In this document: positions 1-64,000 of the stretch, piece by piece
Numbering within the stretch: the first letter of the stretch is position 1
Layout of the letters: every line of letters begins with the position of its first letter
Source of the DNA: Fodinibius sp. Rm-B-1B1-1
Lineage (GTDB): Bacteria > Bacteroidota > Rhodothermia > Balneolales > Balneolaceae
Direction: 5' to 3'
NCBI RefSeq assembly: GCF_038594945.1
Contig: NZ_JBCFYD010000001.1
Coordinates: 806,001 to 870,000, forward strand
DNA: 64,000 nt
Notes under the pieces: model-generated
The model's database searches: none
Told to the model about the DNA's origin: nothing
What the model saw: the letters and a program-made list of their open reading frames with translations, nothing else
Position numbers and translations under genes: made by a program

Positions 1-189
1 GCTAAAATAGAGCTCAAAAAACAAGGTGATATTAAACGTTCTAAGCTCTATTATCTGCGCGACCGACAAGGAAAAGCAGCGCGTATTAAAGAGAAAGACC
101 AGAACCAGGATACGGTTCGTGAATTGAACCGTAAGGCAGAAGAGAAGGCTGCCGCTAAAGAAGCTCAAAACGCTGACGAAGAAGAGTAA
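1..189 (+). CDS. rplS: 50S ribosomal protein L19, C-terminal part
   Basis: The window opens inside a reading frame that ends at the TAA at 187-189. The visible 62 residues contain the signature [17 protein letters not shown], which is characteristic of the C-terminal half of ribosomal protein L19, a large-subunit protein at the interface with the 30S subunit. They are followed by an acidic, Ala/Glu-rich tail ([16 protein letters not shown]), an extension common in this phylum. The start lies outside the window. A hairpin with a T-run follows 60 bases downstream, so rplS is the last gene of its transcript. Confidence 0.9.
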
Positions 190-251
190 CCCCTTCGTTC
201 TACTTGCGTTGATTTAGGTTTCTGGTTGTTCGATAGTACAATCAAATTATT

Positions 252-295
252 AAAGCCATTCTATCCCTATATTGTGGATGGAATGGCTTTTTTTA
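252..295 (+). terminator. Rho-independent terminator after rplS
   Basis: The arms AAAGCCATTC (252-261) and GAATGGCTTT (281-290) form a perfect 10-bp stem, with further pairing inside the loop, followed by a T-run. It lies about 60 bases after the rplS stop and should end the ribosomal transcript. The rest of 296-463 shows no gene. Confidence 0.8.
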
Positions 296-463
296 TCAAC
301 CAGACTCTACTACTCATCTCTCGGGTCCTAAAGAGATCGGCACACTCAGCGAAATAATTAGCCAATCCCTGTAGCACTATTAAATGCGCCTCTTGCATGC
401 TATCTCACAAAGCAATTCTCTCTTAAATAATCTAACGCCGCACCTCCAATATTAGGCTCATCC

Positions 464-1153
464 TTAATCAATAAATCGCTTATAAATTTGTACCAGTCGC
501 TCTTGGCTTGCCCCCAAGTAATAAAGAATAAGGATCAGCATAAACACCAACTGTAATTTTACCATACCATTATTACGGTACTTTTCAGCGGATGTGATCA
601 CAACCTCATCCAAAATAGTAAACGTGTGTTCTTTTTTAACTCGTTTAACAAACTCCTGATCCTCCATTACAATATGATCTTCGCGAAATTCCCCAATCTC
701 AAAAAATAGCTGCCGTTTTATAAACAGGCTCTGATCCCCAAATCGAAACAGATCCACATCAAAGCGAGTAAACCAGGCATAGCATTTCAAAAAAAGGTTA
801 TCAGAGTCAAAGCGGAGGCGAAAACATCCGGCATCCCATTCATTATTCACCGCCTGTAGCATCTTGTCGTCAAAATCTTTCGGAGGATGCGTATCTGCAT
901 GTAAAAAGTAGAGGAGCCTGCCATTTGCTTGCTCTGCCCCAAAATTCATTTGGGCTGCACGGCCCTTGCGCGGGCTTTCCAAGACAATAACTCCCGTTTT
1001 CTCAGCTTCTTGCATCGTTCCATCCACGCTTCCGCCATCTACCACAATAACTTCTACCACCAACCCGCTACTGTGGGCTTTTACTTTTTGAATGGTTTGT
1101 CCAATGGTATCCGCTTCGTTGTAGGCGGGAATCACAACGCTTATTTCACTCAT
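464..1153 (-). CDS. Family 2 glycosyltransferase, selenodomain-associated (TIGR04283 type)
   Basis: This 229-residue protein has a GT-A fold start (SVVIPAYNEADTI), a nucleotide-binding DGGSVDGT motif near residue 40 and an acidic metal site in LHADTHPP near residue 84. A single hydrophobic helix near residues 203-218 probably anchors it to the inner membrane. The length and motifs fit the family named rSAM/selenodomain-associated transferase 2. Its ATG overlaps the stop of the upstream transferase by four bases (ATGA), so the two are translationally coupled. The family co-occurs with the ArsS-type radical SAM enzyme encoded next to it, and a role in making a sugar-bearing arsenic or selenium metabolite is inferred. 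The acceptor and donor cannot be read from the sequence. Confidence 0.8.
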   Translation of the reverse strand: MSEISVVIPAYNEADTIGQTIQKVKAHSSGLVVEVIVVDGGSVDGTMQEAEKTGVIVLESPRKGRAAQMNFGAEQANGRLLYFLHADTHPPKDFDDKMLQAVNNEWDAGCFRLRFDSDNLFLKCYAWFTRFDVDLFRFGDQSLFIKRQLFFEIGEFREDHIVMEDQEFVKRVKKEHTFTILDEVVITSAEKYRNNGMVKLQLVFMLILILYYLGASQERLVQIYKRFID

Positions 1154-1767
1154 GGCAAAGCAATCCGATTTGATGTGCGTAAGTCAGCTTCGGTATCAAT
1201 ATCATTCAAAGTGGGCAAAAGATGGTATGAAAGATTCATTTTCTCAACCTGCTCTACCGTTGACTGCAGAACAGAAGAGCTGCTCCAGGATTTACCTTCA
1301 AATAATACAGGATAGTACTCGGACATCCCCAGCAAATAATACCCCCCGTCCTGCGCCGGACCAATTACGACCTCGTGAGTATCCAGCTTATTAAATGCTT
1401 CCTGCACAATTTCATTCCGCAACGACGCACAGTCACTGCCGATGATCACCACTTTTTGTTGTTCACTTTCAAAAGCCTCTCGAAAAGCGTGCTGCATGCG
1501 CTGTCCCAGGTTTTCTCCCTCTTGGGGATATTTTTCATAGGTGCCTTTCGACCACAAATCATTCTCCTCAACAAATTGCGAATACCATACCTGCTTATTG
1601 ACGGATATGGAATCTGCCACCGACTTTGTTATCCGTAGCAACTCATGATATACATCCAGTGCTTTTTCATCTCCCACGGTTTTGGCCAGACGCGTTTTTA
1701 CTTTTCCTTTCTCGGGATTTTTAACAAAAATGATAAGCGCTGAAAGGTGTTTTTTATTCTTGGGCAT
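1150..1767 (-). CDS. Selenodomain-associated transferase 1 (TIGR04282, DUF2064 type)
   Basis: The 205-residue product begins with the nucleotidyl/glycosyltransferase-like motif KNPEKGKVKTRLA. It also carries GSDCASL near residue 110 and GPAQDGGYYLLG near residue 138, with DIDTEADL close to the end. These are hallmarks of the TIGR04282 family, a small GT-A-like transferase. It is the first gene of a two-gene unit with the family 2 transferase that overlaps its stop. Known family members sit beside radical SAM/selenodomain genes, as here. The substrate is not established; a phosphosugar or nucleotide-sugar step is an inference. Confidence 0.8.
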   Translation of the reverse strand: MPKNKKHLSALIIFVKNPEKGKVKTRLAKTVGDEKALDVYHELLRITKSVADSISVNKQVWYSQFVEENDLWSKGTYEKYPQEGENLGQRMQHAFREAFESEQQKVVIIGSDCASLRNEIVQEAFNKLDTHEVVIGPAQDGGYYLLGMSEYYPVLFEGKSWSSSSVLQSTVEQVEKMNLSYHLLPTLNDIDTEADLRTSNRIALP

Positions 1768-1818
1768 GAACTATCTTTATTTTTACTTGGTGACTAATAA
1801 ATGGGATATATTCTCCGT

Positions 1819-1905
1819 GTCATCCCGGACCCCGATCCGGGATCTTTCGGAAGTTATTATTTCATTATTGCGGTTTTTAAGATCCTGAAACAAGTTCAGG
1901 ATGAC
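1819..1905. repeat. REP-like intergenic inverted repeat
   Basis: Between two genes lies a composite palindrome. The left unit GTCATCCCGGACCCCGATCC (start 1819) continues into a GGGATC arm. The right unit GATCCTGAAACAAGTTCAGG ends in ATGAC at 1905. The outer GTCAT and ATGAC ends pair, and each unit is itself a small hairpin. This looks like the dispersed REP/BIME-type elements found between genes in many bacteria. No second copy was noticed in the window. Confidence 0.6.
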
Positions 1906-1941
1906 ACTATAACCAATTTCTAAGCTTAGTACCTATTACAC

Positions 1942-2997
1942 CTATTCTGCAGTAGTACCGCCACAACTGCTTCCAGCCCCGGCAGTGCATCCAAAGCAGT
2001 GCTGGTTTACCTTAATCTGCCGATTATTTAGCTTGAGCTCGTTCCACTCACTAATATGCTGTGGAGCATTGTCTGCCACCGGCATCTCCAGCATCTGATT
2101 GAAATCACAGTCGTACAGCGTGCCATCCCAACCAATTGATATCGTATCCCGGCACATAACCCCCTTGGCCGCAGCAGGATTAAACGAAGTAATCAGCCGA
2201 TCCATATACTCTTCCAGGTTTCCAGACTCCATCAGAAAATTCAGGTACCGACTTATGGGCAGATTGGTAATTGTAAACAGATTATTAAACGTAATACCGT
2301 GTTTTCTATCGAGCTGACGCTTGAACTCTTTTTCCATATTTTCCTGATCACCGGGTAGAAATGCTCCCGCAGGATTATATACCAAGTTTAACTCCAGGTC
2401 GGTATCATCTTTACCATATCCAATTTCATTCAGTTTTTTCAATGCTTCTACCGATTTATCATAAGTCCCTTCACCACGCTGGCGATCAGTACGGGACTTG
2501 CTGTAAAAGGGCAGTGAGCAGGTAACCTCTACTCCGTGCTCGGCAAAAAATTCTGGCAGGGCCTGGTACTTGGGCGCCGTAGTCAAGATCGTAAGATTCG
2601 ATCGCACGATGATATGTTTGCCCAGCTTCGATGCTTCTTCCACAAACCAGCGAAAATGGGGATTCATCTCCGGGGCACCGCCAGTCAAGTCTACCGTCTC
2701 AACTCCCGAGTTTTCGAGTGCTTCTAAACATTGCTCAAAAGTCTCTTTTGTCATTACTTCATCACGATCCGGTCCTGCATCCACATGGCAGTGCTTACAG
2801 GTCATATTACACATATAGCCCACATTCATCTGGAAGATCTCGATACCCGTCGGTTTCAGCGGAGACAGATCTATTTCTTCCAGCTTTTCCTTAAATTTAG
2901 GTTGATTCTTAAGCGCCTCAGAATAATTATTCAGCACATCAAGCTGGTAAGCTGGATCCGAAAGTTTGTGTTCAAGCGTTTTCAGAGATTTAATCAT
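1942..2997 (-). CDS. arsS: Arsenosugar biosynthesis radical SAM protein ArsS
   Basis: From the start chosen here the protein has 351 residues. The [4Fe-4S] cluster motif CX3CX2C is at C63, C67 and C70 (GYMCNMTCKHC), followed by the SAM-binding segment DLTGGAPEMNPHF. The C-terminal DUF3641-type region contains WDGTLYDCDFNQML and ends with HCFGCTAGAGSSCGG, the tail that in relatives carries selenocysteine; here every position is Cys. The family makes the carbon-sulfur-free arsenosugar or related organoarsenic skeleton by radical chemistry. A longer frame starts at 3060, but its extra residues come from sequence resembling an intergenic repeat, so the ATG at 2997 is preferred. The peroxidase-like gene just upstream is its usual partner. 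Confidence 0.85.
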   Translation of the reverse strand: MIKSLKTLEHKLSDPAYQLDVLNNYSEALKNQPKFKEKLEEIDLSPLKPTGIEIFQMNVGYMCNMTCKHCHVDAGPDRDEVMTKETFEQCLEALENSGVETVDLTGGAPEMNPHFRWFVEEASKLGKHIIVRSNLTILTTAPKYQALPEFFAEHGVEVTCSLPFYSKSRTDRQRGEGTYDKSVEALKKLNEIGYGKDDTDLELNLVYNPAGAFLPGDQENMEKEFKRQLDRKHGITFNNLFTITNLPISRYLNFLMESGNLEEYMDRLITSFNPAAAKGVMCRDTISIGWDGTLYDCDFNQMLEMPVADNAPQHISEWNELKLNNRQIKVNQHCFGCTAGAGSSCGGTTAE

Positions 2998-3072
2998 AGG
3001 ATTGTGAATCTTGAGTTCTGAGTTATGCGATGTGAACTGTTCTACTAATAACTGAAACACTGTTCACTCTAT

Positions 3073-3408
3073 TTACATACTCAGGTCCTTGGTCTTATTC
3101 ATCATTTGCACGCCGTGCACCAGTGACGATCCACCTCTAATCGCAGATGCCACATGCACTGCCTCCATCATCTGCTCCTCACTTGCTCCTTTCTCAAGAC
3201 TTTCCGTGGTATAAGCATCAATACAATATGGACACTGAACCGTATGGGACACCGCCAATGCAATTAAGGCTTTTTCACGTGCGGTAAGCGCTCCTTCTTC
3301 AAAAACAGCACCGTAGTAATCAAAAAACTTTTCGGCCAGTTCGGGACCAAATTCACCAACGTCTTCAAACTTTTTCAAATCCTTGGGATTGTAATAGGTA
3401 TCACTCAT
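3073..3408 (-). CDS. Arsenosugar-associated peroxidase-like protein (CMD/AhpD fold)
   Basis: This 111-residue protein of the carboxymuconolactone decarboxylase family has the AhpD-type redox pair C59-PY-C62 in VQCPYCIDAYT. It matches the small family TIGR04169, which accompanies the ArsS radical SAM enzyme. The helix EKALIALAVS before the CxxC and the GGSSLVHG segment after it fit the family fold. It lies about 75 bases upstream of arsS on the same strand and is probably co-transcribed with it. A thiol-dependent reductase or peroxidase role in the same pathway is inferred. The gene diverges from the flavoprotein at 3647, leaving a 238-base region that must hold both promoters. Confidence 0.8.
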   Translation of the reverse strand: MSDTYYNPKDLKKFEDVGEFGPELAEKFFDYYGAVFEEGALTAREKALIALAVSHTVQCPYCIDAYTTESLEKGASEEQMMEAVHVASAIRGGSSLVHGVQMMNKTKDLSM

Positions 3409-3646
3409 TATAGTAAGCGTATTTAGATTATTGTCGTTACCAATTTATCCGTTGACTTAAAACGTAAGAAAGTAACTTCAACGGTTATCTATATACAAAT
3501 AGTTCTCCTGTTATCCTGATGGTTTATAATTCATTATTCTTACAACTATCAACATGAAAAGATAATGGGGGATCAAATAGACAAACAAAAATATTAGGCA
3601 TTCTCCTCATAACGTAATTTTAATAACGACATCAGATCTCTGATTT

Positions 3647-5122
3647 ATGAAATACGAATATGATTTACTTGTCATTGGCGGCGGGGCGGCCGGACTTACA
3701 GCTGCAGGCATGGGCGCAAATTTTGGAGCAAAAACACTTATGATTGAGGCGAATAAACTGGGCGGCGATTGTACTTGGCACGGCTGCATCCCCAGTAAAA
3801 CACTCCTTCATGCCTCTAAAATTGCTCACAACATAAATGAAGCTAAACAGTTCGGTTTTGATGCTGATGACAACTTGGATTTCAAAATGGTTATGGAGCG
3901 TCTTCGAGAAACACGTCAGGATGTGTATGAAGAGGCCGACGACCCACAAATTTATCGGAATATGGGCATCGACATCGCATTTGGGCGGGCTTCGTTTGTG
4001 GATGATCACACCGTCAACATCAAAACGGATGGCGGTGAACACGAAACTTCGGCTCGATTTATCATTATTGCTACGGGTAGCAAAGCAATGGTTCCGCCTA
4101 TCAACGGCCTTGATAAGGTCTCTTACCATACCAATGAAACTATTTTCGAACTGGAGGAACAGCCGAACCACCTTGCCATTATTGGCGCGGGTCCCATCGG
4201 CATCGAGATGGCGCAAGCTTTTCAGCGGTTGGGTACGCAGGTAACCGTTTTTGATATGCAGGATCGCATTTTATCTAATGATGATCCCGAGTTGACAAAC
4301 ATGCTCTATGATTATCTTCGGGATGACGGCCTCAATTTTAAACTGGGTTCCGAAATCAACTCCGTATCCCAAAACAGTGACAATAACATTGTGGTATCTG
4401 GGGCTATTGGTGAGGAAGCATTTCAGCATAAAACTGATTCGCTGCTCATGGCTACCGGACGAACGGCAAATCATAAGAAGTTAGACCTCGATAATGCTGG
4501 TATCAACTACACAAAAAAAGACATCACCGTTAATGATCGGTGCCGTACCAACAAGCGACATATTTATGCCGTGGGAGATGTAACGGGACGCTACCAATTT
4601 ACGCACATGTCGGAACATATGGCCAAAGTAGCTGTAACCAACGCTCTGTTAAAAATACCTAAGAAAATTGACAACAAGCACGTACCCTGGAGTACTTATA
4701 CTGATCCCGAGTTGGCACATGTAGGGGCTACAGAAAAGGAACTACAGCAACAAAATATATCCTACAAAACCTACCGATTTCCCTACGATAAAATTGATCG
4801 TGCCATTACCGACGGAGCCACACAAGGGTTGATCAAAATTTTTGCCAAAAAGATGAGTGGTAAAATTTTAGGCGCTACCATATTGGGCAAACAGGGGGGA
4901 GACCTCATCAGTGAATATGCTTTGGCTATGCGCAATGGGGTAACCCTTCGCCAAATTGCGGATACCATTCATCCCTATCCCAGCTATGGACTTGGGGCAC
5001 GTCGCGCCGCCGACCAGTGGTACGTGCAAAATCAATCTACATGGATGGTTAAACTTATTAAATGGGTATTTGGCTATCGCGGAGAAGTGCCTGACCTCAC
5101 TGATGAGAATCGAATCCTTTAA
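3647..5122 (+). CDS. MerA-like pyridine nucleotide-disulfide oxidoreductase
   Basis: This 491-residue flavoprotein has an FAD Rossmann motif GGGAAGLTAAG at residues 11-21 and the redox-active CX4C pair C42-TWHG-C47 followed by IPSKTLL. It also has the NAD(P)-binding motif IGAGPIGIEMAQ, the second FAD motif IYAVGDVTG and a dimerisation domain. The set matches the mercuric reductase/lipoamide dehydrogenase group. It lacks the N-terminal MerA metal-binding domain and the C-terminal vicinal cysteines used for Hg(II) transfer, and the usual catalytic His-x-x-Pro-Thr is replaced by HPYPS. It is therefore unlikely to be a classical mercuric reductase. Proteins of this type travel with arsS clusters, where they may reduce a thiol or arsenical partner (inference). 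Confidence 0.8.
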   Translation: MKYEYDLLVIGGGAAGLTAAGMGANFGAKTLMIEANKLGGDCTWHGCIPSKTLLHASKIAHNINEAKQFGFDADDNLDFKMVMERLRETRQDVYEEADDPQIYRNMGIDIAFGRASFVDDHTVNIKTDGGEHETSARFIIIATGSKAMVPPINGLDKVSYHTNETIFELEEQPNHLAIIGAGPIGIEMAQAFQRLGTQVTVFDMQDRILSNDDPELTNMLYDYLRDDGLNFKLGSEINSVSQNSDNNIVVSGAIGEEAFQHKTDSLLMATGRTANHKKLDLDNAGINYTKKDITVNDRCRTNKRHIYAVGDVTGRYQFTHMSEHMAKVAVTNALLKIPKKIDNKHVPWSTYTDPELAHVGATEKELQQQNISYKTYRFPYDKIDRAITDGATQGLIKIFAKKMSGKILGATILGKQGGDLISEYALAMRNGVTLRQIADTIHPYPSYGLGARRAADQWYVQNQSTWMVKLIKWVFGYRGEVPDLTDENRIL

Positions 5123-5179
5123 TATCCCCAACAAAAAGGGCTAACGTTTATACATTAGTTATCTAATAAAAATTAGGAC

Positions 5180-5211
5180 TTGACTCTCGACCATGGTACA
5201 GGGCTTATATT
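5180..5211 (+). promoter_or_regulatory. MerR-type promoter with elongated spacer
   Basis: A -35 element TTGACT (5180-5185) is followed after exactly 19 bases by TTATAT (5205-5210), or after 20 by TATATT. The spacer contains the centred palindrome ACCATGGT (5190-5197) with partly symmetrical flanks. A 19-20-base spacer over a dyad is the hallmark of promoters twisted open by MerR-family activators. A gene for such an activator lies 290 bases downstream. The first gene after the promoter is the 48-residue Cys-rich protein at 5250. Confidence 0.6.
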
Positions 5212-5249
5212 AGGAATGAAAGGTATCTTTAACATTAAAACTGACTGCT

Positions 5250-5396
5250 ATGCCATTAAAAAAAGGAGAAGTTTATCAATGTCCCGATAAAAGTTGTGGT
5301 TGTGAAGTCACGGTAACCAAAAGCGCGCCCAGCGATTGTTCGGGGACACAAAACCCGACCTGTTGCTGTGGCAAAACTATGATAAAGAAAAATTAG
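5250..5396 (+). CDS. Small Cys-rich, metallothionein-like protein (48 aa)
   Basis: A short frame starts at ATG 5250 and ends at TAG 5394-5396. The product (MPLKKGEVYQCPDKSCGCEV at the N terminus) has seven cysteines in 48 residues: C11, C16, C18, C30 and the cluster C38-C39-C40. This arrangement suggests a small metal-binding protein or metallochaperone. The frame also fits the context: it is the first gene after a MerR-type promoter and lies just before merR. I know no named family with certainty. A hairpin of arms TATAGCCG (5403-5410) and CGGCTATA (5426-5433) follows and may attenuate or end this transcript. Confidence 0.65.
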   Translation: MPLKKGEVYQCPDKSCGCEVTVTKSAPSDCSGTQNPTCCCGKTMIKKN

Positions 5397-5496
5397 TTTT
5401 ATTATAGCCGTGGTCATTAAAACCTCGGCTATAATTCTTGATGACAGCGAGATAACAAGTCAGCCTTATATTTCTCATTTATAAAAATGGAGAAAC

Positions 5497-5958
5497 ATGT
5501 TTAAGGATATAGACAAAAAATATGAGGGGCGTACAACCTACAAAACTGGTGAAGTTGCAAGGCGATCAGGCGTCAATAAAGAAACCGTTCGCTATTACGA
5601 AAAGCGGAACTTAATCCCCAAACCGGATCGCCGACGGTCGGGCTATCGCATTTTTACCCAGCGGCATATCGATCAGATTCGATTCATAAAACGAGCCCAG
5701 GAATTGGGTTTTACACTCAGCGAAATTAAAGAGCTGCTGAATTTGCGTATGGATAACGAAACTACCTGCGCAGAAATCAAAAAAGAGGCACAAGAAAAAT
5801 ATCAGGATGTCACTAAAAAGATTGAAGATCTGCAGCGGATTAAAGAGACGCTAACTGATCTTATTGACTCGTGTTCTGAAGACGAACCCGTGGGCGATTG
5901 TCCTATTCTGGAAGTTTTGGAAGGGGAAAACGAAACGGGGAAACAATTACGAAAATGA
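5497..5958 (+). CDS. merR: MerR-family regulator with mercury-type cysteine triad
   Basis: This 153-residue protein has the MerR winged helix-turn-helix near residues 15-55 (YKTGEVARRSGVNKETVRYY), then a long dimerisation coiled coil and a C-terminal metal loop. Cysteines fall at 91, 126 and 135. Their spacing (35 and 9 residues) equals that of the Hg(II)-binding C82, C117 and C126 of the Tn501 MerR, which supports a soft-metal sensor for Hg(II) or a related ion. A TGGAGAA ribosome binding site precedes the ATG. The stop overlaps the next gene by four bases. No merT, merP or true merA is visible, so it probably controls the local Cys-rich genes from the promoter at 5180. Confidence 0.85.
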   Translation: MFKDIDKKYEGRTTYKTGEVARRSGVNKETVRYYEKRNLIPKPDRRRSGYRIFTQRHIDQIRFIKRAQELGFTLSEIKELLNLRMDNETTCAEIKKEAQEKYQDVTKKIEDLQRIKETLTDLIDSCSEDEPVGDCPILEVLEGENETGKQLRK

Positions 5959-6170
5959 GTAAACAAGTAACTTTAGAGTCGACTATAACATGTCCTCATT
6001 GTGAAGTACAAACCACTGAAAAGATGCCTGAGGATTCGTGCCAGTACTTTTGGAAATGCCCAAACTGCGGGGAAATTTTAAAACCTCAAAAGGGGAACTG
6101 CTGTGTGTTCTGTTCATATGGCAATAACGCCTGTCCGCCTATCCAAAAAGAAAAAGCTGCCTGTTATTGA
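5955..6170 (+). CDS. GDCCVxC-domain protein (Cys-rich, 71 aa)
   Basis: The start is the ATG at 5955, which overlaps the merR stop (ATGA). The product carries C13-x2-C16 and C35-x2-C38, which together look like a zinc ribbon, then GNCCVFCSYG and NACPPIQ with C49, C50, C53 and C60. This is the signature of the GDCCVxC family, small proteins that often accompany mercury or other soft-metal genes and in some lineages use selenocysteine. Here every position is Cys. Coupling to merR makes a role in metal binding or delivery likely; the exact function is unknown. Transcription would continue from merR. Confidence 0.8.
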   Translation: MSKQVTLESTITCPHCEVQTTEKMPEDSCQYFWKCPNCGEILKPQKGNCCVFCSYGNNACPPIQKEKAACY

Positions 6171-6264
6171 TGCCAAAGAATTATTACATAACTTAGTTGG
6201 GCCGGGTTGAATGAACGCATATCTCTTATTATTTAGCATCTAATATGAAACGGAACATCTAAAT

Positions 6265-6918
6265 ATGTTCAACTGGTTTAAAAAACATCGTAAGAAAAAC
6301 GCTTCTTACGACACCAATGAAGAATGGATCCAGGCCCTCAAACCTCCTGTGGATGAGCAGGCTGTAGAACAGCTTCGCGCACAGCTGATTCGCGGACTTA
6401 AGCCGGCATTGTATAAATATGTTGACCGCGAGCTCGACCAGTTTGTGGAGGATGTGGCCCAAGATGCTTTACTCAAAGTTTTGGACAACATCGACTCGTT
6501 TCGCGGTAACAGCAAGCTCCTTACCTGGGCCATGAAAATTGCCGTTCGGGAAGGCCTTACTGAACTCCGGCTCAAGCGCTACGATGATATTTCTATTGAA
6601 GATCTGAAACCCGATGATGAGAGCAGGGAAGTCTTTTCACTTTCAATTGCCAGTGATGGTACCAGCCCAGACCGGGCAGTGCACGAGTCCCAACTGGTTG
6701 AAAAAGTTTTACATATCATCAACGAAGAACTTACCGATAAACAAAAACAGGCTATTAATGCACTCATGATTCAGGGACTGCCAATGCCTGCTGTCGTTAA
6801 GCAACTGGATACGAATCGTAATGCTCTCTACAAACTGGTTTACGATGCCCGTAAGAAAATTAAAAATAGACTTGACGTAGAGGGCATCGACCCCAACGAA
6901 ATGTTAAATAAATTGTAA
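6265..6918 (+). CDS. ECF-type RNA polymerase sigma factor
   Basis: This 217-residue sigma-70 family protein has region 2 near residues 45-105 (FVEDVAQDALLKVLDNIDSF, then RGNSKLLTWAMKIAVRE). Region 4 spans about residues 150-210 (LTDKQKQAINALMIQGLPMP, then TNRNALYKLVYDARKKIK). There is no region 1 or 3, as expected for an extracytoplasmic-function sigma factor. The gene for a zinc-finger anti-sigma protein follows after 59 bases, so the pair forms a standard sigma/anti-sigma unit. The peroxidase-like, flavodoxin-like and rhodanese genes downstream on the same strand are candidates for its regulon; a redox stress signal is inferred from them. Confidence 0.9.
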   Translation: MFNWFKKHRKKNASYDTNEEWIQALKPPVDEQAVEQLRAQLIRGLKPALYKYVDRELDQFVEDVAQDALLKVLDNIDSFRGNSKLLTWAMKIAVREGLTELRLKRYDDISIEDLKPDDESREVFSLSIASDGTSPDRAVHESQLVEKVLHIINEELTDKQKQAINALMIQGLPMPAVVKQLDTNRNALYKLVYDARKKIKNRLDVEGIDPNEMLNKL

Positions 6919-6977
6919 GATGTTGGATGACCGCATCATCAGTAATTATGAGAAACAAATTTTAGTGATAAATAATA

Positions 6978-7220
6978 ATGGAATTAACACTCGACATCTT
7001 AAAAAACCTCATTAAGTCGGTACAGATGACGGACGACCATGAAATTGGTTGTGATGAGTGCTTCGCCGAGCTTCACGAGTTTGCTGAGATGGAGCTGGCC
7101 GGGAAATCACCTGCCGAAGCCAAACCATTGGTCAAAGATCATCTTGATAAATGTGGGAATTGCCGCGAAGAGTATCAGGCACTGCTCGAAGCACTACGCA
7201 GTATCGAAAAGGAAAGCTAA
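6978..7220 (+). CDS. Zinc-finger anti-sigma factor (ZAS type)
   Basis: The 80-residue protein contains the zf-HC2 motif H55-x3-C59-x2-C62 in DHLDKCGNCREEYQ, the zinc centre of ZAS anti-sigma factors. There is a second pair, C25-DE-C28, near the N terminus. No membrane segment is present, so it would act as a soluble anti-sigma factor, probably redox- or zinc-responsive in the manner of RsrA and ChrR N-terminal domains. It lies directly after the ECF sigma gene on the same strand. The extra CxxC could be the redox switch (inference). Confidence 0.8.
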   Translation: MELTLDILKNLIKSVQMTDDHEIGCDECFAELHEFAEMELAGKSPAEAKPLVKDHLDKCGNCREEYQALLEALRSIEKES

Positions 7221-7332
7221 AAGCTTTCCTTCAAGAGAAGTACTGTATTTTCCCTTTCCAATCAACTACTGTTCCTTTCTTATAAGTCACCAATTTTATA
7301 AATACGGAAAGAACTCGTTATTATTTATTTGA

Positions 7333-7704
7333 GTGAGAGATAGTTTATTTAATAATGATACAAAACCATTCTTTTCAAAAGCCTATAACCCTAACCGCAA
7401 AGCACCTCTCTTTCTCGTAAAAATCCTTCAGGTTACATCATCTTTCAACAATAAAACATTACAACTTTGGAAGGATTATAATAAGCTGGATCTCAATAAT
7501 CTTGACAAGCGACTTTGTCAGCTCGCAAGGGAACTAACGCTTCATCTCAACAGTATAGATGAAGATAAGTATATAACTCCGCTTAAAAATACGGGATTAT
7601 CTGATCGAGCCATCCTGGATGCAGTGCTTGTGGTCAGTTATTTCAATTTTGTTAACCACATGGTATTAGGGGTGGGAGGGCCAATCCAGGGATATAAATA
7701 TTAA
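7333..7704 (+). CDS. Truncated peroxidase-related protein (AhpD-like, catalytic segment missing)
   Basis: The 123-residue frame starts at GTG 7333, immediately after an in-frame stop. Its second half matches the C-terminal part of the uncharacterised peroxidase-related family, with ITPLKNTGLSDRAILDAV and VVSYFNFVNHMVLG. Family members are usually 170-190 residues and carry a central CxxC and His. Here the sequence passes from an N-terminal LWKDYNKLDL-like helix straight to RLCQLARELT, so the central catalytic block appears deleted. The product is either a non-catalytic derivative or a decaying gene. It lies just upstream of the flavodoxin-like gene, with 20 bases between the stop and that gene's start. 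Confidence 0.55.
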   Translation: MRDSLFNNDTKPFFSKAYNPNRKAPLFLVKILQVTSSFNNKTLQLWKDYNKLDLNNLDKRLCQLARELTLHLNSIDEDKYITPLKNTGLSDRAILDAVLVVSYFNFVNHMVLGVGGPIQGYKY

Positions 7705-7724
7705 TTAAAAATAGAGGTATGGCT

Positions 7725-8480
7725 ATGACGCTATCAAAAAAACAGGAAGACCTTTGCGAGAGCAACAAAACCGACTTCTCGAACCTAAGTGCGTTATTTC
7801 TAAATTGCACGCTTAAGCCAAATCCCAAAGAATCACATACCGAAACACTGATAGAAGTATCGCAGTCTATTTTTGAAAAGAATGAGGTTTTCACCGAGGT
7901 TATTCGTCCCGTAGATTACAATATTGCACCGGGGGTATATCCGGATATGACAAACCACGGATTTGAAGAAGATGACTGGCCTGAAATTCAACAGAAAGTC
8001 ATGGATACCAATATTTTGATCATCGGCTCTCCCATCTGGTTGGGCGAAAAATCTTCGGTTGCTACCAAGGTTATTGAGCGACTTTATAGCTATTCCGGAA
8101 ATCTCAATGACAAAGGACAGTATGCCTACTATGGACGAGTGGGTGGTTGCCTGATTACCGGGAATGAGGATGGAATCAAACACTGCTCAATGAGTATCCT
8201 CTATGGCCTACAACACTTGGGATATGTGATTCCTCCCCAGTCCGATGCCGGGTGGATCGGTGAAGCAGGGCCGGGACCAAGTTATGGCGATGAAGGAGAA
8301 GATGGCCCCATTGGGTTTGATAACGAATTTACCCAGCGTAATACCACATTTATGACGTGGAATTTGATGCACATGGCACACATGCTTGATCAGGCCGGCG
8401 GAATACCTGCTCATGGAAATCAGCGATCCGAATGGGAGGCTGGTTGCCGGTTTGATCATCCTAATCCAGAACATCGATAA
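7725..8480 (+). CDS. Flavodoxin-like NAD(P)H-dependent FMN oxidoreductase
   Basis: The product has a flavodoxin-like fold. An FMN phosphate-binding loop NCTLKPNPKESHTE follows the first strand (ALFLNCTLK), and the second FMN loop is GSPIWLGEKSSVATKVIERL. A GGCLITGNEDGIKHC segment follows near residue 140. The start is taken at ATG 7725 because the AGAGG at 7713-7717 is well spaced for it, while the alternative ATG at 7719 is only one base away. The family transfers electrons from NAD(P)H through FMN to quinones or other acceptors; the substrate is unknown. Its position after a peroxidase-like gene and before a rhodanese suggests redox defence. Confidence 0.75.
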   Translation: MTLSKKQEDLCESNKTDFSNLSALFLNCTLKPNPKESHTETLIEVSQSIFEKNEVFTEVIRPVDYNIAPGVYPDMTNHGFEEDDWPEIQQKVMDTNILIIGSPIWLGEKSSVATKVIERLYSYSGNLNDKGQYAYYGRVGGCLITGNEDGIKHCSMSILYGLQHLGYVIPPQSDAGWIGEAGPGPSYGDEGEDGPIGFDNEFTQRNTTFMTWNLMHMAHMLDQAGGIPAHGNQRSEWEAGCRFDHPNPEHR

Positions 8481-8592
8481 CGCAACGCCCTTGCTACAGA
8501 TCGCTACATATTTTTGCAGAGAACGTAACTTTTTCCAAATTGTTAACAATTCTATTTGCTAATATCCATACGATATCAAAAATCAATCAAAT

Positions 8593-9894
8593 ATGAACAC
8601 CCTATTCACCCAAGAACTTATTGCGAATATCGAAGAAACCGACGCTGTATTAATCGATATTCGTCCCATTGCTGCTTATAACGGCTGGACATTGGAAGGC
8701 GAAAAGCGCGGTGGACATATTCCCAGTGCTAAAAGTATCCCCCTGCAATGGACCGAATATATGGATTGGATTGAGGTACTCGAGGAAAAAAATATCCGCA
8801 AAGAGCAGCCTGTTATCATCTACGGATATACCAAAGAGAACAGTACTATGATGGCTCAAAAGTTAGATAAGCTGGGGTTCCAGCAGATCATGACTTACAA
8901 CCATTTTGTTGACGAGTGGGCTGCTAACTGGGATCTACCATTGGATAAATTGCCTCGATACAAACACCTGGTGTATCCTCAATGGGTAAAGCAGTTAATT
9001 GATGGCCAGCAACCACCTCATTTTGATAATAACGATTATGTCATATGCCACTCCCATTACGATCATATCGAAGATTATCGCAAGGGACATATTCCCGGCG
9101 CAATTCCCGTGGATACCAACAGCCTGGAATCGACCGAAACCTGGAACCGGCGGTCTCCTGAAGAACTGCGAGAAACACTGCAAAACTTGGGTATTCGCCA
9201 CGATACCATGGTGGTAATCTATGGACGGTTTTCTTCTCCGGTATATGATCAGGAAAAATTTCCCGGAAAAAGTGCTGGTCATCTTGGAGCCCTGCGATGT
9301 GCTGCCATTATGCTATATGCCGGTGTACAAGACATCAAAATACTGAATGGCGGTATCACCAGTTGGGAAACGGAAGGATACGACCTTTCAACAAAACCGA
9401 CCAAACCTACAGCTGTTGACGATTTTGGCATTACGATTCCTGCCCATCCCGAATACATGATTGATACGCCCGAAGCAAAACAGCTGCTGGCGTCAGATGA
9501 TGGAGAATTGGTGAGCATCAGAAGCTGGGAGGAGTTTATAGGCAATCGAAGTGGTTATCACTATATCGAAAGAAGGGGACGTATCCCCGGTGCCGTATTT
9601 GGCAATTGTGGAAGTGACGCCTATCATATGGAAAACTATCGCAATTTTGATCACACTATGCGTGAATATCAAGAGGTGGAAACGGCATGGAAAGATGGTG
9701 GCATTACGCCTGACAAGCATATTGCTTTTTATTGCGGAACCGGTTGGCGGGGAAGCGAAGCATTTTGGAACGCCTGGCTATTGGGATGGCCTAATGTTTC
9801 GGTTTATGACGGCGGATGGTTTGAATGGTGCAACGATCCGGAGAATCCTATCAAAACGGGAGAACCTGACCAATCAATACTAAAACAGATTTAA
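8593..9894 (+). CDS. Triple-rhodanese sulfurtransferase
   Basis: The 433-residue protein contains three rhodanese-like domains, at about residues 5-125, 135-260 and 290-425. The repeated features are GHIPSAKSIP, GHIPGAIPVD and GRIPGAVFGN. Only the third domain has an active-site cysteine, C381 in FYCGTGWRGSEAF. The corresponding loops in domains 1 and 2 (IIYGYTKENS and VIYGRFSSPV) have Gly in that place and should be structural. There is no signal peptide, so it acts in the cytoplasm, moving sulfane sulfur from thiosulfate or a persulfide to a thiol acceptor. It stands alone between a 112-base gap and a terminator-like hairpin. Confidence 0.85.
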   Translation: MNTLFTQELIANIEETDAVLIDIRPIAAYNGWTLEGEKRGGHIPSAKSIPLQWTEYMDWIEVLEEKNIRKEQPVIIYGYTKENSTMMAQKLDKLGFQQIMTYNHFVDEWAANWDLPLDKLPRYKHLVYPQWVKQLIDGQQPPHFDNNDYVICHSHYDHIEDYRKGHIPGAIPVDTNSLESTETWNRRSPEELRETLQNLGIRHDTMVVIYGRFSSPVYDQEKFPGKSAGHLGALRCAAIMLYAGVQDIKILNGGITSWETEGYDLSTKPTKPTAVDDFGITIPAHPEYMIDTPEAKQLLASDDGELVSIRSWEEFIGNRSGYHYIERRGRIPGAVFGNCGSDAYHMENYRNFDHTMREYQEVETAWKDGGITPDKHIAFYCGTGWRGSEAFWNAWLLGWPNVSVYDGGWFEWCNDPENPIKTGEPDQSILKQI

Positions 9895-9898
9895 ATAA

Positions 9899-9935
9899 AA
9901 AAGGGATAAAATCTTACACTTTATCCCTTTCCCAT
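9899..9935 (+). terminator. Terminator after the rhodanese gene
   Basis: The arms AAAGGGATAAA (around 9900-9910) and TTTATCCCTTT (9920-9930) pair perfectly around an 8-9-base loop, a few bases after the rhodanese stop. The T-run is short, so termination may be partial. The remaining 9936-10134 is AT-rich and shows no gene. Confidence 0.6.
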
Positions 9936-10134
9936 TTTGATGATTAAGTGTTCGTAATATTGATGCACCTATCCAACATTATCTTAGCTGTTAAATTCCC
10001 AAACTGATAGCTTAACATATTTTCTCAAATTTTTATACCGGATTTATGTAACTATATAGAATTTGCATTAGATTGTTAGCCATATACAAAAAGAGTGTTT
10101 AGGCTTTAGGTTTCATATTTCACCTCCATCATTT

Positions 10135-11622
10135 ATGATTTTTTCAAAAATTCTATCTCTTGTATCAGTGCCTCCATATCATAAACTTCCAGCTCTTTTT
10201 TACATGCTTATAATACTCTTGCTGGGCCCCACAGGTTTTTCTATCGCACAGACAGCACCAGACTCCACATGGTCTTTTCCCACCGTTCTGCTCGATACAG
10301 ATAATGATGATACATTGGATTATGCTGACCAACATATCAGGATCGGAGGCATTGCCAATACTGCATTTTCGCAAATCCACACTACCCGACTATCTTCCGC
10401 TATTCAAAATGATAACTATGGCCTTCGCTTTTACTCTAAAATGAGAGGCGACTCCTTTGAAGTTGGAGACAGTTTAGTACTCGAAGGACGGTTACATAAC
10501 TATAATGGGCTTAATGAACTCTATGTGGATTCATATGAAGTATATCCCGAGGTCAATAAAACGTTTTCTCCCAAAACACTAACAGACAAAACAAACAACC
10601 CTGACCGGTTTATTGGGATGCTGGTAGAAGGATCCGGTAAAATTACCGACAAAGGAACCATTAATAATGGAATTTACCTTTCTGTTTCAATGAGAGAAAA
10701 TAATGAGTTTGAGCCAAAGGTTTTCCTCTCTAACTTTCATAACTCGTTTACTGATTTCAACTTTGATATACTAAGCATTGGCGACAAGATATCTTTCACG
10801 GGGGTTTTATCAGAATTTAAAAGTGACCTTGCAGGCCACAACTACTTGGTTTACCTGCGTACTCCTGATGACCTACAATACACGGGCATACCACGGTACT
10901 ACTTTTATGGGGCAGGGGGACTAATTCTCCTCATTTTTACTGGGGTAATAGTTTGGATCATCAGTTTACGGCGAAAAGTTGAAAGCAAGACCCAAAAAGT
11001 ACAAAAGTCATTAGAAGAAAAAGAGATACTACTACGCGAAATCCATCACCGAGTAAAAAATAACCTTTCTATTATATCCGGCCTCCTCGATCTCCAAAAA
11101 GATACCACTGACGTTGAAAGCACCCATAATGCCCTGCAGGACAGTCAGTCACGGATTCGCTCGATGGCCCTTATTCATGACAAACTTTATCAAACCGAAT
11201 CCCTTTCTGATATCAACCTCGATGAATACCTTGAAGAGTTGGTAGAAGCCATTAGTGCAACATTCATTAACAAACAAAATAAAGTTGATGTTAAATATGA
11301 GCTTGACGAAGCCAACATTAATATTGACAAAGTTGTGCCCTGTGGACTACTCGTTAATGAGCTTGTTGTTAATGCCTTCAAGCACGCTTTTGATGATAAA
11401 AAGCAGGGGGTTTTAACAGTAAAACTCCAAAACCAGGGACAAGAAGCGGTATTAACCGTAGCTGATAATGGTCCCGGCCTGCCAGAAAATTTTAATCTGG
11501 ATACGGGCGACTCGCTCGGATCAATGCTCATCCAAACTTTTGCAGCCCAACTTGGGGCTGAACTGACTATTGACCGTGACTATAAAGGGGCCGCCTTTAT
11601 TTTCACATTCTCACTAAATTAG
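10135..11622 (+). CDS. Membrane sensor histidine kinase, HisKA_2 type
   Basis: The 495-residue kinase has an N-terminal hydrophobic segment (residues 17-40) ending in a signal-like FSIAQ. An extracytoplasmic domain of about 210 residues contains OB-fold-like strands (VGDSLVLEGRLHNYNGLNEL). A membrane helix follows at about 258-280, then a short coiled coil. The HisKA_2 phosphoacceptor motif is EIHHRVKNNLSIISGLLDLQ, with the first His at 304. The HATPase domain has GLLVNELVVNAFKHAF and DNGPGLP. No response regulator is adjacent, so the partner is elsewhere. The OB-fold-like sensor domain is a reading by eye. Confidence 0.85.
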   Translation: MIFSKILSLVSVPPYHKLPALFYMLIILLLGPTGFSIAQTAPDSTWSFPTVLLDTDNDDTLDYADQHIRIGGIANTAFSQIHTTRLSSAIQNDNYGLRFYSKMRGDSFEVGDSLVLEGRLHNYNGLNELYVDSYEVYPEVNKTFSPKTLTDKTNNPDRFIGMLVEGSGKITDKGTINNGIYLSVSMRENNEFEPKVFLSNFHNSFTDFNFDILSIGDKISFTGVLSEFKSDLAGHNYLVYLRTPDDLQYTGIPRYYFYGAGGLILLIFTGVIVWIISLRRKVESKTQKVQKSLEEKEILLREIHHRVKNNLSIISGLLDLQKDTTDVESTHNALQDSQSRIRSMALIHDKLYQTESLSDINLDEYLEELVEAISATFINKQNKVDVKYELDEANINIDKVVPCGLLVNELVVNAFKHAFDDKKQGVLTVKLQNQGQEAVLTVADNGPGLPENFNLDTGDSLGSMLIQTFAAQLGAELTIDRDYKGAAFIFTFSLN

Positions 11623-11668
11623 TAATACAGCATAATAATCTGAACATTCTCTACCTTTATAAAGTCGC

Positions 11669-12337
11669 TTAAATCAATACCGATTGATAGTAAATCACAT
11701 ATAGTCCTGCCAGAACTAACAACCCTCCGGTAATGCGCTCCATATGGGGAAGGATTTTCCGCAGATATTTCATCAAAAAGTCTTTTGCAAAAGTGGAGAG
11801 TAAAATAGTTCCGATCATCATGCCGCTAATACCCACAAAATAGGCACCGATATACGAAGTACCCAGCCAAAGCGACGGTGCAGCCATTGCCTGTGTAGCA
11901 ACAACTAAAAATAGGGGAAATAAACAGCCCAGTGCACCGATGGCATAGGCTATTCCAAACACAAACGCTTCCACTGCTTCCGTTTTATGCGATGGATTAT
12001 TCATGTTGATTGAAAAGGAAATATCCTTGCCCCAAACCATGGCTATACCCATGATGATCAACACTCCGCCCATCCCTATGGTGATCCACTTCATATAATC
12101 TTTAAGGACCTGGGCTGCTACGATAATAAGCCCGCCGGCGATGACGTACACCCCCATAATGCCAAGGATACTTAATAATGCCAGTTTTAATCCTCGATAC
12201 AGTCGTTTTGTTACTGCTGGATCTTTCTGCGAATTACGCCCGATAAAGGCAACAATATACCCCGGTAATAAGGCAACGGCACATGGAGCCAAGAACGCAA
12301 AAACCCCCTGTAGGAATGAGAAATAGATAAATTCCAT
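11669..12337 (-). CDS. ccdA: CcdA-type thiol-disulfide transporter
   Basis: This 222-residue membrane protein has six hydrophobic segments. The two conserved cysteine sites of the CcdA/DsbD transmembrane family are visible in LAPCAVALLPGY (helix 1) and IGALGCLFPLF (helix 4). It passes electrons from cytoplasmic thioredoxin to periplasmic thiol proteins, often for cytochrome c maturation or disulfide repair. The start lies five bases after the stop of a TlpA-like lipoprotein, its likely direct partner, so the two form a tight operon transcribed to the left. Confidence 0.85.
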   Translation of the reverse strand: MEFIYFSFLQGVFAFLAPCAVALLPGYIVAFIGRNSQKDPAVTKRLYRGLKLALLSILGIMGVYVIAGGLIIVAAQVLKDYMKWITIGMGGVLIIMGIAMVWGKDISFSINMNNPSHKTEAVEAFVFGIAYAIGALGCLFPLFLVVATQAMAAPSLWLGTSYIGAYFVGISGMMIGTILLSTFAKDFLMKYLRKILPHMERITGGLLVLAGLYVIYYQSVLI

Positions 12338-12342
12338 GAATA

Positions 12343-12891
12343 TTAGTTATTAACTAACTGGTCAAATAAGTCGCGGTATTCCTCTTCACTTAGTGCCGTT
12401 TTATTTTTTTGAAAAACGATGTATCCATCACGATTTACCCCCACGGTGGTGGCCTGACTTTCAACGCCAAAATCTACCATAATTTGGGGATGTCCCCAGG
12501 TAGTTGGAAATTTAAATCCTTTTTCTTCCGCAAGATCTACCATAACCTCCCGAGTGTCGGTGGGATCAATTCCAATAGCCACAAAGTTCAACTGATCTTT
12601 ATAATCCGGATAGACTTCTGAAAGTACCGGCCAATTCTTAGCGCAAACAGGGCACCACGAAGCCGTGAAATATACAACCAGGGGTTTATCTTCAGCCATT
12701 GCCTTTTTCAAGCTTACCGTATCACCTTTCAGTGTTTCGACTTCAAAATTTGGAGCCTTTTTTAGTTCATTTTCAACATTGGCTGATGACTGCTGCTTGC
12801 TGGGTTCTGATTCTGATTGTTCTGAAGTACAAGCCGCTGCAAAAAGGAATAGCACTAAAACGATGATTGTCAGGTTATTGAATTTTTCCAT
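12343..12891 (-). CDS. TlpA-like thioredoxin-fold lipoprotein
   Basis: The 182-residue precursor has a lipobox LFAAAC with the lipidation Cys at 21, then a Ser/Glu-rich linker. The thioredoxin-fold domain carries the active site WCPVC (ASWCPVCAKNWP) and a later cis-Pro region around SQATTVGVNRDG. It is a membrane-anchored periplasmic thiol reductase of the TlpA/ResA group. The following ccdA gene starts five bases after its stop, which suggests that CcdA keeps it reduced. The targets are unknown; apocytochrome c is a common one in this family. Confidence 0.85.
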   Translation of the reverse strand: MEKFNNLTIIVLVLFLFAAACTSEQSESEPSKQQSSANVENELKKAPNFEVETLKGDTVSLKKAMAEDKPLVVYFTASWCPVCAKNWPVLSEVYPDYKDQLNFVAIGIDPTDTREVMVDLAEEKGFKFPTTWGHPQIMVDFGVESQATTVGVNRDGYIVFQKNKTALSEEEYRDLFDQLVNN

Positions 12892-12999
12892 TATAGGATA
12901 TCGTAATTTTTACTTTTTAGTTGATGATTAGCCAAGAACTTTTCCTTGCTAATATTCATTAATTTGTCTATTCGTTACCTTCTGGTCCCACAATTTAAG

Positions 13000-13791
13000 T
13001 CACATTGACCGATGTTGTTCAGTTCTTTTTAGGAGAGACTTAAACTGCCCTTCCACTTTTTCATCTACGTCCAACGGATTCTGAAAATTTTCTTCTATTT
13101 GATCTTTCCGCTGCTGGCCGCCGAGAATGACCTCAATTTCCTTGTTTACCAATCCCTTTATAGAAGCTTTGGCTACCTGGGTGGGGCTATCCATTTTACC
13201 ATCAACGTTTGCTGTTTTCATCATTTCGGTATCAGTAGCAGTTGGATAAACCGTCATCACGTGAATTGGGTATTTGTATAATTCTCTTCGCATCGCCTCG
13301 GAAAAGTGTTTGACCGCTGCTTTCGTAGCGGCATATACACTATAAAATGGCATTGCAATGTAGCCGAGTCCAGAAGATACATTAATGAGCGCTCCCTCTG
13401 AACTTTCTTTAAGCAGGGGCAACAGGTGTTTTGTCAATAGAATTAGTCCAGTAACATTAATATTTACTTGACTAATAACATCGTCATCGCTGATCTCTTC
13501 AAGAAAGCCCGCGCTAACCACCCCGGCATTATTAATCAAAATATCGAGAGCGCCCCATTCCTCTTTTACCATTTTTGCTGCGTTTTTCACATCATCCAAT
13601 TGAGAAACATCTCCTTGAATTTTCAGAAACGTTACAGAAGAAAATTGCTCTTCCAGCGCATCCAACTTCTCTCCTGTTCTTCCCATAACGGCAATTTCTT
13701 CCACCCCATGGGTTAACAACTCCTCGATTATTGCCTTGCCAATTCCAGCACTTCCACCCGTTATTAAAACTTTTTTGTTAGCTAACTCCAT
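13000..13791 (-). CDS. Short-chain dehydrogenase/reductase (SDR)
   Basis: A classical SDR of 263 residues. The cofactor motif TGGSAGIGKAI lies near residue 12, followed by NNAGVVSAG, the catalytic Ser in INVSSGLGYI, and YxxxK in YSVYAATKAAVK. It oxidises or reduces an alcohol/ketone with NAD(P)H; the motifs do not reveal the substrate. The ATG at 13791 is preferred to the in-frame TTG at 13797, because GGTG lies eight bases before it. It resembles the DltE/YqjQ-like SDRs in having an extended C-terminal tail. It is separated from its neighbours and probably transcribed alone. Confidence 0.85.
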   Translation of the reverse strand: MELANKKVLITGGSAGIGKAIIEELLTHGVEEIAVMGRTGEKLDALEEQFSSVTFLKIQGDVSQLDDVKNAAKMVKEEWGALDILINNAGVVSAGFLEEISDDDVISQVNINVTGLILLTKHLLPLLKESSEGALINVSSGLGYIAMPFYSVYAATKAAVKHFSEAMRRELYKYPIHVMTVYPTATDTEMMKTANVDGKMDSPTQVAKASIKGLVNKEIEVILGGQQRKDQIEENFQNPLDVDEKVEGQFKSLLKRTEQHRSM

Positions 13792-13929
13792 AAACAATAC
13801 ACCTATCCTTTTACTTTATTATTCATCATCAAATAGCCAAGGTATAATTGATGGGTTTTGTGACAGAAATCTTACCTAACTTACCCTCATCCGGATAACG
13901 AACTAATTACCGCCAAACCTTTTACCGCA

Positions 13930-14200
13930 TTGAACAAGATAGCTATTGTCGTACTGGCCGAAACAGAATCACACGAATCCTTTACGACATATTGTAAATG
14001 CCATGGAATTGGCTAAAGAGTTACAAGATCATGATGACAAAGTTCAAATTATTTTTGATGGAGCATGTAGATTCTGTGCAAAAGCGTTTGGAGTTATAAA
14101 TGAAGTTCAAAAAACAAATGTAGATCTACTGGATGAATGCGATAAACATCCAAGCTTGCGCAACTTTATAGCAGACGATTACCAAGTTGTTACGTTTTAA
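13930..14200 (+). pseudogene. DsrE-like sulfur-relay protein gene, frameshifted and internally deleted
   Basis: A frame opening at TTG 13930 encodes a DsrE-like first strand (NKIAIVVLAETESHES). It then runs out of frame at a TTT at 13981-13983, reaching a stop after CHGIG. Removing one T restores LRHIVNAMELAKELQDHDDK and then VQIIFDGACRFCAKAFGV, LLDECDKHPSLRNF and YQVVTF to 14200. From memory, intact relatives have roughly 30 further residues between the IFDGA and the ACRxCAxAFGV segments; that block is absent here. Both defects suggest a decayed gene. An alternative is that only the second frame is translated, from TTG 13946 or the ATG at 14003. Confidence 0.6.
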
Positions 14201-14227
14201 TCATAAACTCTCTTTTCAATGCCCCCA

Positions 14228-14275
14228 ATAAGATTCCCGTTCTTTTCTTTTTTGAGAGCAGGAATCTTATTTTAT
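14228..14275 (+). terminator. Probable terminator after the DsrE-like remnant
   Basis: ATAAGATTCC (14228-14237) and GGAATCTTAT (14261-14270) form a perfect 10-bp stem, followed by TTTTATT. The loop is 23 bases. It lies between the DsrE-like remnant and the exchanger gene. Confidence 0.5.
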
Positions 14276-14312
14276 TGCAGCTTTCCAGTTGATAAAATTC
14301 AGGAGATTACGC

Positions 14313-15350
14313 ATGATATTGTCATTACTATTTTGGTCGGCCGTAGCTATCATCGCTACAGGCATTTTATGGAAAGGCAGCGACTGGCTGGAACACTCCA
14401 GTGAAGGACTTTCTACCTATTATGAGTTACCGGATATTGTACAGGGAGCGCTGGTCGTGGCCATTGGCTCCAGCTTTCCAGAACTGGCTACCGTTGTAAT
14501 ATCTACCATCCTCCATGGAGAGTTTGATTTAGGTGTTGCCGCTATAGTTGGTTCTGCAATTTTTAATATTCTTGTAATACCTGCCGCAGCAGCCCTTGTA
14601 ACGAAGGATCCCCTGGAATCGAATCGAGACCTTGTCTATAAAGAGGCGCAGTTCTATATCATATCTGTAGCTGTACTCATTATTACCTTTTCTTTTGCGG
14701 CTATTTTCAATCCGGTTGAGGCTACAGATGGCAAAGGAGTTATCCTGGGTGAAATGGATCGTCTTTTAGCCCTCCTTCCTCTTGTACTCTATGGCTTCTA
14801 TATCTTTATTCAATACCAGGATACCATGGACTATGTGCCGGAACGCGATTCAAGCACCATCAATCCCCTTAAAGAATGGGGACTACTAATAGCAAGTTTA
14901 GCAGTCATTTTAATAGGCGTAGAACTGCTGGTCCGATCAGCAATCGAATTTGGAAATATTTTAGGAACTCCTTCATTCTTGTGGGGTATTTCGGTCGTAG
15001 CTGCAGGCACCAGTATTCCCGATGCATTTGTAAGCATCAAAAAAGCCAGAAAGGGAGATGCTATTACTTCTATAGCTAATGTGTTGGGCAGCAACATCTT
15101 TGATCTGTTGGTCTGTATCCCGATTGGAGTACTCATTGCGGGCACTACCGTCATAAACTTCTCGGTTGCCGCACCGTTGATGGGCGCCTTAACCCTCGGT
15201 ACCCTTCTGCTGTTCAGTTTTATGCGTACCAATATGATCTTGGGACGATGGGAATCGGCCGGACTACTTATAGGCTATTTTCTTTTCTTACTTTGGATGG
15301 GGCTTGAAAATTTTAACGTTATTGACTCTATTCCCTCTTTGCCAGCATAG
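14313..15350 (+). CDS. Sodium/calcium exchanger family antiporter
   Basis: This 345-residue protein has about ten membrane helices and the two inverted alpha repeats of the CaCA family. The first contains GSSFPELATVVIS with GSAIFNILVIP. The second contains GTSIPDAFVSI with GSNIFDLLVCIP. The acidic residues in each repeat bind the cation in known members. It probably exports Ca2+ or a similar cation in exchange for Na+ or H+. The start is the ATG at 14313, served by the AGGAG at 14301-14305; an upstream TTG in frame has no such site. Confidence 0.85.
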   Translation: MILSLLFWSAVAIIATGILWKGSDWLEHSSEGLSTYYELPDIVQGALVVAIGSSFPELATVVISTILHGEFDLGVAAIVGSAIFNILVIPAAAALVTKDPLESNRDLVYKEAQFYIISVAVLIITFSFAAIFNPVEATDGKGVILGEMDRLLALLPLVLYGFYIFIQYQDTMDYVPERDSSTINPLKEWGLLIASLAVILIGVELLVRSAIEFGNILGTPSFLWGISVVAAGTSIPDAFVSIKKARKGDAITSIANVLGSNIFDLLVCIPIGVLIAGTTVINFSVAAPLMGALTLGTLLLFSFMRTNMILGRWESAGLLIGYFLFLLWMGLENFNVIDSIPSLPA

Positions 15351-15686
15351 CTTATATTCGTATTAAGCTTCCAAAGCCTAATTATGCTTGCACATACAAA
15401 CAGATAGATGCATCTAAGCACATAATATTTTCAATCTTCATTTGCATAGATTGTCGAAATACTTAATGTCAAAATCCCCGCCGCCAATTGAGGTATAACT
15501 TACGAACAATTATTCGTTGACCTTCAATCTCTATCAAAAAAAGAACCCAACTGTACTTATTGTACCCTACACTTAACTGGTGGATAGGCCTTTTATCGGT
15601 TTTTAGAAGTTTGAAGTTGGCTGATGCATTTTTAGTTCAAATTGTGTTAATTGGTAATACATCTTCATTAAAAAGCGGGGGCTGTT
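15351..15686. other. Intergenic region without a visible gene
   Basis: These 336 bases separate the exchanger from a secreted protein gene. I see no convincing frame, RNA gene, strong hairpin or repeat. The region is AT-rich and presumably contains the promoter of the gene at 15687, but no clear -35/-10 or -24/-12 pair stands out. Confidence 0.4.
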
Positions 15687-16481
15687 ATGAAGCAATTACT
15701 CTTTTCTTTAGCACTGTGTTTTGTCGTTTTTGCATCCTCATTTGGACAAGCACCAGAAAATAACTACCGGAAAATTGATTACTTGGATATAGACCAATCA
15801 CAAATTGATAAGTTTGTGCAGGTAACCCAAAAAGATTTCAAAGCGAGTTTTAATACCCTTTTGGAATCGGGAGGCATTAAAAGCTGGTGTCTTTATAAAG
15901 TAAAGTTACCAGGTGGTGAGGAAAGTGATTACAATTTTGTAAGTATTACAACCTCCTCATCTATTGGAGCATTGGGAAATCATTTTTCTAAAGCAACTTC
16001 GCCAGGATTTATCCCTTCTGACGTGCCCTCTGATGCACAACGTCAATTATCGAAACTTGCTACGTTAGTAAAATCTGAAATCTGGAAAATTGAAAATTCG
16101 GCCTATGCGGATACTGGCTCTACACCCAGCCGGTATATGACAATGGATTATATGAATGTTGCAACAGGTAAAGATCCTGATTATTTGATGCTGGAAGATG
16201 AAATCGCCAAGCCGATCCACCTGGAACGTATTGAACGAGACCAAATGGCAGGGTGGGAAGTATATGCCCTGATATTACCCGGCGGTATGAATTATGGATA
16301 TAATTTTGCCACTGGTAACCATTTTGCCAAACTCGAACATTTTGAATTTGGCTTTGATCAAGAAATAATCAGGCAAACAATGGGAGAAAACAGTAATGTG
16401 CCTGAACTTTTTGAAACTATTTATAACACACGTGATCTCGTTAAAGTTGAACTCTGGGAGTTAGTAGATCACTTAAAATAA
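15687..16481 (+). CDS. Secreted protein of unknown function
   Basis: The 264-residue precursor has a clear signal peptide (MKQLLFSLALCFVVFASSFG, then Q). The mature part seems to contain two related halves. DYLDIDQSQIDKFVQVTQKD with KVKLPGGEESDYNFVSI is echoed later by DYMNVATGKDPDYLMLEDEI with ALILPGGMNYGYNFATG. This suggests an internal duplication of a domain of about 110 residues that resembles a dimeric alpha-beta barrel. I do not recognise a named family. It stands alone, convergent with the lipoprotein gene at 16502. Confidence 0.7.
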   Translation: MKQLLFSLALCFVVFASSFGQAPENNYRKIDYLDIDQSQIDKFVQVTQKDFKASFNTLLESGGIKSWCLYKVKLPGGEESDYNFVSITTSSSIGALGNHFSKATSPGFIPSDVPSDAQRQLSKLATLVKSEIWKIENSAYADTGSTPSRYMTMDYMNVATGKDPDYLMLEDEIAKPIHLERIERDQMAGWEVYALILPGGMNYGYNFATGNHFAKLEHFEFGFDQEIIRQTMGENSNVPELFETIYNTRDLVKVELWELVDHLK

Positions 16482-16501
16482 ACAAGTGCTGGACACTCAT
16501 T

Positions 16502-17212
16502 TTAATTTAGATATCGACCACAGCCATTATATGTGGTTGTATCATTTACTGTTATGGCTACTGTCTGGGGATACTCGAAACCACTCATAGTATCGGTACA
16601 AGAACTATCCGTAATAGTTACATTAAGGGTGTTATTCTTGCCCCGCATATCATAGGTGGTATTACCGCTATTATTACGCCGGGGTTTCGGGGTAGAAAAA
16701 TACAGGGTATCCTTTCCGTAGTTACCTATATATTGGGTTTGCTCATTTTGCCTTATTTCTATAATCCAGCCGGGTTCTTGTCCCAATGCCCGAAAATCAA
16801 TTCCGCGAAGCTCCGCCGCTGCCCAAGATCTTTCTTGAGTAACAGATCGACACTGCATAAATGAGCCCTTCGGCTTTTGGAGAATGGCTTCGCTTCCTTT
16901 ACTCCAATATAGGTATTTTCCCCCTTCGTACCGGGCTCCGGAAGCCGAACGTGTAGCAAGGGTCTTCACCGTTGTATCCGCTAAAAAGAGCCAAGCACTA
17001 TCGGGCATAACATGAGCAGTAAATTCCAAAGAGTCGGCACAATTATATACAAAAACCTGATCAGTACTGACCGTATCAAACTTAGGAATATGAACCGAGG
17101 ATTCTCGGGATGACTTGTTGCTTTCCTTTCTGGTATCTCCCTCATTATTACATCCGAACACAATAAAGCATAGTAAAAGTGCAATGGAGACTATTACTCT
17201 GGGTCTCATCAA
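16502..17212 (-). CDS. Lipoprotein with MliC-like and COG3650-like domains
   Basis: The 236-residue precursor has a signal sequence ending in the lipobox FIVFGC near residue 21. The first mature domain (VYNCADSLEFTAHVMPDSAW through YLYWSKGSEAIL) resembles MliC, the membrane-bound inhibitor of c-type lysozyme, including its paired Cys. The second part (FRALGQEPGWIIEI to YNGCGRYL) resembles the COG3650-type domain often found in heavy-metal or heat-shock lipoproteins. Envelope protection is a reasonable inference. Two adjacent ATGs are possible starts. The gene is transcribed leftward and is convergent with 15687. Confidence 0.65.
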   Translation of the reverse strand: MMRPRVIVSIALLLCFIVFGCNNEGDTRKESNKSSRESSVHIPKFDTVSTDQVFVYNCADSLEFTAHVMPDSAWLFLADTTVKTLATRSASGARYEGGKYLYWSKGSEAILQKPKGSFMQCRSVTQERSWAAAELRGIDFRALGQEPGWIIEIRQNEQTQYIGNYGKDTLYFSTPKPRRNNSGNTTYDMRGKNNTLNVTITDSSCTDTMSGFEYPQTVAITVNDTTTYNGCGRYLN

Positions 17213-17289
17213 AAATGGTCTTTTATTAATATTTTTCTCTTATAAAATCTGGATAAGTATTGAAGAAGAAAATCAATAAAACATAACTA

Positions 17290-17328
17290 AAATAGAGAAG
17301 GAGAGTATTGAATAATACTCTCCTTCTC
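17290..17328 (-). terminator. Strong terminator of the DoxX gene
   Basis: GAGAAGGAGAGTATT (17295-17309) pairs perfectly with AATACTCTCCTTCTC (17314-17328). This gives a 15-bp stem with a four-base loop, and on the minus strand it is followed by ATTTT. It lies just downstream of the leftward DoxX gene. Confidence 0.8.
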
Positions 17329-17348
17329 ATTGAAACCGAAATCAATAT

Positions 17349-17765
17349 TTACTCACTATCAACCGAATACTTTCCAGGGCCAATTAAAAAGAGGAACATA
17401 AATGATACCAAATAAACAGCTGCAAGTTCATAACCACCAAATAAAGGATCACCGTTGGGAATATGATAAAAGAAAATTGCTACAAACATATTTATTGATA
17501 AAACCGATGCCGCAAATCGTGTCCAAAAGCCGGCAATAATTAGTAATGAACAAATCCCCTCGGCAAAAGCAGCAAGAATAAGGGATGCGGTTGGACCAAT
17601 ACCAATGGGATCTCCAAATTGAATATTCCAACTAAATACATCCATAAGTTTTCCCCAACCATGACCAAATAACATAAAAGCTGCGACCAAAATCCGAAAA
17701 ACAGCTAATGAAATTCCGGTATCTACAAATTCACCTAACTTCGAAGAACGTAATCGATCTAACAT
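17349..17765 (-). CDS. DoxX family membrane protein
   Basis: The 138-residue protein has four hydrophobic helices and the DoxX pattern. This includes RILVAAFMLFGHGWGKLMDV early on, FAEGICSLLIIAGFWTRFAA in the middle and a terminal GPGKYSVDS. DoxX proteins are small inner-membrane proteins, sometimes linked to quinone or thiol redox chemistry, but mostly of unknown function. The gene is monocistronic: a strong terminator follows it, and 143 bases separate it from the MFS gene. A second DoxX-like gene lies at 57323. Confidence 0.8.
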   Translation of the reverse strand: MLDRLRSSKLGEFVDTGISLAVFRILVAAFMLFGHGWGKLMDVFSWNIQFGDPIGIGPTASLILAAFAEGICSLLIIAGFWTRFAASVLSINMFVAIFFYHIPNGDPLFGGYELAAVYLVSFMFLFLIGPGKYSVDSE

Positions 17766-17908
17766 AATACCCCTATCTTTTTATTTATAGTTACTTTCTC
17801 ATTAAAAGACTTAATATTGAATTATGCTAATTATTTAAAGCATTATTGCCTAATAAATTACAATTCATGCTTTTAGCGTTCCCGATATGTTTTTTTGTTA
17901 TTGTTCAA

Positions 17909-19135
17909 TCATTGGCTGTATTCTTCTGCTGGTGTTGAGAAGTTAAAAGCGGCATACGCCGCTATTGTCGCAACGCCAATCGTGACAATAGCAATAAATA
18001 TAATTGATTCCATAGCCATGCCGGCATCAATGGCCCAACCCATTAAAAATGGACAAAGAGCTGTACTCAATACCATTAGCGAAGAAAATAAGGAGCGCAC
18101 CGTTCCAATGATATCCGTACCAAAAAGTTCGGCCCATAATGCTGATTTTATATTACTGCCCATTCCCATGGTTACCCCAATGAGTAACATGTAAACAAAA
18201 GCTGACCAACTACCGGGATGAAAGTATGCGAAGACCAAACCAGCACCAAATGGCAACACATAATAGGGAAAAACAATACGAGCACTAAAGTAATCGATAA
18301 CGGGTCCGATGCAAATAGAGCTGATAATCCGGCTTATTGCAAGTCCCATAAAAGCTGTTGCGATAAGCGTTGCCGACCACCCCAGCTGCTCAGCAATAGA
18401 CACCTGATATAAAAACAATCCTGTTGCCCAAAAGGGGGGAAGCAACACAGCTGGAGTTACCAGCCACATGCGATAGTCACTGGCTAACATTTTGTAGATA
18501 TCCCAGCTACTATCTGAGTTTACAACAGATGATTCCTCTTCTTCGGGTTCTTCAAATTCCTGCTTCTTTAGAATAAAGCGTACCAAGGGAATAAAAAACA
18601 AAGCTATCGTAAGTACAATGACCCCCCAGGTCGTTAGCCAACTCAATACCCCAAGCAGTCCAGCAATTACCAACGGCAACACTCCCTCTCCAATAGGATA
18701 ACCAAGGCTCGAAATACTCAAAGCTTTGCCTCGCTGGTGGACAAAATATCGAGCCATGGCCGTCTGGGCCGTGTGACTACTAAGCCCCTGTCCCGACAGG
18801 CGTAGCAGCATTAATCCCACAAATAACAGTGCCACATGCCACGAAAGGGCTACCGTCAAGCTGGCAACCAGTAAACCCGAGGCAACCATCAAGCTATACT
18901 GCCGGAGGGGCAGATGATCAATCCACCGGCCTAAGTAGGGTAATACACCAGCACTGGCAAGTGTGGCTACAGAGTACAAACTGCCGAAAGTAGCATTTGA
19001 CAAGGAAAAATCCTGCAGGAAATAGGGGACAAAAAGGGAGATCAAAAAGGTTTGTCCAAAGCTGGACATAAAGGTAAAAGACAAGCCAAACGAGAGGATT
19101 CGTTTTTCTCGCAGGGCAAAACTGAGGTAATTCAC
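17909..19135 (-). CDS. MFS transporter
   Basis: This 408-residue protein has twelve predicted membrane segments. The major-facilitator loop 2-3 motif appears as LPYLGRWIDHLPLR, and QGLSSHTAQTAMARYF follows helix 4. A cytoplasmic central loop of Glu-rich sequence (EFEEPEEEESS) separates the halves. The general shape and the SSLGYPIGEGVLP segment fit the monocarboxylate-porter-like or multidrug-like MFS groups. The substrate is unknown. It lies between DoxX and the serine hydrolase, both on the same strand but well separated. Confidence 0.85.
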   Translation of the reverse strand: MNYLSFALREKRILSFGLSFTFMSSFGQTFLISLFVPYFLQDFSLSNATFGSLYSVATLASAGVLPYLGRWIDHLPLRQYSLMVASGLLVASLTVALSWHVALLFVGLMLLRLSGQGLSSHTAQTAMARYFVHQRGKALSISSLGYPIGEGVLPLVIAGLLGVLSWLTTWGVIVLTIALFFIPLVRFILKKQEFEEPEEEESSVVNSDSSWDIYKMLASDYRMWLVTPAVLLPPFWATGLFLYQVSIAEQLGWSATLIATAFMGLAISRIISSICIGPVIDYFSARIVFPYYVLPFGAGLVFAYFHPGSWSAFVYMLLIGVTMGMGSNIKSALWAELFGTDIIGTVRSLFSSLMVLSTALCPFLMGWAIDAGMAMESIIFIAIVTIGVATIAAYAAFNFSTPAEEYSQ

Positions 19136-19309
19136 TTTGGGTGGAGTCTGCTTACAATATTTAGCTATTCTATGAAGCCGCTAAAAATACGGCTATTTAC
19201 GCGTAACCAAAACCTTTTTGTCCTTGTTATTATTCCCCGGAGAGCAATATCAGCTCTACTATGCATAAAACTTCGTAGAACAGACCACCCGATGACAACT
19301 AAATATCTT

Positions 19310-20689
19310 TTAATTATTTGAGGTTTCTTTTCGTATAAATGGATACGATCCACCCGCCTGGTTCAATATAAACTGCTGATATTGTCCTCCGTTAAGGGAA
19401 TCAAATTCCATCACCACCCCCGCTGGATCAAATCGAAACTTAGTTTTACTGTTAGCCGTGAGTGGAAAAGCTTGCTGACCCGTCGCCTGCGCCTTTAGGG
19501 TTTCCTTCTCAATAAACACTTCAATATCTATGGGCAGTTGATTAGTAGTATAAGTGCCAACATATTTTTTCATCTGATCAACACTTAGAGTAATAGTCTT
19601 CTCATCAAAAGAAGGAATTTTGAAATCTCGACCGAAATAAATACTCAGCGCTCCAATCAAAATATCATTCATGCTGTATTGCAGCCCGTTGGTTGTCAAA
19701 GCTATAGCAACATCCTCTTCCGGAAAATAGGAGAGGTGCGACTGAAATCCATCAATACCTCCGTTATGACCAAACGCATATCGCTCATTAAATGGCACCT
19801 TGGTGAGCCCTATCCCAAATCCCTGCTTAATGTCAGTCATTTTATCCAATGATTCTTGTGATACGAGTTTTCCATCAAAAAGTGCTCGAATAAAGGTAAT
19901 CATCTCGTCATTGGTAGATACAACTGCTCCAGCACCACCGGGAATACTTAAGTCGGTTTCGGGAGCTAACTGCCATTGCCCATCCTTACCCTGATACGAA
20001 AGGGCTTCGTTATTTTGAGGCTCAATTGCATCCCCATAGTGCGTGTGCTGAAGATTCAATGGCTCAACAATACGTTTTTGGAGCAGATCAGAATAACTTT
20101 GTCCCGTAATATCCTCTAAAACAAACTGCAACAATACATAATTAGTATTGCTATAGCTGGTTTGACTGCCCGGCTCAAACTGGGGATCATCCTCATAGAA
20201 TATTTCTAACAACTCATCCTTTGATCGCGGCTCGGTCATCCAACCGGGATAATCTGAGGCATTCGTAAAATTATACAGGCCAGACTGGTGACGAAGTAAA
20301 TGCTCAATGGTGATCTGCTCCGCTTGTGGCATTTGGGGGTAATAGTCAGCCAGCGAAGTTGACAACGAAAGCTCTCCTTCATCCACCAGCTGCATGATTA
20401 AGGTAGTCGTATAGGTTTTCGTAATTGATCCAATACGGTAAGTAGTTTCCCGATTAGCCCGAGAATTATTGTCTATATCCCGAAAACCAACTGTTTTATG
20501 ATACCCCCCACTGCCGGCCGAATCGATGGTTAGCACTCCCATCATCTTATTTTCTTCCCCTAACTTTTCCAGATAGGTATCCAGCTTCTGACGATCAAAT
20601 GCTGGTGACGACTGTCCCAAAGCCACCACTTGCGTTCCAACAACTACCAGCAATCCCAACAGTACATTTTTTAATCGAAGCGCTCTCAT
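19310..20689 (-). CDS. Serine hydrolase of the beta-lactamase/PBP4 family
   Basis: From the ATG at 20689 the precursor has 459 residues and a signal peptide ending in VVALGQ. The class C beta-lactamase-like active site is complete. The SxxK is S-I-T-K in YRIGSITKTYT, the YxN is in TSYSNTNYVLL, and the third motif is HNG in FGHNGGIDGF, replacing KTG. A C-terminal lipocalin-like domain (EKTITLSVDQMKKYVGTYTT) follows. Such enzymes are periplasmic esterases or D-amino peptidases rather than true beta-lactamases. A longer frame begins at 20719, but the 20689 start gives the better signal peptide and has GGA seven bases upstream. Confidence 0.85.
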   Translation of the reverse strand: MRALRLKNVLLGLLVVVGTQVVALGQSSPAFDRQKLDTYLEKLGEENKMMGVLTIDSAGSGGYHKTVGFRDIDNNSRANRETTYRIGSITKTYTTTLIMQLVDEGELSLSTSLADYYPQMPQAEQITIEHLLRHQSGLYNFTNASDYPGWMTEPRSKDELLEIFYEDDPQFEPGSQTSYSNTNYVLLQFVLEDITGQSYSDLLQKRIVEPLNLQHTHYGDAIEPQNNEALSYQGKDGQWQLAPETDLSIPGGAGAVVSTNDEMITFIRALFDGKLVSQESLDKMTDIKQGFGIGLTKVPFNERYAFGHNGGIDGFQSHLSYFPEEDVAIALTTNGLQYSMNDILIGALSIYFGRDFKIPSFDEKTITLSVDQMKKYVGTYTTNQLPIDIEVFIEKETLKAQATGQQAFPLTANSKTKFRFDPAGVVMEFDSLNGGQYQQFILNQAGGSYPFIRKETSNN

Positions 20690-20835
20690 AACATTTCCAT
20701 ATTTAATTAAGAAGAACATCCCGATTACGAACTTTGTAGTATAGTGTTTCGTCCATAATTATCAACGATTAATGACTTGAAGTTCGCACGAAGTCTGCTA
20801 AATTAAGGGCTCATATTCATCATAACAGCTGATTA

Positions 20836-21609
20836 ATGGAGCATATGTACGAGAACATTGAACCCAATAGTTGCAATCCGCCCGGCACGCATTTAGAAGA
20901 AATTTCGCATGCCGGCGACCCAAACCGCTCCATCGAAAAAGCCATTATTATGGAGCATCGCTTTGCGTTCTTTTTCTGGATGAAGTGGCGGAACCAGTTG
21001 AAGAAAAAAACCTTACTAAAACAGTCAGCGCCAACATTGGTAACGATCGATTGGCATCGCGACTTGGCCCCCGTTCCTGATGATCAAAAAGAAAGACTTG
21101 AAGCGCTCGACCAGGATAACCTTTCGGACATCAGCAATTACGTGTGGGCACAGCTCGACCAAACCAACGACGGACATATTTTCTGCGCGGCGTGGCTTAA
21201 CTTAATCGGGGATATTATACTGCTCCAAAATACCACAGCCTACCAAGAAAGTACCTTTATAGACAAGGAGGGCAACGAACACAGCGTTTATGAATTTCGG
21301 GATTTTGACCAGCTCCAAAATTTTATGACTACCCGTGACGATAAAAACATCTTTTTCGATGTGGATCTCGACTACTTCATACACGGAAAAGGCAAGCGCT
21401 ATTACTCTGATGACTTTCAACGATATTCCAATGATGAAATCAAACAAATAGTTGATCGAACGCACCCCATGTTTGAATATATGATTCCCCGTACCGATGG
21501 TATCACGCTGGCCCTGGAACCCGGATACTGTGGAGGCATTGTTAACGCCTGCCAAATTATGGATGTCTTTCATTCACAGCTTTTTACTGAGCAAAACGAG
21601 TGGAAATAA
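20836..21609 (+). CDS. UPF0489-like protein, possible arginase-fold metalloprotein
   Basis: The 257-residue soluble protein contains TIDWHRDLAP near residue 73 and FFDVDLDYF near residue 172, two Asp/His motifs typical of arginase/deacetylase-fold metal sites. The MEHRFAFFFW start of the domain fits the UPF0489 family. The function of that family is unknown; hydrolysis of an amide bond by a metal centre is only an inference from the fold. It is followed after 24 bases by a small basic protein and then by the DUF3095 gene, all on the same strand, so the three may form an operon. Confidence 0.6.
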   Translation: MEHMYENIEPNSCNPPGTHLEEISHAGDPNRSIEKAIIMEHRFAFFFWMKWRNQLKKKTLLKQSAPTLVTIDWHRDLAPVPDDQKERLEALDQDNLSDISNYVWAQLDQTNDGHIFCAAWLNLIGDIILLQNTTAYQESTFIDKEGNEHSVYEFRDFDQLQNFMTTRDDKNIFFDVDLDYFIHGKGKRYYSDDFQRYSNDEIKQIVDRTHPMFEYMIPRTDGITLALEPGYCGGIVNACQIMDVFHSQLFTEQNEWK

Positions 21610-21633
21610 GATACCTTCCGCATCACAATTTCG

Positions 21634-21987
21634 ATGACACCACGGTTGCACTTTCGTTTGTTAGACTGTGGCGTTATGGATCAACGCACTATCCGAGATA
21701 TCAAGCAAATGTATCGCAGTACCAAAAAGGAGAAGGCTTTTCGCCCCATGTTTGAGCGAAAACTGGCTTCATATATCCAACGGCGTGCCCCTAAAAATTC
21801 CGTAAACTGGCACAAGCTACGCTATGAGTTTCGGACCATTTATCGCAAATGCCGCGACAAACAATACTCCGTGAAAAAATACCTGCAGCACATGGCAACT
21901 TTTGCTGATATTGCCATACAGGGACATCATAAAAAGGTTGAAATAGATCCCTCATCACTCAGCTATCGTTATCTTTCAGAGCAATAA
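21634..21987 (+). CDS. Basic hypothetical protein (117 aa)
   Basis: The frame is rich in Lys and Arg, with predicted helical segments such as RTIRDIKQMYRSTKKEKAFR and KYLQHMATFADIAIQGHHKK. No family is recognised, and it has no signal peptide or membrane helix. The ATG at 21676 (MDQRTIRDIK) is a credible alternative start, because the preceding residues look non-conserved in character. Its position 24 bases after the UPF0489-like gene suggests co-transcription. Confidence 0.6.
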   Translation: MTPRLHFRLLDCGVMDQRTIRDIKQMYRSTKKEKAFRPMFERKLASYIQRRAPKNSVNWHKLRYEFRTIYRKCRDKQYSVKKYLQHMATFADIAIQGHHKKVEIDPSSLSYRYLSEQ

Positions 21988-22060
21988 ACATCTCATTAAC
22001 AATGAGTTCTTTTTTGTATGTTTAAATCTTGAAAATAATGCCTAACGCAATTTACCAACG

Positions 22061-23242
22061 GTGTCAAACAGCGCACAATTTTATGCTAATCTGCCGGTTA
22101 TTGAGAGTTTTTTCGACGCCTCAAACCCCAAAAACTTCCACAGGTTACCGGATAACTGGCTCGTTGCTGTCACAGATATTGTCGACTCTACACAGGCAAT
22201 CCAAAACGACCGCTATAAAGAAGTAAATATTTTAGGGGCCTCACCCATTGTAGCCATTTTTAATCTTGCCGGACGCAATGAAATCCCCTTTACCTTTGGC
22301 GGAGACGGTTCCACATTTTGTGTCCCTCCCTGTCTGCGTGACGAAACCAAACAAATTTTAGGTGCCAGTAAAAAAATTGGTCAAGTCGAATACGATCTGG
22401 ATTTACGGGCTGCCCTCATTCCTGTCTCTTATATCCGGGATCGAGGCCACAACATCCAGGTCGCCCGATATCAAGCTTCTGAATATTATACCCAAGCCGT
22501 ATTTTCAGGCGGGGGACTCAGCTTTGCGGAAGACCTGCTCAAAAAATCGGCGGCAAAACAATTCAGTATCCCAACGTTAGATGATGCCGAACAAGTTGAC
22601 TTTAGCGGATTAGAATGCCGCTGGCAAGAAGTAAAACAGCCACAAAACGAAGTCATCACCATGCTGGTCCAAGCCAATCCGGCATTGAATCAGTCCGAAA
22701 AAATTTATCCCCAAGTACTTCAAAAAATGCGCGCCACGTTTGGCTTCGATGACAAAACGAATCCCATTAATACTTCCGGACTGACAATGAATTTATCACC
22801 AACGAAACTTATGGGAGAGGCCAAGATACGCACCTATGGGCGGGGCTGGATTAAGCGCATGGGATATATCCTGAAGGTCCAACTGCAAACAATTATTGGC
22901 AAAATTTTGATGGCGCTGGGATACAAAACATCAGCCACAAACTGGGAACTCTATAAATCAGATCTGGCTATGAACTCGGACCACCGTAAATTTGACGACA
23001 TGCTTCGTGTCGTCATCAGTGGTAGTACATCACAGCGGCAAGAGTTTGTCAACTTTCTTGATCAAAAGTATAAAGAGGGTGCCTTAGCCTACGGTATCCA
23101 CCTTTCGAATGCCGCCATGATCACTTGCATGGTTTTTGAATATCACCGGGATCATATTCACTTTGTAGACGGCAGCGGAGGAGGGTACGTATCAGCTGCC
23201 AAACAACTCAAAGAACGATTGCACAACCTTTCACAAGATTAG
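22061..23242 (+). CDS. DUF3095 protein (nucleotide-cyclase-like)
   Basis: This 393-residue protein fits DUF3095. The segment LVAVTDIVDSTQAIQNDRYK resembles a nucleotide cyclase metal-binding strand with Asp and Ser/Thr. FTFGGDGSTFCVPP resembles the GGDG turn of the catalytic palm. ARYQASEYYTQAVFSGGG and TSGLTMNLSP follow. The family is found beside adenylate cyclases, and its activity is unproven. The frame starts at GTG 22061 without an obvious ribosome binding site, so the exact start is uncertain. The C-terminal part (ITCMVFEYHRDHIHFVDGSG) looks complete. Downstream the same frame stays open for 64 codons after the TAG. Confidence 0.8.
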   Translation: MSNSAQFYANLPVIESFFDASNPKNFHRLPDNWLVAVTDIVDSTQAIQNDRYKEVNILGASPIVAIFNLAGRNEIPFTFGGDGSTFCVPPCLRDETKQILGASKKIGQVEYDLDLRAALIPVSYIRDRGHNIQVARYQASEYYTQAVFSGGGLSFAEDLLKKSAAKQFSIPTLDDAEQVDFSGLECRWQEVKQPQNEVITMLVQANPALNQSEKIYPQVLQKMRATFGFDDKTNPINTSGLTMNLSPTKLMGEAKIRTYGRGWIKRMGYILKVQLQTIIGKILMALGYKTSATNWELYKSDLAMNSDHRKFDDMLRVVISGSTSQRQEFVNFLDQKYKEGALAYGIHLSNAAMITCMVFEYHRDHIHFVDGSGGGYVSAAKQLKERLHNLSQD

Positions 23243-23441
23243 CACGATAACCCACCAGCAATTAATCATCGCTCTTCGGTCGGGACTTTTCCTTGCCATT
23301 CCCCCGCCTGCGCCACCACGCTCATCGTCTCGCTGGGTATTTTATCGGGATGGCAACAGGCCATCCTAATTATACTGGCCGTAACAATTCTCTATACAAG
23401 AGACCGGGTATATCAAAAAATTCAATCCCCATAAACAAAAC

Positions 23442-24035
23442 TTAAAACTCGGCATACACTTCTCGGGTGTAGATATAATCCCCAAATTCCGACTGGTCTC
23501 CATTAGCCGCATTTGCGGCAATATTAAAGATAACAAAACCTTTCGGGTTATCGGGCACCGCCCATCGTACTGTCCAGCTGTTTTTGTTTTCTTGGGATGG
23601 TTTTGTGCCTTCACTGCTATGTTGCACGTATTGTAGTGAGTCAGGCACAGCATCACTAAACATCAGACGATCATCTTCAATCATAAATTCCCCGGCCTGC
23701 GAGCCGTCTTCATATCGCGCCGATAGCTGAAACCCCGCTGCGCCCAATTCATCGTGCTCTACTTTAATCTTTATTTCAACTGTTTCTCCCTCCAATAATT
23801 TTTCGGGAATCCCAGACAGGGAAAGACTTCCACCACCGGGATTGAGATCATAATCGAAGTGACAGCTGCGACAAGTTTCTTCTCCAAATCCACCAGTAAA
23901 AGCACCAGTTAAATGCTCGGGGTAAATATTGACTGATGTTTTTTCTGCCGTTTCCCCCCTCGCCCCTTGAGTAAATTCTATGTATGAAAAAGCCACCAAA
24001 AGGGTTACGACCGGAAGTATGAATAATCGAATCAT
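23442..24035 (-). CDS. Envelope protein with CxxCH haem motif and Reeler-like domain
   Basis: The 197-residue product has an N-terminal signal or anchor helix (LFILPVVTLLVAFSYIEF), then C55-RS-C58-H59 in GEETCRSCHFDYD, a c-type haem attachment motif. The rest forms a beta-rich domain (GIPEKLLEGETVEIKIKVEH, then AAGFQLSARYEDG) resembling the Reeler-like or choice-of-anchor V domain. A His ligand for haem and the envelope location fit an electron-transfer or sensing role. It follows a Vgb-like beta-propeller gene on the same strand, 96 bases away. A function for the pair is not established. Confidence 0.7.
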   Translation of the reverse strand: MIRLFILPVVTLLVAFSYIEFTQGARGETAEKTSVNIYPEHLTGAFTGGFGEETCRSCHFDYDLNPGGGSLSLSGIPEKLLEGETVEIKIKVEHDELGAAGFQLSARYEDGSQAGEFMIEDDRLMFSDAVPDSLQYVQHSSEGTKPSQENKNSWTVRWAVPDNPKGFVIFNIAANAANGDQSEFGDYIYTREVYAEF

Positions 24036-24131
24036 ATATTTTTAAACCTTCAGGATTTTCAGCATCTATTATATCCACAGCATTACATGCGATCTTAAAA
24101 CAAATCCAGCAGCTATCCGATGGGTATTAAA

Positions 24132-25151
24132 TCAGTTCAACTGAGCACGGCCCAGATAGTTGGTATCCGTACCAAACCAAATAGAACTCGTAGGCTGGTG
24201 GAAGACCATGTGCCGTACCGTACCGCCACCGCTTTCAATTTCGGTCTGGCTCACAAACTCTTTGGCATTAGTATCAAATCCCACAAACATATTCGGGTCT
24301 ACACCAGTTTCAACTAACCAGATGCGATCTTGAGTATCAACCGTAACAGCATACGGACGTGACTGTTCGCCTGAGGGCATCTCCCACTCTTCAAATGATT
24401 CCTCATCTGGGTTATATACCCCAATGTAACCACGGGCATAATCGCCATACCAAATATTTCCGTCGGAGGTCTGTGCCAGCCGCCGCGGACGTGCATCCTC
24501 ATTAGGCAGTTCAATTTCAGTAAGCTCTATTGTTTCTGGATTAACCGTCGCCAGCTTATTAGTACCAAAGAGACAAATCCAGGGACGCTGCATATCCTCA
24601 TCCATAATAATGCCGTAGGGACGTGCCCGCTCACTCGGCACTTCAAATATTTGGGGCTCACCAGTCTCCACATCCAGTTTACCTACCGAGTTGGCTCCCT
24701 GACTGGTAAACCAGATGTCGCCTTCATCATTAAAAGCCAACGTGTGCGGGTCGCGGGCACTGTTATCATCCGGCATCATGTACTTGGTAATATCACCATT
24801 TTCAGGATTGATACTTCCAATATGATTTGCACGATTCCCTGCATACCACGGCGTACCTTCATCATCCACAATAACCGTATGCGGACCCACTCCATTTTCG
24901 AGATCAAATTTATTAGTATACTCTTCAGTATCGGGATCAAACTCTGCCACATAGTGCGTACGCTGACCAACAAACCAGATGTCCCCATCAGGCGCTACAT
25001 AGGGATCACGCGGGCGACTATCCTCCCACGGCACCTCCCATTCAGTAATAGTTACATCTACATCTGCAGGTGGGCTGACAGAGGCATTCATTATCACCAA
25101 GGCAACCACCAGAAATGCAATAGATACAAAAACAGCAATTAGTTTTTTCAT
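24132..25151 (-). CDS. Virginiamycin B lyase-like beta-propeller protein
   Basis: This 339-residue protein has an N-terminal signal anchor (LIAVFVSIAFLVVALVIMNA) and a series of about 45-residue repeats of the type GNIWYGDYARGYIGVYNP. The repeats are compatible with a seven-bladed Vgb/SMP-30-like propeller. The family includes the streptogramin lyase Vgb, but many members are periplasmic proteins of other or unknown function, often near haem proteins as here. It is unlikely to be an antibiotic-resistance gene on this evidence alone. The downstream neighbour carries a CxxCH motif. Confidence 0.75.
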   Translation of the reverse strand: MKKLIAVFVSIAFLVVALVIMNASVSPPADVDVTITEWEVPWEDSRPRDPYVAPDGDIWFVGQRTHYVAEFDPDTEEYTNKFDLENGVGPHTVIVDDEGTPWYAGNRANHIGSINPENGDITKYMMPDDNSARDPHTLAFNDEGDIWFTSQGANSVGKLDVETGEPQIFEVPSERARPYGIIMDEDMQRPWICLFGTNKLATVNPETIELTEIELPNEDARPRRLAQTSDGNIWYGDYARGYIGVYNPDEESFEEWEMPSGEQSRPYAVTVDTQDRIWLVETGVDPNMFVGFDTNAKEFVSQTEIESGGGTVRHMVFHQPTSSIWFGTDTNYLGRAQLN

Positions 25152-25267
25152 AGCAGTAAATTGTTAATTAACAAGTACTTGTAAGGTACAACAGGCCACA
25201 TAAAAAACAACTCTTCCTAAATTTTTTTACAATCACAAAAATCAAGCTGACGATTTTTCAGTTCCCG

Positions 25268-25344
25268 TTTGTCAAAAATTACAATGGGTAGTTATATTTT
25301 TTGTCAAAATTTCAAACCGTTTTGTGCTGGCACAGCATTTGTTA
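25268..25344 (+). promoter_or_regulatory. Possible sigma-54 promoter with upstream direct repeats, before hsp20
   Basis: CTGGCACAGCATTTGTTA carries GG at 25329-25330 and GT at 25341-25342, ten bases apart, with TGGCAC matching the -24 consensus exactly and GT in place of GC at -12. Upstream, TTTGTCAAAA occurs twice, at 25268-25277 and 25300-25309, 32 bases apart. The leader to the hsp20 ATG would be about 80 bases. The -12 mismatch makes this weaker than the promoter at 60323. Confidence 0.4.
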
Positions 25345-25433
25345 CTACTTAAAGTGCAAATGTGATGAACATCCATCACACTCATGAGTAACTTAGAACT
25401 GCTAAATAAAATCGTATTTAGGAGGTATTTGCC

Positions 25434-25877
25434 ATGCTGATGAGACAAAACAACTTTCCAACGTTGTTAAATAACCGAAGCCAAAAGACGAATACCCTTC
25501 GATTCTCTGATATGCTCGACGAGATTATGGAGGATGCATTTTCGTGGAGCAAGGGCACATTTGTTCCCGAACTTAACGTTTATGAGACCGATAAGGAGTT
25601 CGAAATTACGGTTGCTCTACCGGGAATGAGTAAAGAGGATATTGATATCGGCTTCGAAAACAATACCATTACTATTAGCGGTGAGCGTGAGTTAAAAGAA
25701 GAAAACGGTAAAAAATACCACCGCATCGAAAGCCGTTTTGGCAAGTTTGAGCGTTCACTACCGCTACCAAACGTCATTGATGAAGAAAACATCAGTGCCA
25801 GCTATGATAATGGCGTTTTAACAGTTACAGTACCAAAACTAAAAGAGAAGGCTGGTAAAAAGATTGAAGTGAAATAA
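25434..25877 (+). CDS. Small heat shock protein, Hsp20 family
   Basis: The 147-residue protein has the alpha-crystallin domain at about residues 42-140 (FVPELNVYETDKEFEITVAL, then PGMSKEDIDIGFENNTI). It ends with DNGVLTVTVPKLKEKAGKKI, the GVLTVTVPK strand and the basic tail of the family. It is an ATP-independent chaperone that holds unfolded proteins in large oligomers. An AGGAGG site at 25420-25425 lies eight bases from the ATG. The gene is monocistronic, with a strong terminator downstream and a possible sigma-54 promoter upstream. Confidence 0.9.
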   Translation: MLMRQNNFPTLLNNRSQKTNTLRFSDMLDEIMEDAFSWSKGTFVPELNVYETDKEFEITVALPGMSKEDIDIGFENNTITISGERELKEENGKKYHRIESRFGKFERSLPLPNVIDEENISASYDNGVLTVTVPKLKEKAGKKIEVK

Positions 25878-25902
25878 CACCAATCGACTATTTGTAGATC
25901 GA

Positions 25903-25934
25903 GAAAAGCCGCGGGGTTCCGCGGCTTTTTTATT
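25903..25934 (+). terminator. Terminator of hsp20
   Basis: AAAAGCCGCGG (25903-25913) pairs with CCGCGGCTTTT (25919-25929) around a five-base loop and is followed by TTTATTT. It is the strongest intrinsic terminator on this stretch. Confidence 0.85.
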
Positions 25935-26046
25935 TCTAAAAATACTCATCGGATGGTTGGATTGCCATCCGATGAATAATTTGAATTTAACCTGATATTA
26001 TTTGCATCCATCCTATCACAAGCTCGGCGGTCGGATGGATATGCTA

Positions 26047-26157
26047 CTAACTATTTTCGTCTTCTTTTTTCTTCTTTATTTGATCCCAAACAATCGGAAC
26101 CGCAAAGAATAGTGAAGCTATAACACTGATAATAATTGTTGTTGAATCAATTTCCAT
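26047..26157 (-). CDS. Single-helix small membrane protein (36 aa)
   Basis: A short frame reads MEIDSTTIIISVIASLFFAV and continues to PIVWDQIKKKKEDENS: an uncharged helix of about 18 residues followed by a charged, Lys-rich tail. This is the layout of a small membrane protein with its tail in the cytoplasm. A CAGGG ribosome binding site lies about seven bases before the ATG. The surrounding 300 bases contain no other gene, only two small GGATGG/CCATCC hairpins near 25947-25974 and 26004-26040. No family is known to me. Confidence 0.45.
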   Translation of the reverse strand: MEIDSTTIIISVIASLFFAVPIVWDQIKKKKEDENS

Positions 26158-26279
26158 GGTTTAACCCTGTAATAATTTTTGATTTATAATATGCCCATCC
26201 CATTGAATGAGTGGGCAAAAAGATATGCGATGTCTAATTGATGGTTTGATCAGCCTTTGCTGATAATCATCACAGGAGA

Positions 26280-26654
26280 CTATAGAAAAGAATGGAAAGG
26301 GAAAATGAGACTGAGGTGAGTAAACTTTCGATTGGGCGTTTCAAAAATTGCAAACCATGCCTGATCCTGCAATTCTCTGCCTAACAATGCGCTGCGATAT
26401 ACCAGCGATTGATCCTGCTCATCAAGAACTAAAAGCGGTACCGGTACATTCGTTGAAGAATTACAAGCATGTTCGGCCTGATGGTAAATATTAAACAGGC
26501 TGGGCTGATCAAAGGGATGGGTAGAATGAGATTCCGGCTTCTCTGCCTGCGCTATTTCTGCAGAAGTATCTGCTGCTGGCGCAGCCCAGCTATTTCCAAT
26601 GCAGCCCGGCAAAACAAGAAGCAGATAAAGCCATATGTTGGCAAAGAATTTCAT
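26280..26654 (-). CDS. Putative lipoprotein of unknown function (124 aa)
   Basis: From the ATG at 26654 the product starts with a signal peptide and a lipobox (MKFFANIWLYLLLVLPGC). The mature part has a Ser/His-rich stretch, a NIYHQAEHACNSS segment and a Cys. The frame extends to 26786, but that extension overlaps the terminator hairpin at 26752-26782, so the shorter start is much more likely. It lies downstream of a TonB receptor on the same strand but after its terminator. No family is recognised. Confidence 0.55.
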   Translation of the reverse strand: MKFFANIWLYLLLVLPGCIGNSWAAPAADTSAEIAQAEKPESHSTHPFDQPSLFNIYHQAEHACNSSTNVPVPLLVLDEQDQSLVYRSALLGRELQDQAWFAIFETPNRKFTHLSLIFPFHSFL

Positions 26655-26751
26655 CCCTTTAAAATATAAATATCTACGACGGTTTACATTCTCTATTTTA
26701 AAAATGCTTCCAGATAAGCCTAACTCATATCTCAACTTTTTATTACAAAAA

Positions 26752-26782
26752 ATAAGCCAGTCATTTGAAATGACTGGCTTAT
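26752..26782 (-). terminator. Terminator of the TonB receptor gene
   Basis: ATAAGCCAGTCATTT (26752-26766) and AAATGACTGGCTTAT (26768-26782) form a 15-bp perfect palindrome around a single base. On the minus strand it is followed by TTTTTTG, so it ends the leftward TonB receptor transcript. Confidence 0.85.
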
Positions 26783-26806
26783 CCAAAAAGTTATCTTCAC
26801 AAGAGT

Positions 26807-29113
26807 TTAAAACCGGATACTGACATCCCCAAAGAAAACACGTCCGGGTTCAGCGATGGGAGACATCGTGAATGGGTTTTTTGCATTCAAGTGATTTACA
26901 TACTGGTGATCAAACAGGTTTTTAACCCCCATCTGCAGCGAAATATTATTGCCAAACGTCCAACCACCCAAAAGGTCAACCACTGTATATCCGCCCGTGG
27001 AGGTTTCGCCTCGAGCTGTAGCTACACGATCTTGTTTCCCAACAAATTCGGCTGTACTTTCCAGAAATAGTGGCCACTCGACAAAATCATAACGAAAGCC
27101 TGCTGAACCAGAAAGAGGGGACACACCCAAAGCCGGTTCATCGAGCTTCGTATCCTTACCCCAAAGATAATTCAGCGAACCGCTGAGTTGGAGTGGTTCA
27201 GCAACACGGTAATGGGTCGATACATCAAATCCGGTAAATTGCGCCGAGCCATTTATATATTGATAGACCGTTTGGGGACTAAGCGGCAAACGTTTGGGCA
27301 GATCGGTGGCTGTTAGTGTGATATAGTTATCCATTTGACGGACAAAGCCATTTAACGAAATGCTTAACTGTTCATATTTGGCATTGAGCCACAAATCAGC
27401 CTGCGTGCTTCGCTCCGGTTTGAGGTCGGGATTGCCGACAAACTCGGCACTCATTTGGGCCTTGCTGGCTGGAATACGATCAGAATAACGCTCAGTAGCA
27501 TCTGCCGTACGAACTACAGACCCGAACCCAAAACCGACTGACCAGAAATTTGAAAGTTGATAATTCACCGTTCCTGAAGCACTTAAGTTTGTCTCAAAAG
27601 CATCCAGATCGGTGGATACATTCTGTTCGTAAAACTGGCTAATCGTATCAGTATCTGCAGCAACCAAGTCCAAGCGGATCGACCCGGTGGCACTAAGTCG
27701 ATCGGAAAACGAATAACTAAGACGATTATAAAGCCCCCAATCGGTGATGGTAGCCTGCGGCCACATTAGATCAAAAAATAGTTCTTGGCTATTATCACGT
27801 CGGGCAATTGTTCGTGTAGCATCACGGTATGAGCTATAAATGTCGCTGCCAATTTCCCATTCCCAACTATTGTCAGTACTGAGCGTTGTCGCCAGCTTTG
27901 CGCCGTAAACATGATTTCTCGTTTCCACATCTACATCTATGGCAAAGGGAGGCATGCGGTTGGGATCAGGCTGGGCGGTGGGCTTATTATCATTCTCCAT
28001 ACCATGCGTGACATGATTAAGATACACTTTAGCCCTCATATTCTGAATTAACTGCCCCTGTGGATTCCACTCCCATCCGGCCGAGGCATTATACGTATTA
28101 AAATAATCAGCATCGAGCAACCGTCCGGGATAATCGATATTTTCTTGGTTTTGATACCCCAAAGAAATCGTTAAATGAGAATTCGCAGTCGTGGCGTAAT
28201 TTATTTTACTCCGGACCTCACGCGAGAGGTAATCACCAGGGATATTAGTCCCATTTCCAGAACTATAATCATTTCCGGTACGCCAGGCACCACTAACGAG
28301 GTATCCAAGCTTGCCGGATTGCCCGTAAAGCGAAGCGGCTTCTTCAAAAGTGTTGAAATTGCTATCGTAACCGCTCGTAATCCTACCGCCGAATGAGGTA
28401 TTTAGGTTATCCAATGGCTTTGTTTCTACCCGAATGGCTCCCATATTTCCGGCGCCCCAATTAAGTGCATACGGACCTTTTACGACTTCGATATTTTCAA
28501 TCATGGATGGATCGAGATGACTGAGTGGCGAATCCATGCGTGCAGGTCCGGCTGGGAAGATTCGGGTCCCATCAAGGTACGTACCGACCTCCGTTTCGCG
28601 AAGTCCACGTACTACAGGATCGAGTCCCACCGGCCCTCGACGAACCGCATCCACGCCATCAACACTTCGCAACAACTCTCCCGAATCACGCGGATTGGCT
28701 TTACGGATTTCTGCCTGTTCCAAATCGGTATCCACATTTAGATCTGGACGAAGAGAAGTAACAGTAATCCCTTCCATTTTTATTTGGGAAGACAAAAGCC
28801 GAACAGTCAATTCAAGGGTTTCTGCTTCTTCAATGGTCACCGCACGGCGCTGGGTCTGATATCCTATAAACGAAAATTTCATTTCGTAACTGCCCGGCGG
28901 TATCGACGAAATGGAAAAAGCGCCCTCGGTATCAGTGGCGGCACCTTTATCAAGTTTGGGAATATAAATATTTACCCCGGGTATAACTTCGCTTGTCCCT
29001 GCATCGACCACCATACCCTCAACCGAGCTTGTTGACTGTGCAGTTGCAATAACGGGCATGATAAATAGCAATAGTGCTGGCAAAAAACGTTTTAAAAGTG
29101 ATAATACTTTCAT
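26807..29113 (-). CDS. TonB-dependent receptor
   Basis: The 768-residue precursor has a signal peptide (LPALLLFIMPVIATAQ). A carboxypeptidase-regulatory-like domain follows at about residues 28-110 (GMVVDAGTSEVIPGVNIYIP), then a plug (RSVDGVDAVRRGPVGLDPVV) and a 22-strand-type barrel ending in FFGDVSIRF with a terminal aromatic residue. It imports a large or metal-bound substrate across the outer membrane using TonB energy. The adjacent upstream gene encodes a Cys/His/Met-rich secreted protein, which suggests a metal substrate such as copper. The substrate itself cannot be read from the receptor. Confidence 0.9.
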   Translation of the reverse strand: MKVLSLLKRFLPALLLFIMPVIATAQSTSSVEGMVVDAGTSEVIPGVNIYIPKLDKGAATDTEGAFSISSIPPGSYEMKFSFIGYQTQRRAVTIEEAETLELTVRLLSSQIKMEGITVTSLRPDLNVDTDLEQAEIRKANPRDSGELLRSVDGVDAVRRGPVGLDPVVRGLRETEVGTYLDGTRIFPAGPARMDSPLSHLDPSMIENIEVVKGPYALNWGAGNMGAIRVETKPLDNLNTSFGGRITSGYDSNFNTFEEAASLYGQSGKLGYLVSGAWRTGNDYSSGNGTNIPGDYLSREVRSKINYATTANSHLTISLGYQNQENIDYPGRLLDADYFNTYNASAGWEWNPQGQLIQNMRAKVYLNHVTHGMENDNKPTAQPDPNRMPPFAIDVDVETRNHVYGAKLATTLSTDNSWEWEIGSDIYSSYRDATRTIARRDNSQELFFDLMWPQATITDWGLYNRLSYSFSDRLSATGSIRLDLVAADTDTISQFYEQNVSTDLDAFETNLSASGTVNYQLSNFWSVGFGFGSVVRTADATERYSDRIPASKAQMSAEFVGNPDLKPERSTQADLWLNAKYEQLSISLNGFVRQMDNYITLTATDLPKRLPLSPQTVYQYINGSAQFTGFDVSTHYRVAEPLQLSGSLNYLWGKDTKLDEPALGVSPLSGSAGFRYDFVEWPLFLESTAEFVGKQDRVATARGETSTGGYTVVDLLGGWTFGNNISLQMGVKNLFDHQYVNHLNAKNPFTMSPIAEPGRVFFGDVSIRF

Positions 29114-29240
29114 AGTATAGTTTGCTCCTGATCTGCTTAAGAGATATTGCAGATCTAATTTTTTAAAATTTGTTGAGATAAGAGTCCTCTCCCCATACCA
29201 AAAAGAATAGGCGGCATTAATACTTTGAGAGGATTTGATT

Positions 29241-29627
29241 TCAGACAGAAAGGAGCATTTGGGGTGGCGGGATGACTGGATCAGGAATCCAAGGAGAAAA
29301 TAACGAGGAGTGCAATGGCTCTAAATACGTTTCGACCGAAAGGGGATTCAGAAAAAGGCTGCTGGAGATCGTATCTACAGCAGTCAAATGAACTCTGTAC
29401 TGCGTTAACAACATGTCGTTGGAATGTGAAGCATCCGGTCCATCAACATTATCATCAACGGTATTTACCATGCAACTGCCCTCACATTCTGCATCAGACT
29501 TGACCTCATGATGACACATTTCCATATCGGATTCCATATTTAAACAGTGCAAGGTACACGGTATCGTATACCCCCCTACACTGATAAAAATACAGCACGC
29601 GAGTATGGCAGGGATTGCTTTCTTCAT
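29241..29627 (-). CDS. Secreted Cys/His/Met-rich small protein
   Basis: The 128-residue frame begins with a signal peptide (MKKAIPAILACCIFISVGG). The mature part has a metal-ligand-rich stretch (CTLHCLNMESDMEMCHHEVK with CEGSC following) in which Cys, His and Met alternate. The rest is Pro/Leu-rich and not distinctive. Such small proteins often precede TonB receptors in Bacteroidota-like genomes. Since it lies 127 bases before the receptor on the same strand, it may bind a soft metal for it. The metal is inferred from residue types only. Confidence 0.6.
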   Translation of the reverse strand: MKKAIPAILACCIFISVGGYTIPCTLHCLNMESDMEMCHHEVKSDAECEGSCMVNTVDDNVDGPDASHSNDMLLTQYRVHLTAVDTISSSLFLNPLSVETYLEPLHSSLFSPWIPDPVIPPPQMLLSV

Positions 29628-29689
29628 CAGGTTATAAGATAGCTATTTGCCCAACCATTTAAAATGCGAGATCTGTTCAAACGTATAAA

Positions 29690-30235
29690 TCAATCGCCTT
29701 CAATGATGTACTTTGATGAAACAAAATTAGTTAACCAAATACTTTTTTCGCTTTCTGATTGATAAAACTCAATTCCGTCTTCATACATTTTTAAGGCCTG
29801 AATACCCAAAATGACCGGATGGCCATGACGCCCACCCACGTTTTTAGCTTCCTCCTTTGTTGCAGAAAGGTGTACAAAGTTTCTGCTTTGGGATGAAATA
29901 CCCTCATCCAAAATAGCATCGACATTGTACTGCGCTGTACCGTGATAGAGTTTTTGGGGCGGGCGTTTTGGTTTCAGCTGTAAATCAACATCAATGGAAT
30001 GACCATAACCAGCCCGAATATAGTTCCCATCATTACTTAAAATAAACCGCTGTTTTGCTCCCTTTTCTATAACCTCCTGAATTACATCCTGGTCTATTTT
30101 CTTGCCGTTTTTTTGGGCTTTGGTAATTAGATCAGAAATATCTGCCCAACCATTTTGATCAACTTCTAACCCAATTGATTCGGGGTGGTGGCGCAATATA
30201 TAACTCAAAAACTTGCTTTTGGAAGTTAAATCCAT
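29690..30235 (-). CDS. kptA: RNA 2'-phosphotransferase (Tpt1/KptA)
   Basis: The 181-residue enzyme shows the Tpt1/KptA signatures: KFLSYILRHHPESIGL near the N terminus, AKQRFILSNDGNYIRAGYGH, then LYHGTAQYN and SRNFVHLSATKEEA. The family uses NAD+ to remove an RNA 2'-phosphate, with Arg-His and Arg residues in these motifs at the active site. In bacteria no tRNA-splicing substrate is known, so its cellular job is uncertain. The length is close to that of the E. coli enzyme (184). It is transcribed alone. Confidence 0.9.
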   Translation of the reverse strand: MDLTSKSKFLSYILRHHPESIGLEVDQNGWADISDLITKAQKNGKKIDQDVIQEVIEKGAKQRFILSNDGNYIRAGYGHSIDVDLQLKPKRPPQKLYHGTAQYNVDAILDEGISSQSRNFVHLSATKEEAKNVGGRHGHPVILGIQALKMYEDGIEFYQSESEKSIWLTNFVSSKYIIEGD

Positions 30236-30265
30236 TTTTAGCTTAGCTACAAAAACACTCCTGAA

Positions 30266-30300
30266 AATAAAAATCCCCTCCCATAGTTACGGAAGGGGAT
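30266..30300 (-). terminator. Terminator of the S9 peptidase gene
   Basis: ATCCCCTCC (30273-30281) and GGAAGGGGAT (30291-30300) form a stem with one bulged A. On the minus strand it is followed by TTTTTATTTT. It lies just after the leftward peptidase gene. Confidence 0.7.
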
Positions 30301-30328
30301 CTCACCATACTTAAGCAAAAAACAGCAA

Positions 30329-32365
30329 TTAGTTTTCTACGGCCGTTTTCTCAACTTCAATTTCCACATCCGGTCGGGCCGATTCTTCTCCTTTTAAATA
30401 CTGATTGAACCAACGCATCATTCGCAGATTATAGTCATAGCGCGCCGTAGCGTTACGATTTCCGTGCCCTTCTCCCGGATACAGTACCAAACGCACCGGT
30501 GTATCAGTGCGTGTTTTAATATGGCGATACAGCTCATATGACTGGCTGGGATCTACACGCGTATCTTCCTTTCCGTGCATAATCAATAGCGGCGTTTGGG
30601 CCTGACCGGCATAGTAGATAGGACTTCGCTCAAGATATCCTTGGTAGTCATCCCAAATACGTTCCCGAGTATGAACAAGATACAACTCTTCGGGAATATC
30701 ACTCGTGCCCCACTTCGAGATATTGTCGCTGACACCCACAAACATCACTCCCGCCGCAAAGCGATCAGTATATTTCGTGGCCATCCAACCCGTTGCATAT
30801 CCACCATACGAGCCCCCGGTAACGCCAATTTGATCACCATTAGCAAGACCACCATTTACCAGTTCATCTACACCAGCAACGATGTCATCAAATTCGGCTC
30901 CAGCCAAATCACCCTGACTGCTTTTAGCAAACTGTTCACCACGGCCAGTGCTTCCCCGGTAATTGGGATAAAAAACAAAATAACCCTGTGCAGCTCCAAC
31001 CTGGCCAGCATCAGAATAGTTGGTCACCCAACCGTGATTATAGTGAGCTTCGGGTCCACCATGCACCGTTGTAATCATAGGATACTGTTCTCCCTCCTTA
31101 TAACCTACCGGGTAGATAAGGATACCCTGCAATTTAGTACTATCATCAGCCTGCCAGCTAACGACCTTTTGTTCGCCAAGGGCTTTATTATCGAGCCAGG
31201 GATTGGTATTTGTTATCCGGTCAACAGAATTCTCAGAAAGTTGATAGAGTTCTTGTGGATGTGAGGCAGAACTTGCTCCAAAAATCGTAGCTCCACTTTG
31301 TGCCCTGTCGAAAAGAGAAATATTGGTATCTCCACGATTAACAATGATTTGCATATCAGACCCATCTGCATTCATTCTGCCGTAGGTTGACCATACGCCT
31401 TCGCTTGTTAGATAATGCAACTGATTATTGCCAGTCCATTTGAATTGCTCAAACATGCCTTCGTATTGCGGCTTTAACTGTACCGGCTCTCCGCCTTCGG
31501 CAGAAACGACAAATAATCGGCCTGCAATAGGATCGTGAATGTCAGCTGCTGCAATCATTGCCAGCTTACTACCATCCGGACTCCAGCCTATTTGTCCCAG
31601 TTTTCCTTTGTGATCAATCTCAGCAAGTACACTGTCTCCCTCGTGATTAAGCACTTTCACCACTTGCTTCATATAATAATCATCCACAAGTGGAGTAGGA
31701 GCTACAGAAATAGCTAACTTTTCACCGTTAGGACTCCAGTGCATTTGGTAAACCGATCCCTCAACTTGTAGTTGGTGCGGACCGTGGCCCGGCTGTGCCA
31801 CATTACCCACATACCCGCGCCGCTGCTTTAGATTTTCCTCGTAGATTTCGGGATGGTAAGGGAGCGACGATCGTTCATGAGTAACAGTATCGGCCGCCAT
31901 AAAAGCGATGTGATTTCCATCCGGAGCCCATTCATAATCCGCCATATCTGTAGCAAACGAATATATCTTTTGAGCCTCACCGCCATTCATCGAAATTTCA
32001 TACAGGCTCGTTGTTTCATCTGACGAACGCTTACCCAAAAACGTAATAGCATCATGATTAGGACGAAAAGCGATATCACTAACGCTCATGGTCGTTACAT
32101 ACGGTAACGAATTCCCGTTAGATAAATTAGTCAGATACAAATGGTGCATGGCCGGCTTATTTTCTTTATGTGGGTTGGCTTGCACCTGTAACGTATAGAT
32201 AGCTTTATCTCCTGATGGCGATATTGCTATTTCGTTCACCTGCTGCATCTTAGCAACATCGTCGGGCGTTAGCCCATTGTTAGATTGCGCCAATAGCGAT
32301 TGAGAAACTGCAAAACACATTACTATAACCAGTAATGTAGCTCGCTGTAAACGTGATGGTATCAT
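30329..32365 (-). CDS. S9 family peptidase (acyl-aminoacyl peptidase/DPP-like)
   Basis: From the ATG at 32365 the precursor has 678 residues with a signal peptide ending in SQSLLAQ. The N-terminal beta-propeller contains WSPNGEKLA and WSPDGSKLA-type TolB-like repeats. The C-terminal alpha/beta hydrolase has the nucleophile in TGGSYGGYATGW, an Asp in HGKEDTRVDPSQS and a His in PGEGHGNRN. It is a secreted prolyl-oligopeptidase-type enzyme that cleaves short peptides. A longer frame starts at 32413, but the extra residues do not suit a signal peptide. It is monocistronic. Confidence 0.85.
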   Translation of the reverse strand: MIPSRLQRATLLVIVMCFAVSQSLLAQSNNGLTPDDVAKMQQVNEIAISPSGDKAIYTLQVQANPHKENKPAMHHLYLTNLSNGNSLPYVTTMSVSDIAFRPNHDAITFLGKRSSDETTSLYEISMNGGEAQKIYSFATDMADYEWAPDGNHIAFMAADTVTHERSSLPYHPEIYEENLKQRRGYVGNVAQPGHGPHQLQVEGSVYQMHWSPNGEKLAISVAPTPLVDDYYMKQVVKVLNHEGDSVLAEIDHKGKLGQIGWSPDGSKLAMIAAADIHDPIAGRLFVVSAEGGEPVQLKPQYEGMFEQFKWTGNNQLHYLTSEGVWSTYGRMNADGSDMQIIVNRGDTNISLFDRAQSGATIFGASSASHPQELYQLSENSVDRITNTNPWLDNKALGEQKVVSWQADDSTKLQGILIYPVGYKEGEQYPMITTVHGGPEAHYNHGWVTNYSDAGQVGAAQGYFVFYPNYRGSTGRGEQFAKSSQGDLAGAEFDDIVAGVDELVNGGLANGDQIGVTGGSYGGYATGWMATKYTDRFAAGVMFVGVSDNISKWGTSDIPEELYLVHTRERIWDDYQGYLERSPIYYAGQAQTPLLIMHGKEDTRVDPSQSYELYRHIKTRTDTPVRLVLYPGEGHGNRNATARYDYNLRMMRWFNQYLKGEESARPDVEIEVEKTAVEN

Positions 32366-32497
32366 AGTATTCTCTATTTTGATTAGTGAATTTTTTGACA
32401 TCCTTAAATACACTACATTTTACCGAAATAAAAACGGTTACAGACCTTCTTTTATCTATAACATTTCAGATAAAAGCACATTTTACTAACAAACAAT

Positions 32498-33814
32498 CTA
32501 CTTTTCTATATTAAATATCAGTGTAAAACGTGTTCCCCAGTCATCGCTCTCTACCTCCAAACTTCCATTTAATTGATTCTTCAAGGTATTGACGATGGTC
32601 ATCCCCAATGATGACTCATTTTCGATATCAAAATTCTGCGGTAAACCCTTTCCATTATCTTCCACACTTAAAGCTACCTGGTCGTTGCTATGCTCAAGAG
32701 AAATTCGAATTTTCCCCTCATTCCGACCATTAAAAGCATGTTTATAGCAATTTGTGATAAGCTCATTTAACAAAAGCCCGCAGGGAATAGCCTGACCTAC
32801 TGTTAGAAAAACCGGCTCCATTTCCGTTTCAACAGCAATATTTTTGCCCAAATCCGCCATTGTCCCCTCAATCATACTCAGCAAATCATTGATGTATTTG
32901 TCAATCGCCACCTCAGAAAATGATTCCGATCGATACAATTTTTCATGGACCATTGCAATCGACTGAATTCGTGCCTGACTTTCCTTGAGCTTAGCCAGTA
33001 ACTGCTCATCCTCAGTATTAAATACCTGCATCTGCAACAGTCCCGAAATAATCGCCAAGTTATTTTTAACCCTGTGATGCACTTCGGCAAGCAGCGTTTC
33101 CTTCTCTTTCAACGACTTCCTTATCGCCTGTTCATACTTCTTGTGCTCTGTATTGTCCCTCACATAGGCAATCAACCGCTTCTGACCTTCCATCTCATAA
33201 AACTCGGTATGAATTTCAGTAGGAAACACCGTACCGTCCTTTTTACGATACAATCGTTCCCACGCCTCATCTCCCGTAGTAGCAATGCCCGCAAACGTCT
33301 CCGGCTGTTTATGGTGATACTTTTCGGGCGTCAAATCCAATACATGCATCCCAACAAGCTTATCGCGCTCGTATCCAAAAAGTTCACAAGCCCGCTTATT
33401 ACATTTTAAAATATTTCCATCAACATCTACCTCAAAAATAGCATCAAAAGAAAGTTCAAAAAACGACCGATATCGCTTTTCACTTTCTTCTAATTTGAGC
33501 TCCGCCTGTCTCCGTTTTGTAATATCACGATTGATTCCAACCCAATACTCATACTTTTGATCATCGGTTGGAAAAGGAGCCATATCCAACTCTACCCAAT
33601 AAGCAGTACCATCTTTTTTATAATTGACAAACTCCTCACGGAACGACTTATGCTCCTTTATCTTTTTATCAATTCGATCTAAAGCCTTTTGAGAGGTCTT
33701 GGGACCGTGCAAAAACGTTGGCTTTTTGCCAATCACTTCGTCCGTCTGATAACCCGTGAATTCTTCAAATGATTTATTCACAAAAAATGATATGCGATTG
33801 TAGTGGCTTATCAC
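32498..33814 (-). CDS. PAS-PAS-HisKA_2 histidine kinase, downstream part of a frameshifted gene
   Basis: This frame begins within a PAS domain (FVNKSFEEFTGYQTDEVIGK). It continues with a PAC segment (YEYWVGINRDITKRR), another PAS-PAC (DAIFEVDVDGNILKCNKRA), the HisKA_2 motif EVHHRVKNNLAIISGLLQMQ and a HATPase domain ending in a DNGKGLP region. It is the C-terminal part of a kinase whose N-terminal third lies in the -1 frame upstream (33774-34301). The apparent GTG start at 33814 is probably an artefact of the frameshift. The kinase has no membrane segments and no adjacent response regulator. Confidence 0.75.
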   Translation of the reverse strand: MISHYNRISFFVNKSFEEFTGYQTDEVIGKKPTFLHGPKTSQKALDRIDKKIKEHKSFREEFVNYKKDGTAYWVELDMAPFPTDDQKYEYWVGINRDITKRRQAELKLEESEKRYRSFFELSFDAIFEVDVDGNILKCNKRACELFGYERDKLVGMHVLDLTPEKYHHKQPETFAGIATTGDEAWERLYRKKDGTVFPTEIHTEFYEMEGQKRLIAYVRDNTEHKKYEQAIRKSLKEKETLLAEVHHRVKNNLAIISGLLQMQVFNTEDEQLLAKLKESQARIQSIAMVHEKLYRSESFSEVAIDKYINDLLSMIEGTMADLGKNIAVETEMEPVFLTVGQAIPCGLLLNELITNCYKHAFNGRNEGKIRISLEHSNDQVALSVEDNGKGLPQNFDIENESSLGMTIVNTLKNQLNGSLEVESDDWGTRFTLIFNIEK

Positions 33815-34301
33815 GCAACGCCTTGGTAATCACTACCATATCATTCAAGTTATCCAACGCCAATTGCTGTAATTTTTGACGCTCCCGGTCCTCAGTAATT
33901 TCAGGCTTCTTACTTTTAGTTAACGGTGTAATAAACCCAGAAAAGAATTGTTCCCCGCTGTCATTTGATTCAATTAGCTGTGTTTCATCACGCAACCAGA
34001 TATAAGATCCGCTTTTATGCTTAAACCGATATTCAACCGTAGGCACTTCTTCCGAAGACACTTTATCAAAATGCTCCTGCAGCTGTAACCGATCTTCGGG
34101 ATGTGCACGATTAAACCAGAGATTTTCATCAGCAAGAAAATCTGATTCAGAAAACCCGAGCACATCCTTTACATTTTTTGTGATACCTATAATAGGGCAA
34201 CCACTACCTGTTAGCCGACGGTAATGAATGATGGAACTCTTCTTCAAAAGTTTTTTAAGCTGAATATTACGCTTGTCACTATGCTGTTTGCTATCAGGCA
34301 T
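33774..34301 (-). CDS. PAS-domain N-terminal part of the frameshifted histidine kinase
   Basis: The 175-residue frame contains a PAS fold with KNVKDVLGFSESDFLADENL, a PAC-like EYRFKHKSGSYIWLRDE, and a linker helix (RERQKLQQLALDNLNDMVVI). It breaks off at LQSHIIF followed by a stop. Read with one T removed from the run at 33782-33787, the sequence continues as HIIFVNKSFEEFTGY into the downstream frame. That would give one kinase of about 600 residues with three PAS units. It is therefore the start of the same gene. Confidence 0.75.
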   Translation of the reverse strand: MPDSKQHSDKRNIQLKKLLKKSSIIHYRRLTGSGCPIIGITKNVKDVLGFSESDFLADENLWFNRAHPEDRLQLQEHFDKVSSEEVPTVEYRFKHKSGSYIWLRDETQLIESNDSGEQFFSGFITPLTKSKKPEITEDRERQKLQQLALDNLNDMVVITKALRDKPLQSHIIFCE

Positions 34302-34489
34302 GTAGCCTATAAATCCATTGAAAATTTTAACAGGTCAAAACATCATATAAAATTATGAAAAGTATTGCACAAAAGCGGGTTCCATCCCATGGCTATTAAC
34401 TACTAAACAGTTCTTCAAATTTTGGCTTTTGATCACCAAAAAATATCAATACCATATTCCGGTACGGTTTTTTAACCCATTTTATATCT

Positions 34490-35221
34490 ATGGCAAAAAA
34501 ACGAATCAACATGTGGTCGGGTCCCCGGAATATTTCCACAGCTATCATGTATTCTTTTGCTCAGCGATCTGACACTTGTGTAGTTGATGAACCCTTTTAT
34601 GCTCACTACTTGTTGCAAAGCGGCGCCAAACATCCCGGCAGGGCTACAGTGCTCGAAAGCCAGCCCAAGGATCCTGCAGCAGTAATGCAAAATCTACTTG
34701 CTTCGGGAAGCCAGTCTGATATCTTGTTCGTAAAAAATATGGCACACCACATGGTGAATATGAATGATTCACTGGAGGTGCTTTTCAACGAATTTGATCC
34801 AGTATTTTTAATTCGAAATCCTAAAGAAATGCTCCTTTCTTTAGACAAAACATTAGCTGAACCGAACCTGCGTGATACTGGTTACCAGCAACTTCTAACA
34901 CTTTTTGAAATTGCTGAAAATAACGATTTACCACTAACAGTGCTCGACTCTCGAGAACTGTTAAAAGATCCAGAATTTGTATTATCGGCCCTGTGTGAAA
35001 AGATCAACATTTCTTTTGATGAAGCCATGCTTTCATGGCCGCCCGGCCCTATTCCCGAAGATGGTGTCTGGGCCGAGCACTGGTATCACAGCGTTCACCA
35101 GTCTACGGGATTTAAGCCTTATACCGCTAAAGAAGAAACATTACCCAACCGGCTCGAGCCTCTTTTTGAGCACTGTAAGACCATTTATGACAGACTGTTT
35201 GCACATGCAATTAAAAGATAA
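34490..35221 (+). CDS. Sulfotransferase-like P-loop protein, paired with BCAT
   Basis: The 243-residue protein starts with MWSGPRNISTAIMYSFA, a P-loop-like 5'-phosphosulfate-binding site of the sulfotransferase family, and later has LFNEFDPVFLIRNPKEMLLS, resembling the 3'-phosphate-binding Arg/Ser region. The C-terminal WPPGPIPEDGVWAEHWYHSV is characteristic of the short relatives found next to branched-chain aminotransferases. The next gene is such an aminotransferase, 32 bases downstream, so they are probably co-transcribed. Which molecule is modified, if any, is unknown. Confidence 0.7.
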   Translation: MAKKRINMWSGPRNISTAIMYSFAQRSDTCVVDEPFYAHYLLQSGAKHPGRATVLESQPKDPAAVMQNLLASGSQSDILFVKNMAHHMVNMNDSLEVLFNEFDPVFLIRNPKEMLLSLDKTLAEPNLRDTGYQQLLTLFEIAENNDLPLTVLDSRELLKDPEFVLSALCEKINISFDEAMLSWPPGPIPEDGVWAEHWYHSVHQSTGFKPYTAKEETLPNRLEPLFEHCKTIYDRLFAHAIKR

Positions 35222-35253
35222 TTTAAAATCAAATACCTACATAGATTAATATA

Positions 35254-36168
35254 ATGGCAACACACCCAACAATTCCCGATCCTCGAAATAAAGATATTAA
35301 AGTTTGGATTGATGGTACCCTTTACGACCGCGACGAGGCTAAAATTTCGGTATTCGACAGTCTTGTGCAAGGTGGTGATGGCGTCTGGGAAGGACTGCGC
35401 GTTTATGATGGTAAAATCTTTGCCCTCGATGAACACCTGGAACGACTTCAAAATTCTGCCCATGCTATGGCTTTCGACAGTGTTCCTTCGAATGGGGACA
35501 TCAAAAAAGCCATTTTTGAAACGCTTAAAGCCAATGGAATGAAGGACGATACCCATATCCGACTGACTCTTTCGAGGGGTAAAAAAGTAACTTCCTACAT
35601 GGATCCTCAGGTCAACCAATATGGTCCCACGCTGATTGTACTTCCCGAGTGGAAGCCTCCCATTCATGAGAACAAAGACGGCCTTTCGCTGATCACCTCA
35701 TCCATCCGCAGAAACCCACCACAATGCATCGATTCCAAAATTCACCACAACAACCTTATCAATAACATTTTGGCTAAAATTGAGGCCAACGTAGCCGGGG
35801 CCGACGGGGCAGTGATGATGGATATTGAGGGATATGTCTCGGAAGTAAATGCCACAAACATCTTTTTCGTGAAAAAAGGGAAGGTGCTTACCCCATATGC
35901 CGATAGTTGTCTGCCAGGCATTACGCGAGGAATCGTCCTTGATTTATGTAAAGAAAACAACATCCCCGTAGACGAAAAACGGTTAAGTATGACAGAAATG
36001 TATACCGCTGACGAGTGTTTCACAACCGGAACGATGGGAGAACTGGTTCACGTTGCTGAAATTGACCAACGGGTTATCAGTGATGGGACTAAAGGTTCGA
36101 TAACCCAATTGCTACAAAAATTACACCATCAACGGGCGCAGTCTACCGGAGAACCACTTCCCTTTTAA
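35254..36168 (+). CDS. Class IV aminotransferase (branched-chain amino acid type)
   Basis: This 304-residue enzyme of the fold-type IV PLP family has the PLP lysine in SKIHHNNLINNILAKIEA. Other motifs are GYVSEVNATNIFFVKKGKVL and LTPYADSCLPGITRG, with TTGTMGELVHV near the end, matching IlvE/DAAT proteins. The EGLRVYDGKIFALDEHLERL segment is typical of the branched-chain branch. It would interconvert branched-chain 2-oxo acids and amino acids. The sulfotransferase-like gene upstream may use the same substrate series. The specific substrate is not determined by these motifs. Confidence 0.85.
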   Translation: MATHPTIPDPRNKDIKVWIDGTLYDRDEAKISVFDSLVQGGDGVWEGLRVYDGKIFALDEHLERLQNSAHAMAFDSVPSNGDIKKAIFETLKANGMKDDTHIRLTLSRGKKVTSYMDPQVNQYGPTLIVLPEWKPPIHENKDGLSLITSSIRRNPPQCIDSKIHHNNLINNILAKIEANVAGADGAVMMDIEGYVSEVNATNIFFVKKGKVLTPYADSCLPGITRGIVLDLCKENNIPVDEKRLSMTEMYTADECFTTGTMGELVHVAEIDQRVISDGTKGSITQLLQKLHHQRAQSTGEPLPF

Positions 36169-36186
36169 TACAAATCCCGCAACCAA

Positions 36187-36807
36187 TTGTCGCCATTACC
36201 AACTATAACCTTTAAGAACGTTACCTTTGAATTTGAAGGAGAACAAATCGTCTCTAACTTTTCTTTCGAGGCGAAATCCGGGCACCATACAATTCTTAAA
36301 GGTGAATCCGGCTCGGGAAAAAGTACCCTCCTAAAACTTCTATTGGGATTTTATAACCCCCAAAACGGGCAGATTACAATTGATAGCAATTCTTATAATC
36401 GTCACTCCCTTCGACGTAAAACAGCTTGGCTGCCTCAAGATCTAAATTTAGGTTCGGGCACCGTGCGCCAAGTAATGACCAAGCCCTTTGAGTTCGCTGC
36501 CAATAAATCCCATCAACAAGATATTACCTCAAGAAGTATTGCCACTTTGCAAACATTGGGGTTGGAAGCCAGTACTCTTGATAAGGAGTTCCGCGATCTT
36601 TCTACAGGACAACGTCAGCGCGTAGGGCTAACCATTTGTCATTTACTGGACAAACCAATACTACTTTTGGATGAACCCACCTCTGCCCTCGACAAGGCAT
36701 CCAAAGCTAAAGCTGCAGAACTTCTTTTAAGCAATAACAGAACCGTAATTTCAACTTCGCACGATCCATTCTGGGTTGACAAGGCGGATAACATCATCGA
36801 ACTCTGA
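36187..36807 (+). CDS. fetA: ABC transporter ATPase, FetA-like
   Basis: The 206-residue ATPase has Walker A GESGSGKST near residue 40, the signature LSTGQRQRVG, Walker B ILLLDEPTSALD and a switch His in STSHDPFW. With the FetB-type permease directly after it, it forms the FetAB pair known for iron homeostasis and export-linked oxidative stress protection. The frame starts at TTG 36187, with no better start in phase, so the beginning is provisional. The permease ATG follows its stop immediately. Confidence 0.8.
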   Translation: MSPLPTITFKNVTFEFEGEQIVSNFSFEAKSGHHTILKGESGSGKSTLLKLLLGFYNPQNGQITIDSNSYNRHSLRRKTAWLPQDLNLGSGTVRQVMTKPFEFAANKSHQQDITSRSIATLQTLGLEASTLDKEFRDLSTGQRQRVGLTICHLLDKPILLLDEPTSALDKASKAKAAELLLSNNRTVISTSHDPFWVDKADNIIEL

Positions 36808-36808
36808 T

Positions 36809-37600
36809 ATGGAAATCATTGATCTTTCGTGGACACAGCTCGCCATCGGCTTTATCATTATGCTGTTGCCAGCCTACATCTTGTGGAAATATCGTACGGG
36901 ACTCAACAAAAAGTTACTCACCGCCTCTATCCGCATGGTGGTACAACTTCTTTTTGTGGGCTATTACCTGCAGTACCTGTTTGAATATGATAATGCATGG
37001 ATTAATGCCGCGTGGATTTTTGTAATGGTTGCTGTTGCTGATTTTGCTACCATTGACCGAAGCGATCTCACCAGAAAATGGTCGGTCATTATTCCCGTTT
37101 TTGGCGCAACTTTTTTAGGGATTATCGTTATTGATCTGTTCTTTCTTGAAATTGTTATTCAACTCCCCAAATTATTGGCCGCACAATATACCATCCCCAT
37201 AACTGGTATGGTGCTGGGTAATTGCCTGCGCAGTAACGTCATCGGGATTAATGCTTTTTATTACAGCCTGGATGAGCACCAAGAGCGATACCAATTTTTT
37301 CTTTCCTGTGGAGCCACACGTTCCGAAGCCGTAAAACCATTTTTCAGTAAGGCCTTACAAAAATCGGCCAATCCCACCCTTGCTTCAATGGCTACCATTG
37401 GACTGGTTTCGCTGCCTGGCATGATGACCGGTCAAATCTTAAGTGGAAGCTCCCCGCTTATTGCCATTAAATACCAAATCATGATTATGGTAGCTATCTT
37501 TTCGGGAACTATCTTATCGGTTTATTTAGGGATTCTTTTCACCAATAAATTTGTTTTTGAAAATACCGATATGCTGGATGATTCGATTCTAAAGAAATAA
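36809..37600 (+). CDS. fetB: ABC transporter permease, FetB-like (UPF0014)
   Basis: From ATG 36809 the protein has 263 residues and about seven membrane helices. The UPF0014 pattern is clear: AIGFIIMLLPAYILWKYRTG, then ASIRMVVQLLFVGYYLQYLF, IPITGMVLGNCLRSN and SLPGMMTGQILSGSSPLIA. Together with FetA it makes the iron-exporting ABC transporter known from E. coli. The gene ends before a weak hairpin near 37620-37645 (GGGTGTG/CACATACCC) that may terminate it. Confidence 0.85.
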   Translation: MEIIDLSWTQLAIGFIIMLLPAYILWKYRTGLNKKLLTASIRMVVQLLFVGYYLQYLFEYDNAWINAAWIFVMVAVADFATIDRSDLTRKWSVIIPVFGATFLGIIVIDLFFLEIVIQLPKLLAAQYTIPITGMVLGNCLRSNVIGINAFYYSLDEHQERYQFFLSCGATRSEAVKPFFSKALQKSANPTLASMATIGLVSLPGMMTGQILSGSSPLIAIKYQIMIMVAIFSGTILSVYLGILFTNKFVFENTDMLDDSILKK

Positions 37601-37700
37601 TACAGCTTATCATATTACTGGGTGTGTTATCACATACCCTTTTAAACCAATGCAAGAGTTTAATACCTTGCTTTTAGAACTCCAATAAACCACCAGGGCT

Positions 37701-38111
37701 ATGGCATTTTCAAAACTGCTTACTGTACTGCTTACAGCAGGATTATTTGCTATGGTATTAGGTTGCTCTACTACCAGTACCACAAATAAGAGCGAAACTA
37801 ACAAGACAGCTACCGAAAATAACTGGACACTTGAAGACCATCTCCGCCGTGCTACCAGTGTGCGTGTCACGGGCTCAGGTTCTAACACTCGTGTTATCAT
37901 TCGTGGTGAAAGCTCAATCGCTAATCCAACCAGCCAACCGCTTTTCATTATTGACGACCAAAAAGCGGGGAATAGTTTTGCCCAGGTTAATGAGATGCTC
38001 TATGAAGGAGAAATAAACTACATTGAAGTACTACCGCCTTCACGCGCGGCTCGATATGGGATGGAAGGCAATTACGGAGTCATCTTAATCCATACTTATT
38101 CAAACAAATAA
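37701..38111 (+). CDS. Free-standing plug-domain lipoprotein 1
   Basis: The 136-residue precursor has a lipobox with Cys22 (VLGC). It is followed by a Thr/Ser-rich linker and a domain resembling the plug of SusC-type TonB receptors: LRRATSVRVTGSGSNTRVII, RGESSIANPTSQPLFIIDD and RYGMEGNYGVILIHTY. There is no barrel. It is paralogous to the next gene, with the lipid Cys at the same position and the same length. The role of isolated plug domains is unknown; binding a receptor partner or a ligand at the outer membrane is a guess. Confidence 0.75.
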   Translation: MAFSKLLTVLLTAGLFAMVLGCSTTSTTNKSETNKTATENNWTLEDHLRRATSVRVTGSGSNTRVIIRGESSIANPTSQPLFIIDDQKAGNSFAQVNEMLYEGEINYIEVLPPSRAARYGMEGNYGVILIHTYSNK

Positions 38112-38199
38112 AACCCTAAATAATTATTTTTTATTTACTTAAATAGGGATAATAGCTATACTGATAAGTACCTAATATTATTAATCAAACCCTACCGCT

Positions 38200-38610
38200 A
38201 TGAAACGATTAAGCTTAGGTATATCTATAGCTTTATGTCTGCTATTACTCGGATCACTGGGTTGTGCTTCAACCAGCCAACAATCTCAAAAACATTCCAC
38301 AACTGATCATACGAACTACTGGACCCTTGAAGATTTTCTTCGCCGTGCCAACGGCGTACATCTAAATGGAAGTGGTAATGATATTCAGATTATTATTCGA
38401 GGTCAGAGGTCAATTAACAATCCGCTGGCACAACCACTTTTTGTGGTTGACGGACAAAAAGCGGGACGAAATTATGCATATGTTGCCAGCATGTTTGGTC
38501 CCGGTGATATTATTTCCGTTACCGTGCTATCGGCCGGAGCCTCATCCCAGTATGGCATGGAAGGCAATTATGGAGTGATCGAAATTGAATCACGACTTTC
38601 GGCATCCTAA
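38200..38610 (+). CDS. Free-standing plug-domain lipoprotein 2
   Basis: Again 136 residues with lipid Cys22 (GSLGC). The plug-like core is LRRANGVHLNGSGNDIQIII, RGQRSINNPLAQPLFVVDG and QYGMEGNYGVIEIESR. It is closer to the SusC plug consensus than its neighbour, since PLFVVDGQKAG recalls the plug core PLYVIDG. The two genes are 88 bases apart in tandem and clearly arose by duplication. A two-component system and a large TonB receptor follow downstream, which may or may not be connected. Confidence 0.75.
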   Translation: MKRLSLGISIALCLLLLGSLGCASTSQQSQKHSTTDHTNYWTLEDFLRRANGVHLNGSGNDIQIIIRGQRSINNPLAQPLFVVDGQKAGRNYAYVASMFGPGDIISVTVLSAGASSQYGMEGNYGVIEIESRLSAS

Positions 38611-38792
38611 CAGGGAATAGATGGTTATATATCCTTCTTTAATGCTTATTTCTAAAAGCATTATGCAAGAGATACGTTTAATGGCGTAGTCTCCGTGACC
38701 TCTCTTTTCTATTTTTCTGCTTAGCCCTTCTACCTCAGCAGCCTTACATTTCTTCAGTTTTGCTTCAAATTCATTATTTATGTTATGCCGTC

Positions 38793-39473
38793 ATGAAACT
38801 ATTAATTATTGAAGACAACGAAGATTTACTACAAAACATCCAAACGTATTTAAAGCGTGAGGGATATATCTGTGAAGCTGCGCAGTCATATTCCGCAGCT
38901 TTCGATAAAGTAATGTCATACACCTACGATGTAGTACTCATTGATATTATGATCCCCGGTGGATCGGGGCTTCAGGTTTTGCGCGAACTAAAATCCGTAA
39001 ATCCTGAAACCGGAACCATCATCATATCGGCCAAAAATGCACTCGATGATAAAGTTGAGGGGTTAGAACTGGGGGCCGATGACTACATCACAAAACCATT
39101 TCAGCTGCCCGAACTTCATGCTCGCATCAAAGCCGTAAATCGACGGCAACAGCGTGATGGGCGGGAAATTATAAACGTGAATGAAATTGCTATCAACACT
39201 AAAACCATGGAAGTTACCGTGGAGGAAAATCCAGTAAACCTGACCCCCAAGGAGTATGAACTTTTGCTCTATTTTTCATCAAATAAAAACCACGTACTCT
39301 CCAAGCAAACAATCGCCGAACACCTGTGGGGCGACTACGTTGACCATCTTGATAACCTTGACTTTGTATATCAGCATATCAAAAACCTGCGCAAAAAATT
39401 AGAACAAGCAGGTGCCGAAGATTACATCGAAAGCGTCTACGGTATTGGCTATAAATTTAAGGTTGCCACCTGA
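38793..39473 (+). CDS. OmpR/PhoB-type response regulator
   Basis: The 226-residue regulator has a receiver domain with the acidic pair in IIEDNED, the phosphoacceptor Asp in YDVVLIDIMIPGGSG and the Lys in DYITKPFQLPELHARI. A winged-helix DNA-binding domain (VNLTPKEYELLLYFSSNKNH) follows. The start is the ATG at 38793, because upstream residues do not belong to the receiver fold. The kinase gene starts at 39475, one base after its stop, so the pair is an operon. The TonB receptor at 40848 is the obvious candidate target. Confidence 0.9.
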   Translation: MKLLIIEDNEDLLQNIQTYLKREGYICEAAQSYSAAFDKVMSYTYDVVLIDIMIPGGSGLQVLRELKSVNPETGTIIISAKNALDDKVEGLELGADDYITKPFQLPELHARIKAVNRRQQRDGREIINVNEIAINTKTMEVTVEENPVNLTPKEYELLLYFSSNKNHVLSKQTIAEHLWGDYVDHLDNLDFVYQHIKNLRKKLEQAGAEDYIESVYGIGYKFKVAT

Positions 39474-39474
39474 T

Positions 39475-40743
39475 ATGAAACTGATCACTAAATTTATTCT
39501 TATATACCTGATCGTCACTGTTATTGTCCTCGGTTTGGGGGGCGTGGTATCGTATCATGTTATCAAGGGAGAGCTTGATAATGAGCTAAAATGGCGTTTC
39601 TTAGATCGTGTGGAGCGGGTAACGTACCTCTTGGAACAAGGAGAAAATTTTGAAAGTACGGTGCAAGATAACAGTGATACCAACCTGGAAATTATGGCTC
39701 TGCCCAACCGTGTGGAGCCAGACGTAGAAATTCGCGATACCCTTGTTTGGCATAATCGACTGCACCAGCGAGAACATAATCTCAAAATGGTTGCACACCG
39801 TAATGTGGATGGCACCAGCTATCGCATTACAACCTATGGGGCACTTGTTGAGTCGGATGATATTACCGAAGCAGTTATCGAAATTTTACTGTGGATTTTA
39901 GGACTACAGGTTATTGGTGCTGTTGGAGTAGGGTTTATCGTCTCGAACCGACTTTTTAAACCCTTTCGTAAAACCCTAAAGCGCATTAAAAACTTTACCC
40001 TGCAAGACAAAGAACCCATCCCTGCTGAAAGTACCTCAGTAACAGAGTTTGATGATCTGAATAAATTTGTTGAAGAAATGACCAGCAAAGCTGTATCAGA
40101 CTATGTAAACCTTAAAGAATTTGCCGAAAATGCTTCTCACGAACTACAAACACCGCTTTCTATTATCAAGGGCAAGCTGGAACTACTCACTGAAACAGAG
40201 CTGTCACCCGAACAATATCAGTTTGTAGAAGATAGTCAGCGCTCGGTTAAAAAACTGTCGCGCCTTAGTGAGTCACTGGCTCTGCTAACTAAGATTGAGA
40301 ATCACGAATTTGTAAAAACAGAAGCTATCAACTTTTCGGAGATCATTACTGAAAGCACTAAAGCTTTTGATGAATTTATTGCCCTAAACGGCTTGGAAGT
40401 TGAAAGCCATATCCAAGATGAGATTACGCTTCAAATGCACCCTGTTTTAGCTGATATTCTGTGGACGAACCTTTTCCAGAATGCTATCAAGCACAATGTT
40501 AAAGAGGGACGTATCCATATCGAACTTACCGAAAAAAAGCTAAAAATTGCCAATACCGGCCAACCGCTTTCCTCATCACCCGACGAACTATTTCAAAGAT
40601 TTAAGAAAGACAGTGTCGATTCTAACTCTATTGGTCTGGGCCTTTCCATTATTAAACGAATTGTAGACCAGTACCATTATAATATATCGTATGATTTCTA
40701 CAACGGGTGGCATACCATTGTAATAACTTTTAAAACTGACTAA
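39475..40743 (+). CDS. Two-component sensor histidine kinase
   Basis: The 422-residue kinase has a membrane helix at residues 5-25, a periplasmic domain of about 100 residues, a second membrane helix near 135-155 and a HAMP-like linker. The HisKA site is FAENASHELQTPLSIIKGKL, and the ATPase domain has WTNLFQNAIKHN and IGLGLSIIKRIVDQY. It follows the response regulator without a gap. The short periplasmic loop is typical of sensors for small molecules or metals; the signal is unknown. Confidence 0.9.
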   Translation: MKLITKFILIYLIVTVIVLGLGGVVSYHVIKGELDNELKWRFLDRVERVTYLLEQGENFESTVQDNSDTNLEIMALPNRVEPDVEIRDTLVWHNRLHQREHNLKMVAHRNVDGTSYRITTYGALVESDDITEAVIEILLWILGLQVIGAVGVGFIVSNRLFKPFRKTLKRIKNFTLQDKEPIPAESTSVTEFDDLNKFVEEMTSKAVSDYVNLKEFAENASHELQTPLSIIKGKLELLTETELSPEQYQFVEDSQRSVKKLSRLSESLALLTKIENHEFVKTEAINFSEIITESTKAFDEFIALNGLEVESHIQDEITLQMHPVLADILWTNLFQNAIKHNVKEGRIHIELTEKKLKIANTGQPLSSSPDELFQRFKKDSVDSNSIGLGLSIIKRIVDQYHYNISYDFYNGWHTIVITFKTD

Positions 40744-40847
40744 ATCTTCAAATTTCATTCAGTTTTCACTTAGCATTCAAACAGTATCATCTTTTACGTT
40801 TTAATCACTAATAATTTATAAACTCTCGATATCCCCAAAAGTAGAAC

Positions 40848-43298
40848 ATGAAACAGTTACTTTCATCACTTTCCCTACTACTTATTATCCCTATCGCAAC
40901 ACTGGCACAATCTAATGCAACTATTACCGGAACGGTTGTAGACGAAGAGGAAGAGGCCATGCCGAGCACTTCTGTAGCCGTCTATAACGCTTCGGAATCC
41001 AATGTTGTTACCGGTGCTTCAACGAAATCCGACGGTTCATTTAGTGTTAATATTTCAACTGGCAACTATGTTGTAAAAATCACCTACCTCTCATATCAAC
41101 CATTCAAAAAAGAGATTGAGGTTTCTGAAGGCGAATCGATGGATCTTGGTACCATCCAAATGACCCCCAGTTCTGAAGAGCTCGGCGAACTGTTAGTTCG
41201 TGCTGAAAAGTCTGAAATGCAGATGAATTTTGATCGGCGCACCTTCCAGGTTGGCCAGGATATTACCAGCTTGGGCGGCTCGGCTGTTGATGTACTGAAT
41301 AATGTACCTTCGGTTTCTACTGATATCGATGGCAACATCAGCCTGCGCGGTAACGAATCGGTACGCGTTCTTATTAATGGCAAACCATCAAGCATGGTTA
41401 GCAGTAGTGATGTAGACGCCCTGAACAGTATTCCGGCTTCCATGATCCAAGAGGTAGAAATCATTACGAATCCCTCTTCACGATATGCCGCAGAAGGATC
41501 GGGCGGTATTATTAATATTATTTTAAAGGATGACCAGCGACGAGGGCTAAATGGTAGTGCGCAGGTTGGGGGTGGCCTACCGGAAGAGTATGAAGGATCA
41601 TTGAATCTTAACTATCGTGTCGGTGACATAAATTGGTTTTTAAATGGTGGCATGGATTACCGCAGTGAGCCCGAGGGGGGGAGTTCGTTTCAACGATTTC
41701 GAAATCCACAGACCAGTACCTCTTATATGTATAGCGAAAAAACCGATGCTATAGAATCGGAATTGGATGGAGATCTCCGTTTTGGTGCTGACTTTTATCT
41801 TACCGATACACAAGTGCTAACAGCCAGCATTTATACCAGCTCTGAACGGGAAGAAAATGACGAAGATATTCGATATACCGACATGGAATATCGGGAAGAC
41901 TCCTTTAATGGCCCCGTTATTGCAGAGTATATCCGCTATAATGAGGAGGAAGGAAATGAACGAGATATCGACTTTAACCTCGATTATGAAAATAAAATTG
42001 ATGGCGATGACCATAAATTGGTGGCTGATGCCAGTTTTGACGCCAGTAGTGAAGAAACTACGACTAATATTGACGAAGAAATCCTTGAGGGTAATCAGGA
42101 TCCCCTAACACAACGTGCTACTGATGGGGAAGAAGAAATGGATTTCCGGTTTAATGCCGAGTATGAACGCCCACTGTTTGGAGATGGAAATCTTGAGGCA
42201 GGCGTCCGCAGCGACTTCGAATGGATGGATAATAGCTACCATGCCGAAACCCTTGAAAATGGAAACTGGGTAAGTGAACCGGCTTATACCGATAATTTTA
42301 CATACATGGAGAATGTAAATGCCGCTTTTGCAACCCTTGGCTATGAGTGGAATTCGTTATCAGGTCAGGTTGGACTTCGACTGGAAAATACGCGCATCCA
42401 AACCGAAGTTAAAAGTACGGGTGAAGAAACCAACCAAAACTACTTGAATCTTTTTCCCAGCGCATTTCTGAGCTATTCATTCAACGAGCAACAGTCGGTG
42501 CAGGTTAGTTATAGCCGGCGCTTACGTCGTCCATGGTCGCGCATGCTCATCCCATTTAATGACTTTGATAATCAGCGTAGCCAGTTTACTGGTAATCCTG
42601 ATCTTACACCTGAATTCAGCAACTCATACGAACTCGGTTATCTACACTATTGGAACAGCGGGTCATTACTAACCAGCTTTTACCATCGATATCGTACTGA
42701 TGTCATTGAGCGAATTACAGAATCGCAGCAGGGACAAGACGGAACCATTCGTCGCCCCATCAACCTGGCTACCGAAAAAGCATGGGGCGTAGAGTTTTCT
42801 GCAGATCAGGAAATTGCGGATCAACTAAACCTTACGGCCAATGCGAACCTCTTTCGCTCTAACTCAAACGGTACGTATCAAGACCAGGTATTTACCAGTG
42901 AATCAGAAAACTTTATGGCGCGTATGCGGCTGCGCTGGGAAATTGTTGATGGCCTAAACTACCAAGCCTCTATGCGTTATCGTGGCCCCAGCAACTCTAC
43001 GCAGGGGACCCGTGAGGGTATGACGATGATGGATACTGGTCTATCTAAAGACCTCATGGATGGGAAAGCAAAACTTACACTTAATATCCGTGATTTGCTG
43101 GATTCACAGAACTTTAATTACACCGCTAATACGGACGGCAATCCTAATACTGACTTTTATACGCAACGTGAGTTTAGCTGGTCGTCACGCTCAGCAACCA
43201 TCAGCTTTCAATACTTCTTTGGAGATCGTGATCGCAACCAACAGCAGCAACAACGCGGAGGCGACGATGGTCCAGAAGATATGGAAGGTATGCAATAA
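40848..43298 (+). CDS. TonB-dependent outer membrane receptor (OMP_b-brl_3 type)
   Basis: The 816-residue precursor has a signal peptide (LLLIIPIATLAQ) and a carboxypeptidase-regulatory-like domain (GTVVDEEEEAMPSTSVAVYN). A plug (GGSAVDVLNNVPSVSTDIDG, then ISLRGNESVRVLINGKPSSM) comes next. The long barrel resembles the TonB receptor-like outer membrane beta-barrel family. The end is unusual: a Gln/Arg-rich tail after the last strand (FQYFFGDRDRN). It follows the two-component operon at 104 bases and is probably its target. The substrate is unknown. Confidence 0.9.
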   Translation: MKQLLSSLSLLLIIPIATLAQSNATITGTVVDEEEEAMPSTSVAVYNASESNVVTGASTKSDGSFSVNISTGNYVVKITYLSYQPFKKEIEVSEGESMDLGTIQMTPSSEELGELLVRAEKSEMQMNFDRRTFQVGQDITSLGGSAVDVLNNVPSVSTDIDGNISLRGNESVRVLINGKPSSMVSSSDVDALNSIPASMIQEVEIITNPSSRYAAEGSGGIINIILKDDQRRGLNGSAQVGGGLPEEYEGSLNLNYRVGDINWFLNGGMDYRSEPEGGSSFQRFRNPQTSTSYMYSEKTDAIESELDGDLRFGADFYLTDTQVLTASIYTSSEREENDEDIRYTDMEYREDSFNGPVIAEYIRYNEEEGNERDIDFNLDYENKIDGDDHKLVADASFDASSEETTTNIDEEILEGNQDPLTQRATDGEEEMDFRFNAEYERPLFGDGNLEAGVRSDFEWMDNSYHAETLENGNWVSEPAYTDNFTYMENVNAAFATLGYEWNSLSGQVGLRLENTRIQTEVKSTGEETNQNYLNLFPSAFLSYSFNEQQSVQVSYSRRLRRPWSRMLIPFNDFDNQRSQFTGNPDLTPEFSNSYELGYLHYWNSGSLLTSFYHRYRTDVIERITESQQGQDGTIRRPINLATEKAWGVEFSADQEIADQLNLTANANLFRSNSNGTYQDQVFTSESENFMARMRLRWEIVDGLNYQASMRYRGPSNSTQGTREGMTMMDTGLSKDLMDGKAKLTLNIRDLLDSQNFNYTANTDGNPNTDFYTQREFSWSSRSATISFQYFFGDRDRNQQQQQRGGDDGPEDMEGMQ

Positions 43299-43365
43299 TC
43301 CGTGATTTCAAATTCACAAAGAGCTCATAAGTAATTATCTTTGCATAAACGAACCAAACCTACTT

Positions 43366-43575
43366 ATGAGCTCTGTAATTGAATCATACAAACTTGGCGA
43401 CATCGCTGTAGAAATCAGTGAGACGAATAATCCCGAAAAACTAAAAGTGGATTGCAACGATGGGAACTACCACTCTGAGTTTACGGTACGCAAATATGAA
43501 TTTAAAAATTATAAGCGGCACATGAATCAGCGTATCAAAAACGCTTATGACGAACAATACAAGGAAGAAGAATAA
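43366..43575 (+). CDS. Small hypothetical protein (69 aa)
   Basis: A short charged protein without Cys, signal peptide or membrane helix. It begins IESYKLGDIAVEISETNNPE, with KLKVDCNDGNYHSEFTVRKY in the middle and a basic/acidic helical tail. It has a typical start ATG and its own terminator 27 bases after the stop, so it is a real short gene rather than noise. No family is recognised. Confidence 0.6.
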   Translation: MSSVIESYKLGDIAVEISETNNPEKLKVDCNDGNYHSEFTVRKYEFKNYKRHMNQRIKNAYDEQYKEEE

Positions 43576-43600
43576 CTACCAATACATAAGTATATAAAAG

Positions 43601-43643
43601 ATGAAACCCTCAGGGTATTTAACACCTTGAGGGTTTCATTTTG
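43601..43643. terminator. Bidirectional terminator between the small gene and htpX
   Basis: ATGAAACCCTCAGGGT (43601-43616) and ACCTTGAGGGTTTCAT (43624-43639) pair with one mismatch or bulge and are followed by TTTTG. It separates the convergent genes at 43366 and 43660 and could serve both. Confidence 0.75.
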
Positions 43644-43659
43644 TTGATTAAATTATCAA

Positions 43660-44538
43660 TTACTCAAACAGATATTCACCTGTCCGTTGCATATGCATAA
43701 GCCGCTCCACACGATCTTCGGTATCAGGATGGGTAGAAAACAAACTCATAAAACGACCACCGCTAAACGGGTTTACCGGGAACATATGGGATGTCGATCG
43801 CATAGCTGATTCAGATACTCCGCGCATCGGTATTTGTTCAGCTGCCTTTTCAATACGCTGTAAAGCTGAAGCCAGCTGATTCGGCTGACCACTAATTTCA
43901 GCTCCAACCCGATCGGCCTCGTATTCACGCGTGCGACTAATTGCAGCTTGTAACATCATCGCTGCAATGGGCGCTGTGATTAAAACAATAAGTGCTACCA
44001 GCGGGTTTGATCCACGATCATTTCCTCCCAACGGAATGAAGTAGGCAAACTGTGCCAACATACTCAGCGCACTAACAACCGTAGTAACAATAGTCTGGGT
44101 TAAAATATCCCGGTTTTGGATATGCGCCAACTCATGAGCAATTACACCGCGAAGTTCATTTTCACTAAGTACCCGTACAATCCCTTCTGTAACAGCTACA
44201 GCTGCATTTTCGGGATTACGTCCCGTAGCAAATGCATTGGGCTGTTCTTGGGGGATGATGTATAAAGCCGGCATCGGCAAATCGGCCTTTCGGGCAAGCT
44301 CTTTAACCATATCGTATAACTGCGGATGGGAAGTACGATCTACCTGTTGCGCATCGTACATACGCAGTACCATCTTATCGGACTTCCAATAGCTAAAAAA
44401 GTTCATAGCCATTGCTACAATAAAAGCAATTACCAAACCGGTAGATCCGCCCAAAACCTGTCCCACAAGCATAAACAATACTGCTGCCAGGGTCATCAAA
44501 AAAACCGTACGTAAACTATTCTTATTCATACCCATCAT
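43660..44538 (-). CDS. htpX: Membrane zinc metalloprotease HtpX
   Basis: The 292-residue protein has two N-terminal membrane helices, the zinc motif HELAH in VIAHELAHIQNRD, and a second pair of helices. A later Glu lies in REYEADRVGAEI, the third metal ligand region. The length and these motifs match HtpX, an inner-membrane protease for quality control. Two further in-frame ATGs (44535, 44529) could also be used. It is convergent with the small gene at 43366. Confidence 0.9.
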   Translation of the reverse strand: MMGMNKNSLRTVFLMTLAAVLFMLVGQVLGGSTGLVIAFIVAMAMNFFSYWKSDKMVLRMYDAQQVDRTSHPQLYDMVKELARKADLPMPALYIIPQEQPNAFATGRNPENAAVAVTEGIVRVLSENELRGVIAHELAHIQNRDILTQTIVTTVVSALSMLAQFAYFIPLGGNDRGSNPLVALIVLITAPIAAMMLQAAISRTREYEADRVGAEISGQPNQLASALQRIEKAAEQIPMRGVSESAMRSTSHMFPVNPFSGGRFMSLFSTHPDTEDRVERLMHMQRTGEYLFE

Positions 44539-44692
44539 TATAAATTTTGGCGTTGTTTTTACTCTCTGTTAAACGTAAAAAATTCCGCTTTGTTTTAGTT
44601 TCATGAGCTAATTTTTGTTTTCCGGCACTAAGTTTCCGACACTTCGGAAGTATTGGTCACTTTTTAAAATGATATGATTCTCTCAATCATCT

Positions 44693-46135
44693 ATGCAACA
44701 ACAGATCAAAGAACTTGAACAACAGGCCCGTCAACTTGAAACTTCTGCGAAAGAACGGAGTGCTATGTTTGAAAAGGCCCAAGATTATGGAGAGGATTTC
44801 TTGGAAACGCTTTCCGAGCAATCGGCTTATGTGGATTCGAACTCTATGGGTAAGGGCGTTTACGAACTGCCCTTTGATGAAAACCCTCGGGAGTTTGAAG
44901 AGCTACTGAAAGTTCTACAGTTAGAAGTAGATAAACCGGGCCTCAATCCTGCTTCGGGCAAGCATGCCGGGTACATACCGGGCGGTGGGCTTTATCCCTC
45001 GGCCATTGCCGATTACCTGGCTGCCGTCACTAATCGCTACACTGGTGTTTTCTTTTCGTCGCCCGGCGCCGTACGCATCGAAAATATGTGTATCCGCTGG
45101 ATGAATGATCTCGTCGGCTACCCTGATGGAGCGGCAGGCAACCTTACATCGGGCGGATCACTTGCTAATCTCATTGCGCTTGTTATAGCTCGCGACAATT
45201 CGGGTATTAAAGCAAAGGATTTTGAACGAACCGTCATCTATACTACCCAACAGGTACATCATTGCGTGATAAAAGCCATTAAGTTTGCCGGACTTCGGGA
45301 AGCAACAATTCGTACCATTCCCATGGACGACCGTTTTCGTATGAAAGCCAAGGCACTTGAAGAACAAATTAAAGTGGATAAATCTGATGGACTTATTCCA
45401 CTAACAATCTTTGCATCAGCAGGAACCACGGATCTGGGAGCGGTTGATCCACTCAATGACATTGGCAACATCGCAGATCAGCATAACCTCTGGTTTCATG
45501 TAGATGCAGCATACGGCGGCTTTTTCCTACTTACTAAACACGGAAAAGAAATGATGGCAGGTATTGAAAAATCAGACTCGGCTACCATCGATCCCCATAA
45601 GGGATTGTTCTTGCCGTATGGATCGGGCGCACTACTCGTAAAGGATGGACAAAAATTGTACGACTCCCAGCACATGACGGCCAATTATCTGCAAGATACA
45701 CTTAAAGCTACCGAAGAAGCATCACCCGCTGATCTTTCACCAGAGCTTTCCAAGCACTTTCGGGGATTACGGATGTGGTTGCCGCTTCAGCTTTTTGGAG
45801 TTCAACCCTTCCGTGCCGCGCTGGATGAAAAACTTTTACTGACTCGCTATTTTTATAATAAGATCCAACAGATTGACGGTATTGAAGTTGGACCAAAACC
45901 CGAACTTTCAGTCGCCTTCTTTCGGTACGTACCAGATTCTGACGATGCCAATAAATTCAACAAAAAGCTGGTGAATGAAATCCACCGTGATGGCCGTGTT
46001 TTTTTATCCTCCACTCATATTAATGGAACGGTGTTCCTAAGGGCAGCCGTACTTAACTTTCGCACTCATTTAACAGAAATAGAGCTCATTTTGTCGGTAC
46101 TTCGGGAGAAAATTCAAAAACTGGCAGCGAACTAA
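44693..46135 (+). CDS. Group II PLP-dependent amino acid decarboxylase
   Basis: The 480-residue enzyme has the group II fold. GNLTSGGSLANLIALVIARD lies near residue 150, WFHVDAAYGGFFLLTKHGKE is the PLP/substrate area, and the PLP lysine is K303 in ATIDPHKGLFLPYG. The C-terminal region (SVAFFRYVPDSDDANKFNKK) is typical of aromatic-L-amino-acid and glutamate decarboxylases. It would convert an L-amino acid into its amine. The exact substrate (tyrosine, tryptophan, glutamate, diaminobutyrate) cannot be told by eye. It is monocistronic and convergent with the cyclase gene. Confidence 0.85.
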   Translation: MQQQIKELEQQARQLETSAKERSAMFEKAQDYGEDFLETLSEQSAYVDSNSMGKGVYELPFDENPREFEELLKVLQLEVDKPGLNPASGKHAGYIPGGGLYPSAIADYLAAVTNRYTGVFFSSPGAVRIENMCIRWMNDLVGYPDGAAGNLTSGGSLANLIALVIARDNSGIKAKDFERTVIYTTQQVHHCVIKAIKFAGLREATIRTIPMDDRFRMKAKALEEQIKVDKSDGLIPLTIFASAGTTDLGAVDPLNDIGNIADQHNLWFHVDAAYGGFFLLTKHGKEMMAGIEKSDSATIDPHKGLFLPYGSGALLVKDGQKLYDSQHMTANYLQDTLKATEEASPADLSPELSKHFRGLRMWLPLQLFGVQPFRAALDEKLLLTRYFYNKIQQIDGIEVGPKPELSVAFFRYVPDSDDANKFNKKLVNEIHRDGRVFLSSTHINGTVFLRAAVLNFRTHLTEIELILSVLREKIQKLAAN

Positions 46136-46163
46136 TATCACCGGTGAATTTTAAACACTTATT

Positions 46164-48134
46164 TTAACCTACCGGAGTAGTCAATGAAATATCTTGAACA
46201 TCATGGATATTAAGCTGGCTTAGCAATTCATCATAACGGGGATCATCTTTTATTTCATCCCAAACAGGATCTGCTAATATAAAATAGAACTTGCCAATCC
46301 TATCATCAGCGGCACGTTTTAAATAAAAGAAAACCTCATCTATTTTTTTCATCCCCAAAAATATCAATGCAATATCTACCGGTGATGCAATATAAGAATC
46401 GCTGACGTCCCCAAGCTGTAGCTCTTCCAAAAAATGTTTAGCCATTTCATGCATCCCTAACCGCGCTGAAATATACCCCAAGTGAGGAATATTCCTCTGC
46501 TCTTGTGAAACGAGCTTTTGATAATTCTCGAATGCTTTGTGCGCTTTTTTAAGCTGATTCATTGCCACAAATGTCCATCCTTTTCCCTCGATAGCAGGTA
46601 AAAATACCGAGTCAAGGCCAAGAGTATAATTATACTGCTCCAGAGCTTCGGCATATCGATTGTTGATATAGTAAGCTCGGGCTAATTCTGCATTATAAAG
46701 CGTGTTAGTAGGCTCCAAGACCAAAGCCTGTTCCATCCAAAGCAAGCTCAAATGCTTTTTACCAAGCATATTCAAAAATAAAAAGTAAAAGTAACAAGTT
46801 TCGGCATCGGCCTTTTCTTCTATGGCCCGGGCAAACCAGTCATTTGCCTCATCATAATCATGAGTTTGCAATGCAATAGAAATCCCTTTAATCGCTTGCC
46901 CGATATCGTTATCTGGCTCCAGGTCTAACACCTGATGTACATGTTCTTCGGTCTTTCTATATGCTCGCTGCGGTGACATTTGTCCCAAAATTCCCAAAAA
47001 GAGAAAACACTTAGCCAGTCCTAATTGAGGTCGAATATCATTGGGATTGATATCGACTGCCGTATTAAATAAGCTCATGGCTTTGCGAATAGAAGAAACC
47101 GTATACTTTTGAAGCTCAAAATTGCCCTCCAAATAGCTCTCATACCCCTCATCAGTGTTAGAGGTCGGGGTGGAAAACTGGTCTTCTTCAGGTGTCGTAT
47201 CCTCAAAAGAACGCCTTATTTTTTGTAGAATCTCTCCCGTTAATCCATCCTGAATTTCAAAAATATCTTTTAGATGCCGTTCGTAAGTTTCCGACCATAA
47301 ATGAAATCCGCCGCTCGTTTCAATAAGCTGAGCCGTAACCCGAATCTTATCTTTATTTTTACGTACGCTTCCTTCAAGTACGTGGCTGACCATTAACTTT
47401 TCACCAATGGTCCGAACATCTTCATTACGTCCTTTATAAGAAAAAACTGAAGTCCGTGAAGTAACATCGAGCTGTTCCATTTTCGTCAGCCCATTGATAA
47501 GTTCTTCAGTTAATCCATCTCCAAAATAATCAAATCCTTTTTCATCACTCATATTTACAAAGGGCAGAACAGCAATACGGTCTTTCCGTCTCCCACTTTT
47601 TGCTTTTATTTCCCTTGCTGAGGGCACATTAATCCCCTCATTTGCAATCGCGAATATTGAAATAGGCTGCTTAACATTTTTAATATCAAAAACTCCCAGC
47701 TCTTTCGTCTGAATATTCCGATGGTTTTTTATCTCATCTAATACTTTTTGTGATATAAGAATCCCCCCGGAAACAGCCATCTCTTCTAATCGCGATGCTA
47801 TATTGACGGCATCCCCATATACATCTTCATTATCATATACGACATCTCCTATATGAATACCTATACGCATTGGCAGAAAGGGATCAACCAGCTCCTCCTG
47901 AATTTTTATGCCACACCTGACTGCATTATAAGCACTGCTGAAAATAGTTAGTGCCCCATCACCGTAGTAATGTAGTACCTTGCCATCAAATTCTTTCGCC
48001 CCCTCTCGAAGCACCTGACGCTGCCGTTCCTTTTGTTCGTTTGCATTTTCTTCGTCCTCCTGCATCATAGCCGTGTAGCCAACAATGTCAGTAAACATCA
48101 CAGCCGCAAGCAGACGAGTAGTTTTAGCGCCCAT
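46164..48134 (-). CDS. Class III nucleotide cyclase with TolB-like and TPR domains
   Basis: The 656-residue protein begins with a class III cyclase domain: AVMFTDIVGYTAMMQEDEEN with the first metal Asp, YYGDGALTIF with the second, and DVYGDAVNIASRLEEMA. The middle is a TolB-like/COG5616 domain (RIAVLPFVNMSDEKGFDYFG), and the end has at least six TPR repeats (EALEQYNYTLGLDSVFLPAI is one). There is no membrane helix. Such proteins form cAMP or cGMP in response to protein-protein contacts. The key metal Asps look intact. The TetR gene is next on the same strand but about 130 bases away. Confidence 0.85.
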   Translation of the reverse strand: MGAKTTRLLAAVMFTDIVGYTAMMQEDEENANEQKERQRQVLREGAKEFDGKVLHYYGDGALTIFSSAYNAVRCGIKIQEELVDPFLPMRIGIHIGDVVYDNEDVYGDAVNIASRLEEMAVSGGILISQKVLDEIKNHRNIQTKELGVFDIKNVKQPISIFAIANEGINVPSAREIKAKSGRRKDRIAVLPFVNMSDEKGFDYFGDGLTEELINGLTKMEQLDVTSRTSVFSYKGRNEDVRTIGEKLMVSHVLEGSVRKNKDKIRVTAQLIETSGGFHLWSETYERHLKDIFEIQDGLTGEILQKIRRSFEDTTPEEDQFSTPTSNTDEGYESYLEGNFELQKYTVSSIRKAMSLFNTAVDINPNDIRPQLGLAKCFLFLGILGQMSPQRAYRKTEEHVHQVLDLEPDNDIGQAIKGISIALQTHDYDEANDWFARAIEEKADAETCYFYFLFLNMLGKKHLSLLWMEQALVLEPTNTLYNAELARAYYINNRYAEALEQYNYTLGLDSVFLPAIEGKGWTFVAMNQLKKAHKAFENYQKLVSQEQRNIPHLGYISARLGMHEMAKHFLEELQLGDVSDSYIASPVDIALIFLGMKKIDEVFFYLKRAADDRIGKFYFILADPVWDEIKDDPRYDELLSQLNIHDVQDISLTTPVG

Positions 48135-48267
48135 AATAGCCGTTTATTATTTTAGTCCCGAGTAATTTCTGGAGACTCTTTCAGGACTTTAATAATATAT
48201 AAAGCTCTATTTAAATGTCAGACAAATTGTATTAATTTTTTCTGAAGTTAATCCAACCTACAATCTA

Positions 48268-48879
48268 TTAAGCGGTCAACCAATTAAAAACCGTATCCAA
48301 AATAACCCCTTTCCTATTTTGGGACATATCTCCTTGAACATCTCTTTTATTAGAATCAAATATTGATTCATGAATGGGGCCTGCAAGAGCTGGATAGTAA
48401 CAAAGAGCAAAGATATTCATTAGTAAATCATGCACCGTTACCGACGCAACCTGATAGTTTGAAGCAGCCTTATTCAACTCCGCCTCAAAATCTGACAACT
48501 CCAACTTAACCTTATCGTTAATAATAGGTTGCAGCCACTCAGATTTTCTCCTGCTCTCGGTAATTACAAATGAAAGAACTTGTGGATCTTCATCTGCTTT
48601 TTGCAAACAGTGTTCTACCAGCATCTCAATTTTTTTGAGCAACGGTAGCTCCTCAGCAAAAATATTATTGAGCTCACAATATATTTCATCCACAGATTCT
48701 TTATACACATGCTCAAATAGTTCGCGCTTCGTATTAAAATAATAATGGATCATAGCCTTGGTAACCCCAATATGCTCGGCAATATTGTGGAGGCGGGCTC
48801 CCTCATAACCATGAACCAAGAACTCTTTGCGAGATGCTTCTATAATTTCCTGCCGGGTACTTTTAGCTGATTCACTCAT
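48268..48879 (-). CDS. TetR family transcriptional regulator
   Basis: The 203-residue protein has the TetR DNA-binding domain at residues 5-55 (RQEIIEASRKEFLVHGYEGA, then IGVTKAMIHYYFNTKRELFE) and a helical C-terminal ligand domain. The upstream region has an imperfect TTAG...CTAA palindrome at 48892-48912 that may be its operator. It diverges from the nfeD gene at 49121, but a link with it is only possible. Ligand and regulon are unknown. Confidence 0.85.
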   Translation of the reverse strand: MSESAKSTRQEIIEASRKEFLVHGYEGARLHNIAEHIGVTKAMIHYYFNTKRELFEHVYKESVDEIYCELNNIFAEELPLLKKIEMLVEHCLQKADEDPQVLSFVITESRRKSEWLQPIINDKVKLELSDFEAELNKAASNYQVASVTVHDLLMNIFALCYYPALAGPIHESIFDSNKRDVQGDMSQNRKGVILDTVFNWLTA

Positions 48880-49120
48880 AGAACTAAACAGTTAGTCAGT
48901 ATTTTGGTCTAACCTAATTGATATTTAATGAAACAGCAAAACATTAATTAGGCAGTTAGCTCGGACATACATAAGAATAATAGAACAACAGTTTTATATC
49001 ATAGTTATGTTTTCATATCTAAATGATGTTTGTTTGTGTATTGGTCACTTATTTTTCAACATGCTAGTATTCTACGCAACTTGATATTGTTTCTGACATG
49101 CTTTTTGATAACTTTATGAT

Positions 49121-50464
49121 ATGAAACGATTAATTGCTCTTACATTTTTCATATTACTTATCTCTGGCACGGCCAGCCAGGCAGACACACCTATGTCAAG
49201 ATCAGTCCAAGATTCGGCCCGCTCAGATACCTTACAACAGCAACCGGTTGTTACAATGATTTCGGTAGAAGGGTCTATTTCTCCTACAACAACCAACTAT
49301 ATTAATCGGGGGATCAAAACTGCCAGGGAGCAAGGAGCCGAACTTCTTATTATACAGTTAGATACTCCGGGCGGATTGCTGGAATCTACCAAAAATATTG
49401 TTCAGGCTTTTCTCGAATCAGATGACTTACCGATTGTCGTATATGTTGCACCAGAAGGTGCACGAGCAGCCAGTGCCGGCACCTTTATTACCATGGCCGC
49501 CCACATAGCCGCGATGGCTCCCACTACCACAATCGGAGCTGCTTCACCGGTACAGATGGGCGGGCAAACCGACTCGGTAATGCAGAAGAAAATCTTTAAT
49601 TATTCCGAAAGTTTTATCGAAAGCATTGCTAACCGTCGCGACCGCAATGCCGAATGGGCGATATCCGCTGTACGTGATGGAGAATCCATTACTGCTGACG
49701 AAGCACTTGAGTTAAATGTTATCGATCTTATTGCTAACGACCGGAATACTCTACTCCAAGAACTTGACGGACAGGTAATCAACGGCGATACGCTGACAAC
49801 TCAAAATGCTACGATAACGGAAATTCCTACCAATCTTGCCGAACAGTTTTTAGGTTTTATCATGCGTCCCGAAGTTATGCTAATACTCACCATGATTGCT
49901 ATCTATGGCATTATCGGAGAGGTAACCAATCCCGGTGCTATCGTCCCTGGCGTAGCAGGTGTAATTGCCCTTGTATTGGTATTGTACGCCTCAGCTGCTA
50001 TGCCTATAAACATTGCTGGTTTTGCTCTTATCGGATTGGCAATTATCCTGTTTATCGCCGAAGCATTTACCCCCACTTTTGGCCTCCTTATTGCCGGGGG
50101 ATCTGTTTCCTTTTTCTTGGGAGCACTCATGCTTTTTCAGGATCTTCCCGAATCGATGGAGCTTTCATGGGCTTGGCTCGTTCCAGCAACAATACTAACA
50201 GCCCTCTTTTTCGTTTGGATTGTTACCGAAGGTATTCGAGCCCAGTTTACCGAAAGTAAAACTGGGAAGCATGCTATGGTTGGCAAACGGGCGGAGGTCG
50301 TTGATAAAATCGACAATCACCATGGAAAGGTTTTTGTGAGCGGTGAATATTGGGATGCCACCAGCGATGACACTATTGAAGAGGGCGAAGAGTGCGAAAT
50401 CGTAGAAGTGGAGGGACTTAAAATGAGGGTAAAACCTGTAACGAATTCTTCAAACACAGCATAA
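49121..50464 (+). CDS. NfeD-type membrane serine protease
   Basis: The 447-residue protein has a signal peptide and a ClpP-like serine protease domain at about residues 45-230. The nucleophile is in ARAASAGTFITMAAHIAAMA and the Lys dyad region is MQKKIFNYSESFIESIANRR. Four membrane helices at about 250-370 and a C-terminal OB-fold NfeD domain (KHAMVGKRAEVVDKIDNHHG) follow. The slipin gene downstream encodes its usual substrate and partner. Together they form the stomatin/STOPP operon conserved in many prokaryotes, 44 bases apart. Confidence 0.9.
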   Translation: MKRLIALTFFILLISGTASQADTPMSRSVQDSARSDTLQQQPVVTMISVEGSISPTTTNYINRGIKTAREQGAELLIIQLDTPGGLLESTKNIVQAFLESDDLPIVVYVAPEGARAASAGTFITMAAHIAAMAPTTTIGAASPVQMGGQTDSVMQKKIFNYSESFIESIANRRDRNAEWAISAVRDGESITADEALELNVIDLIANDRNTLLQELDGQVINGDTLTTQNATITEIPTNLAEQFLGFIMRPEVMLILTMIAIYGIIGEVTNPGAIVPGVAGVIALVLVLYASAAMPINIAGFALIGLAIILFIAEAFTPTFGLLIAGGSVSFFLGALMLFQDLPESMELSWAWLVPATILTALFFVWIVTEGIRAQFTESKTGKHAMVGKRAEVVDKIDNHHGKVFVSGEYWDATSDDTIEEGEECEIVEVEGLKMRVKPVTNSSNTA

Positions 50465-50508
50465 CACTTTATTTAATAGTATTAACCAATCCCTAAAAAC
50501 GAGGCTTT

Positions 50509-51342
50509 ATGGAAAGTTCGAACCAATTTTTTGATATGATTACCTGGATAGTCACTATTGCGGTTTTGGCCGCGATACTGCTTCCGCAGATTTTTAAAAT
50601 TCTCCGGGAATATGAACGTGCCGTTGTATTTCGGCTTGGAAAATTTCATAAAACCAAAGGCCCTGGCCTTATCATGCTGATTCCCTTCATTGATAAAATT
50701 GAGCGCGTTGACCTACGGGTATTAACCATAAACGTAGACCGGCAAGAGGTTATCACCAAAGACAATGTAACAGTACATGTGGATGCTATTACTTTTTTCC
50801 GGGTTATCGACGCCGAGGCGGCGACCATCCAGGTTGAGAAATATATTCATGCCACTTCTATGCTGGCACAAACCACTCTACGTAGCATTGTAGGCCAGGT
50901 AGAACTCGACGAATTACTGGCAGAGCGTGATAAAGTCAATAAAAATATTCAGGAAATTATTGATCGGCAGACCGACCCCTGGGGCATCAAGGTGGTATCG
51001 GTAGAAGTCCGTGATGTCGTCTTACCCGAGAATATGAAACGCGCAATGGCACGTCAGGCCGAAACCGAACGAGATCGTCGTGCAAAAGTCATTAATGCCG
51101 AAGGGGAATTTCAGGCCGCCGAACGCCTCGTTGAAGCTGCTACCATGATGAAACAAGCACCTATGGCTCTGCAACTTCGTTTCCTACAAACGATGAGTGA
51201 TATTAGCGAAGAAAATACGACATTCGCTTTCTTACCGCTGCCCATGGAAATGCTTGAGGTTTTCAAAAATATGTCTGGCGTTGAATTGCCCCCGCAGGTA
51301 GGGGATAATCCCGACAATGATAACGGTGATGATAATTCATAA
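50509..51342 (+). CDS. Slipin (SPFH/stomatin family)
   Basis: The 277-residue protein has an N-terminal hydrophobic helix, then the SPFH signature YERAVVFRLGKFHKTKGPGL with DVVLPENMKRAMARQAETER, and the helical C-terminal region typical of slipins. It is a membrane-organising scaffold that is cleaved by its partner NfeD protease, encoded directly upstream. The family is conserved as an operon, and that arrangement is seen here. A terminator follows 26 bases after the stop. Confidence 0.9.
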   Translation: MESSNQFFDMITWIVTIAVLAAILLPQIFKILREYERAVVFRLGKFHKTKGPGLIMLIPFIDKIERVDLRVLTINVDRQEVITKDNVTVHVDAITFFRVIDAEAATIQVEKYIHATSMLAQTTLRSIVGQVELDELLAERDKVNKNIQEIIDRQTDPWGIKVVSVEVRDVVLPENMKRAMARQAETERDRRAKVINAEGEFQAAERLVEAATMMKQAPMALQLRFLQTMSDISEENTTFAFLPLPMEMLEVFKNMSGVELPPQVGDNPDNDNGDDNS

Positions 51343-51367
51343 TCGAAGGTAAAAACGCATTGCCATT

Positions 51368-51404
51368 GGGGGGCTGTTTTCTGAAACAGCGCCCCCTTTT
51401 ATTT
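51368..51404 (+). terminator. Terminator of the nfeD-slipin operon
   Basis: GGGGGCTGTTT (51369-51379) pairs with AAACAGCGCCCCC around a short loop, with one bulged G, and is followed by TTTTATTTT. It marks the end of the nfeD-slipin transcript. Confidence 0.8.
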
Positions 51405-51446
51405 TGGGATAGCTGTAGTAATACCTTGCCACCCAACACCACTAAT

Positions 51447-52469
51447 TTATTTCTGCCCTACCATTCTTTTAAACAACCGATTCCACATTTCGGTACGCAT
51501 ATCAAAACTGGGTTCAAACTGTTCAAATCCTGTTACGCGTGTTGAATCACCATTAAACTCCAGGCGATAATTCCATACAAAAGGAGCATCACCATCGGTA
51601 AGCCAAAGATCGGAGCGACCAAAGCGTAAATCATGAACAATAAGCTCACTGCCAATTTTATCAGCGGCATAATAACCACGCGAAAACCAGATCAATCGCT
51701 CTACAGGCAACTGATCATCAAATGGTTTCAGCAGTTTTTTATTTTGAGGAATAGATTTAAATTCGATCTGTCGATTATCATCAAAAACAGAATACAACCC
51801 TACATACAACGTATCTTGGGATTCCGCATAACCATTCCACAGCAAAATATTTAAGGGCGAAGGGGTCGTCATAAATTGCTCGGGAGCAATATTCTGCTTC
51901 ACAAAGTTTTCTTGAAACACATTATTTACGTGATGTTTTATTCCAAAACCCAGTAACAGATAAAAAGTACTAATCCCAATGCCAATCCAGTTTGCCAAAG
52001 ACCTCGCTTTGGAATGACGATTCAGAAATAAGGCTGTTATCACCCCGCCCAACAAAGGCAGGGTATATAAAGGATCAATAATAAAGATAGAATTAAAGCT
52101 GAGAGAATAGTTACTAAACGGTTGAAAAACCTGAGTGCCATAGCTCGTGCAAACGTCAATAAAAATATGTGTCAGTACCACCCAAAACACCAACCACAAC
52201 CATTGTTTCCAAGAGGCACTACCTTTAACGTAGCGATGCAGTACCCATCCTAAAATAGGTGCAACAGCAACGACAAAAAATAAGGAGTGTGTAATCCCAC
52301 GATGAATAGCTAAGGCCTGAACTTCCGATACGAAAGGAGAGGCCAGCACATCTAAATCTGGCATAACACCCAAGGCCGCTCCCCAGAAAGCTGCTTTATT
52401 TCCAATCTTCGTTCCCAAAACAGCCTCTCCGACTGCGGCGCCCAATGTGAGTTGTGTAACGGTATCCAT
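51447..52469 (-). CDS. Membrane-bound metal-dependent hydrolase (YdjM family)
   Basis: The 340-residue protein has an N-terminal DxT-like start (MDTVTQLTLGAAVGEAVLGT) and the signature HRGITHSLFFVVAVAPILG at residues 50-70. Several membrane helices follow, with WVVLTHIFIDVCTSYGTQVF near 130. This matches the LexA-binding, inner-membrane metal-dependent hydrolase family. The conserved His and Asp residues of the motif are present. It is transcribed alone, and the reaction is unknown. Confidence 0.75.
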   Translation of the reverse strand: MDTVTQLTLGAAVGEAVLGTKIGNKAAFWGAALGVMPDLDVLASPFVSEVQALAIHRGITHSLFFVVAVAPILGWVLHRYVKGSASWKQWLWLVFWVVLTHIFIDVCTSYGTQVFQPFSNYSLSFNSIFIIDPLYTLPLLGGVITALFLNRHSKARSLANWIGIGISTFYLLLGFGIKHHVNNVFQENFVKQNIAPEQFMTTPSPLNILLWNGYAESQDTLYVGLYSVFDDNRQIEFKSIPQNKKLLKPFDDQLPVERLIWFSRGYYAADKIGSELIVHDLRFGRSDLWLTDGDAPFVWNYRLEFNGDSTRVTGFEQFEPSFDMRTEMWNRLFKRMVGQK

Positions 52470-52758
52470 CTATAGAAATATAATTTAAAATCTGTCGATA
52501 AAGTATGCACAGGTATTAGACGATAACAAGCTTGAATATCGTAGTTATTTGTTAATCCTTTTCAACATATAAAACAGCTACGATCCGCAAATGCTCATCA
52601 TTTTCCTAACTGCTTAAACGTTCAGATTTCCTTCAAAATCATGTAGTAAATTAGTCCGTAATAAAGTATAACATCCTATTACATTTTATAATGAACATTT
52701 CGGTTAATTTTTTGATTGTATCATTATGATCCGTAAACAAGAATTTCAGTTCTCATTT

Positions 52759-54087
52759 ATGAAGCTCCCCCTATTAAAAAAGTTATTCTATTTATCATCA
52801 ATACTATTTTTATCAGTCATAATCATTTCATGCTCGAGTGATTCCGAATCATCAGAGGGTCCTGCAATGGGTAATCCATCTGCCTCTGTTCCATCAGTTG
52901 AAGCAGTAAAATCTCGTCTCGGCACGTTGCCTCTTTCTGAACGGCTGAGCGGAACCGTCTATGCCAAAAACCAAGTCGCCTTGTATCCCGAAATTTCAGG
53001 AAAAATTGCGACTGTTCATGTTCAGAATGGGCAATATGTTGAGGAAGGGGATCCGATAGTCTCACTTGCCGATAATCAATACCGTGAACAAGTTCAACAG
53101 GCAAGGGCAAATATGCGGATTAACGAGGCCCGCCTCAAACAAGCCAAAGCCCGTTACAGCGAACTGGAGGCACAATATAAACGAACCAAACAATTAAGCG
53201 ACCGAGAACTATCAAGTGAACTGGAACTTGAAACTATTCAAGCTCAAATGAGTTCGGCTGAAGCGGATGTGGAACTGGCTGAAGCCCAACTCGATCAGGC
53301 ACAGTCAAGCTTAGAGGAACAACAAGATTTACTTTCGAAAACAGTCATCAAAGCTCCCATTTCGGGAACGGTTGGTCAACGCAATGCAGAAACCGGGATG
53401 CAAGTTAATAGCAGCACCCAACTATTTACTATTGGTGACCTCAGCAACCTGCGGGTAGAAGTTGTGCTTACCGATCAGATGCTCGACAATATCGAAGTTG
53501 GACAAACCGCCCATGTTTATACTGGGTCAAATGCCAACAACAGCGATTACATAAAAGCCGAACTATCAAGAATTTCTCCCTTCCTAAATAACGTCACCCG
53601 AAGTACCGAGGGGGAAATTGATATTTCAAATGGCAATAATAAGTTACGCCCGGGAATGTTTGTTCCCGTTGATATCCTTTATGGTGAAAGCCAGCAAGCC
53701 ACTATAGTTCCAACAAGCGCTGTTTATAACGATCCAACAACAGGAGAAGATGGCGTATTTGTTGCTACCTCCCTGGGGTCTGAAATACAGCCGCCCGAAC
53801 AGGTTGACCCTGAAAATCCCCCGCCGCTTACCGAACCAACCGAAATACAGTTTAAGCCAGTAGATGTTATCGCCGAAGGGCGAATGGAGGTTGGTATTTC
53901 AGGAGTTGACCCCGGTAGTTGGATTGTTACTGTTGGCCAAAATCTGTTAGCCCAGGGAAGTGAACAAGCCAGAGTACGCACAAGCTCCTGGGAACGTATT
54001 TTAGCACTTCAAGGCCTACAACGACAAGATTTATTGCAACATGTGTTAGACCGTGAGGGTAACCTCAATGACTCTGCGAGACAATAA
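52759..54087 (+). CDS. RND efflux periplasmic adaptor, lipoprotein
   Basis: From the ATG at 52759 (442 residues) the protein has a signal peptide and a lipobox, SVIIISC. It is followed by the membrane fusion protein architecture: a biotinyl-like strand (GKIATVHVQNGQYVEEGDPI), a helical hairpin at about 100-190 (INEARLKQAKARYSELEAQY), and the second half of the lipoyl domain (TVIKAPISGTVGQRNAETGM) with a beta barrel. It bridges the inner-membrane RND pump encoded next to an outer membrane channel. A longer frame starts at 52726, but it would move the signal peptide inwards. An outer-membrane TolC-like gene is not visible in the window. Confidence 0.9.
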   Translation: MKLPLLKKLFYLSSILFLSVIIISCSSDSESSEGPAMGNPSASVPSVEAVKSRLGTLPLSERLSGTVYAKNQVALYPEISGKIATVHVQNGQYVEEGDPIVSLADNQYREQVQQARANMRINEARLKQAKARYSELEAQYKRTKQLSDRELSSELELETIQAQMSSAEADVELAEAQLDQAQSSLEEQQDLLSKTVIKAPISGTVGQRNAETGMQVNSSTQLFTIGDLSNLRVEVVLTDQMLDNIEVGQTAHVYTGSNANNSDYIKAELSRISPFLNNVTRSTEGEIDISNGNNKLRPGMFVPVDILYGESQQATIVPTSAVYNDPTTGEDGVFVATSLGSEIQPPEQVDPENPPPLTEPTEIQFKPVDVIAEGRMEVGISGVDPGSWIVTVGQNLLAQGSEQARVRTSSWERILALQGLQRQDLLQHVLDREGNLNDSARQ

Positions 54088-54116
54088 TTTTTATTCCCTA
54101 TTGACCACCTAACGCT

Positions 54117-57100
54117 ATGAAAATTACCGAAACAGCTGTTGATCGACCCATTGCTACTACGATGCTCTTTTTAATCATCATCGTATTGGGGGTAATATCA
54201 TTTCGATACTTACCTGTAGACCTCTTACCTCCCGTTGAATACCCACAATTAACAGTAGCAACAGAATATCCCAATGTGGGTCCCGAAGAAATTGAAACCA
54301 TCATTACCCAGCGAATTGAAAATACCATCGCTGGTGTGCCGGGTGTTGAACGCGTGCGATCGAGTTCATCAGAAGGACAAAGTCGAGTAACGCTTGAGTT
54401 CGCCCAAGGTACCGATATTGATGTAGCAGCTAATGATATCCGAGCGGCCCTTGACCGCGTCCGGGATGAGCTCCCTCCAGAAGCCGAACCACCGCGCATC
54501 TGGAAGTTTGATCCCAATAATTTCCCCATTGTTATTGTAGGAGCTAATTCAGAGAGAAATCTTCAAGAGCTTACCCAGGTCCTTGATCGTGAAGTTACGA
54601 AACGGTTTGAACAAATTCCCGGTGTTGGCTCTATCGATATCTGGGGTGGTGTATACAAAGAAGTACATGTTGAAATCAAAAGGGATCGACTTATTGCAAG
54701 TGGACTTTCATCGGCTGATATCCAACAAGCCATAGCCAGTGAAAACGTTAACCTGCCGGGCGGAAATGTAAACTCAGGTGTACAGTCACTTTATGTGCGC
54801 ACTCTGGGTGAATATGAGAATATTAATCAAATAGCAAATACCATTATCCGGATGGTTGATGGCAAACCTATCCGCGTGAAAGATGTAGCCGAAGTTCGAT
54901 GGGGCTATGAGGATTTAAATCGCCTCGTTACCATTGATGAAAAGCCGATGGTTCGCTTTGGTATCCGCAAACAAACAGGAGCTAACACTGTTGCAGTAGC
55001 AGAAGATATCCGCCAGGAGATTGAAAAAGTGAATAATGAACGGCGGGATATGAATCTTTTTGTCACGACCGACCAAAGTGAGTTTATTCAAAACTCTATT
55101 GATAACGTCCAGAGTTCAGCTATCTGGGGAGCTTTATTGGCCATTGTTGTGCTATATATTTTCCTGCGAAATGGTTCATCTACCTTTATTATTTCGCTGG
55201 CCATTCCCATATCTATTATTGCCACCTTTGGACTACTGTATTTTAATGGACTGACCCTCAACCAAATGAGCTTTGGCGGACTTGCCCTGGGGGTGGGCCT
55301 GATTGTTGACAACGCCATTGTAGTACTTGAAAATATTATCAGGCTCAGGGAGGAGCGTGGCAAAGATTTAAAAACCAGTGCCCTGGTTGGTACCCGTGAA
55401 GTAGGCGGCGCCATTATTGCTTCAACCATTACGACTTCGGTTATCTTTCTGCCGGTCGTCTTTATGCAGACCATTTCAGGCAGTATTTTCCAGGAACTTG
55501 CGCTTGTCGTGGTATTTGCTTTGGCTTGCTCTCTCTTTGTTGCTCTTACGCTGGTGCCCATGCTGTGCAGCAGATTCTTAACGGTACAACCCGACGAATC
55601 TAAAGAAGCTACTAAGAAGAGCTGGTTCCAACGGATATTTAGAATTCTGGAGCACCGCTATACCCAATTCATTGACTACACCCTAAAGCACAAACCAGCC
55701 GTTTTTTCTATCACCGGAGTGTTGGTTGTTGGATCAATACTGCTCGTTCCGCTTATCCCTGTAGAACTCGCGCCACAGTCTGATGCCGATGAAATCGATA
55801 TTGATTTTATGATGGCTGAAGGCACCAATATCGCTGTACAGAATGAGTATCTTAAGGAACTTGAAACGGTGGTACGAGCCCACTTACCCATGGAAGATGT
55901 CGAACACCTTACTACTGAGGTTCGTGATGGCCGGGCTGAGGTTGAGATCGCAATGGTTGATGCTTCTGAGCGATCTATAAGTACCTCAAAACTTGCTGAT
56001 CAGCTTCGCAAAAAAGTAGCCGGAACGGTACCGGGGGGAGATATCCGCGTTAGTGCGCAATCCGGACTTTGGATATTGCGACGCATCTTTGGATCAGGCG
56101 GTGGTGAAGCGGTTGAAGTACAACTGCGTGGTTATGACTTGGATCAGGCCAAAGAACTATCAGAGGAGATAAAACGTCGCATGGAAGAAATCCCTGAAGT
56201 TGAGGGCGTAAGAACTGACCGGCGGGAAGGACGTCCTGAGGAGAACTTTGTTTTTGATCGAGAAAAAATTGCCGATCTTGGACTTACCGTAACCCAAGTT
56301 GCCCAAGTAATTCAGACCAATATTGGGGGTAGCCGGGCCGGAACGTTTCGAGATGGTGGAGATGAATTTCCAATTCGGGTCCGCCTTCAACCCGAAGATC
56401 GTCTTAGTCCTAAAGATCTTGAGAATATTTCTATTACCACGGCTGATGGCGAAGTATTACCCGTTACTGCTGTAGTATCAAAACAAAAAGGGCGCGGACC
56501 AACCGATATCAACCGGGTAAACAGCCAGCGTGTATCGTATATCTCGGCCAATCTCGAAAGTGGGGTGGCCCTCGGTGAAGCAGTTGAAAAAATTCAGGCT
56601 AAGCTTTCTGATATGCCACTGCCCGATGGGTTTTCCATTGTCTATGGCGGGGAATACGAGGAACAACAAAAAGCAGCGGCCGATTTCCAACTGTCCATCA
56701 TTATGGCCTTATTTTTAATCTACATGGTGATGGCTGCTCAATTTGAACGATTCTTTGATCCGCTGGTGGTTATGTTTTCTGTCCCGTTGGCAGTTATTGG
56801 AGTCGTCCCCACGTTAATGCTTACCGGTACAACTATAAATATGCAGAGCATGATGGGAATGGTAATGCTCATCGGAATCGTCGTCAATAATGCCATTGTA
56901 CTGGTCGATTATATTAACTTGATGAGAAGAGAATATAACCTGGATATCCGGGAAGCGGTCATTGAATCGGGCCGATTGCGACTGCGACCTATTTTGATGA
57001 CAACCCTTACCACTATTTTGGGACTTCTGCCGCTCTCATTTGGCATTGGATCTGGGGCTGAAATTCAGGCTTCGCTTGCCCGTGTTGTTATCGGAGGATT

Positions 57101-57242
57101 AACAGCTTCCACATTGGTTACGTTAGTATTCATCCCGGTAGTTTATGTTGCCGCCGAAAGTGTACTCTCGAAAGTGAAAGCTCAAAGCTGGGTGCCAAAC
57201 TGGATGGCGGGCGACGAAAAGGTTAACCCTGCCAAAGCGTAA
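54117..57242 (+). CDS. RND efflux pump, HAE1-like inner membrane transporter
   Basis: The 1041-residue transporter begins with the RND pattern (ETAVDRPIATTMLFLIIIVL, VDLLPPVEYPQLTVATEYPN) and has twelve membrane helices. The proton-relay Asp lies in ALGVGLIVDNAIVVLENIIR, with the Asn where AcrB has a second Asp. The last helices contain PILMTTLTTILGLLPLS and EIQASLARVVIGGLTASTLV. The periplasmic regions are porter and docking domains of the multidrug-type subfamily rather than the heavy-metal type. It forms an operon with the adaptor, 29 bases apart, followed by a strong terminator. Substrates are likely hydrophobic toxic compounds (inference). Confidence 0.9.
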   Translation: MKITETAVDRPIATTMLFLIIIVLGVISFRYLPVDLLPPVEYPQLTVATEYPNVGPEEIETIITQRIENTIAGVPGVERVRSSSSEGQSRVTLEFAQGTDIDVAANDIRAALDRVRDELPPEAEPPRIWKFDPNNFPIVIVGANSERNLQELTQVLDREVTKRFEQIPGVGSIDIWGGVYKEVHVEIKRDRLIASGLSSADIQQAIASENVNLPGGNVNSGVQSLYVRTLGEYENINQIANTIIRMVDGKPIRVKDVAEVRWGYEDLNRLVTIDEKPMVRFGIRKQTGANTVAVAEDIRQEIEKVNNERRDMNLFVTTDQSEFIQNSIDNVQSSAIWGALLAIVVLYIFLRNGSSTFIISLAIPISIIATFGLLYFNGLTLNQMSFGGLALGVGLIVDNAIVVLENIIRLREERGKDLKTSALVGTREVGGAIIASTITTSVIFLPVVFMQTISGSIFQELALVVVFALACSLFVALTLVPMLCSRFLTVQPDESKEATKKSWFQRIFRILEHRYTQFIDYTLKHKPAVFSITGVLVVGSILLVPLIPVELAPQSDADEIDIDFMMAEGTNIAVQNEYLKELETVVRAHLPMEDVEHLTTEVRDGRAEVEIAMVDASERSISTSKLADQLRKKVAGTVPGGDIRVSAQSGLWILRRIFGSGGGEAVEVQLRGYDLDQAKELSEEIKRRMEEIPEVEGVRTDRREGRPEENFVFDREKIADLGLTVTQVAQVIQTNIGGSRAGTFRDGGDEFPIRVRLQPEDRLSPKDLENISITTADGEVLPVTAVVSKQKGRGPTDINRVNSQRVSYISANLESGVALGEAVEKIQAKLSDMPLPDGFSIVYGGEYEEQQKAAADFQLSIIMALFLIYMVMAAQFERFFDPLVVMFSVPLAVIGVVPTLMLTGTTINMQSMMGMVMLIGIVVNNAIVLVDYINLMRREYNLDIREAVIESGRLRLRPILMTTLTTILGLLPLSFGIGSGAEIQASLARVVIGGLTASTLVTLVFIPVVYVAAESVLSKVKAQSWVPNWMAGDEKVNPAKA

Positions 57243-57261
57243 AGAAATTTAGAATCAACTA

Positions 57262-57293
57262 AAAAGCCCGCAGCTGCAACTGCGGGCTTTTAA
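57262..57293. terminator. Terminator between the RND operon and the DoxX-like gene
   Basis: AAAAGCCCGCAG (57263-57274) pairs with CTGCGGGCTTTT (57281-57292). A-rich sequence before and T-rich sequence after suggest that it works in both directions, for the RND operon and the convergent small gene. Confidence 0.85.
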
Positions 57294-57322
57294 AATTATC
57301 AGAGTATTAGTTTAGTGATATC

Positions 57323-57688
57323 TTAGATTTCATCGGTTACGTCACCTTCAGCCTGACCGGCAATAATCCAAGCTCCCCCTGCCAGCGCTAAATCTTTAAG
57401 GAGATTAGGCATACTGGATTGCATTTCTCCACCAATTACACCCGGCAAGTGAATACTCAATACAAAAATAAGCAGCATTACCCCCAGTAAAATTGTGGCT
57501 AATCGCACCTTTTGTTCAATAAGAATACTTATACAAGCTGCCAGCATTGCCAATCCCGTTAAATAAACCCAAAATACGCCACCGGGAATCGGCACCATTC
57601 CGCCCATTTGCCCTGCATTGACAAAGTGTAGAATTCCAAATACTCCAAATGGCAATGCATATAAATAACGACCTATAGTAGAAAACAT
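57323..57688 (-). CDS. DoxX-like small membrane protein
   Basis: The 121-residue protein has four hydrophobic helices and a DoxX-like start (ALPFGVFGILHFVNAGQMGG), with IPGGVFWVYLTGLAMLAACI and LLKDLALAGGAWIIAGQAEG later. This matches small DoxX-type membrane proteins. It is transcribed leftward and ends near the shared terminator with the RND operon. The function is unknown. It may share its upstream 357-base region with the porin gene's control sites, but it has no matching promoter facing left that I could see. Confidence 0.7.
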   Translation of the reverse strand: MFSTIGRYLYALPFGVFGILHFVNAGQMGGMVPIPGGVFWVYLTGLAMLAACISILIEQKVRLATILLGVMLLIFVLSIHLPGVIGGEMQSSMPNLLKDLALAGGAWIIAGQAEGDVTDEI

Positions 57689-57791
57689 AAGCTGTCCTCT
57701 TTTAATTAAGGTTTATACTTCAAGCTACTAAATAGCAATTCAATGTTAAAGTGTCATTTAATTTGTACGCATTTTGTTGGAAATAACACTA

Positions 57792-57836
57792 TGCAAATCT
57801 GCAAAAATTTGTTTGCTATCCCCATGCAATAATGCA
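57792..57836 (+). promoter_or_regulatory. Paired TGCA-N4-TGCA activator sites upstream of the porin promoter
   Basis: Two sites with the form TGCA-N4-TGCA are present. Site 1 is TGCAAATCTGCA at 57792-57803 and site 2 is TGCAATAATGCA at 57825-57836. Their starts are 33 bases apart, three helical turns, on the same face of the DNA. The -24 GG of the downstream promoter is 142 bases after the start of site 2. The rest of 57689-58045 shows no gene. This layout is that of an upstream activator sequence for a sigma-54 enhancer-binding protein, and the same pair with identical spacing occurs at 60171-60215. Confidence 0.65.
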
Positions 57837-57964
57837 ATGCCCCATTCTTAGACGACAAATCCTCATTATTTAATCACAATTTATTTCAAATAATTATTGT
57901 GCCTATCATCTTTAAAAGACATTTCTAAATAGAATTATTGAAAAATTATCATGTCTTCTCCCGT

Positions 57965-57981
57965 TTGGAACGGATCTTGTA
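57965..57981 (+). promoter_or_regulatory. Sigma-54 promoter of the porin-like gene
   Basis: TTGGAACGGATCTTGTA has GG at 57967-57968 and GT at 57979-57980, ten bases apart. TTGG is the -24 element and TTGT stands for TTGC at -12. The first eight bases (TTGGAACG) and the next G are identical to those of the promoter at 60323. The start of transcription should lie near 57992, leaving a leader of about 54 bases with an AGAGG site before the ATG at 58046. Confidence 0.65.
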
Positions 57982-58045
57982 ATTCTATCTAACGAAGCAC
58001 AAAAAGATAACATCTACACTCACAAAAATAACCAGAGGTTCTATT

Positions 58046-59374
58046 ATGAAGACGTTACACAATATATCCAAGTACATTAGCTTGGCAATCCTAATGGTAT
58101 TCGGGGCGGTCGGAATAGCTTCTGCTCAATTCGATCGGGATATGCAGTATTATACCAATCCTGACCAAACGGGACTAAATCAATTTGAAGCTCCCTTTGA
58201 TACGGATGTTGAGTTCGACGGATTAAATGTCCGAATTGGTGGTGCTAATACGCTACAATTTCAAGGAATTAGCCAAGAAAATACTGGGGATCCATATTTT
58301 GCAGGAACGGATGATAACGGTAATCCAATTTTCAAGACCCTGCCAGAATTAGAAAACAATTTCAACCTTGCTACTTCTAACTTAGATCTGGATGTAGCTT
58401 TGGCCAGCGGTCTTCGCATGCACTTACGTACGTATTTAACATCGCAACACCATACCGAGGCGTATGTTAAAAGTGGATACATGCAGGTAGATCGACTTGA
58501 CTTTATTTCTGAAGGACTGCTTTCCGGCTTAATGGACAAGTTGCGTATTAAAATTGGTCATATGGAACTCAACTACGGTGACAACCACTTCCGCCGTACG
58601 GATAACGCTTTTGCCATCCACAACCCATTTGTAGGTAACTATATCATGGACTCTTTCACTACTGAGGTAGCCGGTGAGATGTACTACTATAATAATGGAA
58701 TGATGGCGATGCTTGGCGTGAGCAATGGTAAACTAAACCAAAGCGTTATTGCCAAGGATATTAAGACACACGCCACTGTTTATGGTAAGTTAGCTTATGA
58801 CAAGAAGATGAACGAAGACACGCGTTTCCGTTTAAGTGCATCGATCCTTAACGTATCCAATTCATCATCTATATACTTGTATTCTGGAGATCGTGCCGGC
58901 TCACGGTACTACAGTGTCATGGATGATGGATTCCGAAGTGGACGTTTTGCCCCAAGCTTTACTCCTGGTTTTGGACAACCAGCTGCAGCAGGGGAAATGA
59001 CTGCCTTTATGCTTAATCCCTTTGTCAAGTTCCAAGGATTCGAATTCTATGGTGTGTTTGAAAACACTTCTGGAAATGTCAAAGGAAACGATAGCCGAAC
59101 GTTTAACCAGTATGGTGCAGAAGCCCTCTATCGTTTTGGAGCTAATGAAAATTTCTATCTCGGTGCTCGTTACAACTTGGTTGATGGTGAAATGACCAAT
59201 GGCGACATCGAAATTGATCGATTCAATATCGGTGGCGGCTGGTTTTTAACCAAAAACGTCATGGCTAAACTGGAGTATGTAACACAATCTTACAACGGTG
59301 ATGGCTATGTTGGAACTAAATATGAAGACGGTAACTTTGACGGTGTGATGCTTGAAGCGGTAATTAGCTTCTAA
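58046..59374 (+). CDS. Outer membrane porin-like beta-barrel protein
   Basis: The 442-residue precursor has a signal peptide (LGIASAQ-like end) and then many beta strands with alternating residues. The final strand is FDGVMLEAVISF, with the C-terminal Phe that signals outer membrane insertion. Segments such as KIGHMELNYGDNHFRRTDNA and FYLGARYNLVDGEMTNGDIE recall phosphate-selective porin-like proteins in layout, but I cannot assign a family. It has its own sigma-54 promoter with paired activator sites and a terminator at 59438. Confidence 0.7.
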   Translation: MKTLHNISKYISLAILMVFGAVGIASAQFDRDMQYYTNPDQTGLNQFEAPFDTDVEFDGLNVRIGGANTLQFQGISQENTGDPYFAGTDDNGNPIFKTLPELENNFNLATSNLDLDVALASGLRMHLRTYLTSQHHTEAYVKSGYMQVDRLDFISEGLLSGLMDKLRIKIGHMELNYGDNHFRRTDNAFAIHNPFVGNYIMDSFTTEVAGEMYYYNNGMMAMLGVSNGKLNQSVIAKDIKTHATVYGKLAYDKKMNEDTRFRLSASILNVSNSSSIYLYSGDRAGSRYYSVMDDGFRSGRFAPSFTPGFGQPAAAGEMTAFMLNPFVKFQGFEFYGVFENTSGNVKGNDSRTFNQYGAEALYRFGANENFYLGARYNLVDGEMTNGDIEIDRFNIGGGWFLTKNVMAKLEYVTQSYNGDGYVGTKYEDGNFDGVMLEAVISF

Positions 59375-59437
59375 CAAGTATTTAACCATGAGGAGCAACC
59401 GACTTATCCCTAAGTCTAAGTTCCAATTCCCCTGATG

Positions 59438-59475
59438 CGGTGTCGCCTGTGAAAAGGCGACACCGTTTTTTATTT
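59438..59475 (+). terminator. Terminator of the porin-like gene
   Basis: CGGTGTCGCCT (59438-59448) pairs with AGGCGACACCG (59455-59465) around a six-base loop and is followed by TTTTTTATTT. It is a strong intrinsic terminator, so the porin-like gene is monocistronic. Confidence 0.85.
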
Positions 59476-59646
59476 GATGGCTATTGTAACCTTTCAATTG
59501 ATATTACTTGCTGGAGATCTATTCAAGTATTATTAACCTCTGAGGTAATAAAGTATTTACAACAATGCCATCTGCCTGTAAATAAGGCATGAGTTATTCT
59601 AATAGCATTGAGAAGATTCCCATCTATAAAGAGTCATTCAACCTAA

Positions 59647-60015
59647 TCAGCGATGCACAGAAGGGAAGTAGTAATTAACCTTACCGATAAGCTCGTTAAA
59701 ATCGAGGGGCTTCATAACAAAGTCGTGAGCACCAGCTATCAGCGCTTTCTGCGTAACCTCAATCTCAACATATGAGCTCATCAATATTATCTTAATAGCA
59801 GGGTAATAGCACTGCAAATACGAAAACAGACCATTACGATCTAACAGCTGGCTGTCCACGATAACCATATCAATATCTGATGAGGTAAGAACCTCTTGCG
59901 CATCAATCGCATTATAAGAGATAAAACAGCGAAAACCTTCTTCGCCCAATACCAATGCAAGCGAATCACAAACGGCTTGCTCCTGGTCGATAATAAGAAT
60001 TGATTGAGGCGTCAT
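59647..60015 (-). CDS. Stand-alone response regulator receiver domain
   Basis: The 122-residue protein consists only of a receiver domain. It has D10, the phosphoacceptor D54 (MVIVDSQLLDRNG), S80 in IILMSSYVE and K102 in FVMKPLDFNELI. The usual second acidic residue of the D-D pair is Gln (Q11), so metal binding may be altered. Its sequence resembles the receiver of the NtrC-type regulator at 61701: SILIIDQE versus SILIADDE, and KPLDFNELI versus KPLEFDEVL. It may compete for phosphate from the same kinase or relay it. It diverges from the YceI operon. Confidence 0.7.
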   Translation of the reverse strand: MTPQSILIIDQEQAVCDSLALVLGEEGFRCFISYNAIDAQEVLTSSDIDMVIVDSQLLDRNGLFSYLQCYYPAIKIILMSSYVEIEVTQKALIAGAHDFVMKPLDFNELIGKVNYYFPSVHR

Positions 60016-60170
60016 GAAAAGAGTAGTCCATCAAAATTGCTGGTTACATATGTAGTAATGCAATTACGAGACCACTTTTAGTTATCATTAATAACTTTCT
60101 TAAATCCCCGTTTATATAGTAGTTACCCCCACTTTTGATTCCTTCTAATAGATGGATACCTAAAGGCCTT

Positions 60171-60215
60171 TGCAGCATTGCAAAAAAACAGATACTGATT
60201 ATTTGCAAGCATGCA
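60171..60215 (+). promoter_or_regulatory. Paired TGCA-N4-TGCA activator sites upstream of the YceI promoter
   Basis: Site 1 is TGCAGCATTGCA (60171-60182) with the outer bases TTTGCA...TGCAAA fully symmetrical. Site 2 is TGCAAGCATGCA (60204-60215). Their starts are 33 bases apart, exactly as upstream of the porin gene. The -24 GG is 121 bases after the start of site 2, 21 bases (two turns) less than at the porin promoter. The rest of 60016-60393 has no visible gene. The receiver gene at 59647 diverges from this region. Confidence 0.7.
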
Positions 60216-60322
60216 AGGTGACCGTTTTTCTCAATTTACTTTAATGAATTTTTCTACACCAAAATATTGTTCCATAACCCAACAAGGCTGATTATCATAA
60301 TTAAATGGGTGGTAGATATAGT

Positions 60323-60339
60323 TTGGAACGGTGATTGCA
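60323..60339 (+). promoter_or_regulatory. Sigma-54 promoter of the YceI operon
   Basis: TTGGAACGGTGATTGCA has GG at 60325-60326 and GC at 60337-60338 with exactly ten bases between. It matches the consensus TTGGCACG-N4-TTGCA except for A in place of C at one position. Transcription would start near 60350, with a 44-base leader to the ATG at 60394 and a strong AAAGGAG site six bases before it. It is the best sigma-54 promoter in the window. Confidence 0.75.
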
Positions 60340-60393
60340 ATAATAAAACCTAAACACACAAACCACTCATAAATCATCGCAAAAGGAGTTATT

Positions 60394-60990
60394 ATGAAAT
60401 CTTTATTTACCACATTATTAATTGCTCTATTCACTTTATCCGGAAATGTTTTTGCCCAATCGAACAGCTACAATATTATAGATAAAAGCACTATGCAGAT
60501 CGAGGGTACATCTACCCTGCACGACTGGACGGCCGATGTCGAAAAATTCAGTTCTTATATTAATTTCGATGCCTCCGCCCTCGAAGGGGATACAAAAAAT
60601 AATCCCGTGAAATCCCTCTCTTTGACCATTCCAGTTGAAAGTATTGAAAGCGGGAAGGGCGGTATGAACCGTAAAATGTATGGAGCATTAAAATCTGATG
60701 ACTTCCCAAATATCATGTTCCAGATGGATAATGCCGAACTCACGACGGCTGACTCATCATCAACTATTGAATTGAATATTAATGGAACCCTTACTGTCGC
60801 CGGAACGAGTAAAAGCATAACACTGCCTGTAACCGGAGAACAACAAGGCAATGAATCTTATAAGTTTACCGGGGAATACGAAATCAACATGAAGGATTAC
60901 AATGTTGATCCTCCCTCTGCTATGCTGGGCACTATCAAATCCGGCGAAAAAGTTACGATCTCGTTTGAGTTCTATGTAGCACAATCTTAA
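60394..60990 (+). CDS. YceI family protein 1
   Basis: The 198-residue precursor has a signal peptide (LLIALFTLSGNVFAQ). The YceI lipocalin-like fold follows, with STMQIEGTSTLHDWTADVEK, LSLTIPVESIESGKGGMNRK and MKDYNVDPPSAMLGTIKSGE, ending in the VTISFEFYV strand. The family binds polyisoprenoid or amphiphilic lipids in the periplasm. It is the first gene of a two-gene operon with another YceI-like gene 14 bases downstream. A sigma-54 promoter and paired activator sites precede it, so expression probably depends on the local activator. Confidence 0.9.
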   Translation: MKSLFTTLLIALFTLSGNVFAQSNSYNIIDKSTMQIEGTSTLHDWTADVEKFSSYINFDASALEGDTKNNPVKSLSLTIPVESIESGKGGMNRKMYGALKSDDFPNIMFQMDNAELTTADSSSTIELNINGTLTVAGTSKSITLPVTGEQQGNESYKFTGEYEINMKDYNVDPPSAMLGTIKSGEKVTISFEFYVAQS

Positions 60991-61004
60991 TCATATACAT
61001 TCAT

Positions 61005-61685
61005 ATGCGTCCCGCTTTATATCCACAATGTTCCTTCAAATTAGCAGCTATTAGATGGCTATTCCTGCTGTCATCAACCCTGTTAATTTCCTTTCTGAAC
61101 ACTTCCCAAAGCGGGGCGCAGTCTTTATCATCCAACCTAAGTATTGAAGAGGGAGCACAACTCTGGATTGAGGGATCGGCCAGCATGGTCAACTTTAAAT
61201 GCAAAGCCCAGCAGCTATCAGGAGTAGGAGAAATTGGAAATACCGAACATCCTGAAACTACCGTTCAGGGACAGGGCACTGTTAGCATCGCCATTATCTT
61301 GCCTGTTGACGCACTTGATTGTGGCAAACGTGCTATGAATAAAGATATGTATGAAGCACTAAAAGCAGAGCAGCATTCTACAATAGGCTATCAGTTATTA
61401 GAAGCCACGTTAACGGAACAGGAAGGAATTCCCTCCGACAGCTTATCCCGCTGGATGAATATTCGCACTCGCGGTATTATGAAAATTGCAGGAGAACAGG
61501 ACACCACAACATTTAACGTGCAGGGTAAAATATTAAATGACCAGCGCTTTCGTGTGAAAGGCAGCAAGCCCATCCACATGGATACCTACAATATTGACCC
61601 GCCCCGAGCGATGTTTGGCCTAATAAAGGCCGACAAGAACCTGACTGTCCATTTTGATGTCATCGTTAGGCTTAATAAAGAATAG
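61005..61685 (+). CDS. YceI-like protein 2
   Basis: The 226-residue precursor has a signal peptide (FLLSSTLLISFLNTSQSGAQ) and a divergent YceI fold. It contains EGAQLWIEGSASMVNFKCKA, IALDCGKRAMNKDMYEALKA-like sequence (from ALDCGKRAMN onward), and DTYNIDPPRAMFGLIKADKN near the end. It retains the family's DPP-AMFG element. It is co-transcribed with the first YceI gene, 14 bases apart. The pair may form a mixed dimer, but that is an inference. It is convergent with the sigma-54 activator. Confidence 0.8.
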   Translation: MRPALYPQCSFKLAAIRWLFLLSSTLLISFLNTSQSGAQSLSSNLSIEEGAQLWIEGSASMVNFKCKAQQLSGVGEIGNTEHPETTVQGQGTVSIAIILPVDALDCGKRAMNKDMYEALKAEQHSTIGYQLLEATLTEQEGIPSDSLSRWMNIRTRGIMKIAGEQDTTTFNVQGKILNDQRFRVKGSKPIHMDTYNIDPPRAMFGLIKADKNLTVHFDVIVRLNKE

Positions 61686-61700
61686 AATAACTAAGCCCGA

Positions 61701-63059
61701 TTAATCCGACACGCCCAACCGTTCCATTTTGCGATACAACGTAGAGGGATCGATCCCCAATAAGCGCGCCGCCTCCGACTTATTCCCTTCCGTTCGTTTA
61801 AGCACACTTTGGATATGATGTTTTTCAAATACCTGGGTAGCCTCATCCAGCTTATCGCTGTCAATCTCAAAGTCATCGTGTTCAGATATTTTACGCAGCG
61901 ATGCCGGCAGATCCTCAATCCTCAAAAAATCGTCTTCACTTAACAGTACTGCGCGTTCTATAACATTTTCGAGCTCCCGCACTTGCCCCTTCCACTGGTA
62001 TCCCATCATAGCACCCATGGCTTCACTGGTAATACCCTTTATATTTCGTTTGAGCTCTTTATTATATTTTTGCAGAAAATGATGAGCCAGCAGCGGAATA
62101 TCCTCTTTGCGCTGCTCAAGCGGCGGCAGGGGAATCTCCACCACATTAAGGCGATAATATAAATCATCGCGGAAATTCCCTTCCTCCACTTCTTTCTCAA
62201 GGTTCTTATTTGTTGCCGCTATAATGCGCGTATCAAATGAAACGTGCTTGTTAGATCCTACCGGCTTTACTTCGCGCTCCTGCAAAACCCGCAGCAAATT
62301 CACTTGTAGATTCAGCGGAATTTCCGCCACCTCATCCAAAAAGACCGTCCCACCATGGGCTGCTACAAAAACGCCATCCTTATCTTCATTCGCCCCAGTA
62401 AACGCCCCTTTCTTATGGCCAAAGAGTTCCGATTCTACCAAATTCTCGGGAATGGCCCCACAATTGATTGCCAGAAATGGCTTCTTGGATCGTTTGCTAT
62501 TAGAATGAATCGCCCGGGCAACCAACTCCTTGCCAGTACCACTTTGGCCCGTTACCAACACATTACTGGAAGCCTGGCTAACCCGCTCAACCATTTTGTA
62601 AACCTTCTTCATGGCCTTGCTTTCACCAATAATATGGTTAAAGTTGTATTCTCTATCGATCTGCTCCCGCAAGTACTTATTTTCCTGGGCTAAACTTTTT
62701 TGCTCCAGCAGGTTCTGTATGCGGATGAGCACCTCATCAAATTCGAGCGGCTTTAAAATATAATCAGCTGCTCCTTTTCGGAGTGCCTGTATAGCTGTTT
62801 CAATGGTACCGTGGGCCGTAATAATAATGGTAAGTGTATCAGAAGAGTGTTTCAGGGCGTAATCCAATACTTCAATACCATCCGCATTTGGCATCTTTAA
62901 ATCTGTAATAACGATATCATAGCTGGCCTTGTCGATTGCCTCAATAGCTTCCTGGCCATCTTTTACAGCCGTACAATCGTAACCCTCATCCTCCAACACA
63001 ATAGTTAACGATTCCCTGATACTTGTTTCATCATCCGCTATTAAAATAGATGCATTCAT
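61701..63059 (-). CDS. NtrC-family sigma-54 activator (receiver-AAA+-Fis)
   Basis: From the ATG at 63059 it has 452 residues. The receiver has the acidic pair in LIADDETS, D53 in IVITDLKMP and K in ILKPLEFDE. The AAA+ domain has Walker A GQSGTGKE, the sigma-54 contact loop GAFTGA, Walker B GGTVFLDEVAEIP and the arginine finger region. A Fis-type helix-turn-helix (EGNKSEAARLLGIDPSTLYR) ends the protein. All elements of a working enhancer-binding protein are present. An alternative GTG start at 63065 overlaps the stop of the kinase by one base, so the two are coupled. Sites of the form TGCA-N4-TGCA nearby are its likely targets. Confidence 0.9.
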   Translation of the reverse strand: MNASILIADDETSIRESLTIVLEDEGYDCTAVKDGQEAIEAIDKASYDIVITDLKMPNADGIEVLDYALKHSSDTLTIIITAHGTIETAIQALRKGAADYILKPLEFDEVLIRIQNLLEQKSLAQENKYLREQIDREYNFNHIIGESKAMKKVYKMVERVSQASSNVLVTGQSGTGKELVARAIHSNSKRSKKPFLAINCGAIPENLVESELFGHKKGAFTGANEDKDGVFVAAHGGTVFLDEVAEIPLNLQVNLLRVLQEREVKPVGSNKHVSFDTRIIAATNKNLEKEVEEGNFRDDLYYRLNVVEIPLPPLEQRKEDIPLLAHHFLQKYNKELKRNIKGITSEAMGAMMGYQWKGQVRELENVIERAVLLSEDDFLRIEDLPASLRKISEHDDFEIDSDKLDEATQVFEKHHIQSVLKRTEGNKSEAARLLGIDPSTLYRKMERLGVSD

Positions 63060-63064
63060 AAACA

Positions 63065-64000
63065 CTAATTATTGGTCGGTAATTGAATGATAAATGTTGT
63101 TTTTTCACCATAAGTCGACTCCACGCTAATAGAACCGCCCATTTTATTGACGATACCGTGACTTACCGAAAGTCCCAACCCCGTGCCAGTACCCACTTCT
63201 TTAGTGGTAAAAAACGGTTCGAAAATCCGAGACAGATGCTCCTCCTTTATACCCTTTCCGTTATCAGTAACGGTAAGCCATGCAGCGTCATTCTCTTTTT
63301 TTGTTTTAACGGTCACTTTGGGATCTTCCTCCCCTTCCATCGCATCCACTGCATTTAACAACAGATTTACCAATACCTGGTGGACTTGATCGGGCACACA
63401 AGAGATTAAGGGCAAGTCTTTGGAAAGATTCATTTCAAACGTCACATCTTTACAGCGAGCATCGTGCTGTAACAATCCCACTGCCGACTCAATAATTTCG
63501 TTAATTTGCACATTCTCAGACTGCATCTTTGACGGACGCGAAAAGTCGACTAAATCCCGGACAATTTTATTTATCCGCTGGATGTGCTCACGCACTTTTT
63601 TAAGCTGATTCTGTACAAACGCATCATCCGTCTTACGCTGACACACCTGCACCAGCGAAGATATAGCCGTTAACGGATTACCTACCTCATGGGCAACCCC
63701 GGCCGCCATATGACCTACTGTAGCCAGGCGTTCCGACTGCTGAATCTGCTCCTCCTTCATTTTGATATCCGTCAAATCACGCAAAATCTGTGACCGTCCT
63801 ATAATCTCATCTTTGTTATTCCGTATATAAGATTCGGTAAGGTTTACCAGCTTCCTTTCGCCATTTTTAGTCAGGCGCTCGGTCTCATAATTACTAACAT
63901 GACCTCGGCGTTGCATGTCGGATTTTATGCGCTGAAGCTCTTGCATTTCAATCAGCTCTTCCGGCATAATATCGCTAATGGGTTTTCCAATGATTTCATC
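63065..64000 (-). CDS. PAS-histidine kinase, partner of the sigma-54 activator (partial)
   Basis: The frame continues beyond the window at 64000. The visible part starts within a PAS domain ([20 protein letters not shown]) with its PAC strand [13 protein letters not shown]. It then has the HisKA site [20 protein letters not shown] and the ATPase domain with [23 protein letters not shown] and [15 protein letters not shown]. It is an NtrB-like kinase with no membrane helix in the visible part. Its stop overlaps the start of the activator gene. Together they should control the two sigma-54 promoters at 57965 and 60323. Confidence 0.85.

Follow-up and report, generated by a model that had tools for sequence, protein, structure and literature searches.

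Upstream of sigma-54 promoters in Fodinibius sp. Rm-B-1B1-1 and its relatives lie pairs of the palindrome TTGCA-N4-TGCAA. These pairs are very probably the upstream activating sequences of an NtrC-type sigma-54 activator, encoded at 61701–63059 of the stretch of DNA that we analyzed (the window, 64,000 nt), although this assignment is based on sequence comparison, without binding or expression data. We also lean, with distinctly less assurance, toward a broader proposal, in which a lineage-specific two-component sigma-54 system would control nirK and nosZ, both core genes of denitrification, along with a porin-YceI group through the paired site, and in which the promoters would record the in vivo helical repeat (10.9 bp) through evolution. 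Control of nirK and nosZ is generally attributed to regulators of the CRP/FNR or Rrf2 type. If the proposal is true, a sigma-54 two-component regulon of nirK and clade II nosZ represents a new way in which a little-studied group of bacteria controls how N2O is produced and consumed.

TGCA-N4-TGCA occurs four times in the window, always as an exact match and always within one of two pairs; the sites are assigned no strand. One pair precedes the promoter of a porin-like gene, with its distal site at 57792–57803 (TGCAAATCTGCA) and its proximal site at 57825–57836 (TGCAATAATGCA). The other lies between yceI and a divergent response regulator gene, the site at 60171–60182 (TGCAGCATTGCA) being distal to yceI and proximal to the divergent gene, and that at 60204–60215 (TGCAAGCATGCA) the reverse. 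Their role as enhancer sites is putative. Four or more matches were obtained in 4 of 100 shuffles of the window, so the site count alone is weak evidence. What is improbable is the arrangement of the sites rather than their number. The complete genome (3.41 Mb) contains 31 single sites, versus 18 for a reversed control pattern, but only three instances of two sites separated by a gap of 10–35 bp, and the control pattern yields none. All three of these exact pairs lie upstream of a TGG-N9-TTG promoter. The third (C1:594445–594488, offset 32) is ∼270 kb from the window pairs and precedes a TGGCACAACCCTTGCG promoter and a nirK-like gene. From the start of the proximal site to the –24 GG, the distances are 142, 121 and 99 at the porin, yceI and nirK-like pairs, respectively. 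A first-pass annotation of this DNA had reported two copies of the motif before each of two sigma-54 promoters, at distances of 142 and 121, and had proposed a genome-wide scan for further pairs; the four sites and both distances were reproduced, and the scan ties every exact pair to a sigma-54 promoter.

The sigma-54 –24/–12 element of the porin-like gene (TGGAACGGATCTTGTA) lies on the plus strand at 57966–57981. The pair is conserved before porin orthologs, and in most of them the same element is found 131–142 bp from it. The proposed target (58046–59374, plus strand) is an open reading frame without a Pfam or NCBIfam match, and its designation as a porin-like outer-membrane β-barrel relies on a strand-rich, low-confidence structure model (mean pLDDT 57), too weak for a fold search. 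Divergent from it, in a position kept in relatives, is a gene (57323–57688, minus strand) for a small membrane protein that we take to be DoxX-like; neither a Pfam match nor a sigma-54 element was found for this gene. At the second pair, a plus-strand –24/–12 element (TGGAACGGTGATTGCA, 60324–60339) precedes the YceI-family gene yceI1 (60394–60990, plus strand; PF04264, 66 bits), also a proposed target. The open reading frame yceI2 (61005–61685, plus strand), which has no Pfam match of its own, is assigned to the same operon by position and adjoins yceI1 in relatives as a second YceI-like gene. On the far side of this pair, at 109 bp, lies a minus-strand sigma-54 promoter (TGGTCTCGTAATTGCA, 60059–60074) that is absent from the earlier account. 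It precedes a gene for a receiver-only response regulator (59647–60015, minus strand; PF00072 alone), a proposed divergent target, and it is kept in relatives at 99–132 bp from the pair. Given this conserved arrangement, one pair appears to serve two promoters, as the palindromic nature of the sites would allow.

The product of the minus-strand gene at 61701–63059 has the three parts expected of an NtrC-type activator, namely a receiver domain (PF00072), a sigma-54 AAA+ domain with a GAFTGA loop (PF00158) and a Fis-type helix-turn-helix (PF02954). The DNA also conforms to this type, with paired palindromes upstream of –24/–12 promoters and a genome that encodes RpoN, along with six full sigma-54 activators. 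Against the NtrC (NR-I) model TIGR01818 the activator scores 441.4 bits, below the cut-off of 558.6. The 15 orthologs compared, some no more than 54% identical, all have the same recognition helix, IDPSTLYRKME. Outside the order, the two closest relatives that carry a name, from the Bacteroidetes SB10 and Ignavibacteria RBG_16_34_14 MAGs, are 51% identical and have different recognition helices, and no site was seen in the stretches examined. Next to the activator gene, also on the minus strand, is a gene for a sensor kinase with PAS, HisKA and HATPase domains (63065–64000, continuing past the window end). The complete protein, 434 aa in length, begins with two hydrophobic segments.

To follow the pairs across the order, we searched 129 genomes for exact pairs with a gap of 19–23 bp. 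Such pairs are present in 19 genomes, including every genome of the window's genus (at least one pair each), while the reversed control matched in one genome of the whole set. Activator orthologs, which score 534 bits or more and stand clearly apart from the other activators (401 bits at best), were likewise found in 19 of the 129 genomes, 18 of which carry exact pairs. The remaining one, G106, has a one-mismatch pair between the divergent sigma-54 promoters of yceI1 and the porin gene. The only pair-bearing genome lacking the activator is G126, and the match there was set aside as a tandem repeat. The repeat unit is the 8-mer TGCACGAC, and the array at G126:C4:152579–152654 imitates the motif. 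Fisher tests of pair versus activator give P values of 8e-20 by genome and 1.5e-5 by genus, with pairs in 6 of 7 genera that have the activator and 1 of 32 that do not. Most activator genomes come from one genus, and because the 129 genomes are not independent, the genus-level figure is the fairer one. Within a single genus, two genomes (G103, G105) have both activator and pairs and another (G104) has neither.

Among relatives, pairs are found upstream of yceI, the porin gene, nirK and a cytochrome c-nosZ operon; among all targets, yceI, the porin gene and the receiver-only gene are shared most widely. When one mismatch was permitted at a fixed offset of 32 or 33, the reversed control gave no match in 19 genomes. 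Additional offset-32 pairs were observed upstream of nosZ, nirK, a second nirK type, an alcohol dehydrogenase gene, the porin gene and the divergent genes for a TonB-like protein and an M3-type peptidase. The comparison of orthologous promoters that the first-pass annotation had called for bears out its reading, since the pairs are conserved there even as the N4 and spacer sequences differ. The same differences between copies, together with conservation across genera, uphold its argument against a plain duplication.

Since the activator gene is linked to the promoters of yceI and the porin gene, independent tests come only from remote promoters, such as those of nirK and nosZ. With nirK orthologs counted at 76% identity or more, pairs precede the gene in all six activator genomes that have it, five of them with a strong –24/–12 match. 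In genomes without the activator, no pair was found at any of 12 full-length orthologs or at four further partial matches. The nosZ operons, in which the cytochrome c gene comes first, show the same division. Pairs are present in 12 of 14 activator genomes (with one mismatch at most in 11, and two mismatches in G017) and at none of the 16 operons in activator-less genomes. Operons of the activator-bearing G034 and G037 (L218, L224) have no recognizable pair. Because pairs occur at nirK and nosZ only where the activator does, nitrogen-oxide respiration appears to be a recurrent output. The annotation had proposed that the adjacent activator binds the sites; this remains an interpretation without binding data, but one that the sequences support, in that pairs follow the activator even to the unlinked nirK and nosZ promoters.

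The nirK-like protein of the window's own genome (C1:594661) scores 193 bits, below the TIGR02376 NirK cut-off of 296, although its alignment with solved copper nitrite reductases runs through MPHSMDFHA, YHCGT and SSFHV, conserved segments of the copper site. The second nirK type, found in G009 (L183), exceeds the same cut-off with 384 bits. NosZ of the relatives, at 943 bits versus a TIGR04246 cut-off of 625, belongs to the Sec-dependent type (clade II). The window's own genome has no nosZ match, and no canonical FNR-type box was found at its nirK. The neighborhood of its nirK-like gene (L034:1771–10779) is NO-related, encoding a RIC-like repair protein, a DUF2249 protein, SCO1, two cupredoxins and an Rrf2 regulator.

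The consensus of 152 sites is symmetric, TTGCA-N4-TGCAA, and preference inside N4 is weak. The annotation had described an identical spacing of 33 bases. This is correct for both window pairs but does not generalize, since the offset within pairs ranges from 31 to 34 bp (mode 32), close to three turns but not fixed at 33 bp. To analyze the distance from pair to promoter, we defined the promoter element as TGG-N[AC]-N6-TTG at 40–175 bp from the pair. The 61 distinct pairs yielded 76 pair-promoter combinations, versus ∼4 expected from background density, with the sites 65–164 bp upstream of the sigma-54 promoter. Distances cluster near 66, 76, 87, 99, 109, 120, 131 and 142. For 58 distinct values of gene class and distance, the Rayleigh R is 0.60 at a period of 10.9 bp, a value reached by none of 20000 random sets, and a bootstrap over gene classes places the period at 10.76–11.18. 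Distinct distances alone (38 values) give an R of 0.47. The yceI distances 124, 128, 129 and 137 fall outside the periodic series. The period of 10.9 bp is close to the in vivo helical repeat, looping in bacteria indicating ∼11 bp per turn (PMC8501960). Because the periodicity spans 76 combinations, the argument for a common helical phase, originally made for two promoters, extends well beyond them, some yceI distances excepted. The set is also a natural data set on enhancer spacing evolving by whole helical turns.

Several other explanations of the pairs were considered. The sites could be enhancers for a different member of the six activators in the genome, and the recognition helix of the one encoded at C1:1179569 (L068), IGTSTLYRKIEEY, resembles that of the window activator. 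We regard this as unlikely, since proteins of ∼40–45% identity, the level of the other activators, are present in most pair-less genomes, whereas the close ortholog tracks the pairs almost perfectly and its gene adjoins the yceI pair in nearly all genomes that have it. It is also conceivable that an Rrf2-type (NsrR-like) regulator from the nirK and nosZ neighborhoods binds the pairs. TGCA also occurs in NsrR sites; in several relatives an Rrf2 gene immediately precedes the nosZ pair, and in the window's own genome one lies downstream of the nirK cluster. But Rrf2 homologs are found in 107 of the 129 genomes, most of them without pairs, and the position of the sites, in phase and 65–164 bp before a sigma-54 promoter, fits an enhancer; we consider this explanation very improbable and, on the distribution, rule out Rrf2 as the binder. 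Finally, a count of four single sites in 64 kb is only slightly out of the ordinary, which leaves room in principle for chance matches or a copied block. The differing N4 and spacer sequences, the nearly empty reversed controls and the conservation across genera exclude both, as far as we can judge.

With the window activator as the preferred binder, a mechanism can be proposed. The membrane sensor kinase (63065 onward) would presumably phosphorylate the activator, of which one dimer would occupy each TTGCA-N4-TGCAA palindrome. Two dimers, lying ∼three helical turns apart on one face of the DNA, would seed the active oligomer. A DNA loop of whole turns would then allow the AAA+ ring to reach RNA polymerase-sigma-54 at the –24/–12 promoter, which the ring would open. 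The sites and promoters, their conservation, the association with the activator and the periodic distances are seen in the sequences themselves. Binding, activation and the physiological role are inferences, as are phosphorylation, the signal and the direction of regulation, for which the protein family is the basis. In this lineage the regulon would comprise the outer-membrane porin, the YceI pair and the receiver-only regulator, with nirK, cytochrome c-nosZ and some other genes added in various species.

Which signal the regulon answers is less clear. It could be real, and yet respond not to nitrogen oxides but to low oxygen, the redox state of quinones or envelope/copper stress, with the denitrification genes secondary, a reading that concerns the role of the system rather than binding. 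We consider this quite possible, although we do not favor it. The most widely shared targets are yceI, the porin gene and the receiver-only gene, the f3-family genomes have the system but no nirK match, and in some species pairs precede genes for alcohol dehydrogenase, a TonB-like protein and an M3-type peptidase. Against it, pairs at nirK and nosZ are confined to activator genomes. Because yceI and the porin gene are shared so widely, including by the f3-family genomes without a nirK match, the denitrification genes look like recruits to an older porin-YceI regulon.

Enhancer activation of this kind is classical; the novelty appears to lie in the specificity for the site and in a regulon that includes nirK and nosZ. 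The closest parallel is LuxO, which binds the 13-bp site TTGCAWWWTGCAA upstream of Vibrio qrr genes and shares with the present system the receiver-AAA+-Fis architecture, the TTGCA/TGCAA palindrome arms and the sigma-54 promoters (PMC10162802, PMC10328515). The LuxO spacer is W3, one base shorter than the N4 of the window sites, which is not A/T-restricted; LuxO controls small RNAs, whereas the targets proposed here are respiratory and envelope genes; and the window activator scores 402.5 bits versus an NCBIfam equivalog cut-off of 800. The annotation knew of no such specificity from the literature; the full site does appear to be new, but the half-site has a precedent in LuxO, which has the same one (PMC10162802). 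Among named models, AtoC scores best for the response regulator and AtoS for the kinase, but the activator reaches only 471.8 bits against the AtoC equivalog cut-off of 714, and the verified AtoC site is a 40-bp inverted palindrome (PMC3118216). NorR, too, is a sigma-54 activator with several upstream sites that controls a nitrogen-oxide gene, but it binds GT-N7-AC rather than TTGCA-N4-TGCAA and mainly controls NO reductase (PMC1274295). The window activator scores 351.4 bits against the NorR model, whose cut-off is 476. To our knowledge, NorR has no receiver domain.

In a comparative survey, the known regulators of nirK and nosZ were DNR, NnrR and NsrR (PMC1274295). These control the same target genes in Proteobacteria, but through CRP/FNR-type boxes (CTTGATnnnnATCAAG) or Rrf2 repressor sites rather than sigma-54 enhancers (PMC1274295). 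A 2025 survey of sigma-54 regulons makes no mention of nirK or denitrification. The motif strings that we tried gave no match in the literature searched, which was open-access only, so this is not proof of novelty. The paired sites before nirK and nosZ in relatives suggest a previously undescribed denitrification-gene switch. Such a switch would give its regulator a DNA code that can be read, and regulons would become predictable by sequence.

Two sets of pairs can be described in more detail. One-mismatch pairs lie upstream of a TonB-like gene at four loci (L186, L190, L192 and L197), with –24 elements of the TGGTCT/TGGTAT type, and at three of these an M3-type peptidase gene lies across from the TonB-like gene. 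In the window's own genome, a one-mismatch pair with an offset of 32 (C1:1250800–1250843; L035:4801–4844) is situated between genes for a β-lactamase-like serine hydrolase and a conserved membrane protein. It is flanked on both sides by weak sigma-54 elements, and G011 (L103) has an exact pair at the same place.

Follow-up and report, generated by a model that had tools for sequence, protein, structure and literature searches.

The window, the whole 64-kb stretch of DNA analysed here (G000:C1:806001-870000), belongs to or near Fodinibius/Aliifodinibius (Balneolales), judging by its nearest named relatives. It very probably carries part of a dedicated NtrC-type, sigma-54-dependent two-component regulon, in which -24/-12 promoters, an activator bound to palindromes and DNA looping would switch a set of target genes on together. 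The first-pass annotation had read two sites with GG-N10-G(C/T) spacing, at 57965 and 60323, as sigma-54 promoters driven by a neighbouring activator. Both sites were found at these positions and with this spacing. Conservation, co-occurrence with the activator, paired upstream sites and helical phasing, which are largely independent of each other as evidence, support their reading as sigma-54 promoters. The annotation had overlooked the palindrome pairs, and its count of two was incomplete: the window holds three such sites, and further members of the regulon lie elsewhere in the genome. The genes at the locus are arranged in the order RND efflux pair, small protein, barrel, receiver, YceI, YceI-like, activator and kinase (Table 1). 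The small protein has no Pfam family and has orthologues in some relatives.

Table 1. Features of the locus, with positions counted from the first letter of the window
Feature	Position	Strand	Details
RND efflux pair	52726-57242		Precedes the small membrane-like protein in gene order
Small membrane-like protein, 121 aa	57323-57688	-	Between the efflux genes and the barrel gene
Palindrome pair ATGCAAATCTGCAA / ATGCAATAATGCAA	57791..57837		Starts 57791/57824, 33 bp apart; candidate activator sites, barrel promoter
Sigma-54-type promoter of the barrel gene, TTGGAACGGATCTTGTA	57965..57981	+	GG-N10-GT; score 14.5/15.5
Porin-like outer membrane beta-barrel, 442 aa (target 1)	58046..59374	+	AlphaFold2 pLDDT 86.2, pTM 0.83
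Lone receiver-domain protein, 122 aa (target 3)	59647..60015	-	PF00072, 65 bits
Third sigma-54-type promoter, GTGGTCTCGTAATTGCA	60059..60075	-	Weaker, divergent, before the lone receiver gene; score 12.0
Palindrome pair TTGCAGCATTGCAA / TTGCAAGCATGCAA	60170..60216		Starts 60170/60203, 33 bp apart; candidate activator sites, YceI and receiver promoters
Sigma-54-type promoter of the YceI operon, TTGGAACGGTGATTGCA	60323..60339	+	GG-N10-GC; score 15.0/15.5
YceI-family protein, 198 aa (target 2, first gene)	60394..60990	+	PF04264, 66.3 bits (cut-off 23.7)
YceI-like protein, 226 aa (target 2, second gene)	61005..61685	+	30% identity to the first YceI, E 7.8e-21
NtrC-type sigma-54 activator	61701..63065	-	Receiver, AAA+, Fis-type HTH; PF00158, 247.9 bits
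Partner histidine kinase	63065..64000	-	Continues beyond the end of the window; 434 aa in full; PAS, HisKA, HATPase

Promoter sites and their conservation

The sigma-54 consensus is TGGCACG-N4-TTGCW. Both strands of the window were scored against it on a scale with a maximum of 15.5, with the GG and the G of the -12 element obligatory and with weights of our own. This analysis revealed the barrel and YceI sites as the sole 17-mers with a score of at least 14. Loose consensus scans were near chance and were dropped as evidence: a pattern allowing up to three mismatches gave 88 matches in the window compared with 78 expected, and TGGNACGNNNNTTGYW with up to one mismatch gave 196 matches in the genome compared with 184 for the reversed pattern. 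Exact matches to TGGNACGNNNNTTGYW numbered eight in the 3.41-Mb genome; five lay inside genes and were set aside, and the three that were intergenic and pointed at a gene were the barrel site, the YceI site and one site in a sugar/polysaccharide-like cluster. RpoN is encoded in one copy (PF04552, 197.8 bits). A second region of this genome (L226, G000:C2:661000-680000) contains two sigma-54-activator genes and a sugar/polysaccharide-like cluster, with sigma-54-like sites scoring at least 14 at 3198-, 3480+, 15298+ and 16572+ and no TTGCA-N4-TGCAA pair; it is probably another sigma-54 regulon.

The case for the sites, which a loose pattern could not make, lies in their conservation in the genus, where both were kept in 12/12 genomes. 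The YceI site was found 58-73 bases before YceI at all 12 genus loci. The barrel site, searched with a regular expression, was located 75-156 bases before the barrel gene at 11 of the 12, and the remaining locus (L082) carries the weaker TTGGAATAGTCCTTGTC, a TTGTC variant. The -12 element was consistently unlike between the two promoters across the genus, reading TTGTA before the barrel (11/12) and TTGCA before YceI (12/12), a difference that may set unequal promoter strengths.

In a species collection 131 loci were found and 80 kept, and these extend to flavobacteria and cytophagia. The barrel was present in 58 and YceI in 60 of the 78 relatives searched, and the barrel, YceI and YceI-like genes adjoin one another throughout the order and outside it. 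An adjacent activator orthologue was found at ten of the 80 named loci. The barrel and YceI upstream regions at these ten loci scored at least 12 in 20/20 cases and at least 13.5 in 19/20, compared with at least 12 in 11/151 and at least 13 in 0/151 at the remaining named loci. The latter include L160 and L161, which have distant activators (36% identity, non-adjacent), were grouped with the loci without an orthologue, and showed no promoter sites accompanying these activators. Fisher values for this comparison are descriptive only, because related genomes are not independent.

Palindrome pairs, activator and helical phasing

Two palindromes of the form TTGCA-N4-TGCAA are located upstream of each promoter, with a spacing of 33 bp in the window and 31-34 bp elsewhere. 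The sequence WTGCANNNNTGCAW occurs at 10 places in the genome, four of them at this locus. Among 128 genomes of the order the pair pattern was identified in 18, compared with one genome for the reversed control, and an activator orthologue was likewise identified in 18. Pair and activator occurred together in 17 genomes, comprising the 12 of the genus and G013, G021, G024, G050 and G061. G058 has the activator with only weaker palindromes, and the palindrome pairs of G048 are a tandem repeat and were not counted as real. With looser thresholds, pairs were detected at 10/10 activator loci, at 1/70 others and at none when the sequence of those loci was reversed. The single pair-bearing locus without an adjacent activator (L110) lies at the coordinates of a G013 contig, and the activator of that genome is on another contig. 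Three of the 12 barrel upstream regions of the genus (L076, L080 and L083) fell below the thresholds for a pair plus site. This distribution makes the palindromes candidate binding sites of this activator.

Across 68 pair-plus-site modules, the stretch between the second palindrome and the -24 element had lengths that clustered near 65, 98, 108, 119, 130, 141 and 163 bp. The best period was 10.85 bp (R 0.71, 67 values); when values within 2 bp of each other inside each gene class were merged, 23 values remained and R was 0.74. For both the full and the merged set, the observed R was matched by 0/5000 uniform and 0/5000 jittered draws. Orthologous nosZ promoters had palindrome-to--24 distances of 64-66, 98-99, 108 and 117-119 bp, roughly whole turns apart. 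Such phasing fits what would be expected of a palindrome-bound protein that faces the polymerase by looping, as an enhancer-type activator does.

In the activator, GAFTGA stands at residue 218 and a Walker A motif at residue 171, and ITDLKMP holds the phospho-acceptor Asp. The activator gene ends 1.36 kb after the second site; the first-pass annotation had placed an activator with an intact GAFTGA loop 1.4 kb away. The solved relatives of the activator are NtrC1/NtrC4-like proteins, ZraR, which is an envelope-stress regulator, and NtrX. Domain analysis of the partner kinase gave no clue to its signal, the sensor being a generic PAS domain.

A probable third promoter and the lone receiver

The divergent site before the receiver gene shares the palindrome pair at 60170-60216 with the YceI promoter. 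A score of 12 was reached by 12% of random 270-base stretches, so that this site is weak when considered alone. A site like it was present at 8/8 named genus loci; at L105 it was too distant from the pair for the module rule. In an alignment of eight sequences, the TTGCA and GG columns of the receiver site were invariant, and most of the other invariant columns belonged to the palindromes and the YceI promoter. The receiver itself is divergent in relatives, with five invariant columns among 13 sequences, and in one species (L104) its acceptor Asp is replaced by Glu. This divergence, together with the loss of the acceptor Asp in one species, suggests that the lone receiver is a modulator rather than an ordinary output.

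Target proteins and their regulator in sister lineages

The targets of the two main promoters had been named as an outer membrane beta-barrel gene and a YceI operon, and both assignments hold, with a porin-like structural model for the one and a PF04264 match over the cut-off for the other. Among porins the barrel model matched OprO/OprP best, with a Z score of 28 over 335 aligned residues (rmsd 3.1, 10% identity), and Foldseek matched it to the porin fold with an E value of 2e-12. The sequence had no Pfam match at 0.001 and none in NCBIfam, and its best match among PDB sequences was an unrelated entry at E 0.1. The model is a confident, porin-like one: the barrel has its fold in common with the OprO/OprP porins, but is only 10% identical to them and falls in no Pfam or NCBIfam family. 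The second protein of the YceI operon has no Pfam family of its own and is related to YceI only through the first.

A NarL/LuxR-type response regulator was found near the barrel module at 24 of the 80 loci, all of them without the activator, and it was upstream in 23; examples are L116, L117, L129 and L136, with 20 further loci. Other Balneolales have the same target module, a barrel-YceI-YceI operon, also beside a response regulator. In contrast to the locus described here, the regulator at these loci has a LuxR-type HTH, no sigma-54 sites scoring at least 13 were found, and the genes lie in one operon. The type of regulator has apparently been exchanged beside the same barrel-YceI-YceI module.

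Probable targets beyond the window

Further palindrome pairs were identified in this genome and in relatives, and a regulon confined to the window was therefore dropped. NosZ passes the NCBIfam cut-off in 11 genus genomes, and in all 11 a pair lies upstream of a cytochrome c-nosZ operon. In 10 of the 11 the pair is followed by a promoter-like site scoring at least 12.5, and in the eleventh (G005) by one scoring 12; at -12, the nosZ promoters of G005 and G011 read GA in place of GC/GT. Neither a NosZ nor a nitrite reductase passed the NCBIfam cut-offs in this genome. One of its extra pairs precedes a cupredoxin-FGE-SCO operon and is accompanied by TTGGCACAACCCTTGCG, and another lies between divergent genes for a beta-lactamase-like protein and a 292-aa protein. 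The first of these (L210:1662-4235) appears to be a single operon of genes for a nitrite-reductase-like cupredoxin, an FGE-like protein and SCO1/SenC. This cupredoxin is present in 7/12 genus genomes; the copy in this genome, with 193 bits against a cut-off of 296, is not counted as NirK.

Targets seen in single or few genomes were Zn-alcohol dehydrogenase, a TonB-like protein, SDR and NirK-azurin operons. NirK was discarded as a constant target, a pair plus site being present for only 2/10 genus copies over the cut-off. In Aequorivita antarctica (L179:8255-9355) the Zn-alcohol dehydrogenase, a regulon target elsewhere, directly adjoins the YceI-barrel module. The set of targets suggests either the respiration of nitrogen oxides or copper proteins of the periplasm, and the regulon is probably tied to nitrogen-oxide or copper respiration.

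Proposed mechanism and alternative explanations

The sites, the pairs, their conservation, their co-occurrence with the activator and their phasing are read from the DNA itself, and they suggest the following scheme. RNA polymerase carrying RpoN would use the barrel and YceI sites as -24/-12 promoters. The kinase, whose gene lies next to that of the activator, would phosphorylate the activator. Upstream of each promoter, activator dimers would bind the paired TTGCA-N4-TGCAA palindromes, which are spaced by about 32-33 bp. The activator would then form an AAA+ ring and reach sigma-54 by DNA looping through its GAFTGA loop. In this way the YceI operon and the porin gene would be switched on together, presumably in a sigma-54-dependent manner, along with the lone receiver gene, which would be read from the divergent third promoter. 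The same design would serve the cupredoxin-FGE-SCO operon and the beta-lactamase-like/292-aa pair elsewhere in this genome, and cytochrome c-nosZ in relatives.

Nitrogen-oxide-gene regulators of the HcpR/DNR kind have sites, given as TTGACnnnnGTCAA and GTAACnnnnGTTAC in PMC1274295, whose layout is near TTGCA-N4-TGCAA. If the sigma-54 promoters were real and the palindromes belonged to another regulator, for example such a CRP/FNR-family protein, the similar half-site-N4-half-site layout and the presence of nosZ among the targets in relatives would be accounted for. We consider this very unlikely. Of the 128 genomes, 17 have both palindromes and activator, one has the activator alone and one a tandem repeat alone, and the sites form pairs with a spacing of 31-34 bp that lie far upstream and keep helical phase with the -24 element, an arrangement known from NtrC-type activators. 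A 14-bp dyad of CRP/FNR type fits in layout and does not fit in position or pairing, and the co-occurrence points to the activator. It is more improbable still that the TTGGAACGG blocks are chance look-alikes and that ordinary housekeeping promoters read both genes; loose consensus matches are indeed no commoner than chance in window or genome, but every one of the 12 genus genomes retains the sites, which also accompany the activator and stand in phase with the palindromes.

An activator-driven sigma-54 regulon could also respond to copper or envelope stress instead of nitrogen-oxide respiration, with nosZ linked to it because NosZ is a copper enzyme. This is a serious possibility that we place somewhat short of even. 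It would explain why a genome without NosZ or nitrite reductase over the cut-offs keeps the regulon, why several of the targets are copper proteins or resemble a copper chaperone, why so few genus NirK copies have a pair plus site, and why ZraR is among the solved relatives of the activator. Against it stands the pair before nosZ in every genus genome carrying that gene. Neither view accounts for Zn-alcohol dehydrogenase and SDR as targets. With a probability only just under even, we propose that in this genus the sigma-54 NtrC-type two-component system regulates N2O reduction, through a nosZ of clade II and Sec type, as well as the copper enzymes associated with it, that it couples these to a dedicated porin, a YceI pair and a degenerate receiver, which is self-induced and may damp the kinase of the system, and that sister lineages keep the porin-YceI module with the whole control swapped for a NarL-type regulator.

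Taken together, these data provide a complete and testable cis-regulatory code for a Balneolales regulon, consisting of the promoter, the paired candidate activator sites and a spacing rule. Shared control would tie an uncharacterised, widespread module of Bacteroidota, made up of the porin-like barrel and two YceI proteins, to nosZ and copper proteins, which offers a functional lead, and one module appears under two unrelated regulator types in sister lineages. The nosZ gene stands for removal of the greenhouse gas N2O, and the same switch design precedes nosZ genes in relatives.

Comparison with known systems

The proposed mechanism is classical for NtrC-type activators. What is added here is the third promoter together with the regulon, its motif and its link to nosZ; the last three appear undescribed, and a search of open-licence papers found no description of the regulon. 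As in NtrC-family two-component sigma-54 activators, a receiver-AAA+-Fis HTH protein with GAFTGA is encoded next door to a PAS kinase, and paired palindromes lie far upstream of -24/-12 promoters in helical phase. The locus differs from that family in its targets, which are a porin, YceI, a receiver, cupredoxin-SCO and, in relatives, nosZ, and apparently also in its palindrome, TTGCA-N4-TGCAA. NorR also works with sigma-54. According to PMC1274295, NorR, DNR, NnrR and NsrR have nosZ or nitrite-reductase-type genes among their targets, as here; they are single-component sensors (GAF, CRP/FNR, Rrf2), whereas the system described here combines a membrane PAS kinase with a response regulator and has a motif of its own.
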